NCBI RefSeq assembly: GCF_001544615.1
Contig: NZ_FCNV02000001.1
Coordinates: 620,001 to 684,000 of the forward strand
DNA length: 64,000 nt
DNA from: Caballeronia concitans
GTDB lineage: Bacteria > Pseudomonadota > Gammaproteobacteria > Burkholderiales > Burkholderiaceae
Direction of reading: 5' to 3'
In this document: one piece after another, positions 1 through 64,000 of the stretch
Layout of the letters: each line of letters begins with the position of its first letter
Position numbering within the stretch: the first letter of the stretch is position 1
Notes under the pieces: model-generated
The model's input: the letters and a program-made list of their open reading frames with translations, nothing else
Databases searched by the model: none
Told to the model about the DNA's origin: nothing
Made by a program: the position numbers and the translations under genes

Positions 1-155
1 GGCCCGGCGGCGGGAAGAATCGAGGCTGGCTTTCGTTTCAAATGCTGGATCAACGGCTACTGCAACTTTAACCGAAGAATGCGCGTAAAAAATACGTTCC
101 GGCACCGCGCTAACCCTTAGGGCATCGCGGGCGTGTTCGGGGCCGGGACGGTAAA

Positions 156-647
156 ATGTCGGCCATGAAATCAGATACTTGGGCACCACACGTTACGGTT
201 GCAGCCGTCGTCGAGCGGGACGGGCGGTTCCTCGTCATCGAGGAACACACTTCCGCAGGGCTGCGAATCAACCAACCGGCCGGTCATCTCGAAGCCGGCG
301 AAACGCTCGTCGAAGCGGTCGTTCGCGAGACGCTCGAGGAAACGGCGCATCGCTTCGAGCCCGAGGCGCTCGTCGGCGCGTATATGACGCACTTCGCGCG
401 GCCGGGACGCGACGTCACTTATCTGCGCTTCACGTTCTGCGGCAAGTCCGCGGGCGAGGTCGCGGGAAGGGCGCTGGACAAGGGCATCGTCCGCGCGATG
501 TGGCTCACGGCCGACGAACTGCGCGCGACGGCGGCGCAACATCGGACGCCGCTCGTCATGAAGTGCGTCGACGATTACTTGTCCGGGCGGCGCGTGCCGC
601 TCGATTTCATCCATACGCATTCGGTCGCGCCGGTGGTGCGGGCGTGA
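156..647 (+). CDS. Nudix hydrolase (NudJ-like)
   Basis: Predicted Nudix pyrophosphohydrolase of 163 aa that would hydrolyse a nucleoside di- or triphosphate or a related pyrophosphate. The Nudix box is visible as G43, E49, R57-E58 and E61-E62 in the spacing expected for the metal-binding loop-helix-loop. It lies 7 bp upstream of mnmA on the same strand, and this nudix-mnmA pairing suggests co-transcription. The family resembles NudJ (phosphatase activity on thiamin and nucleotide pyrophosphates), but substrate cannot be read from sequence. The start at 156 has a weak purine-rich GGGACGG upstream; an in-frame ATG at 165 is an equally possible start. Confidence 0.88.
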
Positions 648-654
648 TATCCCT

Positions 655-1791
655 ATGAGCAAGCAAAGAGTGGTGGTGGGCATGTCGGGCGGCGTGGATT
701 CGTCGGTGACGGCATGGCTTTTGAAAGAGCAGGGCTACGACGTCGTCGGCCTCTTCATGAAGAACTGGGAAGACGACGACGACAGCGAATACTGCTCGAC
801 GCGTCAGGACTGGATCGACGTGGTGTCGGTGGCGGATCTGATCGGCATCGACGTGGAAGCCGTCAACTTCGCCGCCGAATACAAGGACCGCGTGTTCGCC
901 GAATTCCTGCGCGAATACTCGGCTGGGCGCACGCCGAATCCGGACGTGCTCTGCAACGCCGAGATCAAGTTCAAGGCGTTTCTCGACCACGCGATGTCGC
1001 TCGGCGCGGAAACCATCGCGACCGGCCACTACGCGCGCGTGCGCGAACGCGATGGCCTTTTCCAGTTGATGAAGGCCGCCGATTCGACCAAGGATCAGTC
1101 GTACTTCCTGCATCGGCTGAACCAGCAGCAGCTATCGAAGACGCTCTTTCCGCTCGGCGAAATTCCGAAAACGAAGGTGCGCGAGATCGCGGCACAGATC
1201 GGCCTGCCGAACGCGAAGAAGAAGGATTCGACCGGCATCTGCTTCATCGGCGAACGGCCGTTCCGCGACTTTCTGAACCGCTATCTGCCGACCAAGCCCG
1301 GCCCGATGAAGACGGCGGAAGGGAAGATCGTCGGCGAGCATATCGGGCTGGCGTTCTATACGTTCGGGCAGCGCAAGGGCATCGGCATCGGGGGCGCGAA
1401 GGACGGCAGCGGCGAGCCGTGGTTTGTCGCGGGCAAGGACATGGCGAGCAACACGCTGTATGTCGTGCAGGGGCATGACCATCCGTGGCTGCTGTCGCAT
1501 ACGCTCCTTGCGGGCAACACGAGCTGGGTCGCGGGTTTCGCGCCGGACGACGGCGCGGCGTGCGCGGCCAAGACGCGGTATCGGCAGCAAGACGCGGCGT
1601 GCACATTCGCGCTCACCGGCAACGATGCGCACTTCGAGCTGCGTTTCGACGATGCGCAATGGGCGGTGACGCCGGGCCAGTCCGCCGTGCTGTATCAAGG
1701 CGATGTGTGTCTGGGCGGCGGGATCATCGAGCGCGCGGCGGCTGGCGTCGCTTCGGATACGGCGGCAGTCGCGGTTTCGAGCGCAAGTTGA
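655..1791 (+). CDS. mnmA: tRNA-specific 2-thiouridylase MnmA
   Basis: Cytoplasmic enzyme that thiolates U34 of Lys, Glu and Gln tRNAs to 2-thiouridine, activating the base with ATP and taking sulfur from the Tus/IscS relay. The 378-aa protein has the PP-loop GMSGGVDSS at residues 9-17. The catalytic nucleophile Cys100 (DVLCN) and the persulfide-carrying Cys196 (GICFIGE) are both present, and length is normal for the family. It follows the Nudix gene closely and is closed by a strong terminator just after its stop. No oddities seen. Confidence 0.97.
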
Positions 1792-1796
1792 CGCGA

Positions 1797-1826
1797 AGCC
1801 CCGGCCGACGAGCCGGGGCTTTTTTA
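1797..1826 (+). terminator. Rho-independent terminator after mnmA
   Basis: AGCCCCGGC and GCCGGGGCT form a perfect 9-bp stem around a 6-nt loop, followed by a T-run. It ends the nudix-mnmA transcript before the TetR regulator promoter region. Confidence 0.9.
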
Positions 1827-1875
1827 CCATTACCTATCGCGCCGATAAAAAGTTATTCGATACAAGCGCTTGACT

Positions 1876-1893
1876 ATCTACCTATCAGTAGAT
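1876..1893. promoter_or_regulatory. Candidate TetR operator 1 (upstream of the regulator)
   Basis: Palindrome ATCTAC-N6-GTAGAT located 35 bp upstream of the TetR-family gene start. The same 18-bp pattern, consensus ATCTAY-N6-RTAGAT, occurs twice more between the regulator and the hydrolase it precedes. The position suits autorepression. This is an inference from repetition and symmetry only. Confidence 0.65.
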
Positions 1894-1927
1894 AAATTTC
1901 ACCCATCGAACGCAGGGGAAAGAGGTC

Positions 1928-2485
1928 ATGGACAAGAACACGGTACGCGAGTCTTTGCTGGACCACGCGCAGACCATCATGATGATGCGCGGGTACAACG
2001 GCTTCAGCTACCGCGACTTGTCCGAACTGGTCGGCGTGAAGACGTCGAGCATTCACTACTACTTTCCGACGAAGGAAGATCTCGCGCTCGAAGCGGTGAA
2101 CGCGTATAGCGCGGACGTGATGTCGTCGATTTACGCAATCGACAGTTCCGCACCCGCCGAAAAGAAGCTCGATCGCTACACGCGGCTCTTCGGGCGGATC
2201 ATCGGCGACGGCCGGCAGGTCTGCCTGTGCGGCATGCTCGCGGCCGATATCGAATCGTTGCCGGAGAAGGTGCGTCACGCGGTGCAGTCGTTCTTCAAGG
2301 CGAACGAGAACTGGCTCGCGAAAGTGCTCGCCGAAGGCGAAGCGCAAGACACGCTCGATGCCGGCGGCAAGCCGGACGCGGCCGCGCGTGCTCTCTACGC
2401 GGCGTTCCAGGGCAGCTTGCTGGCTTGCCGGCTCTTTCAAACCCGCGCCCGTCTGGACGAAGTCGCCGACACCGTGCGTCGGTAG
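1928..2485 (+). CDS. TetR/AcrR-family transcriptional regulator
   Basis: A 185-aa one-component repressor. The N-terminal TetR helix-turn-helix covers about residues 8-56, ending in the typical IHYYFPTKEDL segment, and the C-terminal ligand domain contains a CLCGMLAA stretch with Cys99 and Cys101. That motif is common in the AcuR/NemR-like branch, whose members sense reactive or unsaturated small molecules; whether these cysteines sense anything is not known. A good Shine-Dalgarno (GAAAGAGG) precedes the ATG. Palindromes upstream and downstream suggest that it represses itself and the secreted hydrolase next to it. Confidence 0.9.
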   Translation: MDKNTVRESLLDHAQTIMMMRGYNGFSYRDLSELVGVKTSSIHYYFPTKEDLALEAVNAYSADVMSSIYAIDSSAPAEKKLDRYTRLFGRIIGDGRQVCLCGMLAADIESLPEKVRHAVQSFFKANENWLAKVLAEGEAQDTLDAGGKPDAAARALYAAFQGSLLACRLFQTRARLDEVADTVRR

Positions 2486-2534
2486 ATAAGCCTGTGGATA
2501 ACTCTGTGAAAAAGCGGTTTCTTCACCTTGGATA

Positions 2535-2552
2535 ATCTATCTGTTGATAGAT
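2535..2552. promoter_or_regulatory. Candidate TetR operator 2
   Basis: ATCTAT-CTGTTG-ATAGAT, a perfect 6+6 palindrome; the symmetry extends to AATCTATCT/AGATAGATT with flanking bases. It lies 50 bp after the regulator stop and about 165 bp before the hydrolase start, and shares the ATCTAY-N6-RTAGAT pattern with two other sites. Confidence 0.6.
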
Positions 2553-2653
2553 AGATTTTGTTTCAATCGGCTTGTCCGGCATGAGTGCGACGGCGTGGCC
2601 GACTGGCTCGGCCGGAACCACGATGCAGCGTAAAAGGTTCGACTCAACCTGTT

Positions 2654-2671
2654 GTCTATCTAGCAGTAGAT
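2654..2671. promoter_or_regulatory. Candidate TetR operator 3 (upstream of hydrolase)
   Basis: GTCTAT-CTAGCA-GTAGAT, one mismatch from ATCTAY-N6-RTAGAT and matching operator 1 at 15 of 18 positions. It lies 44 bp upstream of the hydrolase start codon, where a bound repressor would block transcription. Confidence 0.55.
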
Positions 2672-2715
2672 TCAAATTGAACTGTTATTTCCAAATCAAC
2701 GAAATGGAGTCCGCC

Positions 2716-3741
2716 ATGAAAAAGGTGAAAACCGCGCTCGTCGCCAGTGCAATTGCCACCGCCGTCTTTTCCCACGCCGCAGCGCATGCCGCGCCGGTGC
2801 TCGAACCCGCGACGCAACAGTTCATCGACGCCCTCGCCGCGAAGAACGGCCCGCCGATCTACACGCTGTCCCCCGCCGATGCACGCAACGTGCTGGCCGG
2901 CGCTCAATCGCAGCCGGTGAGCAAGCTGCCCGCGAAGATCGAAGACCGCGTGATCGAAGCCGGCCCGACCGGCAAGATTTCGCTGCGCATCGTGCGGCCC
3001 GAGCATGCGAAGGGCGCGCTGCCGGTCATCATGTATTTCCACGGCGGCGGCTGGGTGCTCGGCGACAAGAACACGCACGATCGCCTCGTGCGCGAGATCG
3101 CGAACGGCGCGCAGGCGGAAGTCGTGTTCGTCGACTATGACCGCTCGCCGGAAACGAAATATCCGGTTCCGATCGAACAGGCCTACGCGGCGACGCGCTA
3201 CGTCGCGGAGCATGCCCGCGAGTTCAATGTCGACGCGTCGCGCATGGCGGTCGCGGGCGACAGCGTCGGCGGCAACATGGCGGCGGCCGTCACGCTGCTC
3301 GCGAAGGAACGCGGCGGCCCGGGGCTGCGCGCGCAAGTGCTGTTCTATCCGGTAACGGACGCGAATTTCGACGACGGTTCCTACAACGAATTCGCCAACG
3401 GTCCGTGGCTCACCCGCGAGGCGATGAAGTGGTTCTGGGACGCCTACGCGCCGAACGCGTCGGATCGCGCGAAGATCACGGCGTCGCCGCTGCGCGCGAG
3501 CATCGACGAATTGAAGGGATTGCCGGCGGCGCTCGTCATCACCGATGAAAACGACGTGCTGCGCGACGAAGGCGAGGCTTACGCGCGCAAGCTGAGCCAG
3601 GCGGGCGTGCCGGTAACATCGGCGCGATACAACGGCACGATCCACGACTTCGTGATGCTCAACGCCCTCGCGCAGACGCCGGCGACGCGCGCCGCCATCG
3701 CACAGGCCAACGCGTCGCTCAAGGCCGCGCTCACAAAGTAA
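2716..3741 (+). CDS. Secreted alpha/beta hydrolase (HSL/BD-FAE-like esterase)
   Basis: A 341-aa carboxylesterase-type hydrolase of the hormone-sensitive-lipase group, likely exported. An N-terminal signal peptide of about 25 residues ends near AHA. The oxyanion motif HGGG is at residues 109-112, the nucleophile elbow GDSVGG puts Ser183 as nucleophile, and Asp280 and His310 complete a plausible triad. The open frame runs further upstream, but GGAGT at 2706-2710 lies 5 bp before the ATG at 2716, which also begins the signal peptide. It sits downstream of a TetR regulator and three shared operators, so expression is probably induced by the regulator's ligand. Substrate unknown. Confidence 0.88.
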   Translation: MKKVKTALVASAIATAVFSHAAAHAAPVLEPATQQFIDALAAKNGPPIYTLSPADARNVLAGAQSQPVSKLPAKIEDRVIEAGPTGKISLRIVRPEHAKGALPVIMYFHGGGWVLGDKNTHDRLVREIANGAQAEVVFVDYDRSPETKYPVPIEQAYAATRYVAEHAREFNVDASRMAVAGDSVGGNMAAAVTLLAKERGGPGLRAQVLFYPVTDANFDDGSYNEFANGPWLTREAMKWFWDAYAPNASDRAKITASPLRASIDELKGLPAALVITDENDVLRDEGEAYARKLSQAGVPVTSARYNGTIHDFVMLNALAQTPATRAAIAQANASLKAALTK

Positions 3742-3780
3742 CGCACGGAAACGCTCCTGCCTCGCGCGGGAGCGTCGAGT

Positions 3781-4392
3781 TCAGACGGGCTGGGTATCGA
3801 TGAACGATTGCCGCTGCGCGAGACGCGCGTAGAGCTTGTCGAGCGTCGGATGCGCTTCGCGCCAGTTCAGCTCGGGCATGCGGAAATCGAGATAGGCGAG
3901 CGCGCAGCCGCACGCGATATCGGCGAGCGTGAAGCGATTCGCCGAGCACCACTGATTCGAGCCGAGACCTTCGGCCATCGCGCGCAGGCCGTCCTCGATC
4001 TTGTGACGCTGCCGCGCGATCCACTTCTCGCTGCGATGCGCCTCTTCCCGCAGCACGCCTTCGAGGCGAATGAGCACGGCGGCGTCGAGCATGCCGTCCG
4101 CGAGCGCTTCCCAGCAGCGCACCGCGGTGCGTTCGCGGCGTTCCTGCGGCAGCAGCTTGCCGACGGGCGTGAGCGTGTCCACGTACTCGCAGATGACACG
4201 CGAATCGAACACCGCTTCGCCGTCGTCGAGAATGAGGCACGGCACCTTACCGAGCGGGTTGTAATCGTGGATTTTCGAATCGGATGCCCACACGTCTTCG
4301 AGCACGAGTTCGCAGTCGATCTTCTTTTCCGCCATCACGATCCGCACCTTGCGGACGAATGGACTGGTGTGCGAACCGATCAGTTTCATCAT
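3781..4392 (-). CDS. Glutathione S-transferase family protein
   Basis: A 203-aa cytosolic GST. Residues 1-80 form the thioredoxin-fold glutathione site (KLIGSHTSPFVRKVR at the start, then the VPCLILDDG segment and the DSRVICEYVD helix). The rest is the all-helical C-terminal domain. Family members conjugate glutathione to electrophiles or act as peroxidases or reductases; the specific substrate cannot be told. It is convergent with the secreted hydrolase and downstream of the pqi operon on the same strand, separated from pqiC by 215 bp, so it is probably its own unit. Confidence 0.9.
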   Translation of the reverse strand: MMKLIGSHTSPFVRKVRIVMAEKKIDCELVLEDVWASDSKIHDYNPLGKVPCLILDDGEAVFDSRVICEYVDTLTPVGKLLPQERRERTAVRCWEALADGMLDAAVLIRLEGVLREEAHRSEKWIARQRHKIEDGLRAMAEGLGSNQWCSANRFTLADIACGCALAYLDFRMPELNWREAHPTLDKLYARLAQRQSFIDTQPV

Positions 4393-4607
4393 CTATTTTT
4401 CTCGTTTGTTTCAGAAGCAGCCGACCGACGATCTTAACCGGGGGCACGCGCGCCAACCGCAATTTCGAGATGGTGCGAAAGGCGATTGTCGTCTGCCGAC
4501 AACATCGCGCGGATTCGCGAACAGGAAAAGCGTAGGAACCCGATGTTTCGGTGGCCAAAGGCAAGCAGTCCGGATCGGTCGATTGCTTCCGAGCACGCCC
4601 AGCGATA

Positions 4608-5285
4608 TCACTGCGCGCTGGCCGTCGTTCCGACGCCCGGCGCCGGGCAAGGCAAAACCGGCGTCGGGACGTGCTTCGATGACGACGGCGATCCCGCCTT
4701 CACCGTCCCGAGACTGCGCACGCCCGCCGAAATCGCCGACGCGATTTCGTTCACCGCCTTGCGATGCCCGTCGACGAGCGCGTCGTAACCGTCGCCCACG
4801 CGCTCGTCGGCGACGGTGCGGCACGTCATCACCGCTTGCGACGCGCCGCCGCGCACGCTCCACACCGCATCGATCACGGCCTGCGATCCCGGCCACGATT
4901 CGAAGCGCTGCACCTTCACCTTCACGCGATACACCTGCGCCGATTCCGGGTACGGCGTGCCGTAGACATCAATCGCGTTCAACTGCTGCGCGAGATCGCC
5001 GGAGAGGGCGCGGCGCACTTCATCGGCGGGAAGCGAGGCCCAGCGTTCCTGCTCGAGCACGCTCACCTGCGCCGCACTCGACTGCACGACGAGCTGATTG
5101 CGCGATACCTGCTGCGGCATGTCGACGGGCGCAAGCTCGAAAAAGAACGACGCCGGCGCCGACGATACCGCCGTCTGTCCCTGTGCCGCCCCGCCCAGCG
5201 TGTAGAACCGGCTCGACGGCGACGATGCGCACGCGGCCAGCACGCCGGCCGCGCCCAGAGTCAATAACAACACGCCGAACCTCAT
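4608..5285 (-). CDS. pqiC: PqiC-type membrane lipoprotein
   Basis: A 225-aa outer-membrane lipoprotein of the PqiC/YmbA (ABC-transport auxiliary) family. In E. coli PqiC forms a ring in the outer membrane that docks with the PqiB needle for phospholipid transport. Residues 1-19 are a lipoprotein signal with lipobox LAAC (Cys19), followed by the family sequence RFYTLG. Its ATG overlaps the pqiB stop in an ATGA arrangement, so the start at 5285 and translational coupling to pqiB are clear. The frame is open upstream but is shadowed there by pqiB. Confidence 0.9.
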   Translation of the reverse strand: MRFGVLLLTLGAAGVLAACASSPSSRFYTLGGAAQGQTAVSSAPASFFFELAPVDMPQQVSRNQLVVQSSAAQVSVLEQERWASLPADEVRRALSGDLAQQLNAIDVYGTPYPESAQVYRVKVKVQRFESWPGSQAVIDAVWSVRGGASQAVMTCRTVADERVGDGYDALVDGHRKAVNEIASAISAGVRSLGTVKAGSPSSSKHVPTPVLPCPAPGVGTTASAQ

Positions 5286-6988
5286 GGTTTGTCTCCCGGT
5301 TTGCCTCGCAGCAGCGATTCCGGATGACGCTCCAGATAATCGGCGAGCGAATTGAGCGATTGAAGCGTCCGCGTGAGTTCCTGCATCGCCTGATGCACGT
5401 CGGACTGAAGCGGCGAATCCTGCTGAAGCGTCGATTGCGCCTCGCCGAAGGTTTTCTTCGCCTGCGTAAGCGTGTCGCGCACTTCCGGCATCACTTCCTT
5501 GCCGAGCTGATCGAAAAGCGCGTTCGCGTTCTTGAGCGAGCCGTTCAGATTCGTGCCGATCTCGTCGAACGGAATCTTGTCCAGCTTGCGCGCGATGTCG
5601 GCAATCTGAAGCTGCAGTTCGTCGAGCGTGTTCGGCACGGTCGGCAGTTCGAGCGGATCGTTGCTCGCGCTCACCTTCGCGGGCGGCGCCTTCGGGAAGA
5701 AGTCGAGCGCGACGTAAAGCTGGCTCGTCAGCAGGTTGCCGGTGCGCAACTGTCCGCGCAGCCCGCGCTTGACGAGCAGCTCCAGCATGTCGTGACTCGC
5801 GGCCGAGCCTTGTTCCGGCAACGCCGCCTTCGCGCGCCGGCCGAGGCGATCCGGATAGAGATCGATCGTCACCGGCATCATGAAGGCGTGCGTTTTCTGG
5901 TCGTATTGCACGCCGATGCCCGTCACCTGGCCCAGCACGATGCCGCGGAAATCGACCGGCGCGCCCACCGACAAGCCGCGCAACGACTGATTGAAGTTCA
6001 TCACGACATGCACGGCGTCGCCGTCGGGGTCTCGCATCGCGTCGGCCTGATCGGAGGCGAGCCGGAACGTCGCGTTCTCCTTGGCCTGCGGGCCGGGCTG
6101 CTGATTCGGCGGCGTCTGGAACGCGATGCCGCCCAGCACGACCGTCGCGAGCGACTGCGTGTTCAGCGTGAAGCCGCTTGAATCGAGCCGCAGATCGACG
6201 CCGCTCGCGTGCCACCAGCGCGAATTGCTGCCGACGTACTGATCGTACGGCGCGTTGACGAACACCTGCATGGTCACGCCGGTGCCGTCCTTGTCGAGCG
6301 AGAACGCCGTCACCTGGCCGACCTGCACGCGGCGATAGTAGACCGGCGAGCCGATATCCAGCGATCCGAGCGATTCGCCGTGCAGCGTGAACGTGTGGCC
6401 GCGCTGATCGCCGGTGACGGCAGGCGGCGTTTCGAGGCCAACGAAGTATGTCTGGTCCTCCGTCGATCTGCCCGCATCCACGCCGATGTACGAGCCGGAC
6501 AGGAGCGTCGACAGCCCGGTGACGCCGCTCGCGGCCACGCGCGGGCGCACGACCCAGAAGCGCGTGTCCTTCACGGCGAAATCGGTGGCTTCCTTCGTGA
6601 GCTGAACGTCGACGAGCACGCGCGAATGGTCCTTCGACAACGTGATGGTCTTCACCGTGCCGATGTCCACGTCCTTGTACTTGACCTTGGTCTTGCCCGG
6701 CTCCAGCCCTTCGGCGTTCACGAAGCTGATCGTGACGGTCGGGCCGCGGCTCGATACCGTCTTCACGACGAGAAACACGCCGATCAGCGCCGCGACGATC
6801 GGGATCACCCACACGAGCGACGGCAGCCAGCGGCTGCGCGGCTCGATCACCGGTTCGGGCAGATTCGGGGGCAGGCCGCCGCCGCTTCCCTGCCCGGACG
6901 CGGCGGGCGGCTTGGGTGAAGCGGGCGTGGTGTCCGGCGTGGAAGTGTCGCTGGTTTCCGGTCCTTCCGGACCTTGGCCACTAGTCAT
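5282..6988 (-). CDS. pqiB: MCE-domain intermembrane transport protein PqiB
   Basis: A 568-aa inner-membrane-anchored protein with a cytoplasmic proline-rich N-terminus, one transmembrane helix at about residues 54-76 and three MCE domains after it. The C-terminal region from about residue 450 is helical or coiled-coil (repeated LDELQLQIADI and QSLNSLADYLERH heptads). In E. coli, PqiB hexamers build a periplasm-spanning tube for lipids. Its start overlaps the stop of the upstream pqiA gene by 8 bp and its stop overlaps pqiC. Paralogues include YebT and MlaD, but the three MCE domains plus PqiA and PqiC neighbours fix this as PqiB. Confidence 0.94.
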   Translation of the reverse strand: MTSGQGPEGPETSDTSTPDTTPASPKPPAASGQGSGGGLPPNLPEPVIEPRSRWLPSLVWVIPIVAALIGVFLVVKTVSSRGPTVTISFVNAEGLEPGKTKVKYKDVDIGTVKTITLSKDHSRVLVDVQLTKEATDFAVKDTRFWVVRPRVAASGVTGLSTLLSGSYIGVDAGRSTEDQTYFVGLETPPAVTGDQRGHTFTLHGESLGSLDIGSPVYYRRVQVGQVTAFSLDKDGTGVTMQVFVNAPYDQYVGSNSRWWHASGVDLRLDSSGFTLNTQSLATVVLGGIAFQTPPNQQPGPQAKENATFRLASDQADAMRDPDGDAVHVVMNFNQSLRGLSVGAPVDFRGIVLGQVTGIGVQYDQKTHAFMMPVTIDLYPDRLGRRAKAALPEQGSAASHDMLELLVKRGLRGQLRTGNLLTSQLYVALDFFPKAPPAKVSASNDPLELPTVPNTLDELQLQIADIARKLDKIPFDEIGTNLNGSLKNANALFDQLGKEVMPEVRDTLTQAKKTFGEAQSTLQQDSPLQSDVHQAMQELTRTLQSLNSLADYLERHPESLLRGKPGDKP

Positions 6989-7670
6989 ATTTCTTTCCTG
7001 ACGGTTCTATGTTGTCCCAGATCAGACGCGGATCGAACTGCATGGACGCGAGCATCGTCAACACGACGACCGACGCGAACGCGAGCGCCGCCGGCCCCGC
7101 CGTGATGACCGCCACCGACTTGAAGCGCACCAGCGCGACGGTGAGCGTGACGACGAAGATATCGAGCATCGACCATCGGCCGATGCCTTCCACCACGCGA
7201 TACAGCTTCGTGCGCTGCCGCGGACGCCACACGGAGCGTCGCTGCACGCTGACGAGCAGGAACGCGAGCGAAAGGAGCTTCAGCATCGGCACCAGAATGC
7301 TCGCGACGAAGATGACGACCGCGAGCGGATAGTCGCCGTCGTTCCAGAAGAGCGCGACGCCGCTCATGATCGTGTCGTCCTCGGCGCCGAGAATCGACGA
7401 CGTATGCAGCATCGGAAAGACATTCGCGGGAATATAGAGGATCGCCGCGCTGATGAGCAGCGCCCACGTCCGCGCGATGCTGTCCGGATTGCGCCGATGC
7501 ACGACCGCGTCGCACCGCGTGCAGCGCTGCTTTTCGATGGTGCGCGCAAGCGGCTGCACGAGCCCGCACGCGTGACACGACACGAGCTTCGAGCGCGATG
7601 CCGTGGTGAAGAGCGTGGGCGACGGTGCATCGGGTTCGTCGATGGCCGCGTCGAGCGGTTTGTCGTTCAC
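6981..7670 (-). CDS. pqiA: PqiA half-protein, C-terminal-type unit
   Basis: A 229-aa membrane protein of the paraquat-inducible protein A family. A zinc-ribbon-like pair of motifs, CHAC and CTRC, lies near residues 30-55, followed by four hydrophobic helices. The start is a GTG at 7670 that overlaps the stop of the preceding pqiA gene as GTGA, so the two units are translationally coupled. E. coli PqiA is one chain of about 417 residues with two such modules; here they are separate polypeptides. It probably works with PqiB and PqiC in the inner membrane to feed lipid into the transport tube. Confidence 0.87.
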   Translation of the reverse strand: MNDKPLDAAIDEPDAPSPTLFTTASRSKLVSCHACGLVQPLARTIEKQRCTRCDAVVHRRNPDSIARTWALLISAAILYIPANVFPMLHTSSILGAEDDTIMSGVALFWNDGDYPLAVVIFVASILVPMLKLLSLAFLLVSVQRRSVWRPRQRTKLYRVVEGIGRWSMLDIFVVTLTVALVRFKSVAVITAGPAALAFASVVVLTMLASMQFDPRLIWDNIEPSGKKYD

Positions 7671-8329
7671 GATTTCTGCCTCACGGATGTGGCGACCGGC
7701 CGGCGCGCGCGCCGCTTCGGCAGTTGGGCCGCGATATCCCATAGCGAGCGCGGATCGAAGCTCACGACGACAGCGACCATCAGCGTCAGCGCGCCGAAAG
7801 CGAAAAGCGCGGCTTCGGGAATCACGCGCGCGACGCTCAGCATCTTCACGAGCGTGACGAGCACGCCGAGCATGAACACTTCGATCATTCCCCACGGGCG
7901 CACGAACTGGATGGCGCGCAACGTGAGATGAAAGCCGGGCGGCACGTAGCCGGCGCGCACGGGCATCAGCACGTAGAGCAGCGCGACGAGTTCGCACAGC
8001 GGAAACAGGATGGTCGCGCAAAAGACCAGCACGGCGACAATCTCCATCTGCTCGCTCCACAACGCGACGATCGCGCCGATGAGCGTCGTTTGCGAGGTGA
8101 TGCCGTTTGCATCGAGTTCGACGATGGGGAACGCCTGCGCGATCACGAAGGTGATGAGCGCGGCGAGCGTCGTCGCGCAGATGCGGTCGAGGTTGCGCGG
8201 GATGCTTCTGTAAAGCAGCGCGCCGCAACGCGGGCAATTCGCCGAGCTGTGCTCGGGAAGCGCGCGCTTCTTGAAGAGCGCGTCGCATTCGTGACACGCG
8301 ATCAGTTCTTCCGATTCGTTCACGTTCAT
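7667..8329 (-). CDS. pqiA: PqiA half-protein, N-terminal-type unit
   Basis: A 220-aa first gene of the pqi operon, with N-terminal CHEC and CPRC zinc-ribbon cysteines (about residues 12-38) and four transmembrane helices. The ATG at 8329 is chosen because homology begins at MNVNESEELIACHEC; the in-frame extension upstream looks non-coding. It overlaps the second pqiA unit by 4 bp. The two proteins presumably heterodimerise to recreate the duplicated PqiA of enterics. The gene heads an operon pqiA-pqiA-pqiB-pqiC in which every junction overlaps. Confidence 0.86.
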   Translation of the reverse strand: MNVNESEELIACHECDALFKKRALPEHSSANCPRCGALLYRSIPRNLDRICATTLAALITFVIAQAFPIVELDANGITSQTTLIGAIVALWSEQMEIVAVLVFCATILFPLCELVALLYVLMPVRAGYVPPGFHLTLRAIQFVRPWGMIEVFMLGVLVTLVKMLSVARVIPEAALFAFGALTLMVAVVVSFDPRSLWDIAAQLPKRRARRPVATSVRQKS

Positions 8330-8744
8330 AGTCGGAGGGCGAGCCTTCTCATGCGTGTTCGTCTGGTGGCGGAGATGGGCCCGCAGCGTTGGCAGCAAAT
8401 AGCGGGCCAGCGGCGATGGTAGCAGCATCGTAACAAAGTTCGCCAAGACGCCTGAGCGCTGGAATATAAGCGATGCCTGCATCGTTCTCTTCTGGTCGCG
8501 GCGCGGACTTGATCGACCGTTGCATGGGCAGAATAGTTCGTTGCATAAACGGCGCGCATTGCGGGGAAGCGGGCGGAAAGCCCCGCCCAGCATGGCTTTG
8601 GGCGCGTGCCGCAGGCTTTTGCACGCACGATGGCATTTCACGGACGTTGCGGTAGCATGGCGGCGCGTGCATCGGCGAGTCATTCGAGACAGCGCGAGAC
8701 AGCGCCGCACGCGCGACATAACGATTACCCAGGACATGCGCATC
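8330..8744. other. Divergent intergenic region pqiA / cytochrome b561
   Basis: 415 bp without a convincing gene. It must hold the divergent promoters of the pqi operon and the cytochrome b561 gene. I see a short direct repeat CGTTGCAT at 8518-8525 and 8539-8546, but no clear promoter boxes or terminator. Open frames crossing it are shadows with no family resemblance. Confidence 0.5.
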
Positions 8745-9314
8745 ATGGAAAGCAGTGTTGGCAGCACGCCGGCGACGTCCGGCGAACGATACGGCATCAC
8801 GGCGATCAGCCTGCACTGGCTGATCGCGTTGCTGATCGTCGGCGGCTTTTATCTCGGCTGGATCATGACCGATATCCCCGGCTTCACGCCGACGAAGCTC
8901 AAGTACTTCTCGTGGCACAAGTGGATCGGCGTGACCGTGTTCGTGCTCGCGGCGCTGCGCCTTGTGTGGCGCGTCACGCATCGCGCGCCCGAGTTGCCTG
9001 TCGGCATGGCGCGCTGGCAGCAGAGCGCGGCGCACGTCACGCATATTCTGCTTTACGTGCTGATGCTCGTGATTCCCGCGTCGGGCTATCTGTACAGCTC
9101 GGCGGCAGGCTTGCAGGTCGTGTACCTCGGCGTGCTGCCGTTGCCGACGATCATCGGGCCGGACAAGGCGCTGAAGGCGACGCTGCGCATCGTGCATGTC
9201 GTGCTGAACTACGGGCTGCTCGTGCTCGTCGTCATGCACGTGCTCGCGGCGCTCAAGCATCATTTCGTCGATCGCGACGGCTTGCTCGGTCGCATGCTTC
9301 CCTTCGTCAAGTAA
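8745..9314 (+). CDS. Cytochrome b561 family protein
   Basis: A 189-aa inner-membrane di-heme b-type cytochrome with four transmembrane helices. Histidines suited to heme ligation appear in each helix region (LHWLIALL early, WHKWIGVT, and late HVVLNY and HVLAALKHH). Bacterial members such as CybB pass electrons between quinol and acceptors including superoxide. The start at 8745 has AGGA about 10 bp upstream; an ATG at 8736 lies too close to it. It is followed by two YceI genes, a frequent association (YceI beside b561), suggesting a shared quinone or isoprenoid role. Confidence 0.9.
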   Translation: MESSVGSTPATSGERYGITAISLHWLIALLIVGGFYLGWIMTDIPGFTPTKLKYFSWHKWIGVTVFVLAALRLVWRVTHRAPELPVGMARWQQSAAHVTHILLYVLMLVIPASGYLYSSAAGLQVVYLGVLPLPTIIGPDKALKATLRIVHVVLNYGLLVLVVMHVLAALKHHFVDRDGLLGRMLPFVK

Positions 9315-9435
9315 GCGGCGCCGATTGTCGATTGTTTCCTCGCAGTTGGCAGGGCGTTTCCGGCCGGCTGTTGGCACCCGCGTGCTTTTCAGATTCAATA
9401 CCCGCTGTTTGTTCGAACCGTTCAAAAAGGCACAC

Positions 9436-9999
9436 ATGAAAGTGAAACTCAACCGTTGGATGCTGGCTGCGGCGGCCGCGACGTCGTTCGCGCTGGCAGC
9501 GGGCGCACAGGCGCAGGTGGATATGGCGAAGAGTTCGGTTGTCGCCACGTCGAAGCAGATGAACGTGCCCACGGACGGCAAGTTCAACAAGTTCAGCGCG
9601 CAGATCGCATTCGATCCGGCGAAGCCGCAGGCGGGCAGCGCGAACATCACCATCGATACGGGCAGCTACGACCTGGGCGACGACGACTACAACAAGCAGG
9701 TGTGCGGCGCGGAATGGTTCGACGCGGCGAAGTATCCGACCGCGACGTTCGTCTCGAGCGCGATCGCGCCGGCGGGCGGCAATCAGTACAAGGTGACGGG
9801 CAAGATCACGATCAAGGGCAAGTCGCAGACGGTGACGGTGCCCGTCACGGTCACGCAGCAGGGCGCGACCGAAACCTTCGACGGCTCCTTGCCGATCAAG
9901 CGCAGCCAGTTCGATATCGGCACCGGCGAATGGAAGGACACGTCCGTCGTCGCGGACGATGTCGTCATCAAGTTTCATATCGTCGCCGCAAAGAAGTGA
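9436..9999 (+). CDS. YceI family periplasmic protein (first copy)
   Basis: A 187-aa periplasmic lipocalin-like protein. A clear signal peptide ends at AQAQ around residue 27, followed by the YceI domain with the typical segments [22 protein letters not shown] and the closing motif where the beta barrel ends. YceI folds bind polyisoprenoid or quinone-type lipids. It sits 121 bp after cytochrome b561 and 56 bp before a second YceI gene. The frame is open upstream of 9436, but the signal peptide fixes the start. Confidence 0.92.
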
Positions 10000-10055
10000 G
10001 CGGCGGATCATTCACGCGAGTTCAACGCACAATCACATTCAGTCAGGAGAACAAC

Positions 10056-10634
10056 TTGAATAAACTTTCGATGATCGCAGCGGGCATGCTGGCCGCTGGC
10101 CTGTCGTTCAGCGCGATGGCCGCTGACACGTATCAGCTCGACCCGAACCACACGTACCCGAGCTTCGAGGCGGATCACTTCGGCGGCGTTTCGACGTGGC
10201 GCGGCAAGTTCAACAAGAGCAGCGGCACCGTGGTGCTCGACCGCGCGGCGAAGACCGGCACGGTGGAAGTGAACATCGACATTGCGTCGGTGAACACGGG
10301 CAACGCGAAGCTCGACGAGCATCTGCAAAAGGCCGAGTTCTTCGATGTCGCCAAGTATCCGACCGCGGTCTACAAGGGCACGTCGATTCGCTTCGACGGC
10401 GACAAGCCCGCGGAAGTCATCGGCACGCTGACGATGCACGGCGTCACGAAGCCGCTCAACCTGAAGATCGAGAGCTTCAAGTGCTTCGTCAATCCGATGA
10501 TGAAGAAGGAAGTCTGCGGCACGGAAGCGACGGCGACGTTCGATCGCGGCGACTTCGGCATGGATTACGGCAAGTCGTATGGCTTCAGCCTGAAGACGGT
10601 GCTGCATATCCAGGCGGAAGGCGTGAAGCAGTAA
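10056..10634 (+). CDS. YceI family periplasmic protein (second copy, TTG start)
   Basis: A 192-aa YceI protein with its own signal peptide (ends near AMAA, about residue 22), then [21 protein letters not shown], the classical YceI opening. A perfect AGGAGA at 10045-10050 lies 5 nt before TTG at 10056, whereas the next ATG at 10071 is 20 nt away, so TTG initiation is well supported. A longer frame runs back through the first yceI gene but is a shadow there. It closes the b561-yceI-yceI unit with a strong terminator. Confidence 0.9.
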
Positions 10635-10651
10635 GCATCGCGCATCAAAGT

Positions 10652-10690
10652 AAAAAAGCGGCCGGTCTGTGAAAGACCGGCCGCTTTTTT
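10652..10690. terminator. Bidirectional terminator between yceI and secF
   Basis: A long perfect stem (AAAAAAGCGGCCGGTCT against its complement) with a 5-nt loop and A/T runs on both sides. It serves both the plus-strand yceI unit and the minus-strand secF end at 10713. Confidence 0.92.
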
Positions 10691-10712
10691 CATGCTTGCG
10701 TCGCGCGTGGAT

Positions 10713-11663
10713 TCAGACCTGCGCGCCCGCGTTCGGATCGTTCGGATCGAACTTGTCTTTCTTGTCCTTGATCAGATCCTCGCGCTTCACGCCGAACCAC
10801 ATGGCGAGCGCGGCGGCCACGAACACCGACGAATAGATACCGAACAGAATACCGACGGTGAGCGCGAGCGCGAAGTAATGCAGCGTCGGACCGCCGAAGA
10901 AGAACATCGACAGCACCATCATTTCCGTACAGCCGTGGGTGATGATGGTTCGCGACATCGTGCTCGTGATCGCGTGGTTGATGACTTCGATCACCGTCAT
11001 CTTGCGCTGCTTGCGGAAGGTTTCGCGAATCCGGTCGAAGATAACCACCGACTCGTTCACCGAATAGCCGAGCACCGCGAGAATCGCCGCCAGCACCGAA
11101 AGCGAGAACTCCCACTGGAAGTAGGCGAAGAAGCCGAGAATGATCACCACGTCGTGCAGGTTGGCGATGATGCCCGCCACCGCGTACTTCCACTCGAAGC
11201 GAAACGACAGATAGATCACGATGCCGATCACCACGCACGCGAGCGCCGCGAGCCCGTTGGTGACCAGTTCCTTGCCCACCTGCGGACCGACGAACTCCAC
11301 GCGCTGCAAGCTCACCTGCGGGTCGTTGGCCTTGAGCGCGCCCATGACCTGTTCGCTTTGCTGCGCGGACGTCAGCCCTTGCTTGAGCGGCAGGCGGATG
11401 AGCACGTCGCGCGAGGTGCCGAAGTTCTGCACTTGCGCGTCGGCGTAGCCTAAGCGGGCCATCGTGCCGCGCACGGGTTCGAGCGGCACGGCTTGCGGAT
11501 ACTGCACCTCGACGACCGTCCCGCCGGTGAACTCCACCGACAGATGCAGCCCGCGATGCACGAGGAAGAACACGGCCGCGAGAAACGTGATGAGCGAGAT
11601 CGCGTTGAAAATCAACGCGCGCTCCATCAGCGGCAAGTCACGGCGAATGCGGAAGAATTCCAT
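10713..11663 (-). CDS. secF: Protein translocase subunit SecF
   Basis: A 316-aa inner-membrane protein, partner of SecD in the SecDF complex that uses the proton-motive force to pull preproteins through SecYEG. It has an N-terminal transmembrane helix (residues 16-36), the SecF signature HLSVEFTGGTVVEVQYP, a periplasmic domain, then five helices containing the conserved GYSVNESVVIFDRIRE segment. Length is standard. It starts 18 bp after secD and ends the queA-tgt-yajC-secD-secF cluster. Confidence 0.97.
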   Translation of the reverse strand: MEFFRIRRDLPLMERALIFNAISLITFLAAVFFLVHRGLHLSVEFTGGTVVEVQYPQAVPLEPVRGTMARLGYADAQVQNFGTSRDVLIRLPLKQGLTSAQQSEQVMGALKANDPQVSLQRVEFVGPQVGKELVTNGLAALACVVIGIVIYLSFRFEWKYAVAGIIANLHDVVIILGFFAYFQWEFSLSVLAAILAVLGYSVNESVVIFDRIRETFRKQRKMTVIEVINHAITSTMSRTIITHGCTEMMVLSMFFFGGPTLHYFALALTVGILFGIYSSVFVAAALAMWFGVKREDLIKDKKDKFDPNDPNAGAQV

Positions 11664-11681
11664 GTTTCGTTGCTCCGGGGC

Positions 11682-13748
11682 TCAGTGGGACGAACCCGGT
11701 TTCTGTTGATCGACGCCCGGACCCGAGCGGCGTCGCACCGTCGGCTTGCCGGCGCGCGCGGGCTTCTGGGCCGCCGCGCGCGGCGCGACCGGCGCGGTCT
11801 TCGTCTTGCCTTGCGCAGTGGTCACGATCTCGTCGACGGGGGAATCGTCGCCGCGCTGCGCCGCCAGATAAGCCGCTGCGGCCGCTTCGCCGCTCGCGCC
11901 TTCCGGACGCCACACCTGGCCGATCGCCAGCGACTTCAGCTTCTTCTTGCCGCCGTACCACAGGTTCACGAGGCCGCGCGAGAAGAACACGGCCGAGAAC
12001 ATCGACGTCAGAATGCCGATGCAGTGCACGACCGCGAAGCCGCGCACCGGACCGGAGCCGAACGCGAGCAGCGCGAGACCGGCGATCAGCGTGGTGACGT
12101 TCGAATCGAGAATGGTCGCCCACGCGTGCTTGAAGCCTTCCTGAATCGCGGTCTGCGGCGGCGCGCCGTTGCGCAGTTCTTCGCGGATGCGCTCGTTGAT
12201 CAGCACGTTCGCGTCGATCGCCATACCGAGCGCGAGCGCGATAGCCGCGATGCCCGGCAGCGTCAGCGTGGCCTGCAGCATCGAGAGAATCGCGACGAGC
12301 AGCAGCAGGTTGACCGACAGCGAGAGCATCGAGATCAGGCCGAACAGCAGGTAGTACACGACCATGAAGACGGCGATCGCGGCGAAGCCGTACGTGACCG
12401 AATCGAAGCCCTTCTTGATGTTGTCGGCGCCGAGGCTCGGTCCGACCGTGCGTTCCTCGATGATGTCCATCGGCGCGGCGAGCGAACCGGCGCGCAGCAG
12501 CAGCGCGAGATCGGTTGCGGCTTGCGGCGTCGGCTGACCGGTGATCTGGAAGCGGTCGCCCAGTTCGGACTGGATGGTCGCCACCGTCAGCACTTCGCCC
12601 TTGCCCTTTTCGAAGAGCACCATCGCCATCGGCTTGCCGATGTTCTCGCGCGACACCGCCGCCACCGCGCGGCCGCCGGCCGAGTCGAGGCGGATGTTCA
12701 CGGACGGGCGCTGATGATCGTCGAAGCCCGCCGACGCGTCGATGATGCGGTCGCCGGTGAAGATCACTTGCTTCCTCAGCAGCACGTTGCGGTCGCCCTG
12801 CTTGAACGCTTCGTCGCCGGGCGGCACGGGATCGTTCGCGCCGATGTACGTGTTGACCGGATCGGCCAGGCGCGCTTCGAGCGTCGCCGTGCGGCCGATG
12901 ATGTCCTTCGCCTTCGCCGTGTCCTGCACGCCCGGCAGCTCGACCACGATGCGGTCCGCGCCCTGTTGCTGGATCACCGGCTCCGCGACGCCGAGTTCGT
13001 TCACGCGATTATGCAGCGTCGTGATGTTCTGCTTGAGCGCGCCGTCTTCGACGGTCCGCTGCGTCGCCGCCGAGAACGTGCCGACGACCTGATAGCCGTC
13101 GCCGCCCTGACGCGTCGTCCATTGCAGTTCGGAAACGCCGGTGGTCAGCAGCGTGCGCGCGTTGCCGGCCACGGCCTGATCCGAAAAATTCACGACGACC
13201 GATTGCCCGACGCGGCTCACGCCGCCATCGCGGACGTTGCGGTCGCGCAAGTAAGTGCGCGCGTCCGCTGCGTCGGAGTCGAGCTTCTTGTTCAGCGCGC
13301 CGGCCATGTCCACTTGCAAGAGGAAGTGGACGCCGCCGCGCAGGTCGAGGCCGAGGTACATCGGCAGCGCGTGCAGCGCCGTCAGCCAGCGCGGCGAGGC
13401 GCTTTGCAGATTCAGCGCGACGATGAATTGCGGATCGGTCGGGTCGCTGTTCAGCGTTTTCGTCAGCAGGTCCTTCACGCGCAACTGCGTGTCGGTGTCC
13501 TTCAGGCGCACGCGAATATTGGCGTTCGTCTGCGAGTTGTCGAACGTGACTTCGTCCGCGGCGATCTTGCTGGCAGCGAGCGCGCCTTCGACATTGGCGA
13601 GCGTCGACGAATCGAGCTTGACCGTTGCCTTGCCGCTCGACACCTGCACTGCGGGCGCTTCGCCGAAGAAGTTGGGGAGCGTGTACACGAGGCCGATGAC
13701 GAGCGCCACCAGCATCACGACATACTTCCAGAGGGGATAACGATTCAT
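11682..13748 (-). CDS. secD: Protein translocase subunit SecD
   Basis: A 688-aa inner-membrane protein. It has a first transmembrane helix (residues 8-28), a large periplasmic P1 region containing the DLRGGVHFLLQVDM motif, and five C-terminal helices with the family sequence ALALGMAIDANVLINERIREEL. Together with SecF and YajC it completes export. An extra alanine/arginine/proline-rich cytoplasmic tail of about 65 residues follows the last helix. Genes yajC, secD and secF are adjacent in the usual order. Confidence 0.97.
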   Translation of the reverse strand: MNRYPLWKYVVMLVALVIGLVYTLPNFFGEAPAVQVSSGKATVKLDSSTLANVEGALAASKIAADEVTFDNSQTNANIRVRLKDTDTQLRVKDLLTKTLNSDPTDPQFIVALNLQSASPRWLTALHALPMYLGLDLRGGVHFLLQVDMAGALNKKLDSDAADARTYLRDRNVRDGGVSRVGQSVVVNFSDQAVAGNARTLLTTGVSELQWTTRQGGDGYQVVGTFSAATQRTVEDGALKQNITTLHNRVNELGVAEPVIQQQGADRIVVELPGVQDTAKAKDIIGRTATLEARLADPVNTYIGANDPVPPGDEAFKQGDRNVLLRKQVIFTGDRIIDASAGFDDHQRPSVNIRLDSAGGRAVAAVSRENIGKPMAMVLFEKGKGEVLTVATIQSELGDRFQITGQPTPQAATDLALLLRAGSLAAPMDIIEERTVGPSLGADNIKKGFDSVTYGFAAIAVFMVVYYLLFGLISMLSLSVNLLLLVAILSMLQATLTLPGIAAIALALGMAIDANVLINERIREELRNGAPPQTAIQEGFKHAWATILDSNVTTLIAGLALLAFGSGPVRGFAVVHCIGILTSMFSAVFFSRGLVNLWYGGKKKLKSLAIGQVWRPEGASGEAAAAAYLAAQRGDDSPVDEIVTTAQGKTKTAPVAPRAAAQKPARAGKPTVRRRSGPGVDQQKPGSSH

Positions 13749-13878
13749 GGGGATGGCCGAACGGAAAGTTGGCTTCGGAGGAGAGGGCGTCCGGCGTTAT
13801 GCGCGACGAGCCGGCTGAACTGGCTCGGGGACTCGGAGGGCTCGGAGCGAGGCCGCGCCGGACGCGGAAATACGGGCC

Positions 13879-14208
13879 TTACAGCGATTTGATCGTGCCC
13901 TTCGGGAGAATGGTCGTGACGGCCGCCTTCTGCACGGTGATCTCCGTGCCCTCGGCGATTTCGACGCCCACATACGCTTCCGACACCTTCGTGACCTTGC
14001 CGACGATGCCGCCGTTCGTCACCACTTCATCGCCCTTGGCCATGGCCGCGAGCATGTTGCGATGTTCCTTCTGACGCTTCATCTGCGGACGGATCATGAT
14101 GAAGTACAGCACCGCGAACATCAGGATCAGCGGCAGGAAGCTCATCAGGCTCGATTCCGCGCTGCCCGCGGTGGCGCCTTGTGCAAAGGCATTGGAAATG
14201 AACGACAC
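13879..14208 (-). CDS. yajC: Preprotein translocase subunit YajC
   Basis: A 109-aa single-pass membrane protein of the SecDF-YajC complex. It shows one hydrophobic helix (about residues 22-42, LPLILMFAVLYFIMIRPQMKRQKEH), then a small cytoplasmic domain (GDEVVTNGGIVGKV). A GTG at 14208 lies 6 nt after GGAGAG and begins the typical SFISNAFAQ, so I prefer it to the more distal ATG that would add 12 residues. It sits between tgt and secD. Confidence 0.94.
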   Translation of the reverse strand: MSFISNAFAQGATAGSAESSLMSFLPLILMFAVLYFIMIRPQMKRQKEHRNMLAAMAKGDEVVTNGGIVGKVTKVSEAYVGVEIAEGTEITVQKAAVTTILPKGTIKSL

Positions 14209-14411
14209 GTTGGTCTCTCCGTTATACGTCGAAAATACGTTCAAAAACTAGGTCAGAAATTAGCCGGGTATTCTACCACCCGCCCATGCCGCAAAGCCTC
14301 CGGAATGCGCTTTGGCATCAAGCCGTTACCGCATGTCGAGGGCGTTCGCGAGCGACGGAAAGGCAATTGTAATCTGTCGCCGCATCGCGACGGCGGATTG
14401 TGGATGATTCG

Positions 14412-16666
<2,255 letters not shown>

Positions 16667-16756
16667 GGCTGGAAGTCGCACGAACGAAGGCGCAAACAGG
16701 CTAAAACAGCATGAAACGCGCCGACAAACCTCATATTGTACTTGCGAAGAGATTAG

Positions 16757-18961
16757 ATGCCCTTGTCCGACCGCCGCGTGGCCGCCTCGACCGATCCGCT
16801 GACCGCCGAGCCGAGCGCCGCAAGCGACGCGCCGCGCGCCGCCGCCGCCGCCGCGCCCGCGCGCAAGAAGGCGAAAGCGGAGGAAAAGCCGAAGCCCGTC
16901 GTCAAGACGGCGGACAAGCTCGCGAGGCTCGGGCTCAAGTCGGACATCGACCTCGTGCTGCATTTGCCGATGCGCTACGAGGACGAAACCTCGCTCACGC
17001 CGATCGCCGAACTCATTCCCGGCGACAACGGGCAGACCGAAGGCATCGTTTTCGACAACGAGATTGCCTACCGTCCGCGCCGCCAGTTGCTCGTCAAGAT
17101 TCACGACGACGCCGGCGACGAACTCACGCTGCGCTTTCTCAACTTCTACGGGTCGCAGGTCAAGCAAATGGCCATCGGCACGCGGCTGCGCGTGCGCGGC
17201 GACGTGCGCGGCGGATTTTTCGGACTGGAGATGGTGCATCCGGCCGTGCGTCCCGTCGATGAAGACACGCCGCTGCCGCAAGCGCTCACGCCCGTTTATC
17301 CGGCGACGGCGGGCATCTCGCAGGCGTATTTGCGCAAGGCGATCGACAACGCGCTCGCCCGCGTGTCGTTGCCGGAACTGCTTCCGGAGCCGATCGCGCG
17401 GGCGCATCTCGCGCCGCTCAACGTGCCGGGCCTCTTCGACGCCGTGAAGACGCTGCATCATCCGCGCGCGGATTCGGACGAGACCGCGCTCATCGACGGC
17501 ACGCATCCCGCGTGGACGCGCATCAAGTTCGAGGAACTGCTCGCGCAGCAGTTGTCGCTCAAGCGCGCGCATGCCGAGCGACGCACGCGCGCCGCGCCCG
17601 CGATGCCGCGCCGTTCCGCCGACGACGCCGATTCGCTCGTCGTGCGCCTGCTGCGCGCGCTGCCGTTTCGGCTGACTGGCGCGCAGGAGCGCGTGTGCGC
17701 GGAAATCGCGGGCGAAATGACGCTCGCGCATCCGATGCAGCGTCTGTTGCAAGGCGATGTCGGCAGCGGCAAGACCATCGTCGCTGCGCTGGCGGCGGCG
17801 CAGGCCATCGACGCGGGTTATCAGGCCGCGCTCATGGCGCCGACCGAGATTCTCGCGGAGCAGCACGCGCGCAAGCTGCGCGGGTGGCTGGAGCCGCTCG
17901 GTGTTACCGTCGCGTGGCTCGCGGGCAGTCTGAAGGCGAAGGAAAAGCGCGCGGCCAACGAAGCGGCGGCGCTCGGCACCGCGCAACTCGTGATCGGCAC
18001 GCACGCGATCATTCAGGACGCGGTGGAGTTCGCGCGCCTCGGGCTCGTGATCGTGGACGAGCAGCATCGCTTCGGCGTCGCGCAGCGGCTGGCGTTGCGC
18101 GCGAAGGCGCAGAACGCGGCGGACGGCCGGCACGACTTCCAGCCGCATCAACTGATGATGTCCGCCACGCCGATTCCCCGCACGCTCGCCATGACCTACT
18201 ACGCCGATCTCGACGTATCGACCATCGACGAACTGCCGCCGGGCCGCACGCCGATTCTCACGAAGGTCGTGTCGGATGGCCGGCGCGACGAGATCATCGG
18301 CCGCGTGCGCGAGGCGGCGCTGACGGGGCGCCAGGTCTATTGGGTCTGTCCGCTCATCGAAGAGAGCGAAACGCTGCAACTTCAAACGGCCGTCGAGACT
18401 TACGAGACGCTCGTCGCGGCGCTGCCCGAGTTGCGCGTCGGGCTGGTTCATGGCCGGCTCGCGCCCGCCGAAAAAGCCGCGGTGATGGACGCCTTCGCGC
18501 GCAACGAAGTGCAATTGCTCGTCGCCACGACGGTGATCGAAGTCGGCGTCGATGTGCCGAACGCGTCGCTGATGGTGATCGAGCACGCGGAGCGCTTCGG
18601 GCTCGCGCAGTTGCATCAGCTGCGCGGGCGCGTGGGGCGGGGCAGCGCGGCTTCCGTGTGCGTGCTGATGTACTCGAATCCGCTTTCGCAGACGGCGCGC
18701 GCACGCCTCCAAACGATGCGCGAAACCACGGACGGCTTCGAAATCGCCCGGCGCGATCTCGAAATTCGCGGTCCCGGCGAGTTTCTCGGCGCGCGGCAAT
18801 CGGGCGAAGCGATGCTGCGCTTCGCCAGTCTCGAAAACGACGGCTGGCTCATTGAACCCGCGCGTGAGGCGGCGGAGCAGATGCTGAACGCGTTTCCGGA
18901 TGCGGTCACGCGGCATCTCGCGCGCTGGCTCGGCGCGCGCGAGCATTATCTGAAGGCTTAG
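16757..18961 (+). CDS. recG: ATP-dependent DNA helicase RecG
   Basis: A 734-aa branch-migration helicase that reverses stalled replication forks and processes Holliday junctions. It has an alanine/lysine-rich N-terminal extension of about 45 residues, a wedge (OB-fold) domain, Walker A GDVGSGKT, a DEQH box (DEQHRFG), and the C-terminal helicase and TRG segments ([12 protein letters not shown]). Length is slightly above E. coli RecG because of the N-terminal extension. It stands alone on the plus strand between queA and oxyR. Confidence 0.97.
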
Positions 18962-19121
18962 GTGAAGAACTAGATTCGTTCTTGTCTGTCCCTATTGATT
19001 ACCGCAACGTGCAGCGGGTACGACAAGACGCCGCGCGCGCCGCTACAACTCTGGTTGTCGAACCGGCGTGCACGGGTGTATAACTTCAACCTATTGAATC
19101 CAAGTCTTTCATTGGCCCCCA

Positions 19122-20081
19122 ATGACGCTTACTGAATTGAAGTACATCGTCGCGGTTGCGCGCGAGCGGCACTTCGGCCGCGCCGCCGAGGCGTGCTTCG
19201 TCAGCCAGCCGACGCTGTCGGTGGCAATCAAGAAACTCGAAGACGAGCTCAACGTGCAGATCTTCGAGCGCGGCACGAGCGAAGTCAGCGTCACGCCGAT
19301 CGGCGAGCAGATCGTCACGCAGGCGCAGCGCGTGCTCGAACAGACGCTCGCCATCAAGGAAATCGCGAAGCAGGGCAAGGACCCGCTGGTCGGCCCGCTG
19401 CGGCTGGGCGTCATCTACACGATCGGGCCGTATCTGCTGCCGACGCTCGTCAAGCAGATGATCAAATCGGTCCCGCAGATGCCGCTGATGCTTCAGGAAA
19501 ACTACACGCTCAAGCTGATCGAGCTTCTGAAGCAAGGCGAAATCGATGTCGCGATCATGGCGCTGCCGTTCCCCGAAACCGGGCTGATGGTGCGCGCCCT
19601 GTACGACGAGCCGTTCGTCGTCGCGATGCCTTCGGGTCACGCCTGGGAAAACCGCAGCAAAATCGACGCGGACGATCTCAAGCAGGAAACCATGCTGCTG
19701 CTCGGCAGCGGCCATTGCTTCCGCGATCACGTTTTAGGCGTGTGTCCGGAATTGATGCGCTTTTCGCAGAATGCGGACGGCATTCAAAAGACGTTCGAAG
19801 GATCGTCGCTGGAAACGATCCGGCATATGGTGGCGAGCGGCGTCGGAATTACGGTGCTGCCGCGCATGTCGGTGATGGAAGTGAAGCCGAAAGCGGCGGG
19901 CATCGATGCCGGATTGCTCAGCTACGTTCCGTTCGACGATCCCGTGCCGGACCGGCGCGTGGTGCTCGCGTGGCGCAAGAGCTTCACGCGGATGCCCGCC
20001 ATCGACGCAATCAGCGATGCCATCGCCGCTTGCGATTTGCCGGGCGTGAAGAAACTGGATATTCCGGTGGCGGTGAATTAG
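19122..20081 (+). CDS. oxyR: Hydrogen peroxide-inducible regulator OxyR
   Basis: A 319-aa LysR-family peroxide sensor. The N-terminal winged helix-turn-helix (residues 1-60) includes FGRAAEACFVSQPTLSVAIKKLE. The two redox cysteines are at exactly the E. coli positions, Cys199 and Cys208, in GHCFRDHVLGVC; oxidation to a disulfide switches the activator on. The neighbourhood (catalase and dps within 3.3 kb) matches the classical OxyR regulon. It ends in a strong terminator. Confidence 0.96.
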   Translation: MTLTELKYIVAVARERHFGRAAEACFVSQPTLSVAIKKLEDELNVQIFERGTSEVSVTPIGEQIVTQAQRVLEQTLAIKEIAKQGKDPLVGPLRLGVIYTIGPYLLPTLVKQMIKSVPQMPLMLQENYTLKLIELLKQGEIDVAIMALPFPETGLMVRALYDEPFVVAMPSGHAWENRSKIDADDLKQETMLLLGSGHCFRDHVLGVCPELMRFSQNADGIQKTFEGSSLETIRHMVASGVGITVLPRMSVMEVKPKAAGIDAGLLSYVPFDDPVPDRRVVLAWRKSFTRMPAIDAISDAIAACDLPGVKKLDIPVAVN

Positions 20082-20103
20082 TCGAATTCTTGCTTTTTCG
20101 GAC

Positions 20104-20134
20104 AAAAGCCGCGTTTCTGGACGCGGCTTTTTTT
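20104..20134 (+). terminator. Terminator after oxyR
   Basis: AAGCCGCGT and ACGCGGCTT form a perfect 9-bp stem with loop TTCTGG, followed by seven or more Ts, 25 bp after the oxyR stop. Confidence 0.9.
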
Positions 20135-20293
20135 ATTCTTCCGGTTTCTAATGAAGCACGGCGAGCGAATTTGTACTTTTTGGTGAACCAAGGCTTTTGT
20201 GTTCCCGCCGCCCGCGAACCCCATTTTAAAATCATTTCCCGCTGACGCGGCGCCCGGCCGCGCGGCATATATCAAAATAAAAGGAAAAGCCAA

Positions 20294-20665
20294 ATGGGGT
20301 TTTTTGAGGCAATTCGCATATCCATGTTCCAGAAATACGCGACCTTTGAGGGACGGGCGCGTCGCGCCGAATACTGGTACTTCTACCTTTTCATGATCAT
20401 CGCCTCGACGGCGCTAATAGTACTTGCCGGCATGGAACGAGATTCGCTGCTCGCGTTGTCGATTATCTTCATCGCATCTCTCGCTTTCATCCTGCCGAGC
20501 TTGGCGGTAACGGTTCGTCGGTTGCACGATACCGACCGCTCCGGCTGGGCGCTGCTCATCGGCTGCATTCCAGTAATCGGCGGAATTCTCATGCTGGTCT
20601 GGTCTTGCTCGCGCGGTACGCCCGGCGTGAATCGCTTTGGATCCGATCCGCTCAACGAAGTCTGA
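20294..20665 (+). CDS. DUF805 family membrane protein
   Basis: A 123-aa inner-membrane protein. The DUF805 signature is visible as FEGRARRAEYWYFYLF near residues 18-33 and RRLHDTDRSGWALL near residues 74-87, with three to four hydrophobic helices between and after. The family (E. coli YhaH/YhaI) has no assigned reaction. AAGGA about 10 bp upstream supports the start. The gene and its flanks are noticeably richer in A+T than neighbours. It stands alone between oxyR and the catalase, with terminators on both sides. Confidence 0.88.
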   Translation: MGFFEAIRISMFQKYATFEGRARRAEYWYFYLFMIIASTALIVLAGMERDSLLALSIIFIASLAFILPSLAVTVRRLHDTDRSGWALLIGCIPVIGGILMLVWSCSRGTPGVNRFGSDPLNEV

Positions 20666-20691
20666 CGCACGACCGCGCGCAGCAGCACAGG

Positions 20692-20719
20692 AACGGCCCG
20701 CCTTCGCGCGGGCCGTTTT
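20692..20719 (+). terminator. Terminator after the DUF805 gene
   Basis: AACGGCCCGC and GCGGGCCGTT pair perfectly over 10 bp around a 6-nt loop and are followed by a short T-run, 26 bp after the stop of the DUF805 gene. Confidence 0.82.
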
Positions 20720-20833
20720 CGTTGGTGCCGTACGAAACGCTGTGCTTGCCTATCAAATAGATAAAATTAATCAAATTAAAATGATCGATAGATTTCGATA
20801 TGCTTCCTTCTCCAGTCAGCCAGGAGAGAAGCG

Positions 20834-20932
20834 ATGACCCCGCACCCGTCACAACCGCGCGTCATGACCATGTGGTCCGAACTGCGCGGCGTCGCGCTTC
20901 ACGTTCTGGCCGACTTCGCCCGCACCGCGTGA
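20834..20932 (+). CDS. Candidate 32-aa leader ORF upstream of catalase
   Basis: A 33-codon ORF ([20 protein letters not shown] and 12 more residues) starting 5 nt after a near-perfect AGGAGAG at 20822-20828 and ending 46 bp before the catalase ATG. The strong Shine-Dalgarno sequence is the main evidence; the peptide resembles no family I recognise and has an amphipathic C-terminal half. It could be a true small protein, a translated leader that couples to or regulates katA, or chance. It lies downstream of an AT-rich promoter-like block (20750-20800). Confidence 0.45.
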
Positions 20933-20978
20933 GCGACGCATCCCTCATCCCAAGCGAACACAAACCAGGAGTATCACG

Positions 20979-22466
20979 ATGACGACCCAACGACTCACGA
21001 CTGCTGCCGGCGCACCCGTCGGAGACAACCAGAACTCGCAGACCGCCGGTCCGCGCGGCCCCGTCACGCTGCAGGACTTCTGGCTCGTCGAGAAGCTCGC
21101 GCATTTCGACCGCGAAGTGATTCCCGAGCGCCGCGTCCACGCGAAAGGATCGGGCGCGTTCGGCACGTTTCGCGTGACGCACGACATCTCGCGCTACACG
21201 AAGGCGAAGCTCTTCTCGGCGATCGGAAAGGAGACGCCCATCTTCATGCGCTTTTCGACGGTCGCGGGCGAGCGCGGCGCCGCCGACGCCGAACGCGACG
21301 TGCGCGGCTTTTCCATCAAGTTCTACACGGAAGAGGGCAACTGGGATGTCGTCGGCAACAACACGCCGGTGTTCTTCATCCGCGATCCGCTGAAGTTTCC
21401 CGATTTCATCCACACGCAAAAGCGCGATCCGTACACGAACCTGCGCAGCAACGTCGCGGCGTGGGATTTCTGGTCGCGTCATCCGGAATCGCTGCATCAG
21501 GTGACCATTTTGATGAGCGATCGCGGCATTCCGAAGAATTATCGGCAGATGCATGGCTTCGGTTCGCACACGTTCTCGTTCATCAACGCGGACAACGAGC
21601 GCTCCTACGTGAAGTTCCATTTCAAGTCGCAGCAGCCGCTCGAAAATTACACGGATGCGCAAGCCGCCGCCGTCATCGCAAATGACCGCGAAAGCGCGCA
21701 GCGCGATCTCGTCGAGAATATCGATCGCGGCAACTTTCCGCGCTGGAATTTCCGCATCCAGGTGATGACGGAAACGCAAGCCGCGCAGTACCGCATCAAT
21801 CCGTTCGACATCACGAAGGTGTGGCCGCATGGCGACTTTCCGCTGATCGATGTCGGCGTGATCGAACTGAACCGCAACGCGCAGAACTATTTCGCCGAAG
21901 TGGAGCAGGCGGCGTTCACGCCGGCGAACGTGGTGCCGGGCATCGGCTTCTCGCCGGACCGGCTGTTGCAGGGGCGCTTGTTCTCGTATGGCGACACGCA
22001 GCGTTATCGGCTCGGCATCAATCACCATCAGACGCCGGTGAACGCGTCGCGCGCGCCGATGGCGAATCCGTTTCATCGCGATGGCGCGATGCGCGTCGAC
22101 GGCAATCTCGGCGGCACCGTGAACTACGAGCCGAACCGCTTCGGCCAATTCGCGCAGGACGCGAGCGTCAACGAGCCGCCGCTCGAGGCGGGCGCGGTGT
22201 ATCGCTACGATCACCGCGAGGACGGCGACTACTACAGCCAGCCGGGCGCGCTCTTCCGCCTGTTCGACGATGCGCAGCGCGAGCGGCTCTACGGCAACAT
22301 CGCGCGGCATATTCACGGCGTGCCCGATGAAATCGTCGCGCGTCAATTGCAGCACTTCCGTCGCGCCGATCCGGCGTATGCGCAAGGCGTCGCCGATGCG
22401 CTCGCCGCACTCGGGCAGCGCGTCGAGATCGACGAGATCGACGAGAACGATACGGCAGCCGTCTGA
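20979..22466 (+). CDS. katA: Monofunctional heme catalase
   Basis: A 495-aa small-subunit catalase that dismutates hydrogen peroxide in the cytoplasm. The distal His54 ([10 protein letters not shown]) and Asn127 ([10 protein letters not shown]) and the proximal heme ligand Tyr337 ([10 protein letters not shown]) are all present. An AGGAG 9 bp upstream supports the start. The gene is downstream of oxyR and upstream of dps, so peroxide induction through OxyR is likely. The symbol katA is the usual one for this clade, but allele names vary between species. Confidence 0.95.
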
Positions 22467-22516
22467 CGCAAACCTCACCGCGAGGCGGCTGCGACGAATC
22501 AACGAAGGAGAAGATC

Positions 22517-22669
22517 ATGGCTCAGGCATTGAACATCATCTGCGAGGCGGTGGATCACATCGAAACGACGAGCCGTCACGCATCGCGCGGCGCGCGCGTG
22601 GCGCTCGCGTTCGGCATCGTCGCGGCGGGCTATGGACTCGTCGTCGCGAGCGCGGGCGTCTTCGCATGA
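22517..22669 (+). CDS. 50-aa hypothetical membrane peptide between katA and dps
   Basis: An unrecognised 50-residue ORF starting 6 nt after AAGGAGA, one of the best ribosome sites in the region. Residues 1-24 are polar (MAQALNIICEAVDHIETTSR...), and residues 27-49 form one clear hydrophobic helix (VALAFGIVAAGYGLVVASAG), so it is probably a single-pass membrane protein. It follows the catalase stop by 50 bp and may share its transcript. Third-position G+C is as high as in real neighbours. Function unknown. Confidence 0.7.
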   Translation: MAQALNIICEAVDHIETTSRHASRGARVALAFGIVAAGYGLVVASAGVFA

Positions 22670-22867
22670 AATGACGGATGCGCGCGTGCGTGCGTTCGCG
22701 AGACGCGCGGAGCAACGCTTTCGCGCCTTGCCGGACAAAGAAGCACGCACGTTTCTAGGCTACACTGTCGGACGCTCGAAACGCCGCGCGACGGAACGAT
22801 CGCAGCCTGCAATGGAAGTCCGGCGCGGCGCGCATCAGGTTCATATCACTCTTCTCACGGAGTCATC

Positions 22868-23356
22868 ATGGCGAAAAAAGGCATCGCACCTGCCGTCAAC
22901 ATCGGCATCAACGACAAAGATCGCAAACGCATCGCCGAAGGCCTGTCGCGGCTGCTGGCGGACACGTACACGCTGTATCTTAAGACTCACAACTTCCACT
23001 GGAACGTCACCGGTCCGATGTTCAATACGCTGCATCTGATGTTCGAGACGCAGTACACCGAACTCGCGACGGCTGTCGACTCCATCGCGGAACGTATCCG
23101 CGCGTTGGGCGTGCACGCGCCGGGCAGCTACCGTGAATTCGCGAAGCTGTCGTCGATTCCCGAAGCGGAAGGCGTGCCGGACGCCGAAGACATGATCCGT
23201 CAACTGGTCGAAGGCCAGGAAGCGGTGGTGCGCACCGCGCGCGAAATCTTCCCGTCGACGGAAGCCGCGAACGACGAACCCACCGCCGACCTGCTCACGC
23301 AGCGCATGCAGACGCACGAAAAGACCGCGTGGATGCTGCGTTCGATGCTCGCGTAA
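22868..23356 (+). CDS. dps: Dps-family DNA-binding ferritin-like protein
   Basis: A 162-aa mini-ferritin that forms dodecamers, oxidises ferrous iron with hydrogen peroxide and protects DNA. The ferroxidase-type sequences [13 protein letters not shown] (residues about 40-52) and the following [23 protein letters not shown] are textbook Dps. The lysine-rich N-terminus (MAKKG) fits DNA binding. CACGGAG upstream supports the start. Its place beside oxyR and katA makes it part of a peroxide-defence block; a strong terminator follows. Confidence 0.95.
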
Positions 23357-23383
23357 AAGCAGCGTTCGCTTCGTTTCGACAAG

Positions 23384-23413
23384 AACCCGTGCCATTCACC
23401 GCACGGGTTTTTT
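23384..23413 (+). terminator. Terminator after dps
   Basis: AACCCGTGC and GCACGGGTT form a perfect 9-bp stem with an 8-nt loop and then TTTT, 28 bp after the dps stop. Confidence 0.9.
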
Positions 23414-23495
23414 GCTTTTGGGCGAAGCGCGACGCGCAAAGGCGTGCGTTCGCGAGGCTGGTCTAAAATAGCCCATCGCCTTTTCGCCGCCGTCC

Positions 23496-24356
23496 ATGCT
23501 CGCCCGTCTTCCGCTCTATATGCGCCTCGTGCGCCTCGACAAGCCCATCGGCAGCCTGCTGCTTTTGTGGCCGACGCTCAACGCGCTGTGGATTGCCTCC
23601 GATGGCCGTCCGCCGATCATGCTGCTCGTGATCTTCGCGATCGGCACGATACTCATGCGCTCGGCGGGCTGCGCGATCAACGACTACGCCGACCGCGACT
23701 TCGACCGCTACGTGAAACGCACCGCCGAGCGGCCGATCACCTCGGGCAAGATCAAGGCGTGGGAAGCGGTCGCGCTCGCGGCGGCGCTCTCGCTCGTGGC
23801 GTTCCTGCTCATCCTGCCGCTCAACACGCTGACGAAGGAGCTTTCGGTGTTCGCGCTCTTCGTCGCGGGCACGTATCCGTTCACGAAGCGATTCTTCGCG
23901 ATTCCGCAGGCATATCTCGGCATCGCGTTCGGCTTTGGCATTCCGATGGCATTCGCCGCCGTGCAGAACCATGTGCCGATGCTCGCGTGGATCATGCTCG
24001 CTGCGAACGTCTGCTGGTCTGTCGCCTACGACACCGAATACGCAATGGTGGATCGCGACGACGACATCAAGATCGGCATTCGCACATCGGCGCTCACCTT
24101 CGGCCGATACGACGTGCTGGCCGTCATGCTCTGCTACGCCGCGACGCTCGCGGTGTACGCGGGTATCGGCATCGCGCTTCGGTTCGGCTGGCCGTACTGG
24201 CTCGGCTGGCTCGCGGCGGCGGGCTGCGCGGCGTATCACTACGTGCTGATTCGCGGCCGCGAGCGCATGGCGTGTTTCGCCGCGTTCAAGCACAACAACT
24301 GGCTCGGCGGCGTGTTGTTCGCGGGAATCGCGCTGCACTACGCGCTCGCCGCGTAA
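23496..24356 (+). CDS. ubiA: 4-hydroxybenzoate octaprenyltransferase
   Basis: A 286-aa integral membrane prenyltransferase that attaches the polyprenyl tail to 4-hydroxybenzoate in ubiquinone synthesis. The first aspartate motif NDYADRDFD is at residues 62-70, with the second at [13 protein letters not shown] in the latter half, and there are about eight hydrophobic helices. Length is typical. It is transcribed alone, convergent with proC. Confidence 0.96.
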
Positions 24357-24361
24357 TCGCG

Positions 24362-24391
24362 GCGTGCGCGGACGCTAGCCGCCGCGCACGC
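24362..24391. terminator. Hairpin between convergent ubiA and proC
   Basis: GCGTGCGCGG pairs with CCGCGCACGC over 10 bp with a 10-nt loop. It has no T-run, so terminator function is only likely from its position between two converging genes. Confidence 0.45.
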
Positions 24392-24409
24392 AGCCGCGCA
24401 TCAAACGCA

Positions 24410-25222
24410 TCACGCGCCGCCCAGCTCGTCGCCCATTTCCTTCGCGCGCGCTTCGGCCGCGAGCGCGCCGCGCACGATCGCGTCCTTCACGCCGCTTGCT
24501 TCGAACGACGACAACGCCGCCGCCGTCGTGCCGCCCTTCGACGTCACGCGCTCGCGCAGCACGCTCGCCGGCTCGCCCGATTGCGCCGCGAGCTGCGCCG
24601 CGCCGGTGAACGTCGCCACGGCGAGCGCGCGTCCTTGTTCCTCGTCCATGCCGAGCGCGCGCGCCGCTTCCTGCATCGCTTCGATGAAATAGAACACGTA
24701 CGCCGGGCCGCTGCCGGAAATGGCGGTGACGGCGTCGAGTTTCGCTTCGTCGTCGAACCAGACGGTCGTGCCGACCGCTTCCAACACTTGCGATGCCAGC
24801 GCCTTGGCGGCATCGCTCACGCCGGGCAGCGCGGCCAGTCCCGTCACGCCCATGCCGATGAGCGCGGGCGTGTTCGGCATCGTCCGCACGATCTGCGCGT
24901 AGCCGTTCAGCCAGCGCGACAGGTCCGTTGCGCGAATGCCCGCCGCGATGCTGATGATGGTCTGCCGCGACAGATGCGGCGCGAGCGCCTCGGCGACGCT
25001 CTTCAGCACTTGCGGCTTCACCGCGAGCACGATGGCGTCGAAGCTGGCGAGCGTCGCGTCGATGGCCGCGCCCGTCGCCACGCCGAATTCCTTCGCGGTG
25101 CGCGCGCGCGCTTCGTCGTTGATGTCGATGGCATGGATGTCTGCCGGCGCGACGCCGCGTTTGACGAGACCGCCGATGAGCGCCGCGGCCATGTTGCCGC
25201 CGCCGATGAATGCGATTTTCAT
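24410..25222 (-). CDS. proC: Pyrroline-5-carboxylate reductase
   Basis: A 270-aa cytoplasmic NAD(P)H-dependent enzyme of the last step of proline synthesis. The N-terminal Rossmann motif is FIGGGNMAAALIGG (residues 5-18). The C-terminal dimerisation domain shows the family signature near VTSKGGTTAAALSSFE. It is 22 bp downstream of yggS, and the yggS-proC pair is widespread in bacteria. Confidence 0.97.
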   Translation of the reverse strand: MKIAFIGGGNMAAALIGGLVKRGVAPADIHAIDINDEARARTAKEFGVATGAAIDATLASFDAIVLAVKPQVLKSVAEALAPHLSRQTIISIAAGIRATDLSRWLNGYAQIVRTMPNTPALIGMGVTGLAALPGVSDAAKALASQVLEAVGTTVWFDDEAKLDAVTAISGSGPAYVFYFIEAMQEAARALGMDEEQGRALAVATFTGAAQLAAQSGEPASVLRERVTSKGGTTAAALSSFEASGVKDAIVRGALAAEARAKEMGDELGGA

Positions 25223-25244
25223 GATTGAGCCAGAAGGTGAGTGT

Positions 25245-25940
25245 TCAGTTCGTGTAGTCGCGCGCGCCGAAGATGGCGGTGCCGATGCGCACCATCGTCG
25301 CGCCTTCGAGCACGGCGGCTTCGAGGTCGGCGGACATGCCCATCGAGAGCGTGTCGAGGTCGAGGCCGTCGGAGCGCAATGTGTTCATCAGGTCGCGCAG
25401 GCGGGCGTGCGGCACGCGCTGGGCGTCGAGGGTGGCGGCGGGTTCGGGAATCGCCATCAGGCCGCGCAGGCGCAAGCCCGGCAGCGCGGCGATGGCATGC
25501 GCGAGCGCGGCGGCATCGGCCGGTTCCACGCCGCTCTTCGATGCCTCGCCGCTCACGTTCACCTGCACGCAGACATTGAGCGCCGCCGCGCCTTCGGGAC
25601 GCTGCGCCGACAGCCGCTCGGCGATCTTCAGCCGGTCGATGGAATGCACCCAGTCGAACTGCTCGGCGACGAGCTTCGTCTTGTTCGATTGCAGCGGCCC
25701 GATGAAATGCCATTCGATCTCGCCGCGCAAATCCGCGAGCGCCGCGATCTTCGCCACGCCTTCCTGCACGTAGTTCTCGCCGAACGCGCGCTGGCCGGCG
25801 TCGAAGGCGGCGCGGACATCGTCGGCGGGGAAGGTTTTGGACACGGCGAGCAGCCTGACCGACGCCGGATCGCGCGATGCGCTTTTCGCTGCCTCCGCGA
25901 TACGTTGCCGGACTTCTTCGAGATGTTGAGCGATGGACAT
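25245..25940 (-). CDS. yggS: YggS family pyridoxal phosphate homeostasis protein
   Basis: A 231-aa PLP-binding TIM-barrel protein (PLPBP/YBL036C family). It has no catalytic activity known but buffers PLP and affects amino-acid metabolism. The PLP lysine is Lys35 in LLAVSKTFP, followed by FGENYVQEG and WHFIGPLQSNK, all diagnostic. It sits between glcF (44 bp upstream) and proC (22 bp downstream), so it is probably read from the glc operon or its own promoter. Confidence 0.95.
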   Translation of the reverse strand: MSIAQHLEEVRQRIAEAAKSASRDPASVRLLAVSKTFPADDVRAAFDAGQRAFGENYVQEGVAKIAALADLRGEIEWHFIGPLQSNKTKLVAEQFDWVHSIDRLKIAERLSAQRPEGAAALNVCVQVNVSGEASKSGVEPADAAALAHAIAALPGLRLRGLMAIPEPAATLDAQRVPHARLRDLMNTLRSDGLDLDTLSMGMSADLEAAVLEGATMVRIGTAIFGARDYTN

Positions 25941-25984
25941 GCTTGAGGCTTAGGGCGGTCGAGCACTCATTATACGAAGCGGCG

Positions 25985-27211
25985 TCAACCGTACAGCAGA
26001 TGCTCCAGCAGTTGAATCCAGTGCGTGACGGGCGTGGACGTGCCGCTTTGCAGATGCGCGATGCAGCCCACGTTCGCCGACACGATCATCTGCGGCTCGG
26101 TCTTCTCTAGCCGGTCGAGCTTCTGGTTGCGCAACGCGTAGGAGAGCTTCGGCTGGAGGACCGAATACGTTCCCGCCGATCCACAGCACAGATGGCTGTC
26201 CGCTGGCAGGCGCACTTCGATGCCGAGCGAGGTCAGCAAATGCTCGACGCGCCCGCGAATCTGCTGCCCGTGCTGAAGCGTGCACGGCGGATGAAACGCC
26301 ACCGTATGCACGCCGCGCCGCCGCGCGATCGCGACCAGTTCTTCCTCGAAGACCGGCAGGATTTCAGCGAGATCGCGCGTCAGATCGACGATGCGCCGCG
26401 CTTTTTCCGCGTACATCGGATCGTCGCGCAACAGGTGCGCGTATTCCTTCACGGTCGCCCCGCAGCCGGACGCGTTCATCACGATCGCCTCGACGCCGCT
26501 CTCGACATACGGCCACCACGCGTCGATGTTGTTGCGCATGTCGTCGAGCGCGTCGTCGTTGTAGCCGAGATGCAGACGGATCGCGCCGCAGCAGCCTGCG
26601 TCCGGCGCGGTCACGATCTCGATGCCGAGCGCGTCGAACACACGCGCCGTCGCGATGTTCACGTTCGGCATCATCGCGGGCTGCACGCAGCCGGCGAGCA
26701 TCAGCATCTTGCGCGCGTGCTTGCGCGTCGGCGGGGCGAGCGGCTTCTCGGCGACCGGAATCTTCGCGCGCAGCTTGCGCGGCAGGACGCCGCGAAACTG
26801 CTGCCCGAGTTTCATCGCGGGCGTGAAGAGCGTGCTGTTCGGCAGGAAGCTCGCGAGCAGGCGCCGTTGCAGGCGCTGGCGCATCGGGCGCTCGACTTTC
26901 TGTTCGACGTGCTTGCGCCCGATCTCGACGAGCTTGCCGTACTGCACGCCCGACGGACACGTGCTCTCGCAATTGCGGCACGTGAGGCAGCGATCCAGAT
27001 GCGTTTGCGTGCTGCGCGTCACCGGCGCGCCTTCGAACATCTGCTTCATCAGATAGATGCGCCCGCGCGGTCCGTCGAGTTCGTCGCCGAGCAGTTGATA
27101 CGTCGGGCACGTCGCCGTGCAGAAACCGCAGTGCACGCATTTGCGCAGGATGGCGTCGGCTTCGTCGCCATCGGCCGTGCCGCGGATGAAATCGGCGAGA
27201 TTGGTTTGCAT
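25985..27211 (-). CDS. glcF: Glycolate oxidase iron-sulfur subunit GlcF
   Basis: A 408-aa iron-sulfur subunit that carries electrons from GlcDE to the membrane quinone pool. It has two ferredoxin-type 4Fe-4S motifs: C25-C28-C31-C35 and C75-C78-C81-C85. Two C-terminal CCG domains follow (GCCGAIRLHLG and LCCGSAGTYS). The ATG at 27211 (MQTNLADFIRG) is where homology starts; the longer frame overlaps glcE antisense to nothing and is rejected. It starts 8 bp after glcE. Confidence 0.96.
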   Translation of the reverse strand: MQTNLADFIRGTADGDEADAILRKCVHCGFCTATCPTYQLLGDELDGPRGRIYLMKQMFEGAPVTRSTQTHLDRCLTCRNCESTCPSGVQYGKLVEIGRKHVEQKVERPMRQRLQRRLLASFLPNSTLFTPAMKLGQQFRGVLPRKLRAKIPVAEKPLAPPTRKHARKMLMLAGCVQPAMMPNVNIATARVFDALGIEIVTAPDAGCCGAIRLHLGYNDDALDDMRNNIDAWWPYVESGVEAIVMNASGCGATVKEYAHLLRDDPMYAEKARRIVDLTRDLAEILPVFEEELVAIARRRGVHTVAFHPPCTLQHGQQIRGRVEHLLTSLGIEVRLPADSHLCCGSAGTYSVLQPKLSYALRNQKLDRLEKTEPQMIVSANVGCIAHLQSGTSTPVTHWIQLLEHLLYG

Positions 27212-27219
27212 CGATGCGC

Positions 27220-28308
27220 CTAGAAGTCGGGATACAAACGTGCGCGATTGAACACGCGCGCCGGATCGAACACCGCCTTCAGCCCGCGATGAATCTTCAT
27301 CAGCGGCGCCGGCAGCGGCGTGAACACGCCCGCGTTGCGATCGTAGGCGGAGCCCGCGCGGAAAATCGTCGCGTGGCCGCCCGCCTGTTTCGCGCTGATG
27401 CGAACGGTCTGCGGATCGGTGTCGGTGATCCACCAGCGTTGCGCGCCGCCCCATTCCATCAGTTGCGCGCCCGGCAGATGCAGCGGTTCCGCAATCGACG
27501 GCAGCGCGAGCCGCCACAGCGCCGAGCGCGGCTCGATGACCGCGAAGAACGGGTCCGTCTGCTCGCGCATGGCGATCCAGAAGCGATCGGCTTCGACGGC
27601 ATCGACCACTTCGCCGCCGAGCGTGTTGCGCGCGGTCTTCACGGCGGCTTCCGCGCCCGCGAGACGCAGCGCGAGCGTGCCGTCGCGCCACGCGCTGCCG
27701 GTGATCGGCAACGGATGGCCGCCCCATTCGTTGAGCTTGCGCACGCCGTCGGTGGCGTGCATGTCGAACTTGAGCGTCGCTTCGGCGACCGGGCGCGGCA
27801 GCACCTTGATCGACAATTCGAGGATCAGGCCGAGCGTGCCGAGCGATCCCGCGAGCAGCCGCGATACGTCGTAGCCCGCGACGTTCTTCACCACTTGCCC
27901 GCCAAAGTGCAGCACCTGGCCGCGTCCGTTCATGATGACCGCGCCGAGCACGAAATCGCGCGGCGCGCCGGTCCACGCGCGGCGCGGTCCCGCGATGCCC
28001 GCCGCGATGCAGCCGCCGAGCGTCGCGTTGCGGCCGAAGTGCGGCGGCTCGAAGGGCAGCATCTGCCCGTGCGCACGCAATGCGGCTTCGATTTCGGCGA
28101 GCGGTGTCCCGCTTTTCGCGGTGATGACGAGTTCCGCCGGGTCGTACGCGACGATGCCGCGATGCACGCGCGTGTCGAGAATCTCACCCTGGAGCGTCTG
28201 GCCGTACCAGTCCTTCGTCCCGCCGCCGCGGATGCGCAGCGGCGTGCCGGCCTCGGTGGCCCGGGCGATCCGCTCCGACCAGCCGGCGACGATGTCGTCC
28301 TGTTCCAT
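27220..28308 (-). CDS. glcE: Glycolate oxidase FAD-binding subunit GlcE
   Basis: A 362-aa PCMH-type FAD-binding protein, second subunit of glycolate oxidase. The opening FAD segment LRIRGGGTKDWYG (about residues 24-36) and later TLGGCIAAGIAGPRRAWTG match the family. It lacks the C-terminal catalytic domain of GlcD, as expected for GlcE. It lies between glcD and glcF on the same strand. Confidence 0.95.
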   Translation of the reverse strand: MEQDDIVAGWSERIARATEAGTPLRIRGGGTKDWYGQTLQGEILDTRVHRGIVAYDPAELVITAKSGTPLAEIEAALRAHGQMLPFEPPHFGRNATLGGCIAAGIAGPRRAWTGAPRDFVLGAVIMNGRGQVLHFGGQVVKNVAGYDVSRLLAGSLGTLGLILELSIKVLPRPVAEATLKFDMHATDGVRKLNEWGGHPLPITGSAWRDGTLALRLAGAEAAVKTARNTLGGEVVDAVEADRFWIAMREQTDPFFAVIEPRSALWRLALPSIAEPLHLPGAQLMEWGGAQRWWITDTDPQTVRISAKQAGGHATIFRAGSAYDRNAGVFTPLPAPLMKIHRGLKAVFDPARVFNRARLYPDF

Positions 28309-28427
28309 GGATGTCCCGCTCTTCGTTTCGACTGCTGTAGTGGCGGTGCCGCCTGTCCAGTCGATTGTACCGGCCGCTTAACGCATCCATACCCGGAGAA
28401 ACGTGGATAGCGGAGCGCGCCGCGCCG

Positions 28428-29981
28428 TCAGAAACGCGGCAGTTCCGGATGCGGCAACAGCCCGCCGCGAATGTGCATCTTTCCGTACTCCGCACAGCGC
28501 GCGCGCGTCGGAATGCCCTTGTCCGGATTCAGCAGCCCGGGCGGATCGAACGCGCGCTTGACGGCGTGAAACGCATCGCGCTCTTCGGGCGAGAATTGCA
28601 CGCACATCGAATTGATTTTTTCGATGCCGACGCCATGCTCGCCCGTCACCGTGCCGCCCAGCTCCACGCAGCATTCGAGAATGTCCGAGCCGAACGCTTC
28701 CGCGCGATGCCATTCGTCGAGATCGTTGCCGTTGAACAGGATCAGCGGATGCATGTTGCCGTCGCCCGCATGGAACACGTTGATGCAGCGCAGCGCGTAC
28801 TTCTTCTCCATCTCTTCGATACGCGCGAGCAGCGGCCCGATGGCGCGTCGCGGCACGGTGCCGTCCATGCAGTAGTAGTCCGGCGAGATGCGGCCGGCGG
28901 CGGGGAACGCGTTCTTGCGCCCGGACCAGAACTTGAGGCGCTCCGTTTCCGAACGCGAAATCTGGATGCGCGTCGCGCCGTATTCGCGCAGCACGGCGGT
29001 CATGCGGACGATTTCCTCGGTGACTTCGTCGTAGGTGCCGTCGGATTCGCAGAGCAGGATGGCGGCGGCGTCCAGATCGTAGCCGGCGTTGACGAATTCT
29101 TCGACGGCGCGCGTCGCGGGCTTGTCCATCATTTCGAGACCGGCCGGGATGATGCCCGCCGCGATGATCGCCGCGACCGCGTTGCCGCCTTTCACCACGT
29201 CGTCGAAGCTCGCCATGATCACTTGCGCGGTCTGCGGCTTCGGGATCAGCTTGACCGTGACTTCGGTGACGATGGCGAACATGCCTTCGCTGCCGATGAG
29301 CACCGCGAGCAGATCGAGCCCCGGCGCGTCCGGTCCGAGCGAGCCGAATTCGACGATGTCGCCTTCCATCGTCACCGCGCGCACGCGCAGCACGTTGTGA
29401 ACCGTGAGGCCGTACTTCAGACAGTGGACGCCGCCCGAATTCTCGGAGACGTTGCCGCCGATCGTGCATGCGATCTGCGACGACGGATCGGGCGCGTAGT
29501 AAAGGCCGTAGGGCGCGGCGGCTTCGGAGATGGCGAGATTGCGCACGCCGGGCTGCACGGTGGCCGTGCGCGCGTAGGGATCGACCTCGACGATTTTCCG
29601 GAAGCGCGCGAGCGACAGCACGATGCCGTGACGGATGGGCATGGCGCCGCCCGACAGCCCGGTGCCCGCGCCGCGCGGAACGATGGGCACCGCGAGCCGC
29701 GCGCAAATCTGCACCACGCGCTGAACCTGCGCCTCCGTTTCCGGCAGGGCGACCGCGAGCGGCAGACGTCGGTAAGCGGCGAGGCCGTCGCATTCGTAGA
29801 CGGACGTGTCTTCGTCGCGGAACAAGAGGCAATGCGTGGGCAGCACGGCCATCAGCGCCTGAACGACTTCGCGCTGACGCTCGGCCAGTTGCTCCCCGGT
29901 CAGCGCGGGGGAAATCTCGTGCGGCAGATTCGGCGATACCGCCGGCGAGAGCGGCGGCTTGAGTTCGTCCGGTGCGTTCAT
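28428..29981 (-). CDS. glcD: Glycolate oxidase subunit GlcD
   Basis: A 517-aa FAD-linked catalytic subunit that oxidises glycolate to glyoxylate. It has the PCMH motif VPRGAGTGLSGGAMP (about residues 96-110), the STIGGN-equivalent IACTIGGNVSENSGG, and the C-terminal HAGDGNMHP and EHGVG metal/substrate motifs. GGAGGAG lies just before the ATG at 29981. It is first of glcD-glcE-glcF; the N-terminal in-frame extension beyond 29981 is non-coding. Activity may include D-lactate. Confidence 0.95.
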   Translation of the reverse strand: MNAPDELKPPLSPAVSPNLPHEISPALTGEQLAERQREVVQALMAVLPTHCLLFRDEDTSVYECDGLAAYRRLPLAVALPETEAQVQRVVQICARLAVPIVPRGAGTGLSGGAMPIRHGIVLSLARFRKIVEVDPYARTATVQPGVRNLAISEAAAPYGLYYAPDPSSQIACTIGGNVSENSGGVHCLKYGLTVHNVLRVRAVTMEGDIVEFGSLGPDAPGLDLLAVLIGSEGMFAIVTEVTVKLIPKPQTAQVIMASFDDVVKGGNAVAAIIAAGIIPAGLEMMDKPATRAVEEFVNAGYDLDAAAILLCESDGTYDEVTEEIVRMTAVLREYGATRIQISRSETERLKFWSGRKNAFPAAGRISPDYYCMDGTVPRRAIGPLLARIEEMEKKYALRCINVFHAGDGNMHPLILFNGNDLDEWHRAEAFGSDILECCVELGGTVTGEHGVGIEKINSMCVQFSPEERDAFHAVKRAFDPPGLLNPDKGIPTRARCAEYGKMHIRGGLLPHPELPRF

Positions 29982-30076
29982 GTCTCCTCCCGGCGCCTGT
30001 CCTGATGCTGGCGCTTGTTCAATGACGATGTTGCGCGCTCGTGGCTTCTGCGTCCATCCGGCGCGCTTCCGATGCG

Positions 30077-31501
30077 CTAGTGCGTGAAGCTGAAAATCTT
30101 GCCCGGATTCATCATGTTCTTCGGATCGAGCGCCTGTTTGATCGAGCGCATGACGCCGATGGCGTCCTCGCCGTGCTCGTCGATCATGAAGCCCATCTTG
30201 TGCAGCCCGACGCCGTGCTCGCCGGTGCAGGTGCCGCCGGCCTTCAGCGCGCGCTCGACGATGCGCCGGTTCAGACGCTCGGCTTCCTCCAGTTCCTCGG
30301 GTTTCGCGGGATCGAGCAGCATGGCGACGTGGAAGTTTCCGTCGCCGACATGACCGACGATCGGACACGGCAGCCACGAGCCGAGCAGATCCTTTTCCGT
30401 CTCGACGACACATTCCGCGAGCCGCGAGATCGGCACGCAGACGTCAGTGGTGACGGCGCGGCAGCCGGGCTTCAGTTGCAGCATCGCGAAATAGGCGTTG
30501 TGGCGCGCGTTCCAGAGGCGGCTGCGGTCTTCGGGGCGCGTCGCCCAGTCGAAGTCGGTGCCGCCGTTCTGCGCGGTGATGTCCTGCACGGTCTGCGCCT
30601 GTTCCTTGACGCCCGCTTCGGTGCCGTGGAATTCGAAGAACAGCATCGGCGATTCGCGCAGCGTGAGGTTCGAATGGCGATTGATCGCGCGCACGGCGAG
30701 CGTATCGACGAATTCGACGCGCGCGATCGGCACGCCCATCTGAATGGTTTCAATGACGGCGCGCACGGCGTCGCCCATCGACGGGAACGCGCAGACGGCC
30801 GCCGAAATGGCTTCGGGCTGCGGATAGAGCCGCACGGTCACTTCGGTGATCACGCCGAGCGTGCCTTCGGAGCCGACGAAGAGCCGCGTGAGGTCGTATC
30901 CCGCCGACGATTTGCGCGCGCGCGTGCCGGTCTTGATGACGCGGCCGTCGGCGAGCACGACGGTCAGCGCGAGCACGTTTTCGCGCATCGAGCCGTAGCG
31001 CACGGCGTTGGTGCCGGAGGCGCGCGTCGCGGACATGCCGCCGATGCTGGCGTCCGCGCCGGGATCGATCGGGAAGAAGAGGCCGGTGTCTTTCAGCGCT
31101 TCGTTCAGTTGCTTGCGCGAGATGCCGGGTTCGACGGTGGCGGTGAGGTCTTCGGCGTTGATCGAGATGACCTTGTTCATTTCCGACAGGTCGATCGAGA
31201 CGCCGCCTTGCACCGCGAGCAGATGCCCTTCTAGCGACGATCCGTTGCCGTAGGGGATGATCGGCACGTCGTGCTGCGCGCACAGGCGCACGATGGCTTG
31301 GACGTCCTCGGTGCTGCGCGCGAAGACGACGGCGTCGGGCAGTTGCGGATCGAACGGCGATTCGTCGCGGCCGTGATGCTCGCGGACGGCTTGCGCGGTC
31401 GAAACGCGATCGCCGAATTGTTCTTTCAGCGATTCGAGAAGCGCGGCGGGAAACGGGCGGCGCGCTTGCTGGATGGCGGTGTGTTCGGCGGGATGGTTCA
31501 C
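30077..31501 (-). CDS. FAD-binding oxidoreductase, D-lactate dehydrogenase (cytochrome) type
   Basis: A 474-aa relative of GlcD and mitochondrial D-lactate dehydrogenase, expected to oxidise a D-2-hydroxyacid. Visible are the PCMH segment IPYGNGSSLEGHLLA (about residues 83-97), ADASIGGMSATRASGTNAVRYG, and the C-terminal GHVGDGNFH and EHGVGLHKMGF. Start is GTG at 31501, placed 6-7 nt after GGAGA; the nearby ATG is out of frame. It precedes glcDEF by 95 bp and probably heads the same transcript. Exact substrate is not determinable. Confidence 0.92.
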   Translation of the reverse strand: MNHPAEHTAIQQARRPFPAALLESLKEQFGDRVSTAQAVREHHGRDESPFDPQLPDAVVFARSTEDVQAIVRLCAQHDVPIIPYGNGSSLEGHLLAVQGGVSIDLSEMNKVISINAEDLTATVEPGISRKQLNEALKDTGLFFPIDPGADASIGGMSATRASGTNAVRYGSMRENVLALTVVLADGRVIKTGTRARKSSAGYDLTRLFVGSEGTLGVITEVTVRLYPQPEAISAAVCAFPSMGDAVRAVIETIQMGVPIARVEFVDTLAVRAINRHSNLTLRESPMLFFEFHGTEAGVKEQAQTVQDITAQNGGTDFDWATRPEDRSRLWNARHNAYFAMLQLKPGCRAVTTDVCVPISRLAECVVETEKDLLGSWLPCPIVGHVGDGNFHVAMLLDPAKPEELEEAERLNRRIVERALKAGGTCTGEHGVGLHKMGFMIDEHGEDAIGVMRSIKQALDPKNMMNPGKIFSFTH

Positions 31502-31700
31502 GGCATGTCTCCGGGCTTTTCTTGCGGCTTATTGTGTGGTTTCGGCCGATTTCGCGCGAGCGCTTGCGCGGATACTTTCGCGGATACCTGCGCGCGGCTG
31601 CGAAGGGTTGCCTCATTCTACGCGCTGGAAGAATCGGCCGGAGGGGCGTGCCTATAATGGAGCGGCTGATTTTGACGCTTAGATAAATCGAGGAGCAGTG

Positions 31701-32252
31701 ATGGGACACCGCCTGAGCAAGATCGCCACGCGCACCGGCGACGATGGCACCACCGGTCTCGGCGATGGCCGCCGCGTTTTGAAAGACGATGCGCGCGTCG
31801 CGGCGATCGGGGATGTGGACGAATTAAATTCGTCGCTGGGCGTTTTATTGTGCGAGCCATTGGCGCCCGAAATTCGCGACGCGCTGACGCAAATTCAGAA
31901 TGATTTATTCGATTTGGGCGGGGAATTGTCGATTCCGGGATATTCGATGATTTCGGATGCGCATCTGGAACGGCTGGATGGGTGGCTGGCGGAGTACAAC
32001 GCTAATTTGCCGCCGCTGAAGGAGTTTATTTTGCCGGGCGGGTCGAGGGCGGCGGCTTTGGCGCATGTCTCGCGGACGGTCTGTCGGAGAGCGGAGCGGG
32101 CGATTGTGGCGTTAGGGCGTATCGAATCCGATGCGGTTAATGATGCGCCCAGGCGGTATGTGAATCGGTTGTCGGATTTGCTGTTTGTTGTGGCGAGGGT
32201 GGTTAATCGGGCGGACGGGGGGAGTGATGTGTTGTGGAAACGTATATCGTAA
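31701..32252 (+). CDS. Cob(I)alamin adenosyltransferase, PduO type
   Basis: A 183-aa enzyme making adenosylcobalamin from ATP and cob(I)alamin. The N-terminal ATP motif is TRTGDDGTTGLGDG (residues about 9-22); RRAERAIV and the NRLSDLLFVVAR segment mark the C-terminal helices. AGGAG at 31691-31695 supports the ATG at 31701 over a GTG one codon upstream. Codon usage changes part-way: before about 31800 it is typical high-GC, afterwards it uses TTA, TTG, ATT, GTT, AGG and ATA freely. The adjoining downstream region is also AT-rich. Confidence 0.94.
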   Translation: MGHRLSKIATRTGDDGTTGLGDGRRVLKDDARVAAIGDVDELNSSLGVLLCEPLAPEIRDALTQIQNDLFDLGGELSIPGYSMISDAHLERLDGWLAEYNANLPPLKEFILPGGSRAAALAHVSRTVCRRAERAIVALGRIESDAVNDAPRRYVNRLSDLLFVVARVVNRADGGSDVLWKRIS

Positions 32253-32289
32253 TTCATAATGTTAGCTTCCAACAGTAACGGATACGTTT
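32238..32289. repeat. Inverted repeat at the left edge of the accessory gene
   Basis: AAACGTAT at 32238-32245 and ATACGTTT at 32282-32289 are perfect inverted copies 36 bp apart; the match continues imperfectly inward (ATCGT against ACGG). The first copy lies in the last codons of the cobalamin adenosyltransferase gene. It could act as that gene's terminator or mark an insertion boundary; neither is proven. Confidence 0.4.
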
Positions 32290-32310
32290 AGTTTTAGCGC
32301 ATTATAAGCA

Positions 32311-33387
32311 ATGAAAGAAAGAAACCGCTTAAGAGAGATACTCGAGAAAAAATCGCGCTCTTTGGGTAGGTACCTGCCAGGCAGAAGTGAATTGCAGGAC
32401 CTCGACCGGATGCTGGAATGCCATGGCGATAGTTCGATTGTTAACTCACTGACAATGGTCGGGCTAGCGGGTTGCATCGAAGTTTCGGTGCGTAATGCGA
32501 TTGAAAGATTAATCGACCACGGCGCCCCTTATGTTGATAGATTAGACCAGTTCAAAAAGTGCTTAGAGTTTGATCTTCAACTGACGAAGGCGCTAAGTGA
32601 TGGTGAGATAACGTTTGGTAATCTAGTGGCGCATCTCTTGCCAGTTAGCAACCTGTCTCATATAGCGTCGCATCTTGAGAAACTGCTGAATGGCGATGGG
32701 CATTCGAAATCTCTGGCAAGGTGGCTGTCTGACATCCAGCCGTTCGTTGAACCCGATGACGATTACCTATCCAGCGAAGACCTCCAAGACGAGTGCGGTC
32801 GCCGTGGAATGAGCTTTGGGTCGTTTGCTATGCGCCCCGTGCGTTTTCCGATCTCGAACGTTCCGACGGTGCTCGCTGATATTGAGAAGATTTTTGTCGT
32901 CCGCCATATCGTTGCTCACGAGGCGGATTTCAGTAACGTAACGCTGCAGCAGATCGACGTGCTGCTTGGTAGCGCGACAGTGTTTGCAACTGCCCTTCAC
33001 GAACTCGTCGAGCAGGTATTGCATCCGGGCGAGCCGCGATCGGTGGTCCGCACCACCGTTCGCGACGCACGCCAGATTCAACGATTCTACGCAACGATTC
33101 TCGACCGGGAGAACGAGGCGATGCGCGCGTTGGCTGCGCGCGGACAATCAGCGTTCTCGGCTATTGGTCATTTCCAGAAGGCTAGTCGAGCATTCTTAGA
33201 TCACGTTGAGGCGGAAGTACGGTTCACGATGCAGGCCAACCCGATTCAGGACCGTTGCAACTGTCGCAGCCTCGAAACGAGTGTCAGAAAGAGCTTTTAT
33301 GACCATCGCTACACTTATCTAGGCAGTGAAATCGACGCTTTGACGTCCATGAACGATTTTCTCTTTGATTGCTCCAAGTGGCGTTAA
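32311..33387 (+). CDS. Orphan protein with HEPN-like RX4H motif
   Basis: A 358-aa protein I cannot assign by name. Residues 40-130 and 185-240 are helical. An early helix holds an acidic position (GCIEVSVRNAIERLIDH, residues 54-70), and a later helix has VVRHIVAHEAD with R198-x4-H203, the spacing used by HEPN ribonucleases, in an arrangement like the RiboL-PSP/MAE_28990 HEPN group. The C-terminal 120 residues have no recognised motif. It is far richer in A+T at its 5' half than its neighbours, has no partner gene, no clear Shine-Dalgarno site, and a TTATAA 4 nt before the ATG, which may make it leaderless. Probably horizontally acquired; a defence or toxin role is only an inference. Confidence 0.75.
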   Translation: MKERNRLREILEKKSRSLGRYLPGRSELQDLDRMLECHGDSSIVNSLTMVGLAGCIEVSVRNAIERLIDHGAPYVDRLDQFKKCLEFDLQLTKALSDGEITFGNLVAHLLPVSNLSHIASHLEKLLNGDGHSKSLARWLSDIQPFVEPDDDYLSSEDLQDECGRRGMSFGSFAMRPVRFPISNVPTVLADIEKIFVVRHIVAHEADFSNVTLQQIDVLLGSATVFATALHELVEQVLHPGEPRSVVRTTVRDARQIQRFYATILDRENEAMRALAARGQSAFSAIGHFQKASRAFLDHVEAEVRFTMQANPIQDRCNCRSLETSVRKSFYDHRYTYLGSEIDALTSMNDFLFDCSKWR

Positions 33388-33410
33388 GTGAACGGTAAGC
33401 AGGCTTGGCT

Positions 33411-33462
33411 GGGGAACTCGATAAGTGGAATAGAAATTCCACCTATCGAGAATCAATTCCCC
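33411..33462. repeat. Long inverted repeat between the orphan gene and aroG
   Basis: CTCGATAAGTGGAAT at 33417-33431 and ATTCCACCTATCGAG at 33436-33450 pair at 14 of 15 positions around an AGAA loop. GGGGAA and TTCCCC extend the stem outside a small bulge. The outer part overlaps the last codons of aroG on the minus strand. It probably terminates both converging transcripts, although there is no T-run; it might also be a relic of the event that brought in the orphan gene. Confidence 0.7.
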
Positions 33463-34526
33463 CCACCCCTCACAACGCGCCGCTGCTTCACCGCAGCCGC
33501 GAGTCCTTCGAGAACGCCGACGCTCTCATCCCATCCGATACAAGCATCCGTAACGCTTTGCCCGTAGGTAAGTTCGCCGCCTTCCTTCAAATCCTGCCGC
33601 CCCGCGACCAAATGCGACTCCACCATGACGCCGACGATCCGCTCATCGCCCGCCGCCAATTGCCGTCCGATATCCGCACAAACCGGAATCTGATTCTCAT
33701 GCTTCTTCGAGCTATTAGCATGACTCGCATCGATCATTAAGCGCGCGGCCAACCCGGCCTTCCCAATATCGCTACAAGCTGCATCGACCGAAGCGGCATC
33801 GTAATTCGGCGCTTTGCCGCCGCGCAGAATGATATGGCAGTCCTCATTCCCCGCAGTAGAAACAATCGCCGAATGACCGCCCTTGGTCACGGACAAGAAG
33901 TGATGCGGCTGCGAAGCCGCTTTAATCGCATCGACGGCGATTTTGACATTCCCATCCGTGCCGTTCTTGAAGCCGACGGGACAGGAAAGACCTGACGCAA
34001 GCTCGCGATGAACCTGCGACTCAGTCGTCCGCGCGCCAATCGCGCCCCACGAAATCAGATCGGCGATATATTGCGGACTGATCATATCCAGGTACTCAGT
34101 CCCAGCGGGAAGACCAAGCTCATTGATATGCATGAGCAATTCCCGCGCGCCGCGCAATCCATCGTTGATCTTGAAGCTGTTATCCATATACGGATCGTTG
34201 ATCAGCCCCTTCCAGCCCACCGTCGTGCGCGGCTTTTCGAAATAAACCCGCATCACGATTTCCAGTTCCCCCGCGAACCGCTTGCGCTGCTCGATCAACC
34301 GCCCGGCATATTCCATCGCCGCCTTGGGATCGTGAATCGAGCACGGCCCGATGATCACGATCAGCCGGTCATCCATGCCGTGCAGAATGCGATGCATCGA
34401 CTGCCGCGCGTTGAAAATGAGATCGGACACCGGCTCCGTGCATGGGAATTCGCGAATCAGATGCGCGGGCGGCACGAGCTCTTTCAACTCACGGATACGA
34501 ACGTCATCGGTATTGTGCGGGGGCAT
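33453..34526 (-). CDS. aroG: 3-deoxy-7-phosphoheptulonate (DAHP) synthase, type I
   Basis: A 357-aa enzyme joining phosphoenolpyruvate and erythrose 4-phosphate at the entry of the shikimate pathway. It shows IIGPCSIHDPKAA, RVYFEKPRTTVGWKG, GARTTESQVHRE and VGFKNGTDG, all diagnostic of the AroFGH class that is feedback-inhibited by an aromatic amino acid. GGAG lies before the ATG at 34526; the frame extends upstream into the leader but is not coding there. A leader peptide rich in Phe, Tyr and Trp codons and an attenuator precede it, so expression is probably tied to charged aromatic tRNA. It is convergent with the orphan gene. Confidence 0.96.
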   Translation of the reverse strand: MPPHNTDDVRIRELKELVPPAHLIREFPCTEPVSDLIFNARQSMHRILHGMDDRLIVIIGPCSIHDPKAAMEYAGRLIEQRKRFAGELEIVMRVYFEKPRTTVGWKGLINDPYMDNSFKINDGLRGARELLMHINELGLPAGTEYLDMISPQYIADLISWGAIGARTTESQVHRELASGLSCPVGFKNGTDGNVKIAVDAIKAASQPHHFLSVTKGGHSAIVSTAGNEDCHIILRGGKAPNYDAASVDAACSDIGKAGLAARLMIDASHANSSKKHENQIPVCADIGRQLAAGDERIVGVMVESHLVAGRQDLKEGGELTYGQSVTDACIGWDESVGVLEGLAAAVKQRRVVRGGGN

Positions 34527-34570
34527 TTCGGTTCTCCAACAGCAGTGTTCTAAGCAAAGAATGAAGCGCG

Positions 34571-34600
34571 AAAAAAAACCGCCAGACTCGCTGGCGGTTT
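34571..34600 (-). terminator. Attenuator (intrinsic terminator) in the aroG leader
   Basis: On the minus strand AAACCGCCAG and CTGGCGGTTT pair perfectly over 10 bp with loop CGAGT, followed by a run of Ts. It lies 45 bp before the aroG ATG and after the 26-codon leader ORF, so it can only stop transcription before aroG. Its 5' arm CCGCCAG is also complementary to CTGGCGG inside the leader ORF. Confidence 0.88.
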
Positions 34601-34617
34601 CTCGGGATTCGGTTTTT

Positions 34618-34698
34618 TCAACCTGCGTACGACTTACCCTCTCGATCCGCCAGCGGCCTGAGATGCCAAAAGAAATAAAAATAAAACTTGGCGGACAT
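34618..34698 (-). CDS. aroG leader peptide
   Basis: A 26-codon ORF on the minus strand 92 bp upstream of aroG. Residues 5-11 are FYFYFFW, seven aromatic residues in a row, with one more Tyr at position 24. This is what is expected of a ribosome-stalling leader peptide responding to Phe, Tyr and perhaps Trp tRNA charging. It ends 18 bp before the attenuator stem. A good Shine-Dalgarno site is not obvious, which is the main weakness. I have not seen this named for this organism. Confidence 0.8.
   Translation of the reverse strand: MSAKFYFYFFWHLRPLADREGKSYAG
34647..34653 (-). promoter_or_regulatory. Antiterminator arm within the aroG leader ORF
   Basis: CTGGCGG in leader codons 16-18 is identical to the 3' arm of the attenuator and can compete with it for the 5' arm CCGCCAG (34591-34597). 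Pairing would free the 3' arm and prevent termination while a ribosome is stalled on the upstream aromatic codons. Confidence 0.7.
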
Positions 34699-34857
34699 GA
34701 TGAGTCGGATCGGACGTCGAAAAAAGTTGTGACTGACTTTATAACCTCAAACACGCGGCGCTGACAACCCGTCGCGCTGCAAACGCGGGCATTCCGCATC
34801 GACCGACGCGGCCAAGCCGCAAACAAACCCGTTCGATGCGGAAAAGCCGCATAAAAA

Positions 34858-36324
34858 TCAAACCGTGCCGCCCACCGTCATCTTCTCGATGCGCAACGTC
34901 GGCTGACCGACGCCCACCGGCACGCTCTGGCCTTCCTTGCCGCACACGCCGACGCCGCTATCCAGCGACATATCGTTGCCGATCATCGTCACGTATTTGA
35001 GCGATTCCGGCCCGCTGCCGATCAGCGTCGCGCCCTTCACCGGATACGTGATCTTGCCGTTCTCGATCATGTACGCCTCGGACGCCGAGAACACGAACTT
35101 GCCGTTGGTGATGTCCACCTGTCCGCCGCCGAAATTCACCGCGTACAGCCCGTTTTTCACCGACGCGAGAATCTCCTGCGGGTCCTTGTCGCCGTTGAGC
35201 ATGTACGTGTTCGTCATGCGCGGCATCGGCAGCGCGGCGTAGGATTCGCGGCGCGCGTTGCCCGTCACCGGCATCTTCATCAGGCGCGCGTTCAGGGAAT
35301 CCTGAATGTAGCCCTTCAGAATGCCGTCCTCGATCAGCGTCGTGCACTGCGTCGGGTTGCCTTCATCGTCGATATTGAGCGAGCCGCGCCGATTCGGCAG
35401 CGTGCCGTCATCGACGACCGTGACGCCCTTCGCCGCCACCTGCTCGCCGATGCGTCCCGCGAACGCCGACGATCCCTTGCGGTTGAAATCGCCCTCAAGG
35501 CCGTGCCCGACCGCCTCGTGCAGCAGCACGCCCGGCCAGCCCGGCCCGAGCACGACGGTCATCGCGCCGGCCGGAGCAGGGCGCGCTTCGAGATTGACGA
35601 GCGCCGCGTGGACGGCGTCGTCGCAATACTTGTTCAGCACGTCGTCGGTGAAATAGCCATAGTCGAAGCGTCCGCCGCCGCCGCCCGTGCCGATCTCGCG
35701 CCGGCCGTTCTGCTCGGCGATCACCGTCACCGAGACGCGCACGAGCGGGCGCACGTCCGCGGCGAGCGCGCCGTCGCTGCGCGCGACGAGCACCACGTCG
35801 TATTCGCCCGCGAGGCCCGCCATCACCTGCACGATGCGCGGATCGCGGCTGCGCGCCATCTGTTCGACGCGCTCGAGCAGCTTCACCTTCGCGTTCGCAT
35901 CGAGCGAATGCAGCGGATCGGCGGGCAGGTAGAGGTCGCGGCCCGACACGCCCGTGAGCGTGCTGGCCGGCTTGACCTTGTGCTTGCCGCCGCCCGCCTT
36001 GGCGATCGCGCGCGTGGCGAGCGCGGCCTGACGGATGGAGTCGGGCGAAAGATCGTCGGAATAGGCGAAAGCCGTGCGCTCGCCCGAGACGGCGCGCACG
36101 CCGACGCCCTGATCGATGCTGAAGCTGCCCGATTTGACGATGCCTTCTTCGAGACTCCACGCTTCGCTGCGCGTGGACTGGAAATAGAGATCGGCGTAAT
36201 CGACGCGGTGCGTGAAGATTTCCGCGAGCGTACGCGTGATGAGCCCTTCGTCGAGGCCGTAGGGCGTCAGCAAGACGTCCTTCGCCGTGACGAGGTTGCG
36301 AATGCCGGGTTCGATGATGTTCAT
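34858..36324 (-). CDS. tldD: Metalloprotease TldD
   Basis: A 488-aa zinc protease that with TldE (PmbA) degrades unfolded peptides and matures microcin- or CcdA-type substrates. The HExxxH zinc motif is H269-E270-x-x-x-H273 in [13 protein letters not shown], preceded by the glycine-rich [14 protein letters not shown]. Length is typical. tldE is not in this window. It is downstream of the nitrilase-family gene and yhdP, an order (yhdP-nit-tldD) seen in many proteobacteria. Confidence 0.96.
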
Positions 36325-36369
36325 GCGGTGCCTATTGCGTGATTGGCGTGATTGCGCGTGTTCGTTAGG

Positions 36370-36386
36370 GAGTCCGCTTCGGACTC
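36370..36386. repeat. Short hairpin upstream of tldD
   Basis: GAGTCCG-CTT-CGGACTC, a 7-bp perfect stem in the 180-bp gap between the nitrilase gene and tldD. No T-run follows on either strand; it might be a 5' UTR structure of tldD. Confidence 0.35.
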
Positions 36387-36504
36387 GGAGTGCTGTCGGA
36401 CTATTCTACTGTCCGGCGTCAGTGAAGCCATGTGCAGGGGAAAACGCGCGTCTTCAAGTCGGTCGAAATGCTGATTATCGGGATGGCCGGCGCCGTGTCG
36501 GAAT

Positions 36505-37338
36505 TCAGCCGATCACGCGATGCCGGTACGCCGGCAAGCTCTGCCGCACCTCGGCGATGCGCGCCGGATCGACCGTTCCCGCGACGACGCCCGCGCCTTC
36601 CTCGCGCACGGCGACGACTTCGCCCCACGGATCGATCAGCACGCTATGTCCCCACGTGCGCCGGCCGTTCTCGTGCTTTCCGCCCTGCGCGGCGGCGAGC
36701 ACGTAGCACTGGTTTTCGATCGCGCGCGCCTTGAGCAGCGTTTCCCAATGCGCCTTGCCGGTCGTGTACGTGAACGCGGACGGCACGACGATCAGCGCGC
36801 AATCGCCCATCTTCCGATACAGCTCCGGAAAGCGCAGGTCGTAGCAGACGGACAGCCCGACGCGCCCGAACGGTGCATCGAACGTCCGCACTTCGCTGCC
36901 CGGGCAGATGGTGCGCGCTTCGTCGAACGATTCCTCGCCCTTTTCGTAATTGAACAGATGAATCTTGTCGTAGCGCGCCGCCTGGCTACCGGTAGGATCG
37001 AAAACGAGCGTCGTATTGAGCACGCGCGACGCTTCCGGCGACTTGAGCGGCAGCGTCCCGCCGATCACCCACACGCGATGCTCGCGCGCGGCATCGGAGA
37101 GAAATTGCTGGATCGGACCATCGCCGGGCGTTTCGCGGATGCCGAGCTTGTCCGTGTCCTTGAAGCCCATGAAGCAGAAATATTCGGGCAGCAGCACGAG
37201 TTGCGCGCCGCCTCGCGCGGCCTCGCCGATGAGCCGTCCGGCTTCGGCGAGATTGCGATCGCGATCGGGCGTGCTGACCATTTGCAGCGCGGCGACGTGA
37301 AACGGCTGCGCCGCGCTTTCGCTCGATTGTTCGTTCAT
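36505..37338 (-). CDS. Nitrilase-superfamily carbon-nitrogen hydrolase (Nit-like)
   Basis: A 277-aa amidase of the nitrilase superfamily. The catalytic Glu52 (LLPEYF), Lys125 (RYDKIHLF) and Cys165 (SVCYDLRFPE) are all present. The close match to Nit1/YafV-like enzymes suggests deaminated-glutathione amidase, a repair activity, but omega-amidase cannot be excluded. Homology begins at the ATG at 37338; the upstream extension is not coding. It lies between yhdP (67 bp upstream) and tldD on the same strand and is likely co-transcribed with yhdP. Confidence 0.92.
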   Translation of the reverse strand: MNEQSSESAAQPFHVAALQMVSTPDRDRNLAEAGRLIGEAARGGAQLVLLPEYFCFMGFKDTDKLGIRETPGDGPIQQFLSDAAREHRVWVIGGTLPLKSPEASRVLNTTLVFDPTGSQAARYDKIHLFNYEKGEESFDEARTICPGSEVRTFDAPFGRVGLSVCYDLRFPELYRKMGDCALIVVPSAFTYTTGKAHWETLLKARAIENQCYVLAAAQGGKHENGRRTWGHSVLIDPWGEVVAVREEGAGVVAGTVDPARIAEVRQSLPAYRHRVIG

Positions 37339-37405
37339 GTTCGGGTGCCGGTTGGGAAGCGGAACAAGGCCGGAACGTTGAACTGCTCCGCAATGATTGA
37401 GCGGC

Positions 37406-40400
37406 TTACGGAGTCGCCACGGCCGCGGGTGATTCGATCTTACCCTGATCGCCATGCAGACGCTGGACGACGGGTTTCGTCCACGATCCGGTGATGGAAT
37501 AGTCCATCGCGAACGCTTTCTGGATCGACTTCGACAGCGCGAGATCGGCGGCGAGCGCACCCAAGCCGAGCAGCGGATTGATTACCGCCGCGCCGATCGC
37601 CACCGCGCCCGCGCCGACGGTCGGGATCACTTTCACGCGCAGATCCTGCGTCTCCTTCGGCAGATCGACGCTGCCCTGCATCTGCACGCGCGCCGGCGAT
37701 GTGACCATGACCAGATCGTCGGTCCGGCTGATGCCGCTGTCGATGCGCGCGTTGCCCGTGATCTTCTCGAACGGCAATCCCTTGCCGACGACATCCTCGA
37801 AATGCAGCGTCAGCAGATTGGCGAGACTGCGCAAGCTGAAAATGCCGAGCCACTTCGCCGCGCCGGGCGCGCGCAGAATCTGCCCGTGACGCAGATCGAC
37901 GGCAACCTTGCCGTCGAGTGTCTTCACATCGACCGCGGCCGGGCTGCCGTTCCAGGCGGCGTGGCCGGAGATCGTGCCCGCGCCGCCGTTCACGGTGTGC
38001 GGCAGGCCGAAGCGGTCGAGGAACTGTCCGCCGTTGACGACATCGAGCGCGAAACCGAGCGACGTGCGGCGCGGCGCGCGGTCGTCGTCGGTGACGTTCG
38101 TGGCGGAGGGCAGCGTGCGCCACGTCGCGTTCGCGGTGAGCTTGGCGTCGGGATTGGCGAGTTCGAGCTTGTCGAGCGTCCAGATCGGCTCGTCGGCGAT
38201 GACTTCGTTGTGCGCGTCGACTTCGAGCCTGCCCAGGCCGTGTCCGCGAAAGACCAGTTCGTTCACGATCAAGTCGATCGACGGCATGTTGCGCGGCGGC
38301 CGGCTCGCGATCTTTTCGGCGGGCGCGTTCGTCGCCTTGTCGGGAATCACGACCTTGTCGAGCCTCGCCTGCAACGCGCCGGGGGCGCCCTTCACCGCGC
38401 CGGGGGCGCCCTTCACCGCGCCGGGCGTGAACGCGACGCTGCCCGTCACCTGATCCGACGCGATGTTCGCCTGCCACTTGTTCGACGCCTGTGCCGCGTT
38501 CACGGCGATGTTGTCCCAGCGGCGATCGAGCAGCGTGAGCGTGCCGATGTGCACGTCGGCGCGCGTCGGGATGAACTGGCGGACGCTTTCGCTCATCGGC
38601 GGGCGGGCGACGTCGGCGGCCGGTTCGGGCGGCGCGGCGCTCGCGTTGAGTTCGGCGACGACCTTGCGCCACGCATCGGCGTCGAGCGTGGCGATATCCG
38701 CCGTGGCGGCGACGCCTTCGGCCGGCAGATCGGCGGGCTTGTTCAGCGCGATCGCGCCGCGCACGGCCCGCAGCTGCGCGCGCATGTTCATCGGCTCGGC
38801 GGCGTTCTGCGGATCGACCTTGACCTGCGCGCGCCCGATCTGCTGCAACACGTAATGCGCCGCGAGCGGGCCGAAGACGAGCTGCGCGTCGTGCAGATTC
38901 GACGCGCCGGGCGCGGGCTGGAAGCTGAGCGAGAAGGGCATCGGCGCGCCCTTCGCCTTGCCGAACGGCGCGGGCAGATCGATGCCGACGCCGCTCAAGT
39001 CCGCGCTTGCCTGCACGTTCGGCAGCGCGTTCTTCGCGCCGCGCACGCGCAGTTCGTAGGGCGCCGCGCCATCGATGCGCTTCAGGAGCGCCGCCACTTG
39101 GGGCGTGATGCGTCCGTCGAAACGCTGCGCCGCATCCGTGCCGATGCGCCCGTTCACATCGAACGCGTAGTTGCCGCCCGGCTGCACGCCGCCGGTCGCG
39201 CGCACGTCGCCGCCGAGCAGTTGCGCGGTGAGCGAATCGACCTTGACGGTATTCGCCGCGAAGCTCGCGCGGCCACGGACATGCGAGAGCGGCGGCAGAT
39301 TCGCGTACGCGACTTCGTTGTCGAGGAAAGTCAGCGATCCCTTGTAGTCCGTGCGCAGCGGCAACTCGGGCGGCGGCGGGCGATAGCGCGGAATGCCGAG
39401 TGTGAGCGCGAGCGCCGCGTTGCCCTTGGCGTCGAGCTTGCGCGTGCCGTGCTTCGCCATCAGGCCGAGCGAACTGTTGTCGACGTAATCGAGCATGTCG
39501 GCGAGCGGCCCGCGCGCATCGCCGTCGATCCACAGTTTCGATTCGCGATTGCCCGTATCGTCGATCCGCCCCGTCACGCGCGATACCGCGACGCCCTTGT
39601 AATGCCCGCGATGAATATCGAAGCCGAGCTTGTTCTGCGCGAGCCTGAACGTGCCGTCGATGCCCTCGAACGCCGGCCAGAAATTCGGCAGGCCGTTGCG
39701 CATCGTGCGCGGCGGGAAGGGCGTCGGGTCGAACTTGCCGCCGGTGAACGGCGCCTCGATGCGGAAGATCCCCGCGTCGGGCGCTTTCGCGTACGGGAAG
39801 CGCGTGAGGTCGCCGTGAACCTCCAGCGTGCCGTTTCGCGCGATGCCCGCCTGCAGCGCGTGCCCGAGATACACGCGCACGCGCTCGTTGAGGCTCGTCG
39901 GCAGATAGCGCACGAGGCGCGTCGCCTTCAGATAATCGACCTTCGCCTTGAGATCGAGATTGCCGCGCCCGTGGCCCTGATTCCAGTACGCGGCGGTGAC
40001 TTCGCCTTCGGCGTCGGCGTTCTTGACGCGCAGCGTATCGAGATGAATGGTGAACGCGCGGCGCAGTTCGCCCGGCGCGACCGCGTCCGCGACGGTCCAC
40101 GTCGCGCGGCCTTGCAGCGAATCGAAGGTGAGGCGCGGGTCGTCGAATGCGCCGGGAATCGTCACGGCCGCGTTTTTCGTGTCGATGTCGATGCGGCCCT
40201 GCGCCTCGTTCGCATCCACGACGCCCCACAGGTTCTCGATGCCCGGCACGCCCGCGCGCGGATGGTTGTTGATCGTGAGCCCGGGCGGCGGCTCCTGCGC
40301 CTGCACGCTGATGCCCTGCAGCTCGGCCTTGAACACGTAATGCTCGATCTTCGCGTCGCCTTTCTCGCGCTGGCGCTTCACTTCTTCCTCGTTCTTCGGC

Positions 40401-41689
40401 GCGGCGCGTTCGGTGTAGATCGTGTAGTTCGCGATCTGCCCGCGCGGATTGAAGCGCACGAGTTCGTTCAGCACGCGCGACGGCAGCGGCAGCGTGCGCG
40501 CGAATTCGGCGAGGATGCCGAGGTCGACCTGATCGCCCGCGAGACGAAACAAGAGCCCCTTGTTCACCGAGGGCGGCCGATACGTGCCCGTCAGGGTCTG
40601 CGTGGTCAGGAGACGCGCGACCGGCGTGCCGTCGTCGAGCGCGGGCTGGCCCAGTTCGGCGCGCACGTCGGAAAGATTCAGCGTGTACGTGCTGTCCTTC
40701 TTGTCGACGGTCCACGCGAAGCGCGCCACCGGCAAGTCGAGACGCGGCTGCGTCGCACGCACGCGCAGCGCGATGTTGCCGCCCGTCAGATCGCCGTTCG
40801 CGGTCTGCAACTGGCCGCGCGCGAAGTTCAGCCAGATGCGGTTCTCGATGCGGCCATCGTAGGCGGCGAACGGCATCTTCACGTAGCGCGCGAGCATCGG
40901 CAGATCGACGGGACCGGTCGACAAGTACAGGCGGCCGGTCCAGTTCGCGGGCGCGCCCATCGTGGTGAACGGCTCATGACGAAAGTCCGCGCGAAGATCG
41001 AGCGGGCCGTGGAGCACGTCGCCATCGGCGGGGGCGTTCAGCGCGAGCCGGTGACGCACGCCGTCGTTGATGATGGCGAGCCGCAGCCGCTTGAACGCGA
41101 TCTCCGGCGCGTCGCGTTCGGCGTCGCGCCAGCGCAGCGTGCCTCCGCGCAGCACGATGCGTTGCTGGCCGAGCAGCCACGTCGTGAACGCGTTCGATCC
41201 CGTGCGATGCGTCGGGATCGGCACGCCCGCGACCGTCACTTCGCCTTTCGCATTGCGCGCGACGATGACATCGGGCCCATCGACGGTGAGATCCGCGAGC
41301 TTCGGCTTCAACTCCAGCAGCGAGCGCCACGCAATGCTCGCGCTTGCATGCGGAACCGCGAGTCCCGGCGAGCCGTCGGCGGCGTCGATGCGCAAATTGT
41401 CGATGTCGATGGTCGGCTGCATGCCGGACCATCGCGCGGACAATCTGCCTATACGAAGCTGCGCGTGAATGCGCGACGAAACGGCCTGTTCAATCCTGGG
41501 CCTGAACGAATCGATCTGCGGGAGCACCGCATAGCGCAAGCCGAGATAGATGCCCGCGACCGCGAAATACAGCACCGCGGCAACCACGAGCATGACTTTG
41601 AGGACGCGCGACAGTACGCGCTCGGCGTTGCCGCTGGGCTTTGCTTGTCCAACTTCGGTCGGGTCGACGGATCGTCTGCTGTCGGACAT
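37406..41689 (-). CDS. yhdP: YhdP family AsmA-like envelope protein
   Basis: A 1427-aa inner-membrane-anchored protein with one transmembrane helix near residues 30-52 (VLKVMLVVAAVLYFAVAGIY) and a very long periplasmic part. YhdP, TamB and YdbH form bridges that carry phospholipid to the outer membrane. The C-terminus includes the AsmA-like RIDSGI and VTSPARVQMQGSVDL segments. An in-frame 21-bp tandem repeat inserts GAVKGAP copies near residue 1100. The opposite strand has a very long open frame, which is a GC-bias shadow. It is divergent from glnE. Confidence 0.93.
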   Translation of the reverse strand: MSDSRRSVDPTEVGQAKPSGNAERVLSRVLKVMLVVAAVLYFAVAGIYLGLRYAVLPQIDSFRPRIEQAVSSRIHAQLRIGRLSARWSGMQPTIDIDNLRIDAADGSPGLAVPHASASIAWRSLLELKPKLADLTVDGPDVIVARNAKGEVTVAGVPIPTHRTGSNAFTTWLLGQQRIVLRGGTLRWRDAERDAPEIAFKRLRLAIINDGVRHRLALNAPADGDVLHGPLDLRADFRHEPFTTMGAPANWTGRLYLSTGPVDLPMLARYVKMPFAAYDGRIENRIWLNFARGQLQTANGDLTGGNIALRVRATQPRLDLPVARFAWTVDKKDSTYTLNLSDVRAELGQPALDDGTPVARLLTTQTLTGTYRPPSVNKGLLFRLAGDQVDLGILAEFARTLPLPSRVLNELVRFNPRGQIANYTIYTERAAPKNEEEVKRQREKGDAKIEHYVFKAELQGISVQAQEPPPGLTINNHPRAGVPGIENLWGVVDANEAQGRIDIDTKNAAVTIPGAFDDPRLTFDSLQGRATWTVADAVAPGELRRAFTIHLDTLRVKNADAEGEVTAAYWNQGHGRGNLDLKAKVDYLKATRLVRYLPTSLNERVRVYLGHALQAGIARNGTLEVHGDLTRFPYAKAPDAGIFRIEAPFTGGKFDPTPFPPRTMRNGLPNFWPAFEGIDGTFRLAQNKLGFDIHRGHYKGVAVSRVTGRIDDTGNRESKLWIDGDARGPLADMLDYVDNSSLGLMAKHGTRKLDAKGNAALALTLGIPRYRPPPPELPLRTDYKGSLTFLDNEVAYANLPPLSHVRGRASFAANTVKVDSLTAQLLGGDVRATGGVQPGGNYAFDVNGRIGTDAAQRFDGRITPQVAALLKRIDGAAPYELRVRGAKNALPNVQASADLSGVGIDLPAPFGKAKGAPMPFSLSFQPAPGASNLHDAQLVFGPLAAHYVLQQIGRAQVKVDPQNAAEPMNMRAQLRAVRGAIALNKPADLPAEGVAATADIATLDADAWRKVVAELNASAAPPEPAADVARPPMSESVRQFIPTRADVHIGTLTLLDRRWDNIAVNAAQASNKWQANIASDQVTGSVAFTPGAVKGAPGAVKGAPGALQARLDKVVIPDKATNAPAEKIASRPPRNMPSIDLIVNELVFRGHGLGRLEVDAHNEVIADEPIWTLDKLELANPDAKLTANATWRTLPSATNVTDDDRAPRRTSLGFALDVVNGGQFLDRFGLPHTVNGGAGTISGHAAWNGSPAAVDVKTLDGKVAVDLRHGQILRAPGAAKWLGIFSLRSLANLLTLHFEDVVGKGLPFEKITGNARIDSGISRTDDLVMVTSPARVQMQGSVDLPKETQDLRVKVIPTVGAGAVAIGAAVINPLLGLGALAADLALSKSIQKAFAMDYSITGSWTKPVVQRLHGDQGKIESPAAVATP
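38376..38425. repeat. 21-bp tandem repeat inside yhdP
   Basis: Two exact 21-bp copies at 38376-38396 and 38397-38417 plus the first 8 bp of a third. On the coding strand each encodes GAVKGAP, so copy changes keep the reading frame. It is likely a replication-slippage site. Confidence 0.9.
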
Positions 41690-41903
41690 GCTGCGGCTGA
41701 TCGGCGATATGGTAGTTTTGCGTGTTTGACGCTGCAATGTAACACAGGGTATGTCGTGGACGGCTTCTCGCGCGCACTCGAAAAAGCCCGCAAAGCCGCG
41801 TCCGGCAAGCCTCGCGGACGGTGCGGCCCGGTGCGCCGGGAAGACGCATCGGCGCGGGCCAGGCCCGAAGCAACCCAAAAGCAACGAGCGAGCCTAAGCA
41901 TTC

Positions 41904-44696
41904 ATGACCGACGTGATCCTGCGCAGTTCCGGCTATTCCAACTATGCGTCGCGCGCGTACGCGGCGCGTCCCGAGCTTGCATCGAAGGTCGCGCAATGGG
42001 CACAAACGCCCGTCACGCGCGAATGGATCGAAGCGCGTCTCGACGAACTCTGCGCGAGTTGCGGCGAAAGCGGCGCGCTCGACGAAGCCGCGCTGAAAAC
42101 CGCGCTGCGCCGCTTGCGAACGGAAGTGTTCTGCACGGTGATGGAGCGCGATCTGTCCGCCGCCGCCGATGTCGCCGAAGTCACCGGCGCGATGACCGAT
42201 CTCGCCGAAGTCACCATTCAGCGCGCGCTCGCGGTGCTTTCGGCGGATCTGGAAACACTCTTCGGCGAGCCGCGCGGACCGGACGGCGAGCGGCTCACGC
42301 TCGGCGTCGTCGGCATGGGGAAGCTCGGCGGGCGCGAACTCAATGCGTCGTCGGATATCGATCTGATCTTCGTCTATGAAGAAGACGGCGAAACGGCGGG
42401 CGGCAAGCGCTCGCCGCTCACCACGCAGGAATTCTTCACACGGCTCGGGCGGCGGCTGATCGGCGCGCTCGCGGAAATGACGCAGGACGGCTACGTGTTT
42501 CGCGTCGACATGCGGCTGCGCCCGAACGGCGATTCCGGTCCGCTCGTGTGCAGCCTCGGCATGCTCGAAGAATATTTCTACGTGCAGGGCCGCGAGTGGG
42601 AGCGCTATGCGTGGATTAAGGCGCGGCTCGTGTCCGAGCGCGAGAGCGATTCCGCGCAACGGCTCGCGAAGCAGCTCGACGCCATCGCGACGCCGTTCAT
42701 CTATCGCCGCTATCTCGATTACGGCGTGATCGCAGCCATTCGCTCGCTGCATCAGCAGATTCGGCAGGAAGCGCGGCGACGCGCGTCCATGCGCCCCGAC
42801 AAGGCCGACGACATCAAGCTCGGGCGCGGCGGCATCCGCGAAATCGAATTCAGCGCGCAAGTGTTTCAGTTGATTCGCGGCGGACAGGCGGCGGATTTCC
42901 GCATTCGCCCGACGCTCGCCGTGCTGAAACGCGCGGCGGCGCACGGGCTCATTTCGGCGGCCGTGTGCGATGCGCTCACCGACGCGTATCGGTTTCTGCG
43001 GACGGTGGAGCATCGGCTGCAATATCGCAACGACGCGCAGACGCACGCGATGCCCGTCGCCGACGACGAGCGCGCGCTGCTCGCGTCGTCGCTCGGCTTC
43101 GCGGACTACGCGGCGCTGATGACGAAGCTGGACGCGCATCGCGAATTCGTCGAGCAGCAGTTCGACGCGATCTTCGCCGACAAGGTGAGCGGCGAAAAAG
43201 GCTGCGGCGTGGCCGACGATTCCGCCGCGTCGTGGATCTGGAGCAGCGCGCTCGCCGACGATTCCGCGCAGGACGAACTCGCCGCGCGCCTCACCGAACT
43301 CGGCTTCGCGGACCCGTCGCCGGTGCTCGCGCGGCTGACGGGCGTGTGGAACTCGTCGCGTTATGCGGGCTTGCCCGAACGAAGCCGCGAGCGTTTCGAC
43401 ATCGTCGCGCAACGGGCGCTCGAAGCCGTGCAGTCGATCGATGCCGCGCGCCGTGGCGACACTATCGCGCGCGTCTTCGATCTGCTCGAAGCCACGGCGA
43501 AGCGCGGCGCGTATCTCGCGCTGCTGACGGAGTATCCGGCGGCGCTCGACCGCGTGCTGTCGGTGCTGTCGGGCTCGCGCTGGGCGGCGGGCTATCTCAT
43601 TCGCCATCCGCAATTGCTCGACGAATTGCTCGACGACGAAGCCATCGCGAGTCCGTTCGACTGGGCCGAATTCAAGCGTTCGCTGCTCGCGCGCCTCGTC
43701 GCCGCCGAGGATGCCGAGCATCAGATGGATTTGCTGCGGCACGCGCATCAGGCCGAAGTGTTCCGTATTCTGCTGATCGATCTGGCCGGGCGCCTGAGCG
43801 TCGAGCGCGTGAGCGATCTGTTGTCCGAGCTTGCGGACGCCGTGCTCGACGTCACCGTGCAGACCGTGTGGCAGCAGTTTCCGAAGCGGCATCGCGAGAC
43901 GCCGCGCTTTTCGGTCATCGCGTACGGGAAGCTCGGCGGCAAGGAACTGGGCTACGCGTCGGACCTCGATCTGATCTTTCTCTACGAAGACCCCGATGAC
44001 GCCGCCGCCGACATCTACGCGATGTTCGCGCGCCGTCTCATCACGTGGCTCACGGCGGCGACGGGCGCGGGCACGCTCTTCGACGTGGACTTGCGGCTGC
44101 GGCCGAACGGCGAGTCCGGCTTTCTCGTGACGAGCCTCGATTCGTTCCGCCGCTATCAGATGCGCGAGGGCGACGCGGCCAACACCGCGTGGGTCTGGGA
44201 ACATCAGGCGTTGTCGCGGGCGCGTTACAGCGCGGGCGATGCCGAGATCGGCGCGCAGTTCGAAGCGATCCGCGCGGACGTGCTCGTGACCGAGCGCGAT
44301 GCGGCGGCGCTCGCGCGCGAGATCGTCGCGATGCGGGAGCGCGTGCGGGCGGGGCATCCGAATCGCACGGAGCTGTTCGACCTGAAGCACGATCGCGGCG
44401 GCATGGTGGATATTGAATTCATCGTGCAGTACTGGGTGCTGCTGCACGCGCGGACGCATCGCGAGTTCCTGCGCAACGCGGGCAATATCACGCTGCTGAA
44501 GCTCGCCGCGAAGAGCGGGCTCATTTCCGACGATGACGCCGACGTGATCGGCGCGGCGTACCGGCATTACCGGAAGCTGCAGCACACGCTCAGGCTCGAT
44601 GGAATGGAGAAGGCGCGTGTCGATCCGGATGTGGTTCGCGGCGAGCGCGAAGCGGTGACGGGGCTGTGGAGACGCGTGTTCGCGGACGGGGGTTGA
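41904..44696 (+). CDS. glnE: Bifunctional glutamine synthetase adenylyltransferase/deadenylase
   Basis: A 930-aa enzyme with two nucleotidyltransferase domains, which removes (N-terminal half) and adds (C-terminal half) AMP on glutamine synthetase in response to PII proteins. The N-terminal active site has D151-x-D153 in NASSDIDLIFVYEEDGE, and the C-terminal one SDLDLIFLYEDPDD at about residues 685-698. Each is preceded by a GKLGG motif. It is divergent from yhdP with a 214-bp gap. Confidence 0.97.
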   Translation: MTDVILRSSGYSNYASRAYAARPELASKVAQWAQTPVTREWIEARLDELCASCGESGALDEAALKTALRRLRTEVFCTVMERDLSAAADVAEVTGAMTDLAEVTIQRALAVLSADLETLFGEPRGPDGERLTLGVVGMGKLGGRELNASSDIDLIFVYEEDGETAGGKRSPLTTQEFFTRLGRRLIGALAEMTQDGYVFRVDMRLRPNGDSGPLVCSLGMLEEYFYVQGREWERYAWIKARLVSERESDSAQRLAKQLDAIATPFIYRRYLDYGVIAAIRSLHQQIRQEARRRASMRPDKADDIKLGRGGIREIEFSAQVFQLIRGGQAADFRIRPTLAVLKRAAAHGLISAAVCDALTDAYRFLRTVEHRLQYRNDAQTHAMPVADDERALLASSLGFADYAALMTKLDAHREFVEQQFDAIFADKVSGEKGCGVADDSAASWIWSSALADDSAQDELAARLTELGFADPSPVLARLTGVWNSSRYAGLPERSRERFDIVAQRALEAVQSIDAARRGDTIARVFDLLEATAKRGAYLALLTEYPAALDRVLSVLSGSRWAAGYLIRHPQLLDELLDDEAIASPFDWAEFKRSLLARLVAAEDAEHQMDLLRHAHQAEVFRILLIDLAGRLSVERVSDLLSELADAVLDVTVQTVWQQFPKRHRETPRFSVIAYGKLGGKELGYASDLDLIFLYEDPDDAAADIYAMFARRLITWLTAATGAGTLFDVDLRLRPNGESGFLVTSLDSFRRYQMREGDAANTAWVWEHQALSRARYSAGDAEIGAQFEAIRADVLVTERDAAALAREIVAMRERVRAGHPNRTELFDLKHDRGGMVDIEFIVQYWVLLHARTHREFLRNAGNITLLKLAAKSGLISDDDADVIGAAYRHYRKLQHTLRLDGMEKARVDPDVVRGEREAVTGLWRRVFADGG

Positions 44697-44727
44697 GGGG
44701 CGGGAAGCGGCTACGCCAATCGCCGCC

Positions 44728-46380
44728 TCACGCCGCCAGCATTTCCTTCGCGTGCTTGCGCGTGGTCGCCGTGATCTCGATGCCGCCGAGCATCCGCGCG
44801 ACTTCCTCGATGCGCCTTGCCTTGTCGAGCGGCGTGACCGTGCTGACGGTGCCGCCTGCATCGTCGGACGATTTCGCCACCTGAAAGTGCTGATCGCCGC
44901 GCGCGGCCACTTGCGGCAAGTGCGTGACGCACAACACCTGACGGTCGCGCCCGAGCTGATGCAAAAGCCGCCCGACGACTTCCGCCACGCCCCCGCCGAT
45001 GCCCGTGTCCACTTCGTCGAAGATCAGCGTGGGCGTTGGGCTGGCCGTGCTCGCGATGACCGCGAGCGCCAGGCTGATACGCGCGAGTTCGCCGCCCGAC
45101 GCGACCTTCGCGAGCGGCCGCAGCGCGATGCCCGCGTGACCGGCCACGCGGAATTCGATCTGCTCCAGCCCGTTCGCGCCGCCTTCCGCGAGCGGCACGA
45201 GCGCGACTTCGAAGCTGCCGCCCGCCATCGACAATTCCTGCATGCCTTCGGTGACCGCTTTCGACAGCGCCTTCGCGGCCTTCGCGCGCGCCTTCGAGAG
45301 CACTTTCGCTTCCGCGAGATACGCTTCCTTCGCGCGTTCGGCGGCGGCGTTGAGCGCGTCGAGATCGGCGGCGGCGTCGAGGTCCGCGAGCTGGCGGCGG
45401 CGCGTCTCGTGCTCTTCCGGCAGCGTTTCCGGCTGAAGGCGGAACTTGCGAGCGGTGGAATGCAACTGATCCATTCGCCGTTCGACTTGCGCGAGCCGGT
45501 CCGGATCGAGCTCCAAGCGCTGCGCGTAATGCGACAGCGAATACGCCGCTTCCTGCAACTGAATCTCGGCGGGTTCGAGCGATGCGAGCACGTCGTTCAG
45601 AGCGGGATCGATATCGGCGAGGCCGCGCAGCTTGGAAATGATTGCGCCGAGTTGCGAAATCATCGCTTCGTCGGATTCGGAAAGCGCACCGAGCGCGTTC
45701 TGCACGCCGTCGATCAGACTCGCCGAATGCGACAGCCGATGATGCTCCGCGCTCACTTCCTCCCATTCGCCCGGCTGCGGCGCGAGCTTGTCGAATTCGC
45801 TCAGTTGCCATGCAAGGCGCTCGCGTTCGAGTTGCAACTCGCGGTCGCGGCTCTGCGCGGCGTCGACGGCCTGCTGCGCCTCGCGATACGCGCGCCACGC
45901 ACGATTCACGGCGCTGGCGGTATCGGTGAGGCCGGCGTGCGTGTCGAAGAGTTCGCGTTGCGCATCGGGTCGCATCAATAACTGATGCGCGTGCTGGCCG
46001 TGAATGTCGACGAGCATTTCGCCTACTTCGCGCAACTGCGCGAGCGTCGCCGGCGTGCCGTTGATGAACGCGCGCGAGCGTCCGCTCGAATCGATCACGC
46101 GGCGCAGCATGACCGTGTCGCCGTCCTGCGCGAGCGCATGTTCTTCGAGCCAGCGAAGCGCTTGTTCGTGCGTGCCGAATTCGGCGGTGATGTCCGCGCG
46201 CGCTTCGCCGGTTCGCACGACGCTCGCGTCGGCACGCGCGCCGAGCGTGAGCGCGAGGGCGTCGATGAGGATCGACTTGCCCGCGCCGGTTTCACCCGAA
46301 AAAACCGTGAAGCCCGAATCGAATTCAATGTCGAGCGCGGCAACGATAACGAAGTCTTGAATGGAGAGATGACGGAGCAT
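44728..46380 (-). CDS. recN: DNA repair protein RecN
   Basis: A 550-aa SMC-like ATPase that acts at double-strand breaks. The Walker A motif is GETGAGKS at residues 29-36, a long coiled-coil occupies the middle, and the C-terminal ABC signature and Walker B region are ASGGELARISLAL and TLIFDEVDTGIGG. It is 32 bp downstream of nadK on the same strand, a common nadK-recN pairing. Confidence 0.97.
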   Translation of the reverse strand: MLRHLSIQDFVIVAALDIEFDSGFTVFSGETGAGKSILIDALALTLGARADASVVRTGEARADITAEFGTHEQALRWLEEHALAQDGDTVMLRRVIDSSGRSRAFINGTPATLAQLREVGEMLVDIHGQHAHQLLMRPDAQRELFDTHAGLTDTASAVNRAWRAYREAQQAVDAAQSRDRELQLERERLAWQLSEFDKLAPQPGEWEEVSAEHHRLSHSASLIDGVQNALGALSESDEAMISQLGAIISKLRGLADIDPALNDVLASLEPAEIQLQEAAYSLSHYAQRLELDPDRLAQVERRMDQLHSTARKFRLQPETLPEEHETRRRQLADLDAAADLDALNAAAERAKEAYLAEAKVLSKARAKAAKALSKAVTEGMQELSMAGGSFEVALVPLAEGGANGLEQIEFRVAGHAGIALRPLAKVASGGELARISLALAVIASTASPTPTLIFDEVDTGIGGGVAEVVGRLLHQLGRDRQVLCVTHLPQVAARGDQHFQVAKSSDDAGGTVSTVTPLDKARRIEEVARMLGGIEITATTRKHAKEMLAA

Positions 46381-46412
46381 GGATGCTTCGGGATGAGGTT
46401 CAGCGAGTTGCG

Positions 46413-47306
46413 TCAGAGGGACGAGTCCTGCGAGGGATGCTCGTTCCAGTGCAGTTTCTTGCGCAGCGTGGCGTAGCTGCTGTAGCCGACCGGATGAAGC
46501 ACCGGCACGGTATGGCGCGAGCGCCGCACTTCGATGGCGTCGTTCAGTTCGACAGCGGTGAACGACTGCATGTCGAAATTCACGTTCACGTCGCGCCCGC
46601 CGATGATCTGGATGGTGACCTTCGAGTCGTCGGGCAGCACGATCGGCCGGTTCGACAGCGAATGCGGCGCGATCGGCACGAGGACGAAGCCTTGCAGTTG
46701 CGGATGCAGAATGGGCCCGGCGGACGACAGCGCATAAGCGGTCGAACCCGTCGGCGTGGCGACGATCAGCCCGTCCGAGCGCTGGTTGTACATGAAGTGC
46801 CCGTCCACGGAGACGCGCAATTCGGCCATGCCCGAGAAGCCGCTGCGATTCACCACCACGTCATTGAACGCGAGCGCGTGATAGATCGGCTTGTCGTTTC
46901 GCACGATGCGCGCTTCGAGCAGCGTGCGCTCCTCGCGTTCGAACTGGCCGGCGAGCATTTGCGGCACGCGCTCGCGCATCTCGCTGAGCGGGATGTCGGT
47001 GATGAAGCCGAGCCGCCCGTGATTCACGCCGATGAGCGGCGTCTTGTACGGCGCGAGCTGACGGCCCACGCCGAGCATGGTGCCGTCGCCGCCGAGCACG
47101 ACCGCGACGTCCGCGCGCGCACCGATTGCCGCGATGGACAACGCCGGATACTGCGTCACGCCGACATCCTTCGCCGTCCCTTCTTCGAACACGACGTCGA
47201 AGCCCTGGTTCGCAATGTGCTCCGCGAGCGATGTCAGCGGCGCCTCGATGCCGGGCGTGTTGGTTCGCCCGACGAGGGCGACGGTCTTGAATTGGCCAAT
47301 TTCCAT
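46413..47306 (-). CDS. nadK: NAD kinase
   Basis: A 297-aa enzyme phosphorylating NAD to NADP. The catalytic GGDGT is at residues 72-76, followed by TPTGSTAY in the NAD-binding domain. Length is typical of proteobacterial NadK. It is divergent from hrcA (198-bp gap) and followed by recN. Confidence 0.97.
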
Positions 47307-47504
47307 GCCGGCATTACACCATAGGTGGAAGGCGAAAAGAACCGGGACGGCGCGCGGCGACAGGCGTCGTGTCGCGACGTCGGCGCCTCCTTCGTTTCTC
47401 GCTAGAATGGAGCAGACATTGAACAGCTCACGAGCGGTTCCGCCAGCGGTTTCACCACGGCGGCGCGGTCGCCGCGCCCCGATACGTTGCGCTAAAATTT
47501 GCCC

Positions 47505-48521
47505 ATGCTAGACCCACGTGCACAAACCCTCCTCAAAACGTTGATCGAGCGCTACATCGCCGAAGGTCAGCCGGTCGGTTCGCGCACGTTATCACGGCAT
47601 TCCGGCCTCGAACTCAGTCCGGCGACCATCCGCAACGTGATGTCGGACCTCGAGGACCTCGGCCTCGTCGTGAGTCCGCATACGTCGGCGGGCCGCATTC
47701 CCACGCCGCGCGGCTACCGGCTCTTCGTCGATACCATGCTGACGGTGGAAGCGCCGCAGGACGAAGCGATGACCACCGCGGTCAAGACGCGCCTTCAGGG
47801 CGAGGAGCCGCAGAAGATCGTCGCGGCGGCGGCGAGCGTGCTGTCCAGTCTGTCGTCGTTCGCGGGCGTGATCCTCACGCCGCGCCGCAGTCACATGTTC
47901 AAGCAGATCGAGTTCATGCGGCTGTCGGACAAGCGCATTCTGCTGATCATCGTGACGCCCGAGGGCGACGTGCAAAACCGCATGATGGCCACGCAGCGCG
48001 ACTACTCGCCTTCGCAACTCACCGAGGCCTCCAATTACATTAATGCGCATTTTGCGGGCCTGTCGTTTGACGAAGTGCGCCGCCGTTTGCGCGAGGAAAT
48101 CGACCAGTTGCGCGGCGACATGACCGCGCTGATGCAAGCGGCCGTCGTCGCGAGCACGGCCGAAGCCGACCCCGGCGAAACGGTGCTGATTTCCGGCGAG
48201 CGCAACCTGCTCGAAGTGGCGGACCTGTCCTCCGACATGGCGCGGCTGCGCAAACTCTTCGACTTGTTCGATCAAAAGACGAGCCTCCTGCAATTGCTGG
48301 ATGTGTCGAGCCACGCACAGGGCGTGCAGATCTTCATCGGCGGCGAATCGAATCTCGTGCCGATAGAAGAGATGAGCGTGGTGACTGCGCCGTACGAAGT
48401 GAACGGCAAGATTGTCGGCACGCTCGGCGTGATCGGCCCGACGCGCATGGCGTACAACCGCGTGATTCCCATTGTGGATATCACGGCGCGGCTCTTGTCG
48501 ATGTCGCTCAGCCACCAGTAA
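47505..48521 (+). CDS. hrcA: Heat-inducible transcription repressor HrcA
   Basis: A 338-aa repressor of CIRCE-controlled chaperone genes, usually groESL. It has an N-terminal winged helix (residues 1-70, with [27 protein letters not shown]) and the family-specific [10 protein letters not shown] and C-terminal [15 protein letters not shown] prefer the ATG at 47505 to a TTG two codons upstream. No CIRCE element (TTAGCACTC-N9-GAGTGCTAA) was found in this window, so its targets are elsewhere. It heads the heat-shock region. Confidence 0.95.
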
Positions 48522-48606
48522 CGCGGCTCTCTCAGGCATCTTGCCGCGCACCCGGGCGCGCCGCCACTAGGCCGTTCGGCCAATGATGCGCGCGCAAACG
48601 CGCCGC

Positions 48607-48612
48607 TATAAT
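48607..48612 (+). promoter_or_regulatory. Candidate -10 element for hemH
   Basis: TATAAT at 48607-48612, about 50 bp before the hemH ATG. A matching -35 hexamer is poor, so only the -10 box is supported. Two CCTTTCGAT direct repeats follow it in the 5' UTR. Confidence 0.4.
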
Positions 48613-48660
48613 GGCCTTCACCTTTCGATACCTTTCGATGCCTTCTGGCCGTCCTGCCCT

Positions 48661-49728
48661 ATGCGTTTCGACCTCGAGTTGCCTTCGCAGCCCAGCGCTT
48701 CACATCGCGTCGCGGTGCTGCTGATCAATCTCGGCACGCCGGACGCGCCCACGCCGCGAGCCGTGCGCAAGTATCTGGCGCAGTTTCTGTCGGACCCGCG
48801 CGTCGTCGAGATTCCGTCGTTCATCTGGCAGATCATTTTGCGCGGCGTCATCCTGCCGTTTCGCGGGCGGGCGTCGGCGAAAAAGTATGCGCAGGTCTGG
48901 CTGCCGGAAGGTTCGCCGCTGCGTGTCCATACGGAAAAGCAGGTCGAGGGATTGCGGCGGCTTTTCGCGGTAAACGACTATCAGGTGATCGTCGATTACG
49001 CGATGCGTTACGGCACGCCGGGCATCGGCGCAATGCTGAATAAACTGAAGCTCGAAGGCGCCGAACGCATTCTTCTGGTGCCGATGTATCCGCAGTATTC
49101 GTCGTCCACGACTGCAACCGCTTTCGACGACGCCTTCACCGCGCTCAAGCGCGTGCGCAACCAGCCGGAAATCCGCACGATTCGTCACTACGCGGATCAT
49201 CCGGCGTATATCGCGGCGCTCGCCGAGCAGGTCCGCGAGTACTGGCGCGTGCACGGCCAGCCGGATTTCGCCGCCGGCGACAAACTCGTGCTCAGCTTCC
49301 ACGGCGTGCCCAAGCGCACGATGGACCTGGGCGACCCGTATCACGATCAATGTCAGTTGACCGGCTCGCTGCTCGCGGCGGCGCTCGGGCTCACGCCGGT
49401 CGAATGCCGCGTGACGTTCCAGTCGCGCTTCGGCCGCGCCGAATGGCTGCAACCGTACACCGCGCCGACGCTTGCGGAACTGGGCGCGGGCGGCGTCGCG
49501 CGCGTGGACGTGTTTTGCCCCGGCTTCACGGCGGATTGCCTGGAGACGATCGAGGAAATCGGCATCGAAGTGCGCGACGAATTCCTGAAGGCGGGCGGCA
49601 AGCAGTTTCACCGTATTCCTTGCCTGAATGCATCGCCTGCGTGGATCAAGGCGCTCGGCGAAATCGCGGCACAACATCTGCAAGGGTGGCCCGTACAGGC
49701 CCCGCAACCCGCTACGGTTGCCGCCTGA
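48661..49728 (+). CDS. hemH: Ferrochelatase
   Basis: A 355-aa enzyme inserting ferrous iron into protoporphyrin IX, the last step of protoheme synthesis. The N-terminus carries [15 protein letters not shown]. The active-site His is His214 in SFHGVPKRT, and the pocket segments YPQYSSSTT and [13 protein letters not shown] are present. ATG at 48661 starts [10 protein letters not shown]; the 26-codon open extension upstream contains the promoter and is excluded. It lies between hrcA and an Hsp15-type gene. Confidence 0.96.
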
Positions 49729-49755
49729 ACGCGGTCGAACGCAAGAGATTCACGC

Positions 49756-50163
49756 ATGAACTACAAGATTTTGACGGAACCCGGCGCGCGTTTGCGCATC
49801 GATAAGTGGCTGTGGGCGGCGCGTTTCTTCAAAACGCGCTCGCTTGCCAGCGACGCGGTGGAGAAAGGCCGCGTGAAAATCGGCGGCGCGAACGTGAAGC
49901 CGTCGAAGGACGTGCGCGTGGGCGATATCGTCGAGATCGATATCGAGCGGCTCGTCTGGCAAGTGGAAGTGCTCGGCGTGTGCGACGTGCGCGGCCCCGC
50001 GCCGGTCGCGCAGACGCTTTACGCAGAGACGGAAGAAGGCCGCGCGAAGCGGCTCGCGGAAGCGGAGCGCCGCAAGACGTATCGGGAGCCGGCGGCCGGC
50101 ATGCAGGGCAGGCCGACGAAGCGCGATCGCCGTGTCATCGATAAATTTTCAGGTTCGGATTGA
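49756..50163 (+). CDS. hslR: Hsp15-type S4 RNA-binding protein
   Basis: A 135-aa small basic protein with an S4 RNA-binding domain (residues 14-65, LRIDKWLWAARFFKTRSLASDAVEKGRVKI) and a lysine/arginine-rich C-terminal tail. Its E. coli counterpart Hsp15 is heat-induced and rescues stalled 50S subunits that carry nascent chains. Co-location with hrcA, grpE, dnaK and dnaJ suits a heat-shock role. Its last 29 bp overlap a small ORF on the opposite strand. Confidence 0.9.
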   Translation: MNYKILTEPGARLRIDKWLWAARFFKTRSLASDAVEKGRVKIGGANVKPSKDVRVGDIVEIDIERLVWQVEVLGVCDVRGPAPVAQTLYAETEEGRAKRLAEAERRKTYREPAAGMQGRPTKRDRRVIDKFSGSD

Positions 50164-50296
50164 AGAATTCTTCGACCGTCGCGTGGACGCCGCCGTACTC
50201 GGTGGTACGGGCGGTCAGCGCACCGGACATGCAGATGGTGGTCGTCCCCGCGACAAGTACCAGGGCGACCACCGCAATGGCAAAAGTCAGTTTCAT
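50135..50296 (-). CDS. 53-aa hypothetical secreted or membrane peptide
   Basis: An unrecognised 53-residue ORF, antisense to the last 29 bp of the Hsp15-type gene. Residues 1-27 look like a signal peptide or membrane anchor (MKLTFAIAVVALVLVAGTTT...), followed by a polar segment ending EEFFNPNLKIYR, which looks like a real protein tail. GGGGGT lies just upstream of the ATG. It may be a small exported protein; function unknown. Confidence 0.55.
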   Translation of the reverse strand: MKLTFAIAVVALVLVAGTTTICMSGALTARTTEYGGVHATVEEFFNPNLKIYR

Positions 50297-50646
50297 GGTA
50301 CCCCCGGCAAGCGGGCTGAGCGGTCGAACGACCGGACGAGGTCAGGAAACGGGCGAGGCGTAAGCGGTTTGAAGCATTCGTAGGATTAGGGTATACGTGC
50401 TTCCTGCGATGCCTGTTCGAAGTGTAGGCGACGCCGTTCATTCGCTCAAACTGTTTCTCATCGCCCTGCATTACGGCGTGTTTCGGCCGTGCGCGCTTTG
50501 ATATCCGGCGCACAAAATTCGTCGGACAAAGGCTTGAAAATGTTGCCGGTGCCCCAAATTCAGCCGCTAATGCGACGAAGTGCGGACAGTCTTACGCCTG
50601 GCCGCGCTTCTCATCCGATTCACTCACAGCAATAACATTCAGCGAC
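50297..50646. other. Intergenic region upstream of grpE
   Basis: 350 bp between the small antisense ORF and grpE. It contains a strong sigma-32-type promoter for grpE at 50533-50559 and must also hold the promoter of the minus-strand peptide gene. Nothing else convincing was seen. Confidence 0.6.
50533..50559 (+). promoter_or_regulatory. Heat-shock (sigma-32) promoter of grpE
   Basis: CTTGAAA at 50533-50539, 12 bp, then CCCCAAAT at 50552-50559. This closely matches the sigma-32 consensus (CTTGAAA, spacer 11-16, CCCCATNT). It lies 88 bp before the grpE ATG. Confidence 0.85.
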
Positions 50647-51249
50647 ATGGAAAACACGCAAGAGAATTCAGCGAGCCAGAACCCGACGCCCGCCGACGAA
50701 ACCGCGCGCCAGGCCGCCGACCCGACTCAGGCAACCACGCAAGCCGCGCCGGATGCGCAGGCAGTCGCGGACGCCGCACCGCAAGCCGCTTCGAACGAAA
50801 CCGAAGCCGCGCTCGCCGAAGCGCAGGCCAAGGTGGTCGCGCTGCAGGAAGAGTTCCTGCGCGCGAAGGCGGAAACGGAAAACGTGCGCCGCCGCAGCCA
50901 GGAAGACGTGTCGAAAGCGCACAAGTTCGCCATCGAAAACTTCGCGGAAAACCTGCTGCCGGTGCTCGACAGCCTCGAAGCCGCGCTCGCCGACCAGTCG
51001 AGCGATATCGCCAAAGTGCGCGAGGGCGTCGAACTGACGCTGCGCCAGTTGACCGGCGCGCTGGAAAAGGGCCGCGTCACGGCGCTGAATCCGGTCGGCG
51101 AGAAGTTCGATCCGCATCGCCATCAGGCCATCTCGATGGTGCCGGCGGAGCAGGAGCCGAACACGGTCGTCGCCGTGCTGCAGAAGGGCTACATCATCGC
51201 CGACCGCGTGTTGCGCCCGGCGCTCGTCACCGTCGCCGCACCGAAGTAA
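50647..51249 (+). CDS. grpE: Nucleotide exchange factor GrpE
   Basis: A 200-aa cochaperone that releases ADP from DnaK and acts as its thermosensor. It has a disordered, alanine/glutamine-rich N-terminal 50 residues, a long dimerisation helix ([20 protein letters not shown]...), then the beta domain with the signature [12 protein letters not shown] and [18 protein letters not shown]. It precedes a thioredoxin-like gene and dnaK, and a sigma-32 promoter lies upstream. Confidence 0.97.
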
Positions 51250-51256
51250 GACGGCC

Positions 51257-51658
51257 ATGGGCCAGATCCCGGTCGATTCCACCGCTTTTTCCGTCTTCGG
51301 AATGCAGGAACTCGACGCCGCCGGCTTCGACGCCGGCCTGGCTTCCGCCGGGGACGAACTGGCCGTGGTGTTCTTCTGGGGCCTCGACTGCTTCAACTGC
51401 GAAATCGCCAAGAAGGCGATGCTCGCGCAGCCCGACGCAATACGCGCGCTCGGGCTCAAGTGGTTCCACAGCAACGTGTACGAGCATCGCGAACTCGGCC
51501 GCCGTTTCATGCTGCACGGCGTGCCGACATGGTTCTTCTTTCACCGGGGCAAGCGGCTCGGACGCGCGACCGGGTGGCACGGCATCGCGCAGTTTGAGGC
51601 GGCGGTGAAGGCGGCGCGGGAGAAGATCGGCGAGTCGGGACAACCGAAAAAGTTATAG
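51257..51658 (+). CDS. Thioredoxin-like protein in the heat-shock operon
   Basis: A 133-aa thioredoxin-fold protein. The redox motif is C45-F-N-C48 in WGLDCFNCE, the cis-proline is Pro90 in HGVPTWFFF, and a helix follows. CFNC is unusual against CGPC of classical thioredoxins. There is no signal peptide, so it is cytoplasmic. It begins 7 bp after grpE and is followed after 153 bp by dnaK, so it is part of the grpE transcript. A role in disulfide repair during heat stress is an inference from location. Confidence 0.88.
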   Translation: MGQIPVDSTAFSVFGMQELDAAGFDAGLASAGDELAVVFFWGLDCFNCEIAKKAMLAQPDAIRALGLKWFHSNVYEHRELGRRFMLHGVPTWFFFHRGKRLGRATGWHGIAQFEAAVKAAREKIGESGQPKKL

Positions 51659-51677
51659 ACCGCATCGCATTCAGGGT

Positions 51678-51705
51678 CTTGAAAACGAAATCGGCGCTCC
51701 TATCT
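51678..51705 (+). promoter_or_regulatory. Second sigma-32-like promoter, before dnaK
   Basis: CTTGAAA at 51678-51684, 13 bp, then TCCTATCT at 51698-51705 (matching CCCCATNT at most positions). It lies 107 bp before the dnaK ATG and would allow dnaK to be induced independently of grpE. Confidence 0.7.
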
Positions 51706-51811
51706 TGCGTACAGGTATGAATTTTGGGCGTTCGGCCCGGTAAATCGGCCGCAAAAGCCGGCGTGTTCCGGCCGCAGCGCCAAAGCGATCAAAGCTAGGA
51801 GAGTATAAAAA

Positions 51812-53764
51812 ATGGGCAAAATCATTGGCATCGACCTCGGCACCACGAATTCGTGCGTGGCGCTGATGGAAGGCAATCAGGTCAAGGTCATCGAGAACTC
51901 GGAAGGCGCGCGCACCACGCCGTCGATCATCGCGTATCTGGACGACAACGAAATTCTCGTCGGCGCGCCCGCGAAGCGTCAGTCGGTCACGAACCCGAAG
52001 AACACGCTGTACGCGGTGAAGCGCCTGATCGGCCGCCGTTTCGACGAAAAGGAAGTGCAGAAGGACATCAACCTGATGCCCTATAAGATCGTCCGCCACG
52101 ACAACGGCGACGCCTGGGTCGAAGCGCATGGCAAGAACCTCGCGCCGTCGCAAGTGTCGGCCGAAGTCCTGCGCAAGATGAAGAAGACCGCTGAAGACTA
52201 CCTCGGCGAGCCGGTGACGGAAGCCGTCATCACGGTTCCGGCGTACTTCAACGACAGCCAGCGTCAGGCAACCAAGGACGCGGGCCGCATCGCCGGTCTG
52301 GAAGTGAAGCGCATCATCAACGAGCCGACGGCAGCCGCGCTCGCGTTCGGTCTCGACAAGGCCGAAAAGGGCGACCGCAAGATCGCCGTGTTCGACCTGG
52401 GCGGCGGCACGTTCGACATCTCGATCATCGAAATCGCGGATGTGGACGGCGAAATGCAGTTCGAAGTGCTCTCGACGAACGGCGACACGTTCCTGGGCGG
52501 TGAAGACTTCGACCAGCGCATCATCGATTACATCATCGGCGAGTTCAAGAAGGAGCAGGGCGTCGATCTGTCGAAAGACGTGCTCGCGCTGCAACGCCTG
52601 AAGGAAGCCGCTGAAAAGGCGAAGATCGAACTGTCGTCCACGGCTCAGACCGACATCAACCTGCCGTACATCACGGCGGATGCGACCGGTCCGAAGCACT
52701 TGAACCTCAAGTTCACCCGCGCCAAGCTCGAAGCGCTCGTGGAAGAGCTGATCGAACGCACGATCGAACCGTGCCGCATCGCGATCAAGGACGCGGGCGT
52801 GAAGGTCGGCGAAATCGACGACGTGATTCTCGTCGGCGGCATGACGCGCATGCCGAAGGTGCAGGAAAAGGTGAAGGAGTTCTTCGGCAAGGAACCGCGC
52901 CGTGACGTGAACCCGGACGAAGCCGTGGCGGTTGGCGCTGCGATTCAGGGTCAGGTTCTGTCGGGCGACCGCAAGGACGTTCTGCTGCTCGACGTGACGC
53001 CTCTGTCGCTCGGCATCGAGACGCTCGGCGGCGTGATGACGAAGATGATCAACAAGAACACCACGATCCCGACGAAGCACTCGCAAGTGTATTCGACGGC
53101 GGACGACAACCAGGGCGCCGTGACGATCAAGGTGTTCCAGGGCGAGCGTGAAATGGCCGCGGGCAACAAGCTGCTCGGCGAATTCAACCTCGAAGGCATT
53201 CCGCCCGCACCGCGCGGCGTGCCGCAGATCGAAGTGACCTTCGACATCGACGCGAACGGCATTCTGCACGTCGGCGCGAAGGACAAGGCGACGGGCAAGG
53301 AAAACAAGATCACCATCAAGGCGAACTCGGGTCTGACGGACGCCGAAATCGACAAGATGGTGAAGGACGCCGAAGCCAACGCCGAGGAAGATCACAAGCT
53401 GCGCGAACTCGCGGATGCCCGCAACCAGGGCGACGCGCTGGTCCACAGCACGAAGAAGGCGGTCGCGGAGTACGGCGACAAGGTCGACGCTTCGGAAATG
53501 GAAAAGATCGAAGCCGCGCTGAAGGATCTCGAAGACGCGTTGAAGAACTCGTCGAGCGACAAGGCCACGATCGAAGCGAAGGTCGAGGCGCTGGCTCAGG
53601 CTTCGCAAAAGCTCGGCGAAAAGATGTACGCCGACATGCAGGCACAGCAAGGCGCGGCCGGTGCGGCAGCGGGTGCGGCCGGCGCGGAAGCGGCATCGGC
53701 TGGTGCGAGCCAGCAGCATGACGATGTCGTCGACGCCGACTTCAAGGAAGTGAAGAAGGACTAA
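51812..53764 (+). CDS. dnaK: Molecular chaperone DnaK (Hsp70)
   Basis: A 650-aa ATP-dependent chaperone. It starts [21 protein letters not shown]; the ATPase domain carries [16 protein letters not shown] and [11 protein letters not shown], and the substrate domain starts near residue 390 with [18 protein letters not shown]. An alanine/glycine-rich linker precedes the typical [13 protein letters not shown] tail. AGGAGAG upstream supports the start. It is followed by dnaJ after 263 bp. Confidence 0.99.
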
Positions 53765-53770
53765 GCCGCA

Positions 53771-53800
53771 GGGCGCGTGGATGGCAACGTTCACGCGCCC
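53771..53800 (+). repeat. Hairpin after dnaK
   Basis: GGGCGCGTG and CACGCGCCC pair over 9 bp with a 12-nt loop, 7 bp after the dnaK stop. There is no T-run, so it might be a partial terminator or an mRNA-stabilising stem that sets the dnaK to dnaJ ratio. Confidence 0.5.
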
Positions 53801-54027
53801 GCGGTCTTTCGCGCGGTACACGGCGCGAACAGGACCGGGACGCGTCGAGCGTCTAACGTGGAACGCGCCTGGCGAGCTTTTCGGCTCCCCGGGCACGTTG
53901 TTTTTTTGGGGCGTCTTGCTCTCAGCGGAAGTCGAGCCGGGCAGGGCGTCAGAGGTTACGCGCGGATCATTGATCCGAGGCATCTGACAGGAACCGTCGC
54001 GGCCAAGCGCGGCGGCATGGAACCGAC

Positions 54028-55164
54028 ATGGCGAAACGGGATTACTACGACGTTCTGGGCGTCGCAAAGAACGCGAGCGACGACGAGATCAAGAAGGCGT
54101 ATCGCAAGCTCGCGATGAAGTATCACCCTGACCGCAATCCGGACAACAAGAAGGCGGAAGAGAATTTCAAGGAGGCCAAGGAAGCCTACGAAATGCTCTC
54201 CGACCAGCAGAAGCGCGCCGCGTACGACCAGTACGGTCACGCGGGCGTCGATCCGAACATGGCAGGGGCGGGCGCGCAAGGCTTCGGCGGATTCGCCGAT
54301 GCTTTCGGCGACATCTTCGGCGACATCTTCGGACAGACGGCGGGCGCGGGTGCGCGCGGCGGACGCGGCGGCCCACAGGTGTATCGCGGCGCGGATCTTC
54401 GCTACAGCATGGAGATCACGCTCGAACAGGCCGCGCACGGCTACGACACGCAAATCCGCGTGCCGAGCTGGAGCAACTGCAATGTCTGTCACGGTTCGGG
54501 CGCGAAGCCGGGCACCAAGCCGGAAACCTGCCCGACGTGTCACGGCCAGGGCCAGGTGCGGATGTCGCAGGGCTTTTTCAGCATCCAGCAGACGTGTCCG
54601 AAGTGTCACGGCAGCGGCACGTATGTCCCCGAGCCCTGCACGAACTGCCACGGCGCGGGCAAGGTGAAGGAAACGAAGACGCTGGAAGTGAAGATTCCGG
54701 CGGGCATCGACGACGGCATGCGCATCCGCTCGGCCGGCAACGGCGAGCCGGGCATCAACGGCGGGCCGAACGGCGACTTGTATGTGGAGATCCACATCAA
54801 GCAGCACGCGGTGTTCGAGCGCGACGGCGACGACCTGCATTGCCAGATGCCGATTCCGTTCACGACGGCGGCGCTCGGCGGCGAGATCGAAGTGCCGACG
54901 CTCGCGGGCCGCGCGAGCTTCACGGTGCCAGAAGGCACGCAGTCGGGCAAGACGTTCCGTCTGCGCGGCAAGGGCATCAAGGGTTTGCGGTCGAGCATCG
55001 CGGGCGATCTCTACGTGCACGTGCAGGTGGAAACGCCGGTCAAGCTCACCGAGCAGCAGCGCGACTTGCTCAAGCAGTTCGAGAAGTCGCTGTCGGAAGG
55101 CGGCGCGCGGCATAGTCCGCAAAGCAAGAGCTGGTTCGATCGCGTGAAGAGTTTCTTCGACTGA
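54028..55164 (+). CDS. dnaJ: Chaperone protein DnaJ (Hsp40)
   Basis: A 378-aa cochaperone stimulating the DnaK ATPase. The J domain (residues 1-70) has HPD at 33-35. A Gly/Phe region follows ([17 protein letters not shown]), then four zinc-binding repeats ([32 protein letters not shown]) and the C-terminal substrate domains. Full-length class A DnaJ. It follows dnaK in the usual order. Confidence 0.98.
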
Positions 55165-55202
55165 CGCGCCCTGTCGAACAGGCAGTGACGCATCATGCGA
55201 GC

Positions 55203-56999
55203 ATGGCCATGAAGATCGAAGCACGCAGCGCGGTGTTCGCGCTGCTCGACGATTGCGACGCGACCGCCGAAAGGCGGTCGAGTCGTTTGTACGCGGACTT
55301 CTCGCACGAGCACGTCTGCGAGGACGGGCGCGCGCTCGATGCGGTGTGCGCCGCGATCGAACGCGATTTGCGCGACGGAATGCATGCGGTCGTCGTCGCG
55401 GATTACGAGTTCGGGCGCAATCTCCAGTTCGGCGAAATCGGGCGCGGCGGCGATCATGCGTTGCGCGTGCTGATGTTCCGCTCGTGCTCGGTGATGTCCC
55501 GCGACGAAGCGACCGCCTGGCTCGCGTCGTCGCCCGGTTCGGACGAGGTCGCGGGCGTGGCGGGCATCGAGCCGAGCATCACGCGCGACGAGTTCGACGC
55601 GGCCATCGCCGCCGTGCACGAAGCGCTGATCGAAGGCGAGTCGTATCAGATCAACTTCACGTACCGGCTCGCGTTCGATGTCTTCGGCACGCCGCTCGCG
55701 CTGTATCGGCGGTTGCGCGAGCGTCAGCCGGTGCGGTATGGCGCGTTGATCGCGTTGCCGGACGGGCGGGCGGTGGTCTCGTGCTCGCCGGAGCTTTTCA
55801 TCGAAAAGCATGGCGACGTGTTGCGCGCCCGGCCGATGAAAGGCACCGCGCCGCGCGACACCGATCCCGCCGCGCTCCACGACGATCCCAAGAATCGCGC
55901 GGAAAACGTGATGATCGTCGACCTGCTGCGCAACGACATTTCGCGCGTCGCGGTCACGGGATCGGTGCACGTGCCGGCGCTCTTTTCCGTCGAGCCGTAT
56001 GCGTCCGTGTGGCAGATGACATCGACGGTGGAGGCGCGCGTCGTGCCGGGCACGCCGTTCGCCGCGATCATGCGCGCGCTGTTTCCATGCGGGTCGATTA
56101 CCGGCGCGCCGAAGTACCGCACGATGCAGCTCATCGACGAGATCGAAAGCACGCCGCGCGGACTCTATACCGGCGCGATCGGCTGGCTCGATGCAAGCGG
56201 CGACTTTTGCCTCTCGGTCGCGATTCGCACGCTGGTCATCGACGCGGCGGGCGAGCGCGGCGTGCTCGGCATTGGCGCGGGCATCGTGCTGGATAGCATC
56301 GCCGAAAGCGAGTACGAAGAGTGTCTGCTGAAAGCGCGCTTCCTGACCGGCGCGGATCCCGGCTTCGAACTGTTCGAGACAACCTACGCCACGCGCGACG
56401 AACACGTGCGCCACTACGCGCGGCATATCGCGCGGCTCGCGCAAAGCGCGGCGTATCTCGGTTTCGCGTTCGACGAGCGCGAACTCGATGCCGAAGTCGC
56501 GCGGCATTGCGCGGCCTTCGAGGCGGGGAAGGCGTATCGCTTGCGCATTGCGCTCGACAAGCGCGGACGCATCGCGATGACGAGCGCGCCACTGGCGCCG
56601 TTGTCATCGGATACGGTCGATGTGATGCTCGCGTCGGATCACGGCTTTACGGCGCAGTCGTCGCGCGACGTGCTGCTTCGTCACAAGACGACGCGCCGCG
56701 CCGACTACGATCGCGCGTGGAAGGCTGCCGAAGCGGCAGGCGCGTTCGACATGCTCTTCACCAACGAGCGCGGCGAACTCACCGAAGGCGGCCGTTCGAG
56801 CGTGTTCGCCAAGCTCGACGGCGCGTGGTGGACGCCGCCCATCGACGCCGGCGTGCTGCCGGGCGTGATGCGCGCGGTGCTGATCGAAGAGCTTGGCGCG
56901 CAGGAACGCGCGCTGATGCCCGCCGATCTGGACCGCGCCGAAGACCTGCTCATCAGCAATGCGCTGCGCGGCGCGGTCAAAGCCCGTCTCAGGCGCTAG
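55203..56999 (+). CDS. pabB: PabB-PabC fusion: aminodeoxychorismate synthase component I and lyase
   Basis: A fused enzyme of about 598 aa making p-aminobenzoate for folate. Residues 1-330 are the chorismate-binding domain (INFTYRLAFDV, PMKGTAPRDTDP, MRALFPCGSITGAPKYRTM, and GAGIVLDSIAESEYEE). From about residue 345 the class IV PLP aminotransferase-like lyase follows (ETTYATRDEHVRHYARHIARL, FTNERGELTEGGRSSVF, GVLPGVMR). The ATG at 55203 is preferred over a GTG at 55185; an ATG at 55209 is also possible. It begins 38 bp after dnaJ. The glutamine amidotransferase pabA is not here. Confidence 0.93.
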   Translation: MAMKIEARSAVFALLDDCDATAERRSSRLYADFSHEHVCEDGRALDAVCAAIERDLRDGMHAVVVADYEFGRNLQFGEIGRGGDHALRVLMFRSCSVMSRDEATAWLASSPGSDEVAGVAGIEPSITRDEFDAAIAAVHEALIEGESYQINFTYRLAFDVFGTPLALYRRLRERQPVRYGALIALPDGRAVVSCSPELFIEKHGDVLRARPMKGTAPRDTDPAALHDDPKNRAENVMIVDLLRNDISRVAVTGSVHVPALFSVEPYASVWQMTSTVEARVVPGTPFAAIMRALFPCGSITGAPKYRTMQLIDEIESTPRGLYTGAIGWLDASGDFCLSVAIRTLVIDAAGERGVLGIGAGIVLDSIAESEYEECLLKARFLTGADPGFELFETTYATRDEHVRHYARHIARLAQSAAYLGFAFDERELDAEVARHCAAFEAGKAYRLRIALDKRGRIAMTSAPLAPLSSDTVDVMLASDHGFTAQSSRDVLLRHKTTRRADYDRAWKAAEAAGAFDMLFTNERGELTEGGRSSVFAKLDGAWWTPPIDAGVLPGVMRAVLIEELGAQERALMPADLDRAEDLLISNALRGAVKARLRR

Positions 57000-57009
57000 A
57001 TCGAGCGCA

Positions 57010-58158
57010 TCACCACTCCGCCACGCTTCCGTCCGCGTGACGCCACACCGGATTGCGCCAGCGGTGCCCGATCTTCGCCATCTCGCGCACCTTCTCCTCG
57101 TTCACTTCGATGCCGAGCCCCGGCCCCTGCGGAATCGACACCATGCCGTCGTCGTACTTGAAGACCTCCGGATTCTTGATGTAGTCGAGCAGATCGTTGC
57201 CCGTGTTGTAGTGGATGCCTAAGCTCTGTTCCTGGATGAACGCGTTGTAGCTGACGGCATCGATCTGCAGGCACGTGGCGAGCGCGATCGGGCCGAGCGG
57301 GCAATGCAGCGCGAGCGCGACGTCATACGCTTCGGCCATCGACGCGATCTTGCGGCATTCGGTCAGCCCGCCCGCATGGGATGCGTCCGGCTGAATGATA
57401 TCGACGTACCCGCCCGCCAGAATGTGCTTGAAGTCCCAGCGCGAATAGAGCCGCTCGCCGAGCGCGATCGGCGTGCTCGTCTGATTGACGATATCGCGCA
57501 ACGCCTCGACGTTCTCCGAGAGCACCGGCTCTTCGATGAACATGAGCTTGTACGGATCGAGTTCACGCGCGAGGACCTTCGCCATCGGCTTGTGCACGCG
57601 GCCATGAAAGTCCACGCCGATGCCCACGTTCGGCCCAACGGCCTCGCGCACCGCGCGCACGTTGTCGATCACGCCCTGCACCTTGTCGAACGTGTCGATC
57701 ATCTGCAGCTCTTCGGAGCCGTTCATCTTCACGGCCTTGAAGCCGCGTTCGACGACGGCGCGCGCGTTGTTCGCGACATCGCTCGGACGGTCGCCGCCGA
57801 TCCACGAATATACCTTGATCTTGTCGCGCACCTGGCCGCCGAGCAGCGCGTGGATCGGCACGCCATGATGCTTGCCGAGGATGTCCCACAGCGCCTGATC
57901 CACGCCCGCGATCGCGCTCATGCCGATAGGCCCGCCGCGATAAAAGCCCGAGCGATACATCACTTGCCACAGGTCTTCGATATGGCGCGGATCTTTTCCG
58001 ACCAGATAGTCGGCAAGCTCGTCGACGGCGGCGGCCACCGTATGCGCGCGTCCTTCGACGACAGGCTCGCCCCAGCCCGTGATGCCTTCGTCCGTTTCGA
58101 TCTTGAGGAAGCACCAGCGTGGCGGAACGATGAACGTTTCGAGTTTCGTGATTTTCAT
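57010..58158 (-). CDS. dgoD: D-galactonate dehydratase
   Basis: A 382-aa enolase-superfamily enzyme dehydrating D-galactonate to 2-keto-3-deoxygalactonate. The mandelate-racemase N-terminal domain is followed by the barrel with [25 protein letters not shown] and [14 protein letters not shown] metal ligands and the late [14 protein letters not shown]. Length matches DgoD. It is divergent from a GntR-type regulator that presumably controls it. The kinase and aldolase genes of the pathway are not in this window. Confidence 0.95.
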
Positions 58159-58211
58159 TGCGTGTCTCCTACCGAGGGGCTCTCATGGTAGCAAAAAGCC
58201 GGGCTTCCGTC

Positions 58212-58226
58212 CTATTAATAGTATTA
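58212..58226. promoter_or_regulatory. Candidate operator between dgoD and its regulator
   Basis: Overlapping palindromes CTATTAATAG (58212-58221) and TAATAGTATTA (58216-58226) in an AT-rich patch that stands out in the GC-rich 149-bp divergent gap. Location suggests the binding site of the GntR/FadR-type regulator. No direct match to a published operator is claimed. Confidence 0.5.
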
Positions 58227-58307
58227 TTGGGCTAGGAGCAGCGTTCGGCCGGCCAATCAGATATCCGATAATCGCGCCCGTCCCTTTAGCACGACGAGGA
58301 GTTCACC

Positions 58308-58985
58308 ATTTATCGCGATCTACATAGCCGCGTGGCGCACGAACTGGGCATGGCCATATTGCGCGGCGACTTTCCACCGGGCTCGCCGCTGCCGCGCGAA
58401 GCGGAACTGATGACGCACTTCGGCGTGAGCCGCACCGTGCTGCGTGAGGCGCTGCGCACGCTGACATCGAAGGGGCTGATCGAATCGCGTCCGAAAGTCG
58501 GCACGCGCGTGCGGGCCAGGAACGCATGGAATCTGCTCGACGCCGACATGCTCCTCTGGTATTCGCGCGTCGCCCCGCCGATGCAGTTCGCGCTCAAGCT
58601 CCAGGAAATGCGCGAGATGATCGAGCCGTATGCCGCGGCCCTCGCGGCGGAGAATCACGAAGCGGCCACGCTCGATTTGCTGACGCAGGCGCATTGCTCG
58701 ATGGTGAGGGCGCAGAACGTCGAGGAATGGGTGCGCGCCGACCTTCAGTTCCATCTGTGCGTGCTCGGCGCATGCAGCAACGAGTTGCTCGTGCCGCTGG
58801 GTGCGCTGATCGGGCAGACGCTGGAAGGGCAGTTGCAATTGAACGCGAAGCGCGCCGACGTGTTCAACGCGTCGCAGGCGGAACACACGGCGGTGTTCGA
58901 AGCGATCGTCGCGCGCGATGCCGACGCCGCACGCCGCGCGATGTCGGTTCTGCTCGGCGTGACGCGCGCGCGCATCGAAGGCTGA
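58308..58985 (+). CDS. GntR/FadR-family transcriptional regulator (DgoR-like), probable ATT start
   Basis: A repressor of about 225 aa with an N-terminal winged helix (FGVSRTVLREALRTLTSKGLIES, positions near 38-60) and a C-terminal FCD ligand domain. The frame between the last upstream stop (58287) and GTG at 58332 contains no ATG. GAGGAG at 58296-58301 sits 6 nt before an in-frame ATT at 58308, which gives the natural family N-terminus YRDLHSRVAHELG; GTG at 58332 has no Shine-Dalgarno site and removes eight residues. It probably controls the divergent dgoD with galactonate as inducer. If ATT is not used, the protein is 217 aa from 58332. Confidence 0.88.
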   Translation: MYRDLHSRVAHELGMAILRGDFPPGSPLPREAELMTHFGVSRTVLREALRTLTSKGLIESRPKVGTRVRARNAWNLLDADMLLWYSRVAPPMQFALKLQEMREMIEPYAAALAAENHEAATLDLLTQAHCSMVRAQNVEEWVRADLQFHLCVLGACSNELLVPLGALIGQTLEGQLQLNAKRADVFNASQAEHTAVFEAIVARDADAARRAMSVLLGVTRARIEG

Positions 58986-58995
58986 CGCCGCAGGC

Positions 58996-59031
58996 GAAAA
59001 AAAGCGCGCGGCGATTGAATCGCCTGCGCGC
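58996..59031 (-). terminator. Terminator after gloA
   Basis: GCGCGCGGCGAT and ATCGCCTGCGCGC pair over about 12 bp with one bulged T and loop TGA. On the minus strand it is followed by seven Ts, so it ends gloA; on the plus strand it can slow readthrough from the regulator. Confidence 0.8.
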
Positions 59032-59054
59032 CTTTCCGGTGTATCGGCGATCGA

Positions 59055-59441
59055 TCAGGAATGCTTTTCGATCAGCTCCACCTTGTAGCCGTCCGGATCT
59101 TCGACGAACGCAATCACCGTCTTGCCGCCCTTCACCGGGCCGGCTTCGCGCGTGACTTTGCCGCCCGCCTGGCGGATGCGCTCGCATGCGTCGGCGGCGC
59201 TGTCCACTTCCAGCGCGATATGGCCATACGCCGTGCCCATCTCGTACTTCTCGACGCCCCAGTTGTAGGTGAGTTCGAGCACGCTGTTCTCGCTCTCGTC
59301 GCCGTAACCGACGAACGCCAGCGTGTACTTGTACTCGGGGTTCTCGCTCTGGCGCAGCACTTTCATGCCGAGGATGCGCGTGTAGAAGTCGATGGAACGC
59401 TGCAGGTCGCCGACGCGCAGCATCGTGTGGAGGAGTCGCAT
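59055..59441 (-). CDS. gloA: Lactoylglutathione lyase (glyoxalase I)
   Basis: A 128-aa metalloenzyme turning the methylglyoxal-glutathione adduct into S-lactoylglutathione. Metal ligands are His5, Glu56, His74 and Glu122, in the two-module vicinal oxygen chelate fold. Length matches bacterial, nickel-type GloA. It is the last gene of the minus-strand block before the terminator. Confidence 0.96.
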
Positions 59442-59561
59442 GATGGGTTTCCTGTGGGTTGACGGCGGCGCGGTTTCTCGACGGATCGCGCTCGGCCGGA
59501 ATTGCGGGTTGTGCGAAATTGTACCGTTCGATGAAATCGCGCGCTCGTCGCCCGGCCGCGC

Positions 59562-60452
59562 TCACAGGGCAGGCAGCAGGTCCGGCGGATGGTGCTTCAA
59601 CGTATGCCGCGCCTCGCGAAACTCCGGGAAGATGGATTCGACCGTCTTCCAGAAGCGCGGGCTGTGATTCATCTCACGAAGATGCGCGAGTTCGTGCGCG
59701 ACGACGTAATCGATGATCGACAGCGGAAAGTGAATCAGCCGCCAGTTGAGGCGAATCTTGCCGTCGCTCGAACAACTGCCCCAGCGCGTCGCCGCCGACG
59801 AAAGCGCGTACGCGCGATACTCCGCGCCCAGCTTGAGCGCATACACCGCGAGCCGCTCGCCGAAGATGCGCTTGGCCTCGCTCTGCAGCCAGCCTTGCAC
59901 GCGATCCTTGATCTGCTGCGCATCCGCGAGCGCGGGCAGCGCGAGCGCGAGCACGCCGGTTTCGGCATCGAAGGAAAGCGTGCTCGCGGACGGATTCAGC
60001 GACACGCGGATGGTTTTGCCGAGAAACGGAAACTGTGCGCCGTCCTGCCACTCGATACGCGGCAGCGCGCGCTGCTCGACGCGCGTCTGCCATTCGGCGA
60101 GCTTGCGGAAGATCCAGCTTTGCTTGTCGCCGATGGCGTTTTCGATATCCGCGATCGTCACCCAGCGGGGCGCGGTGATCGTGAGTCCGGTTGCGTCGAT
60201 GCAAAAGCCGATGGTGCGCCGCGCCGAGCGCTTCAGCCGATAGTCGAGCGCCCGCGCGCCGAGCAGCATGCGGCGTTGGCGCACGCCGTCGGGAAGCGGC
60301 GCGGGCTTCGGAACGTCGACGGGCGGGACATCGCCGCGTAGCGAAGCCGGCGCGGGAGCGGGCGCGGTGGCGGGCGCATGCTCGAAGGGCAGATCGAGCT
60401 GCAGGGAATCGAGCGCGACGGCGGGGCGCTGTCGCGAGGGAGGCTTCTGCAT
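59562..60452 (-). CDS. YgjP-like (DUF45) zinc metallopeptidase family protein
   Basis: A predicted zinc-dependent hydrolase of about 296 aa. The HELAHL zinc motif with downstream His in HSPRFW lies near residue 250, preceded by WGSCSSDGKIRLNWRL, all typical of the YgjP/SprT-like DUF45 family. The first 85 residues are proline/alanine-rich and probably disordered. The true start is uncertain: ATG at 60452 or GTG at 60506 (18 residues longer), neither with a strong Shine-Dalgarno site. It is downstream of plsC on the same strand. Target unknown. Confidence 0.88.
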   Translation of the reverse strand: MQKPPSRQRPAVALDSLQLDLPFEHAPATAPAPAPASLRGDVPPVDVPKPAPLPDGVRQRRMLLGARALDYRLKRSARRTIGFCIDATGLTITAPRWVTIADIENAIGDKQSWIFRKLAEWQTRVEQRALPRIEWQDGAQFPFLGKTIRVSLNPSASTLSFDAETGVLALALPALADAQQIKDRVQGWLQSEAKRIFGERLAVYALKLGAEYRAYALSSAATRWGSCSSDGKIRLNWRLIHFPLSIIDYVVAHELAHLREMNHSPRFWKTVESIFPEFREARHTLKHHPPDLLPAL

Positions 60453-60545
60453 CGGCTCGGCTTTGCGCTCACGGCGCAGAAATGACGAGAGGAACGAGTA
60501 AGGCACGCGGCTCGACCGGCGTGAAGCGTCGGAGGCGAGGCCGCG

Positions 60546-61319
60546 TCAGCGGCTCGCGCCCGCAGCGCCCGCCCGTTCCGGCTGCGCATTCGGCGTGGCG
60601 TAAGCGAGCGGATCGATCCGGCGCATCTCCGTTTCGATCCAGCTTTCGACGCGCACATTCACTTCTTCGGGCGAGAGTCCGGCGGTATCGATAGGCTTGC
60701 CGATCGACACCGTGACTATACCCGGATACTTGATGAACGAATTGCGCGGCCACACGTGCCCGGCGTTATGCGCGATGGGCACGACCGGCGCGCCCGTCGC
60801 GACCGCGAAGCGCGCGCCGCCCGTCTTGTACTTGCCCTGCGCGCCGACGCGCGTGCGCGTGCCTTCGGGGAACATGATGACCCACGCGCCTTCGTCCATG
60901 CGCGCGCGGCCCTGGCGCGTGACCGACACGAACGCGTCACGGCCTTGCTTGCGGTCGATATGAACCATCTTCAACAGCCCGAGCGCCCAGCCGAAGAACG
61001 GCACATAGAGCAGTTCGCGCTTGAAGACATAGCAGAGCGGGCGCGGCATCAGCGCGGGAAAGGCCAGCGTTTCCCATGCGGACTGATGCTTCGAGAGCAG
61101 CACGGCGGGGCCGTCGGGCAGGTTTTCCATGCCCTCGATCGTGTAGCGGATGCCCACGAGATGCCGCAGCACGACGATCGTCGACTTGCACCAGCCGGCG
61201 GCCATCCAGTAGCGCTTGTCGGCGCGCATGAACGGGAACGCGATGAAGCAGGCGGTCGCGTACGGCACCGTGTACACGACGAAGTACAGCATCAACAGCA
61301 ACGAACGGATGAAGCGCAT
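60546..61319 (-). CDS. plsC: 1-acyl-sn-glycerol-3-phosphate acyltransferase
   Basis: A 257-aa inner-membrane acyltransferase adding the second acyl chain to lysophosphatidate. It has two N-terminal hydrophobic helices, the catalytic motif as HQSAWE (His-x4-Glu instead of the commoner His-x4-Asp), and FPEGTRTR. The ATG at 61319 starts MRFIRSLLL; the upstream open frame overlaps gmhB. It lies 32 bp after gmhB. The Glu variant occurs in other bacterial members, so activity is expected. Confidence 0.93.
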   Translation of the reverse strand: MRFIRSLLLMLYFVVYTVPYATACFIAFPFMRADKRYWMAAGWCKSTIVVLRHLVGIRYTIEGMENLPDGPAVLLSKHQSAWETLAFPALMPRPLCYVFKRELLYVPFFGWALGLLKMVHIDRKQGRDAFVSVTRQGRARMDEGAWVIMFPEGTRTRVGAQGKYKTGGARFAVATGAPVVPIAHNAGHVWPRNSFIKYPGIVTVSIGKPIDTAGLSPEEVNVRVESWIETEMRRIDPLAYATPNAQPERAGAAGASR

Positions 61320-61351
61320 GAAGTCTCGGCGATACGTGGCGGGGCCGGCGA

Positions 61352-61903
61352 TCAGTCGTGATGCCGTGCGAGAAAGTCGAGCGCGAACGCGCGCAGATCC
61401 TTGTGAACCAGCGTGCCTTCGGGCAGATTGCCTTCCGCGAGCGTCTTTTCGCCCTTGCCGGTCAGCACGAGATGGACCGGAAAGCCGAGCGCCGCGCCGG
61501 ACTGAAGATCGCGCAAGGAATCGCCGACGACGGGCGTATCTTCCGGATCGATCTCGAAACGGTCGATGATCTGCTGCAGCATGCCCGGCTTCGGCTTGCG
61601 GCAATCGCATTGATCTTCCGCCGTGTGCGGGCAAAAGAAGATCGCGTCGATGCGCCCGCCGACGGCCGCCGCCGCGCGATTCATCTTCTGATGCATCGCG
61701 TTGAGCGCGGCCATGTCGAAGAGGCCGCGCCCAATGCCCGACTGGTTCGACGCGATCGCCACGCGATATCCCGCCTGGTTCAGCCGCGCGATGGCTTCGA
61801 GACTGCCGGGAATGGCGACCCATTCTTCCGGCGACTTGATGAACGCGTCCGAATCGACGTTGATGACGCCGTCGCGATCGAGGATGACCAGTCGTCTGTT
61901 CAT
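61352..61903 (-). CDS. gmhB: D-glycero-beta-D-manno-heptose 1,7-bisphosphate 7-phosphatase
   Basis: A 183-aa HAD-superfamily phosphatase of ADP-heptose synthesis for the lipopolysaccharide inner core. The nucleophile and acid are Asp9 and Asp11 in LDRDGVIN. The zinc site C91-x-H93 and C99-x-C101 (FFCPHTAEDQCDC) is complete. It starts 3 bp after the glyS stop, so the two are translationally close, and is followed by plsC. Confidence 0.95.
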   Translation of the reverse strand: MNRRLVILDRDGVINVDSDAFIKSPEEWVAIPGSLEAIARLNQAGYRVAIASNQSGIGRGLFDMAALNAMHQKMNRAAAAVGGRIDAIFFCPHTAEDQCDCRKPKPGMLQQIIDRFEIDPEDTPVVGDSLRDLQSGAALGFPVHLVLTGKGEKTLAEGNLPEGTLVHKDLRAFALDFLARHHD

Positions 61904-61906
61904 GTC

Positions 61907-64000
61907 TTACGCCGCCAGCTTGGAGATGTCGGCCACGCAGTTCATCTGCTGATGCAGCGCGTTCAGCAGCGCGAGACGGTTGTTGCGCAACGCCGGATCT
62001 TCGGCATTCACCATCACGTCGTTGAAGAACGTGTCCACGCTTTCACGCAACTCGGCGAGCGCGGTCAGCGCTTCCGTGTAATTGCGCGCGGCGAGCTGGC
62101 TTTGCACGCGCGGCGTCACGCTCTGAATCTGCGCATACAGATTCTTCTCGGCCGCTTCGACGAGCAATTCCGGATTCACCGACGACGGCGCGCCTTGCTC
62201 CGACTTCTTCAGGATGTTCGAGATGCGCTTGTTCGCCGCCGCCAGCGATGCCGCCTCGGGCAGCGACGCGAATTCGCGCACGGCGTCGAGGCGCGCGACG
62301 ATGTCGTCGAGGCGCGTGGGGTTCAGGCTCAACACGGCTTCGATGTCGTTCGCTTCGAAACCGCGCTCGCGCAGCAGGCCGCGCAGACGATCGAGGAAGA
62401 ACGCGTAGACGGCTTCGGTCGAATCCGCGACTTGCGGCATGCCGGCGAACTGACGCTGAGCGGCGGCGACGAGATCGCGCAGATCCACCGGCAGCTTCTT
62501 TTCGAGCAGGATGCGCAACACGCCTAGCGCGTGACGGCGCAGCGCGAACGGATCTTTCTCGCCGGTCGGCGCGAGGCCGATGCCCCAGATGCCGACGATC
62601 GTTTCCAGCTTGTCGGCCAGCGCCACCGCGCAGCCGACGCCCGTGGACGGCGTTTCATCGCCCGAGAAACGCGGCTGATAGTGCTCCGAGCACGCGAGCG
62701 CGACTTCTTCCGGCTCGCCGTCGTGGCGCGCGTAATACGTGCCCATCGTGCCCTGCAGTTCGGGGAATTCGCCGACCATGTCGGTGAGCAAGTCGGCCTT
62801 CGCGAGACGCGCGGCGCGGCGCGTGAGCGCGGCATCGACGCCGACCATCGGCGCGATCTCGCCCGCGAGCGCTTCAAGACGCTCGACGCGCTGCAACGTC
62901 GAACCCAGCTTGTTGTGATACACGACGTTCGCGAGCAGCGGCACGCGCTCCTCCAGCCGCTTCTTCTTGTCCTGCGTGAAGAAGAACTTGGCATCCGCGA
63001 GGCGCGGGCGCACCACGCGCTCGTTGCCTTCGACGATCTCGGCGGGCGTCCGCGTATCGATGTTCGACACGATCAGAAAGCGCGAGCGCAGCTTGCCGTT
63101 CTGGTCGGTGAGCGCGAAATACTTCTGGTTCGTCTGCATCGTGAGGATCAGGCATTCCTGCGGCACCTGCAGGAATTCCTCGTCGAAGCGGCACTGATAC
63201 ACGACCGGCCATTCGACGAGCGCGTTCACTTCATCGAGCAGCGCTTCCGGCATCACGACGCGATCCTCGCCCGCGAACGCCTGCAACTGCGTGCGGATGG
63301 ACTCGCGGCGATCGTCGAAATTCGCGACGACGTGCGCCTTCGTGCGCAGCGTTTCCGCGTAGTCGTCGGCGTGCGCGATCGGCACGAAGCCTTCCGACAT
63401 GAATCGATGGCCGATGGTCGTATCGCCCGCATCGACGCCGAGCGCGCTCACCGGCACGACCTTGCCGCCATGCAGCGCGACGAGGCGCTGCACCGGGCGC
63501 ACGAACTGCACGTTGGTGCCGTCCGGACGCTGATAGGTCATGACCTTCGGAATCGGCAGCTTGCCGAGCGTTTCGTCGAGCGCGGCTTGCAGGCCGTCCG
63601 CGAGCGTCGCACCGGGCGCGGCATAGCGCAGGAAGAACGCTTCGGCCTTGCCGTCCTGCGCGCGTTCGAGTTCGTCGAGCGGGAAGTCGGGGAAGCCGAG
63701 CGCCGCGAGCTTCTTGGCGAGCGGCGGCGTGGGATTGCCTTCTTTATCGAGCGCGACGGAAACCGGCAGCACTTTTTCGCGCACCTGCTTTTCCGGCGCG
63801 ACATCGCGCACATTGCGGATGAGCACGGCGAGGCGGCGGGGCGTCGCATATTTTTCGAACGATGCCGCGCCGTCGATCAGATCGCGCGCAGCCAGGCGCT
63901 CGACGATGCCTTCGGCGAATGCAGTGCCGAGACGCGCGAGCGCTTTCGGCGGCAGTTCTTCGGTGAGCAGCTCGACGAGCAGAGAAGCGTGATTGGATTG
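61907..64000 (-). CDS. glyS: Glycyl-tRNA synthetase beta subunit (5' end beyond window)
   Basis: The beta subunit of the heterotetrameric glycyl-tRNA synthetase. At least 697 codons are present; the frame is open to the right edge, where it reads [20 protein letters not shown], the typical N-terminus. The start codon is therefore just beyond position 64000. Diagnostic segments include [23 protein letters not shown] and [16 protein letters not shown]. The alpha subunit glyQ is expected immediately upstream, outside the window. It leads into gmhB and plsC. Confidence 0.97.

Follow-up and report, generated by a model that had tools for sequence, protein, structure and literature searches.

What does the short open reading frame (ORF) in front of aroG do in Caballeronia concitans? 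It lies on the minus strand of the DNA analyzed here, a stretch of 64,000 nucleotides (the window), and an earlier note had read it as the leader of a trp- or phe-type attenuator that adjusts transcription of the shikimate pathway entry enzyme to the charging of aromatic tRNAs. The comparative evidence, comprising conservation, pairing and geometry, supports that reading. We conclude from it that a ribosome-mediated transcription attenuator very probably couples aroG to charged tRNA-Phe and tRNA-Tyr, and to charged tRNA-Trp in those leaders where Trp is present.

The leader and its surroundings in the window

The letters bear out the 26-codon minus-strand ORF that the earlier note described (34698-34618), with its uninterrupted run of seven aromatic codons; it reads MSAKFYFYFFWHLRPLADREGKSYAG (Table 1). 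A degenerate FYFYFFW pattern allowing up to three mismatches has one match in the window, compared with 0.01 in shuffled sequence. At the aromatic codon frequency of four window ORFs (0.059), seven such codons in succession would occur by chance at about 2e-9 per site. The perfect 10-bp terminator with a T-run ahead of the DAHP synthase start is present as described: the arms AAACCGCCAG (34600-34591) and CTGGCGGTTT (34585-34576) pair without a mismatch around the loop CGAGT, and the last three T of CTGGCGGTTT fall within the run of eight T (34578-34571). Inside the ORF, CTGGCGG (34653-34647) is the reverse complement of CCGCCAG (34597-34591) in the terminator 5' arm. A further arm, region 1, was overlooked in the earlier note and lies directly after the start codon. 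On their predicted pairings, regions 1 to 4 constitute a four-segment, trp-like layout. When the window leader is folded without a masking ribosome, a 1:2 hairpin forms alongside the terminator; the unconstrained fold is slightly more stable than those of shuffled sequences (z -1.81; 6 of 200 as stable).

Table 1. Features of the aroG leader region, in window coordinates
Feature	Positions	Strand	Evidence
-35 box TTGTCA of the putative leader-transcript promoter	34762..34767	minus	inferred from letters
-10 box TATAAA, 18 nt past the -35 box	34738..34743	minus	promoter scan of leader regions
Leader ORF, 26 codons	34618..34698	minus	ATG...TGA; conserved short ORF across relatives
Region 1, UCCGCCA	34689..34695	minus	pairs with region 2 in 88.0% of cells
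Seven consecutive aromatic control codons, Phe-Tyr-Phe-Tyr-Phe-Phe-Trp	34666..34686	minus	pattern matches, codon variation
Conserved UCUC tract before region 2, codons 12-13	34660..34663	minus	codon usage, alignment
Region 2, CUGGCGG, antiterminator arm within leader ORF	34647..34653	minus	alignment pairing, swap tests
Conserved purine tract GAGA(G) after region 2, codons 19-20	34640..34643	minus	codon usage, alignment
Intrinsic terminator: 10-bp stem, 5-nt loop, 8-T run	34571..34600	minus	perfect stem; alignment pairing
Region 3, CCGCCAG, common to antiterminator and terminator	34591..34597	minus	alignment pairing
Region 4, CUGGCGG, terminator 3' arm	34579..34585	minus	99.2% of cells paired 3:4, with two-sided changes in 24
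aroG, DAHP synthase type I, 357 aa, regulated gene	33453..34526	minus	Pfam PF00793 (DAHP_synth_1), E 6.4e-96

Also overlooked was a promoter-like TTGTCA-N18-TATAAA (34767-34738), from which a transcript would start near 34731 and run for about 33 nt before the leader ATG. Among the 103 leader regions collected from the family (see below), the best -35 hexamer is TTGTCA or TTGCCA in 55 and the best -10 hexamer TATAAA in 77, and 68 contain a site of at least 9/12, all three being counts without a shuffle control. A simple promoter and terminator scan of the window listed neither the leader terminator nor the leader promoter, presumably owing to possible extension of the hairpin into the T-run and to the scan's requirement for T at the sixth -10 base.

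The aroG ATG starts at 34526, 44 nt past the T-run, and is preceded by a Shine-Dalgarno-like GGAG (34537-34534). The leader start has no Shine-Dalgarno sequence: the median anti-Shine-Dalgarno duplex energy is +0.1 kcal/mol for the leaders (n = 103) versus -6.4 kcal/mol for aroG (n = 78 of 80), with 0/103 and 42/78, respectively, below -6 kcal/mol. Translation of the leader is therefore not self-evident. Upstream of the leader, a long ORF on the same strand, which we take from its resemblance to be tldD, ends at 34858; the next gene-sized ORF beyond aroG (32311-33387) is on the opposite strand. A second DAHP synthase in the same genome (L002, G000:C15:78508-79548) is 61% identical, and the 400 nt upstream of it contain no aromatic leader, with at most two aromatics per eight codons.

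Conservation of the aromatic run and of the alternative pairings

Matches to aroG were present in 142 of 150 genomes of the family (Burkholderiaceae), from which 110 aroG upstream regions were drawn: 80 were fetched by place, from pattern-positive and pattern-negative genomes, and 30 by the aromatic pattern, a biased subset. A leader with terminator is present in 103 of the 110 regions and in 20 of 22 genera, each consisting of a 17-27-codon ORF with an aromatic run followed by a GC-rich terminator. The pattern of six Phe/Tyr codons and then Trp has matches in 80 of the 150 genomes; 74 of its 84 matches, in 74 genomes, sit 120-284 nt upstream of aroG on the same strand, a count that is free of the bias of fetching by pattern. 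An ATG-initiated ORF in which six or more of eight consecutive codons are aromatic was found in 98/110 family regions (30 of the 110 being pattern-fetched) versus a shuffle mean of 0.05, in 16/49 regions at the level of the order versus 0.025, and in 1/20 at the level of the class versus 0. The order-level regions are part of the 71 order-level genomes with an aroG match, and the class-level regions were those with the best scores among 82. Lowering the cut to five aromatics per eight codons still leaves 31 of the 49 order-level regions with no such leader. The leader is conserved far beyond chance.

Where distant leaders occur, most retain their aromatic codons together with an arm of the GGCGG type opposite a terminator of the CCGCC type, and the peptide is otherwise wholly different; the aromatic content elsewhere comes in other orders (for example FWFYFYSY, FFYFYFW and FYFWHF). 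The seven family loci that have no leader belong to genera g18 (three), g12 (two), g9 (one) and g8 (one). The g8 locus (L177, G028) is from a 1.2 Mb genome and has an aromatic leader broken by an early stop codon, as if decaying. None of the five g18 and g12 loci contains a terminator when scanned for one, and by eye aroG lies close behind the upstream gene in them. Among 117 loci listed in a broad pattern scan of species genomes, 27 have the run, a GGCGG arm and a terminator, and these are titled Burkholderia, Paraburkholderia, Caballeronia, Cupriavidus or Trinickia; the other 90 listed lack the arrangement and are nearly all from unrelated taxa by title, with one from Burkholderiales (L131).

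Variation within the run is mainly at the third base, and the amino acids remain Phe, Tyr or Trp in the 90 distinct leaders (codon 6, TAT 37 and TAC 35; codon 9, TTC 39 and TTT 39). Exchanges between Phe and Tyr are the second commonest change. At codons 5, 7 and 10 the leaders strongly prefer TTT to TTC for Phe (76:3, 74:5 and 71:8), the opposite of the preference in the four window ORFs (TTT 6, TTC 78). The aromatic core contains Phe and Tyr in 103/103 family leaders and Trp in 87/103; among 19 distant leaders, a sample chosen for aromatic content, the numbers are 19, 16 and 11. These core counts suggest that Phe and Tyr are the main signals. Phe and Tyr thus stand as proposed in the earlier note, and Trp, which it had added with a "perhaps", is less constant.

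The pairings were examined on an alignment of the 90 distinct leader sequences (A1). Regions 3 and 4 pair in 99.2% of cells with 24 two-sided changes (slid partners at most 59.3%), regions 2 and 3 in 94.8% with 5 (slid partners at most 51.2%), and regions 1 and 2 in 88.0% with 5 (slid partners at most 52.5%). Region 1 is weak or absent by eye in genus g25, and the 1:2 pairing is not universal. The earlier note had proposed that the terminator 5' arm can also pair with the arm inside the ORF, and had looked to conservation of the run and of this alternative pairing in related genomes as the check on its reading; both are conserved (103/110 regions and 94.8% of cells). In the covariation analysis that it suggested, complementarity is high and covariation is modest, the 2:3 score being no higher than that of column shuffles (241/500 at least as high). 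Two-sided changes are few and covariation remains at shuffle level because region 2 hardly varies. In a swap test on one sequence per genus plus the distant ones (n = 34), a set in which relatedness is partly removed, regions 2 and 3 of the same leader pair at -12.05 kcal/mol compared with -11.23 kcal/mol for swapped partners, and 0 of 2000 permutations were as good. RNAalifold applied to the alignment returned the terminator and a small local four-pair hairpin around region 2, and did not find 2:3. For 9 of 14 Burkholderia (g11) leaders, the automatic choice of region 2 fell on T-rich sequence rather than on CUGGCGG, and later analyses were anchored on GCGG.

The strong conservation of primary sequence around region 2 is also what a metabolite-binding riboswitch or a T-box would display, with RNA rather than the ribosome sensing the amino acid. 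However, 0 of 14 related loci have an Rfam family at gathering score, the best Rfam matches in the window are leader families below threshold, and a ligand pocket would leave the coding signature of the aromatic run unexplained. We regard this explanation as extremely improbable.

Ribosome position, competing folds and known attenuators

Under ribosome-mediated attenuation, RNA polymerase would start some 33 nt upstream of the leader ATG. With the aromatic tRNAs charged, the ribosome would cover region 2 up to the stop codon, 3:4 would form and transcription would end. With Phe or Tyr tRNA in short supply, the ribosome would stall in the run with region 2 clear of it, 2:3 would form before region 4 is made, and RNA polymerase would enter aroG. 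In an untranslated leader, 1:2 would form and the terminator would win. The hallmarks of trp-type leaders are found here: a short ORF rich in codons for the end products of the pathway, an intrinsic terminator between this ORF and the gene, and an exclusive 2:3 antiterminator (region 3 being shared) that, in the folds, is available once a ribosome halts at the control codons.

The geometry was examined by folding only the RNA beyond the leading edge of the ribosome, which was set 16 nt from the first base of the codon in the P site. The gap between the last aromatic codon and the start of region 2 is 7-15 nt in 102/103 leaders and 2 nt in one. With the ribosome in the middle of the run, region 2 is free in 103/103 leaders and 2:3 is formed in 102/103 once region 3 has been made. 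Once the ribosome has reached the last aromatic codon, 63/103 leaders keep region 2 wholly free and 96/103 form 2:3; at the stop codon both counts are 0/103. The full-length equilibrium fold with the ribosome in mid-run has the terminator as the best structure in 91/103 leaders and the antiterminator in 11/103 (3/15 in genus g1, 4/13 in g20, 3/3 in g13 and 1/4 in g8). Since the terminator wins at equilibrium when region 4 is present, the switch would have to be decided during transcription.

These calculations replaced a cruder masked-ribosome model that left the upstream RNA free and allowed pairing across the ribosome; folding downstream RNA only is the usual simplification. The cruder model formed 2:3 before region 4 with codon 5 in the A site and failed to do so with codons 8 or 11; with the ribosome at the window's own stop codon it formed 2:3 before region 4, and its full-length fold was the terminator at every position tried. 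In the full-length fold of the window, a ribosome at the first or middle aromatic codon favors a long antiterminator that invades the terminator loop. We rejected this structure as a general one, as the antiterminator is the best fold at mid-run in only 11/103 leaders. An extension of 2:3 through GAGAGG and CCCGA before region 3 was also rejected, having by eye no consistent partner across genera.

Between 86 and 103 of the 103 leaders, depending on the place of the ribosome, have the terminator as their lowest-energy full-length fold, and the long same-strand ORF upstream ends at 34858, as would suit a constitutive partial terminator, or a terminator of the upstream gene, accompanied by an aromatic ORF that is translated and has no regulatory role. 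A promoter-like site nevertheless lies between the upstream gene and the leader ORF, and the run, the spacing of region 2 and the 2:3 pairing are kept with synonymous change, whereas a bare terminator needs none of these. This makes it very improbable that the terminator acts without regard to the ribosome.

The attenuator that best accounts for the leader follows the logic of E. coli trpL, in which the same four segments pair as 1:2, 2:3 and 3:4 with the control codons upstream of region 2. With the trpL layout as the basis of comparison, the aroG leader differs in that region 2 is inside the ORF, 11-17 nt before the stop codon in 79/103 leaders, and in that its run can combine as many as three kinds of aromatic codon. 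No relationship is known between the aroG leader peptide and PheL or PheM of E. coli. Phe_leader (RF01859) is the best Rfam match of the window, at 20.5 bits versus a gathering score of 55 (E 0.54). This enterobacterial leader of pheA and pheST resembles that of aroG in its Phe-rich short ORF, alternative hairpins and U-run terminator; in contrast, the gene here is aroG, Phe and Tyr codons alternate and are joined by Trp, and there is no Shine-Dalgarno sequence.

Attenuators or RNA motifs have been predicted for the DAHP synthase-tyrA operon in Vibrio, for aroH and aroF in Shewanella and before a large tyrA operon in Bordetella parapertussis (PMC1173090, PMC2659441). None of those described in the accessible parts of these papers is the Burkholderiales aroG leader, and no similar leader peptide is given there. 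Pfam has no family for three leader peptides, NCBIfam returned one unrelated sub-threshold match for one of four, and a literature search with most subscription journals outside its coverage found no description of the aroG leader. As far as the literature and Rfam searches reach, the attenuator is of a known kind and the aroG leader appears to be new. The aroG 5' UTR may be among the 82 short 5' UTRs of B. cenocepacia that, according to the accessible part of the paper, are tabulated in its supplement (PMC5688073).

TyrR and TrpR are conserved in many gammaproteobacterial groups and absent in other classes, as stated in the part of the study available to us (PMC5343134), so attenuation may do that job here. 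If the proposed mechanism is true, the first enzyme of aromatic synthesis in the Burkholderia/Cupriavidus/Paraburkholderia group is under direct control at the RNA level, by a switch of an expected kind. Combined reading of two or three tRNAs, if true, would let the leader detect their shortage jointly at the entry to the shikimate pathway. The leader would also lend itself to studying how signals from several tRNAs are integrated in one place, and as a regulatory site it may be of use in the production of aromatic compounds.

A candidate experimental link to the leader came from glyphosate-resistant mutants of Burkholderia anthina with an expanded 11-bp repeat, placed "upstream of the DAHP synthase gene" in the accessible part of the report (PMC10667639). 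The repeat is absent from the aroG loci examined and from 14 Burkholderia genomes, and is present in 1 of 65 genomes of the genus. At the repeat locus (L299) its position is 3' to an ORF that by eye resembles a DAHP synthase, and neither the aromatic pattern nor the terminator pattern was found in the 3 kb of this locus. The repeat is evidence neither for nor against the leader.

Tracts flanking region 2 and the position of the stop codon

The family shows next to no variation in the UCUC tract before region 2 and the GAGAG tract after it, genera g21 and g22 (5/90 rows) excepted. Codon 13 is CTC in 85/85 rows with Leu (90 rows in total), and codon 19 is CGA in 55/64 cases of Arg, versus 5/203 Arg codons in the four window ORFs. 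By eye, the tracts are kept even where they are outside the ORF or in a shifted frame (G006, G036, G019 and G127). This codon usage and persistence point to a likely role at the RNA level.

Pyrimidine tracts (UCUC, UCCC, CUUUCC) and purine tracts (GAGAG, GGGA, GGAAGG) flank region 2, and could pair to make the antiterminator an H-type pseudoknot, not a plain 2:3 hairpin. Swap tests used 51 distinct flank pairs from 121 anchored sequences (G258 has no anchor). Over all of them, own flanks pair at -5.93 kcal/mol and swapped flanks at -5.82 kcal/mol, with 670 of 2000 swaps as good. The corresponding numbers are 318 of 2000 for the order-level sequences alone (n = 17) and 614 of 2000 for one sequence per genus plus the order-level ones (n = 37). 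In the family alone (n = 34), own flanks at -5.29 kcal/mol are weaker than swapped flanks at -5.77 kcal/mol, with 1961 of 2000 as good. Scored as ungapped stems, 772, 783 and 1049 of 2000 swaps were as good. Because own flanks pair no better than swapped ones, the pseudoknot is unproven, and a UCUC:GAGA hairpin (S1) around region 2, convincing by eye in several genera, was rejected for lack of support in the swap tests. An order-wide family of aromatic attenuators, with a start lacking a Shine-Dalgarno sequence, two or three tRNA species read in one run and region 2 set between pyrimidine and purine tracts, is a tentative proposal that we consider doubtful.

Retention of UCUC and GAGAG in the four leaders with altered ORF or frame is also consistent with a terminated leader RNA or leader peptide that acts in trans, cis attenuation then being secondary or absent. 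A trans role of a leader peptide has a precedent in peTrpL of Sinorhizobium, as described in the accessible part of the paper (PMC7298713). Against this, the pattern adjoins aroG in 74 of 84 matches and the anatomy required in cis is complete, so that a principal role in trans is unlikely.

For the ribosome-mediated attenuator, the position of the stop codon determines how far the ribosome would travel past region 2. The distance from region 2 to the stop codon is 11-17 nt in 79/103 leaders, 22-26 nt in 20/103 and at most 2 nt in 4/103; it is 11 or 14 nt in 66/103 and 26 nt in 16/103. The earlier note had put the stop about 30 nt past the competing arm, farther than in E. coli trp. A long distance holds for the window, where the stop codon begins 26 nt past region 2, but is not general among the leaders. 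Of the 15 leaders from the window's genus, 10 have 21 codons and read GAGAGGGGTGA; the remaining five are longer, with 26 codons in four (the window included) and 23 codons in one. The longer leader apparently arose by loss of one G in GAGAGGGG. The late stop of the window is particular to some members of Caballeronia.

A ribosome at a stop codon 26 nt past region 2, as in the window, would leave region 2 uncovered; in long-stop leaders, re-pairing of region 1 with region 2 behind the ribosome likely substitutes for coverage. The leaders of the genus that run past the usual stop are L021, L018, L019 and L026, together with that of the window (at 34618-34640).
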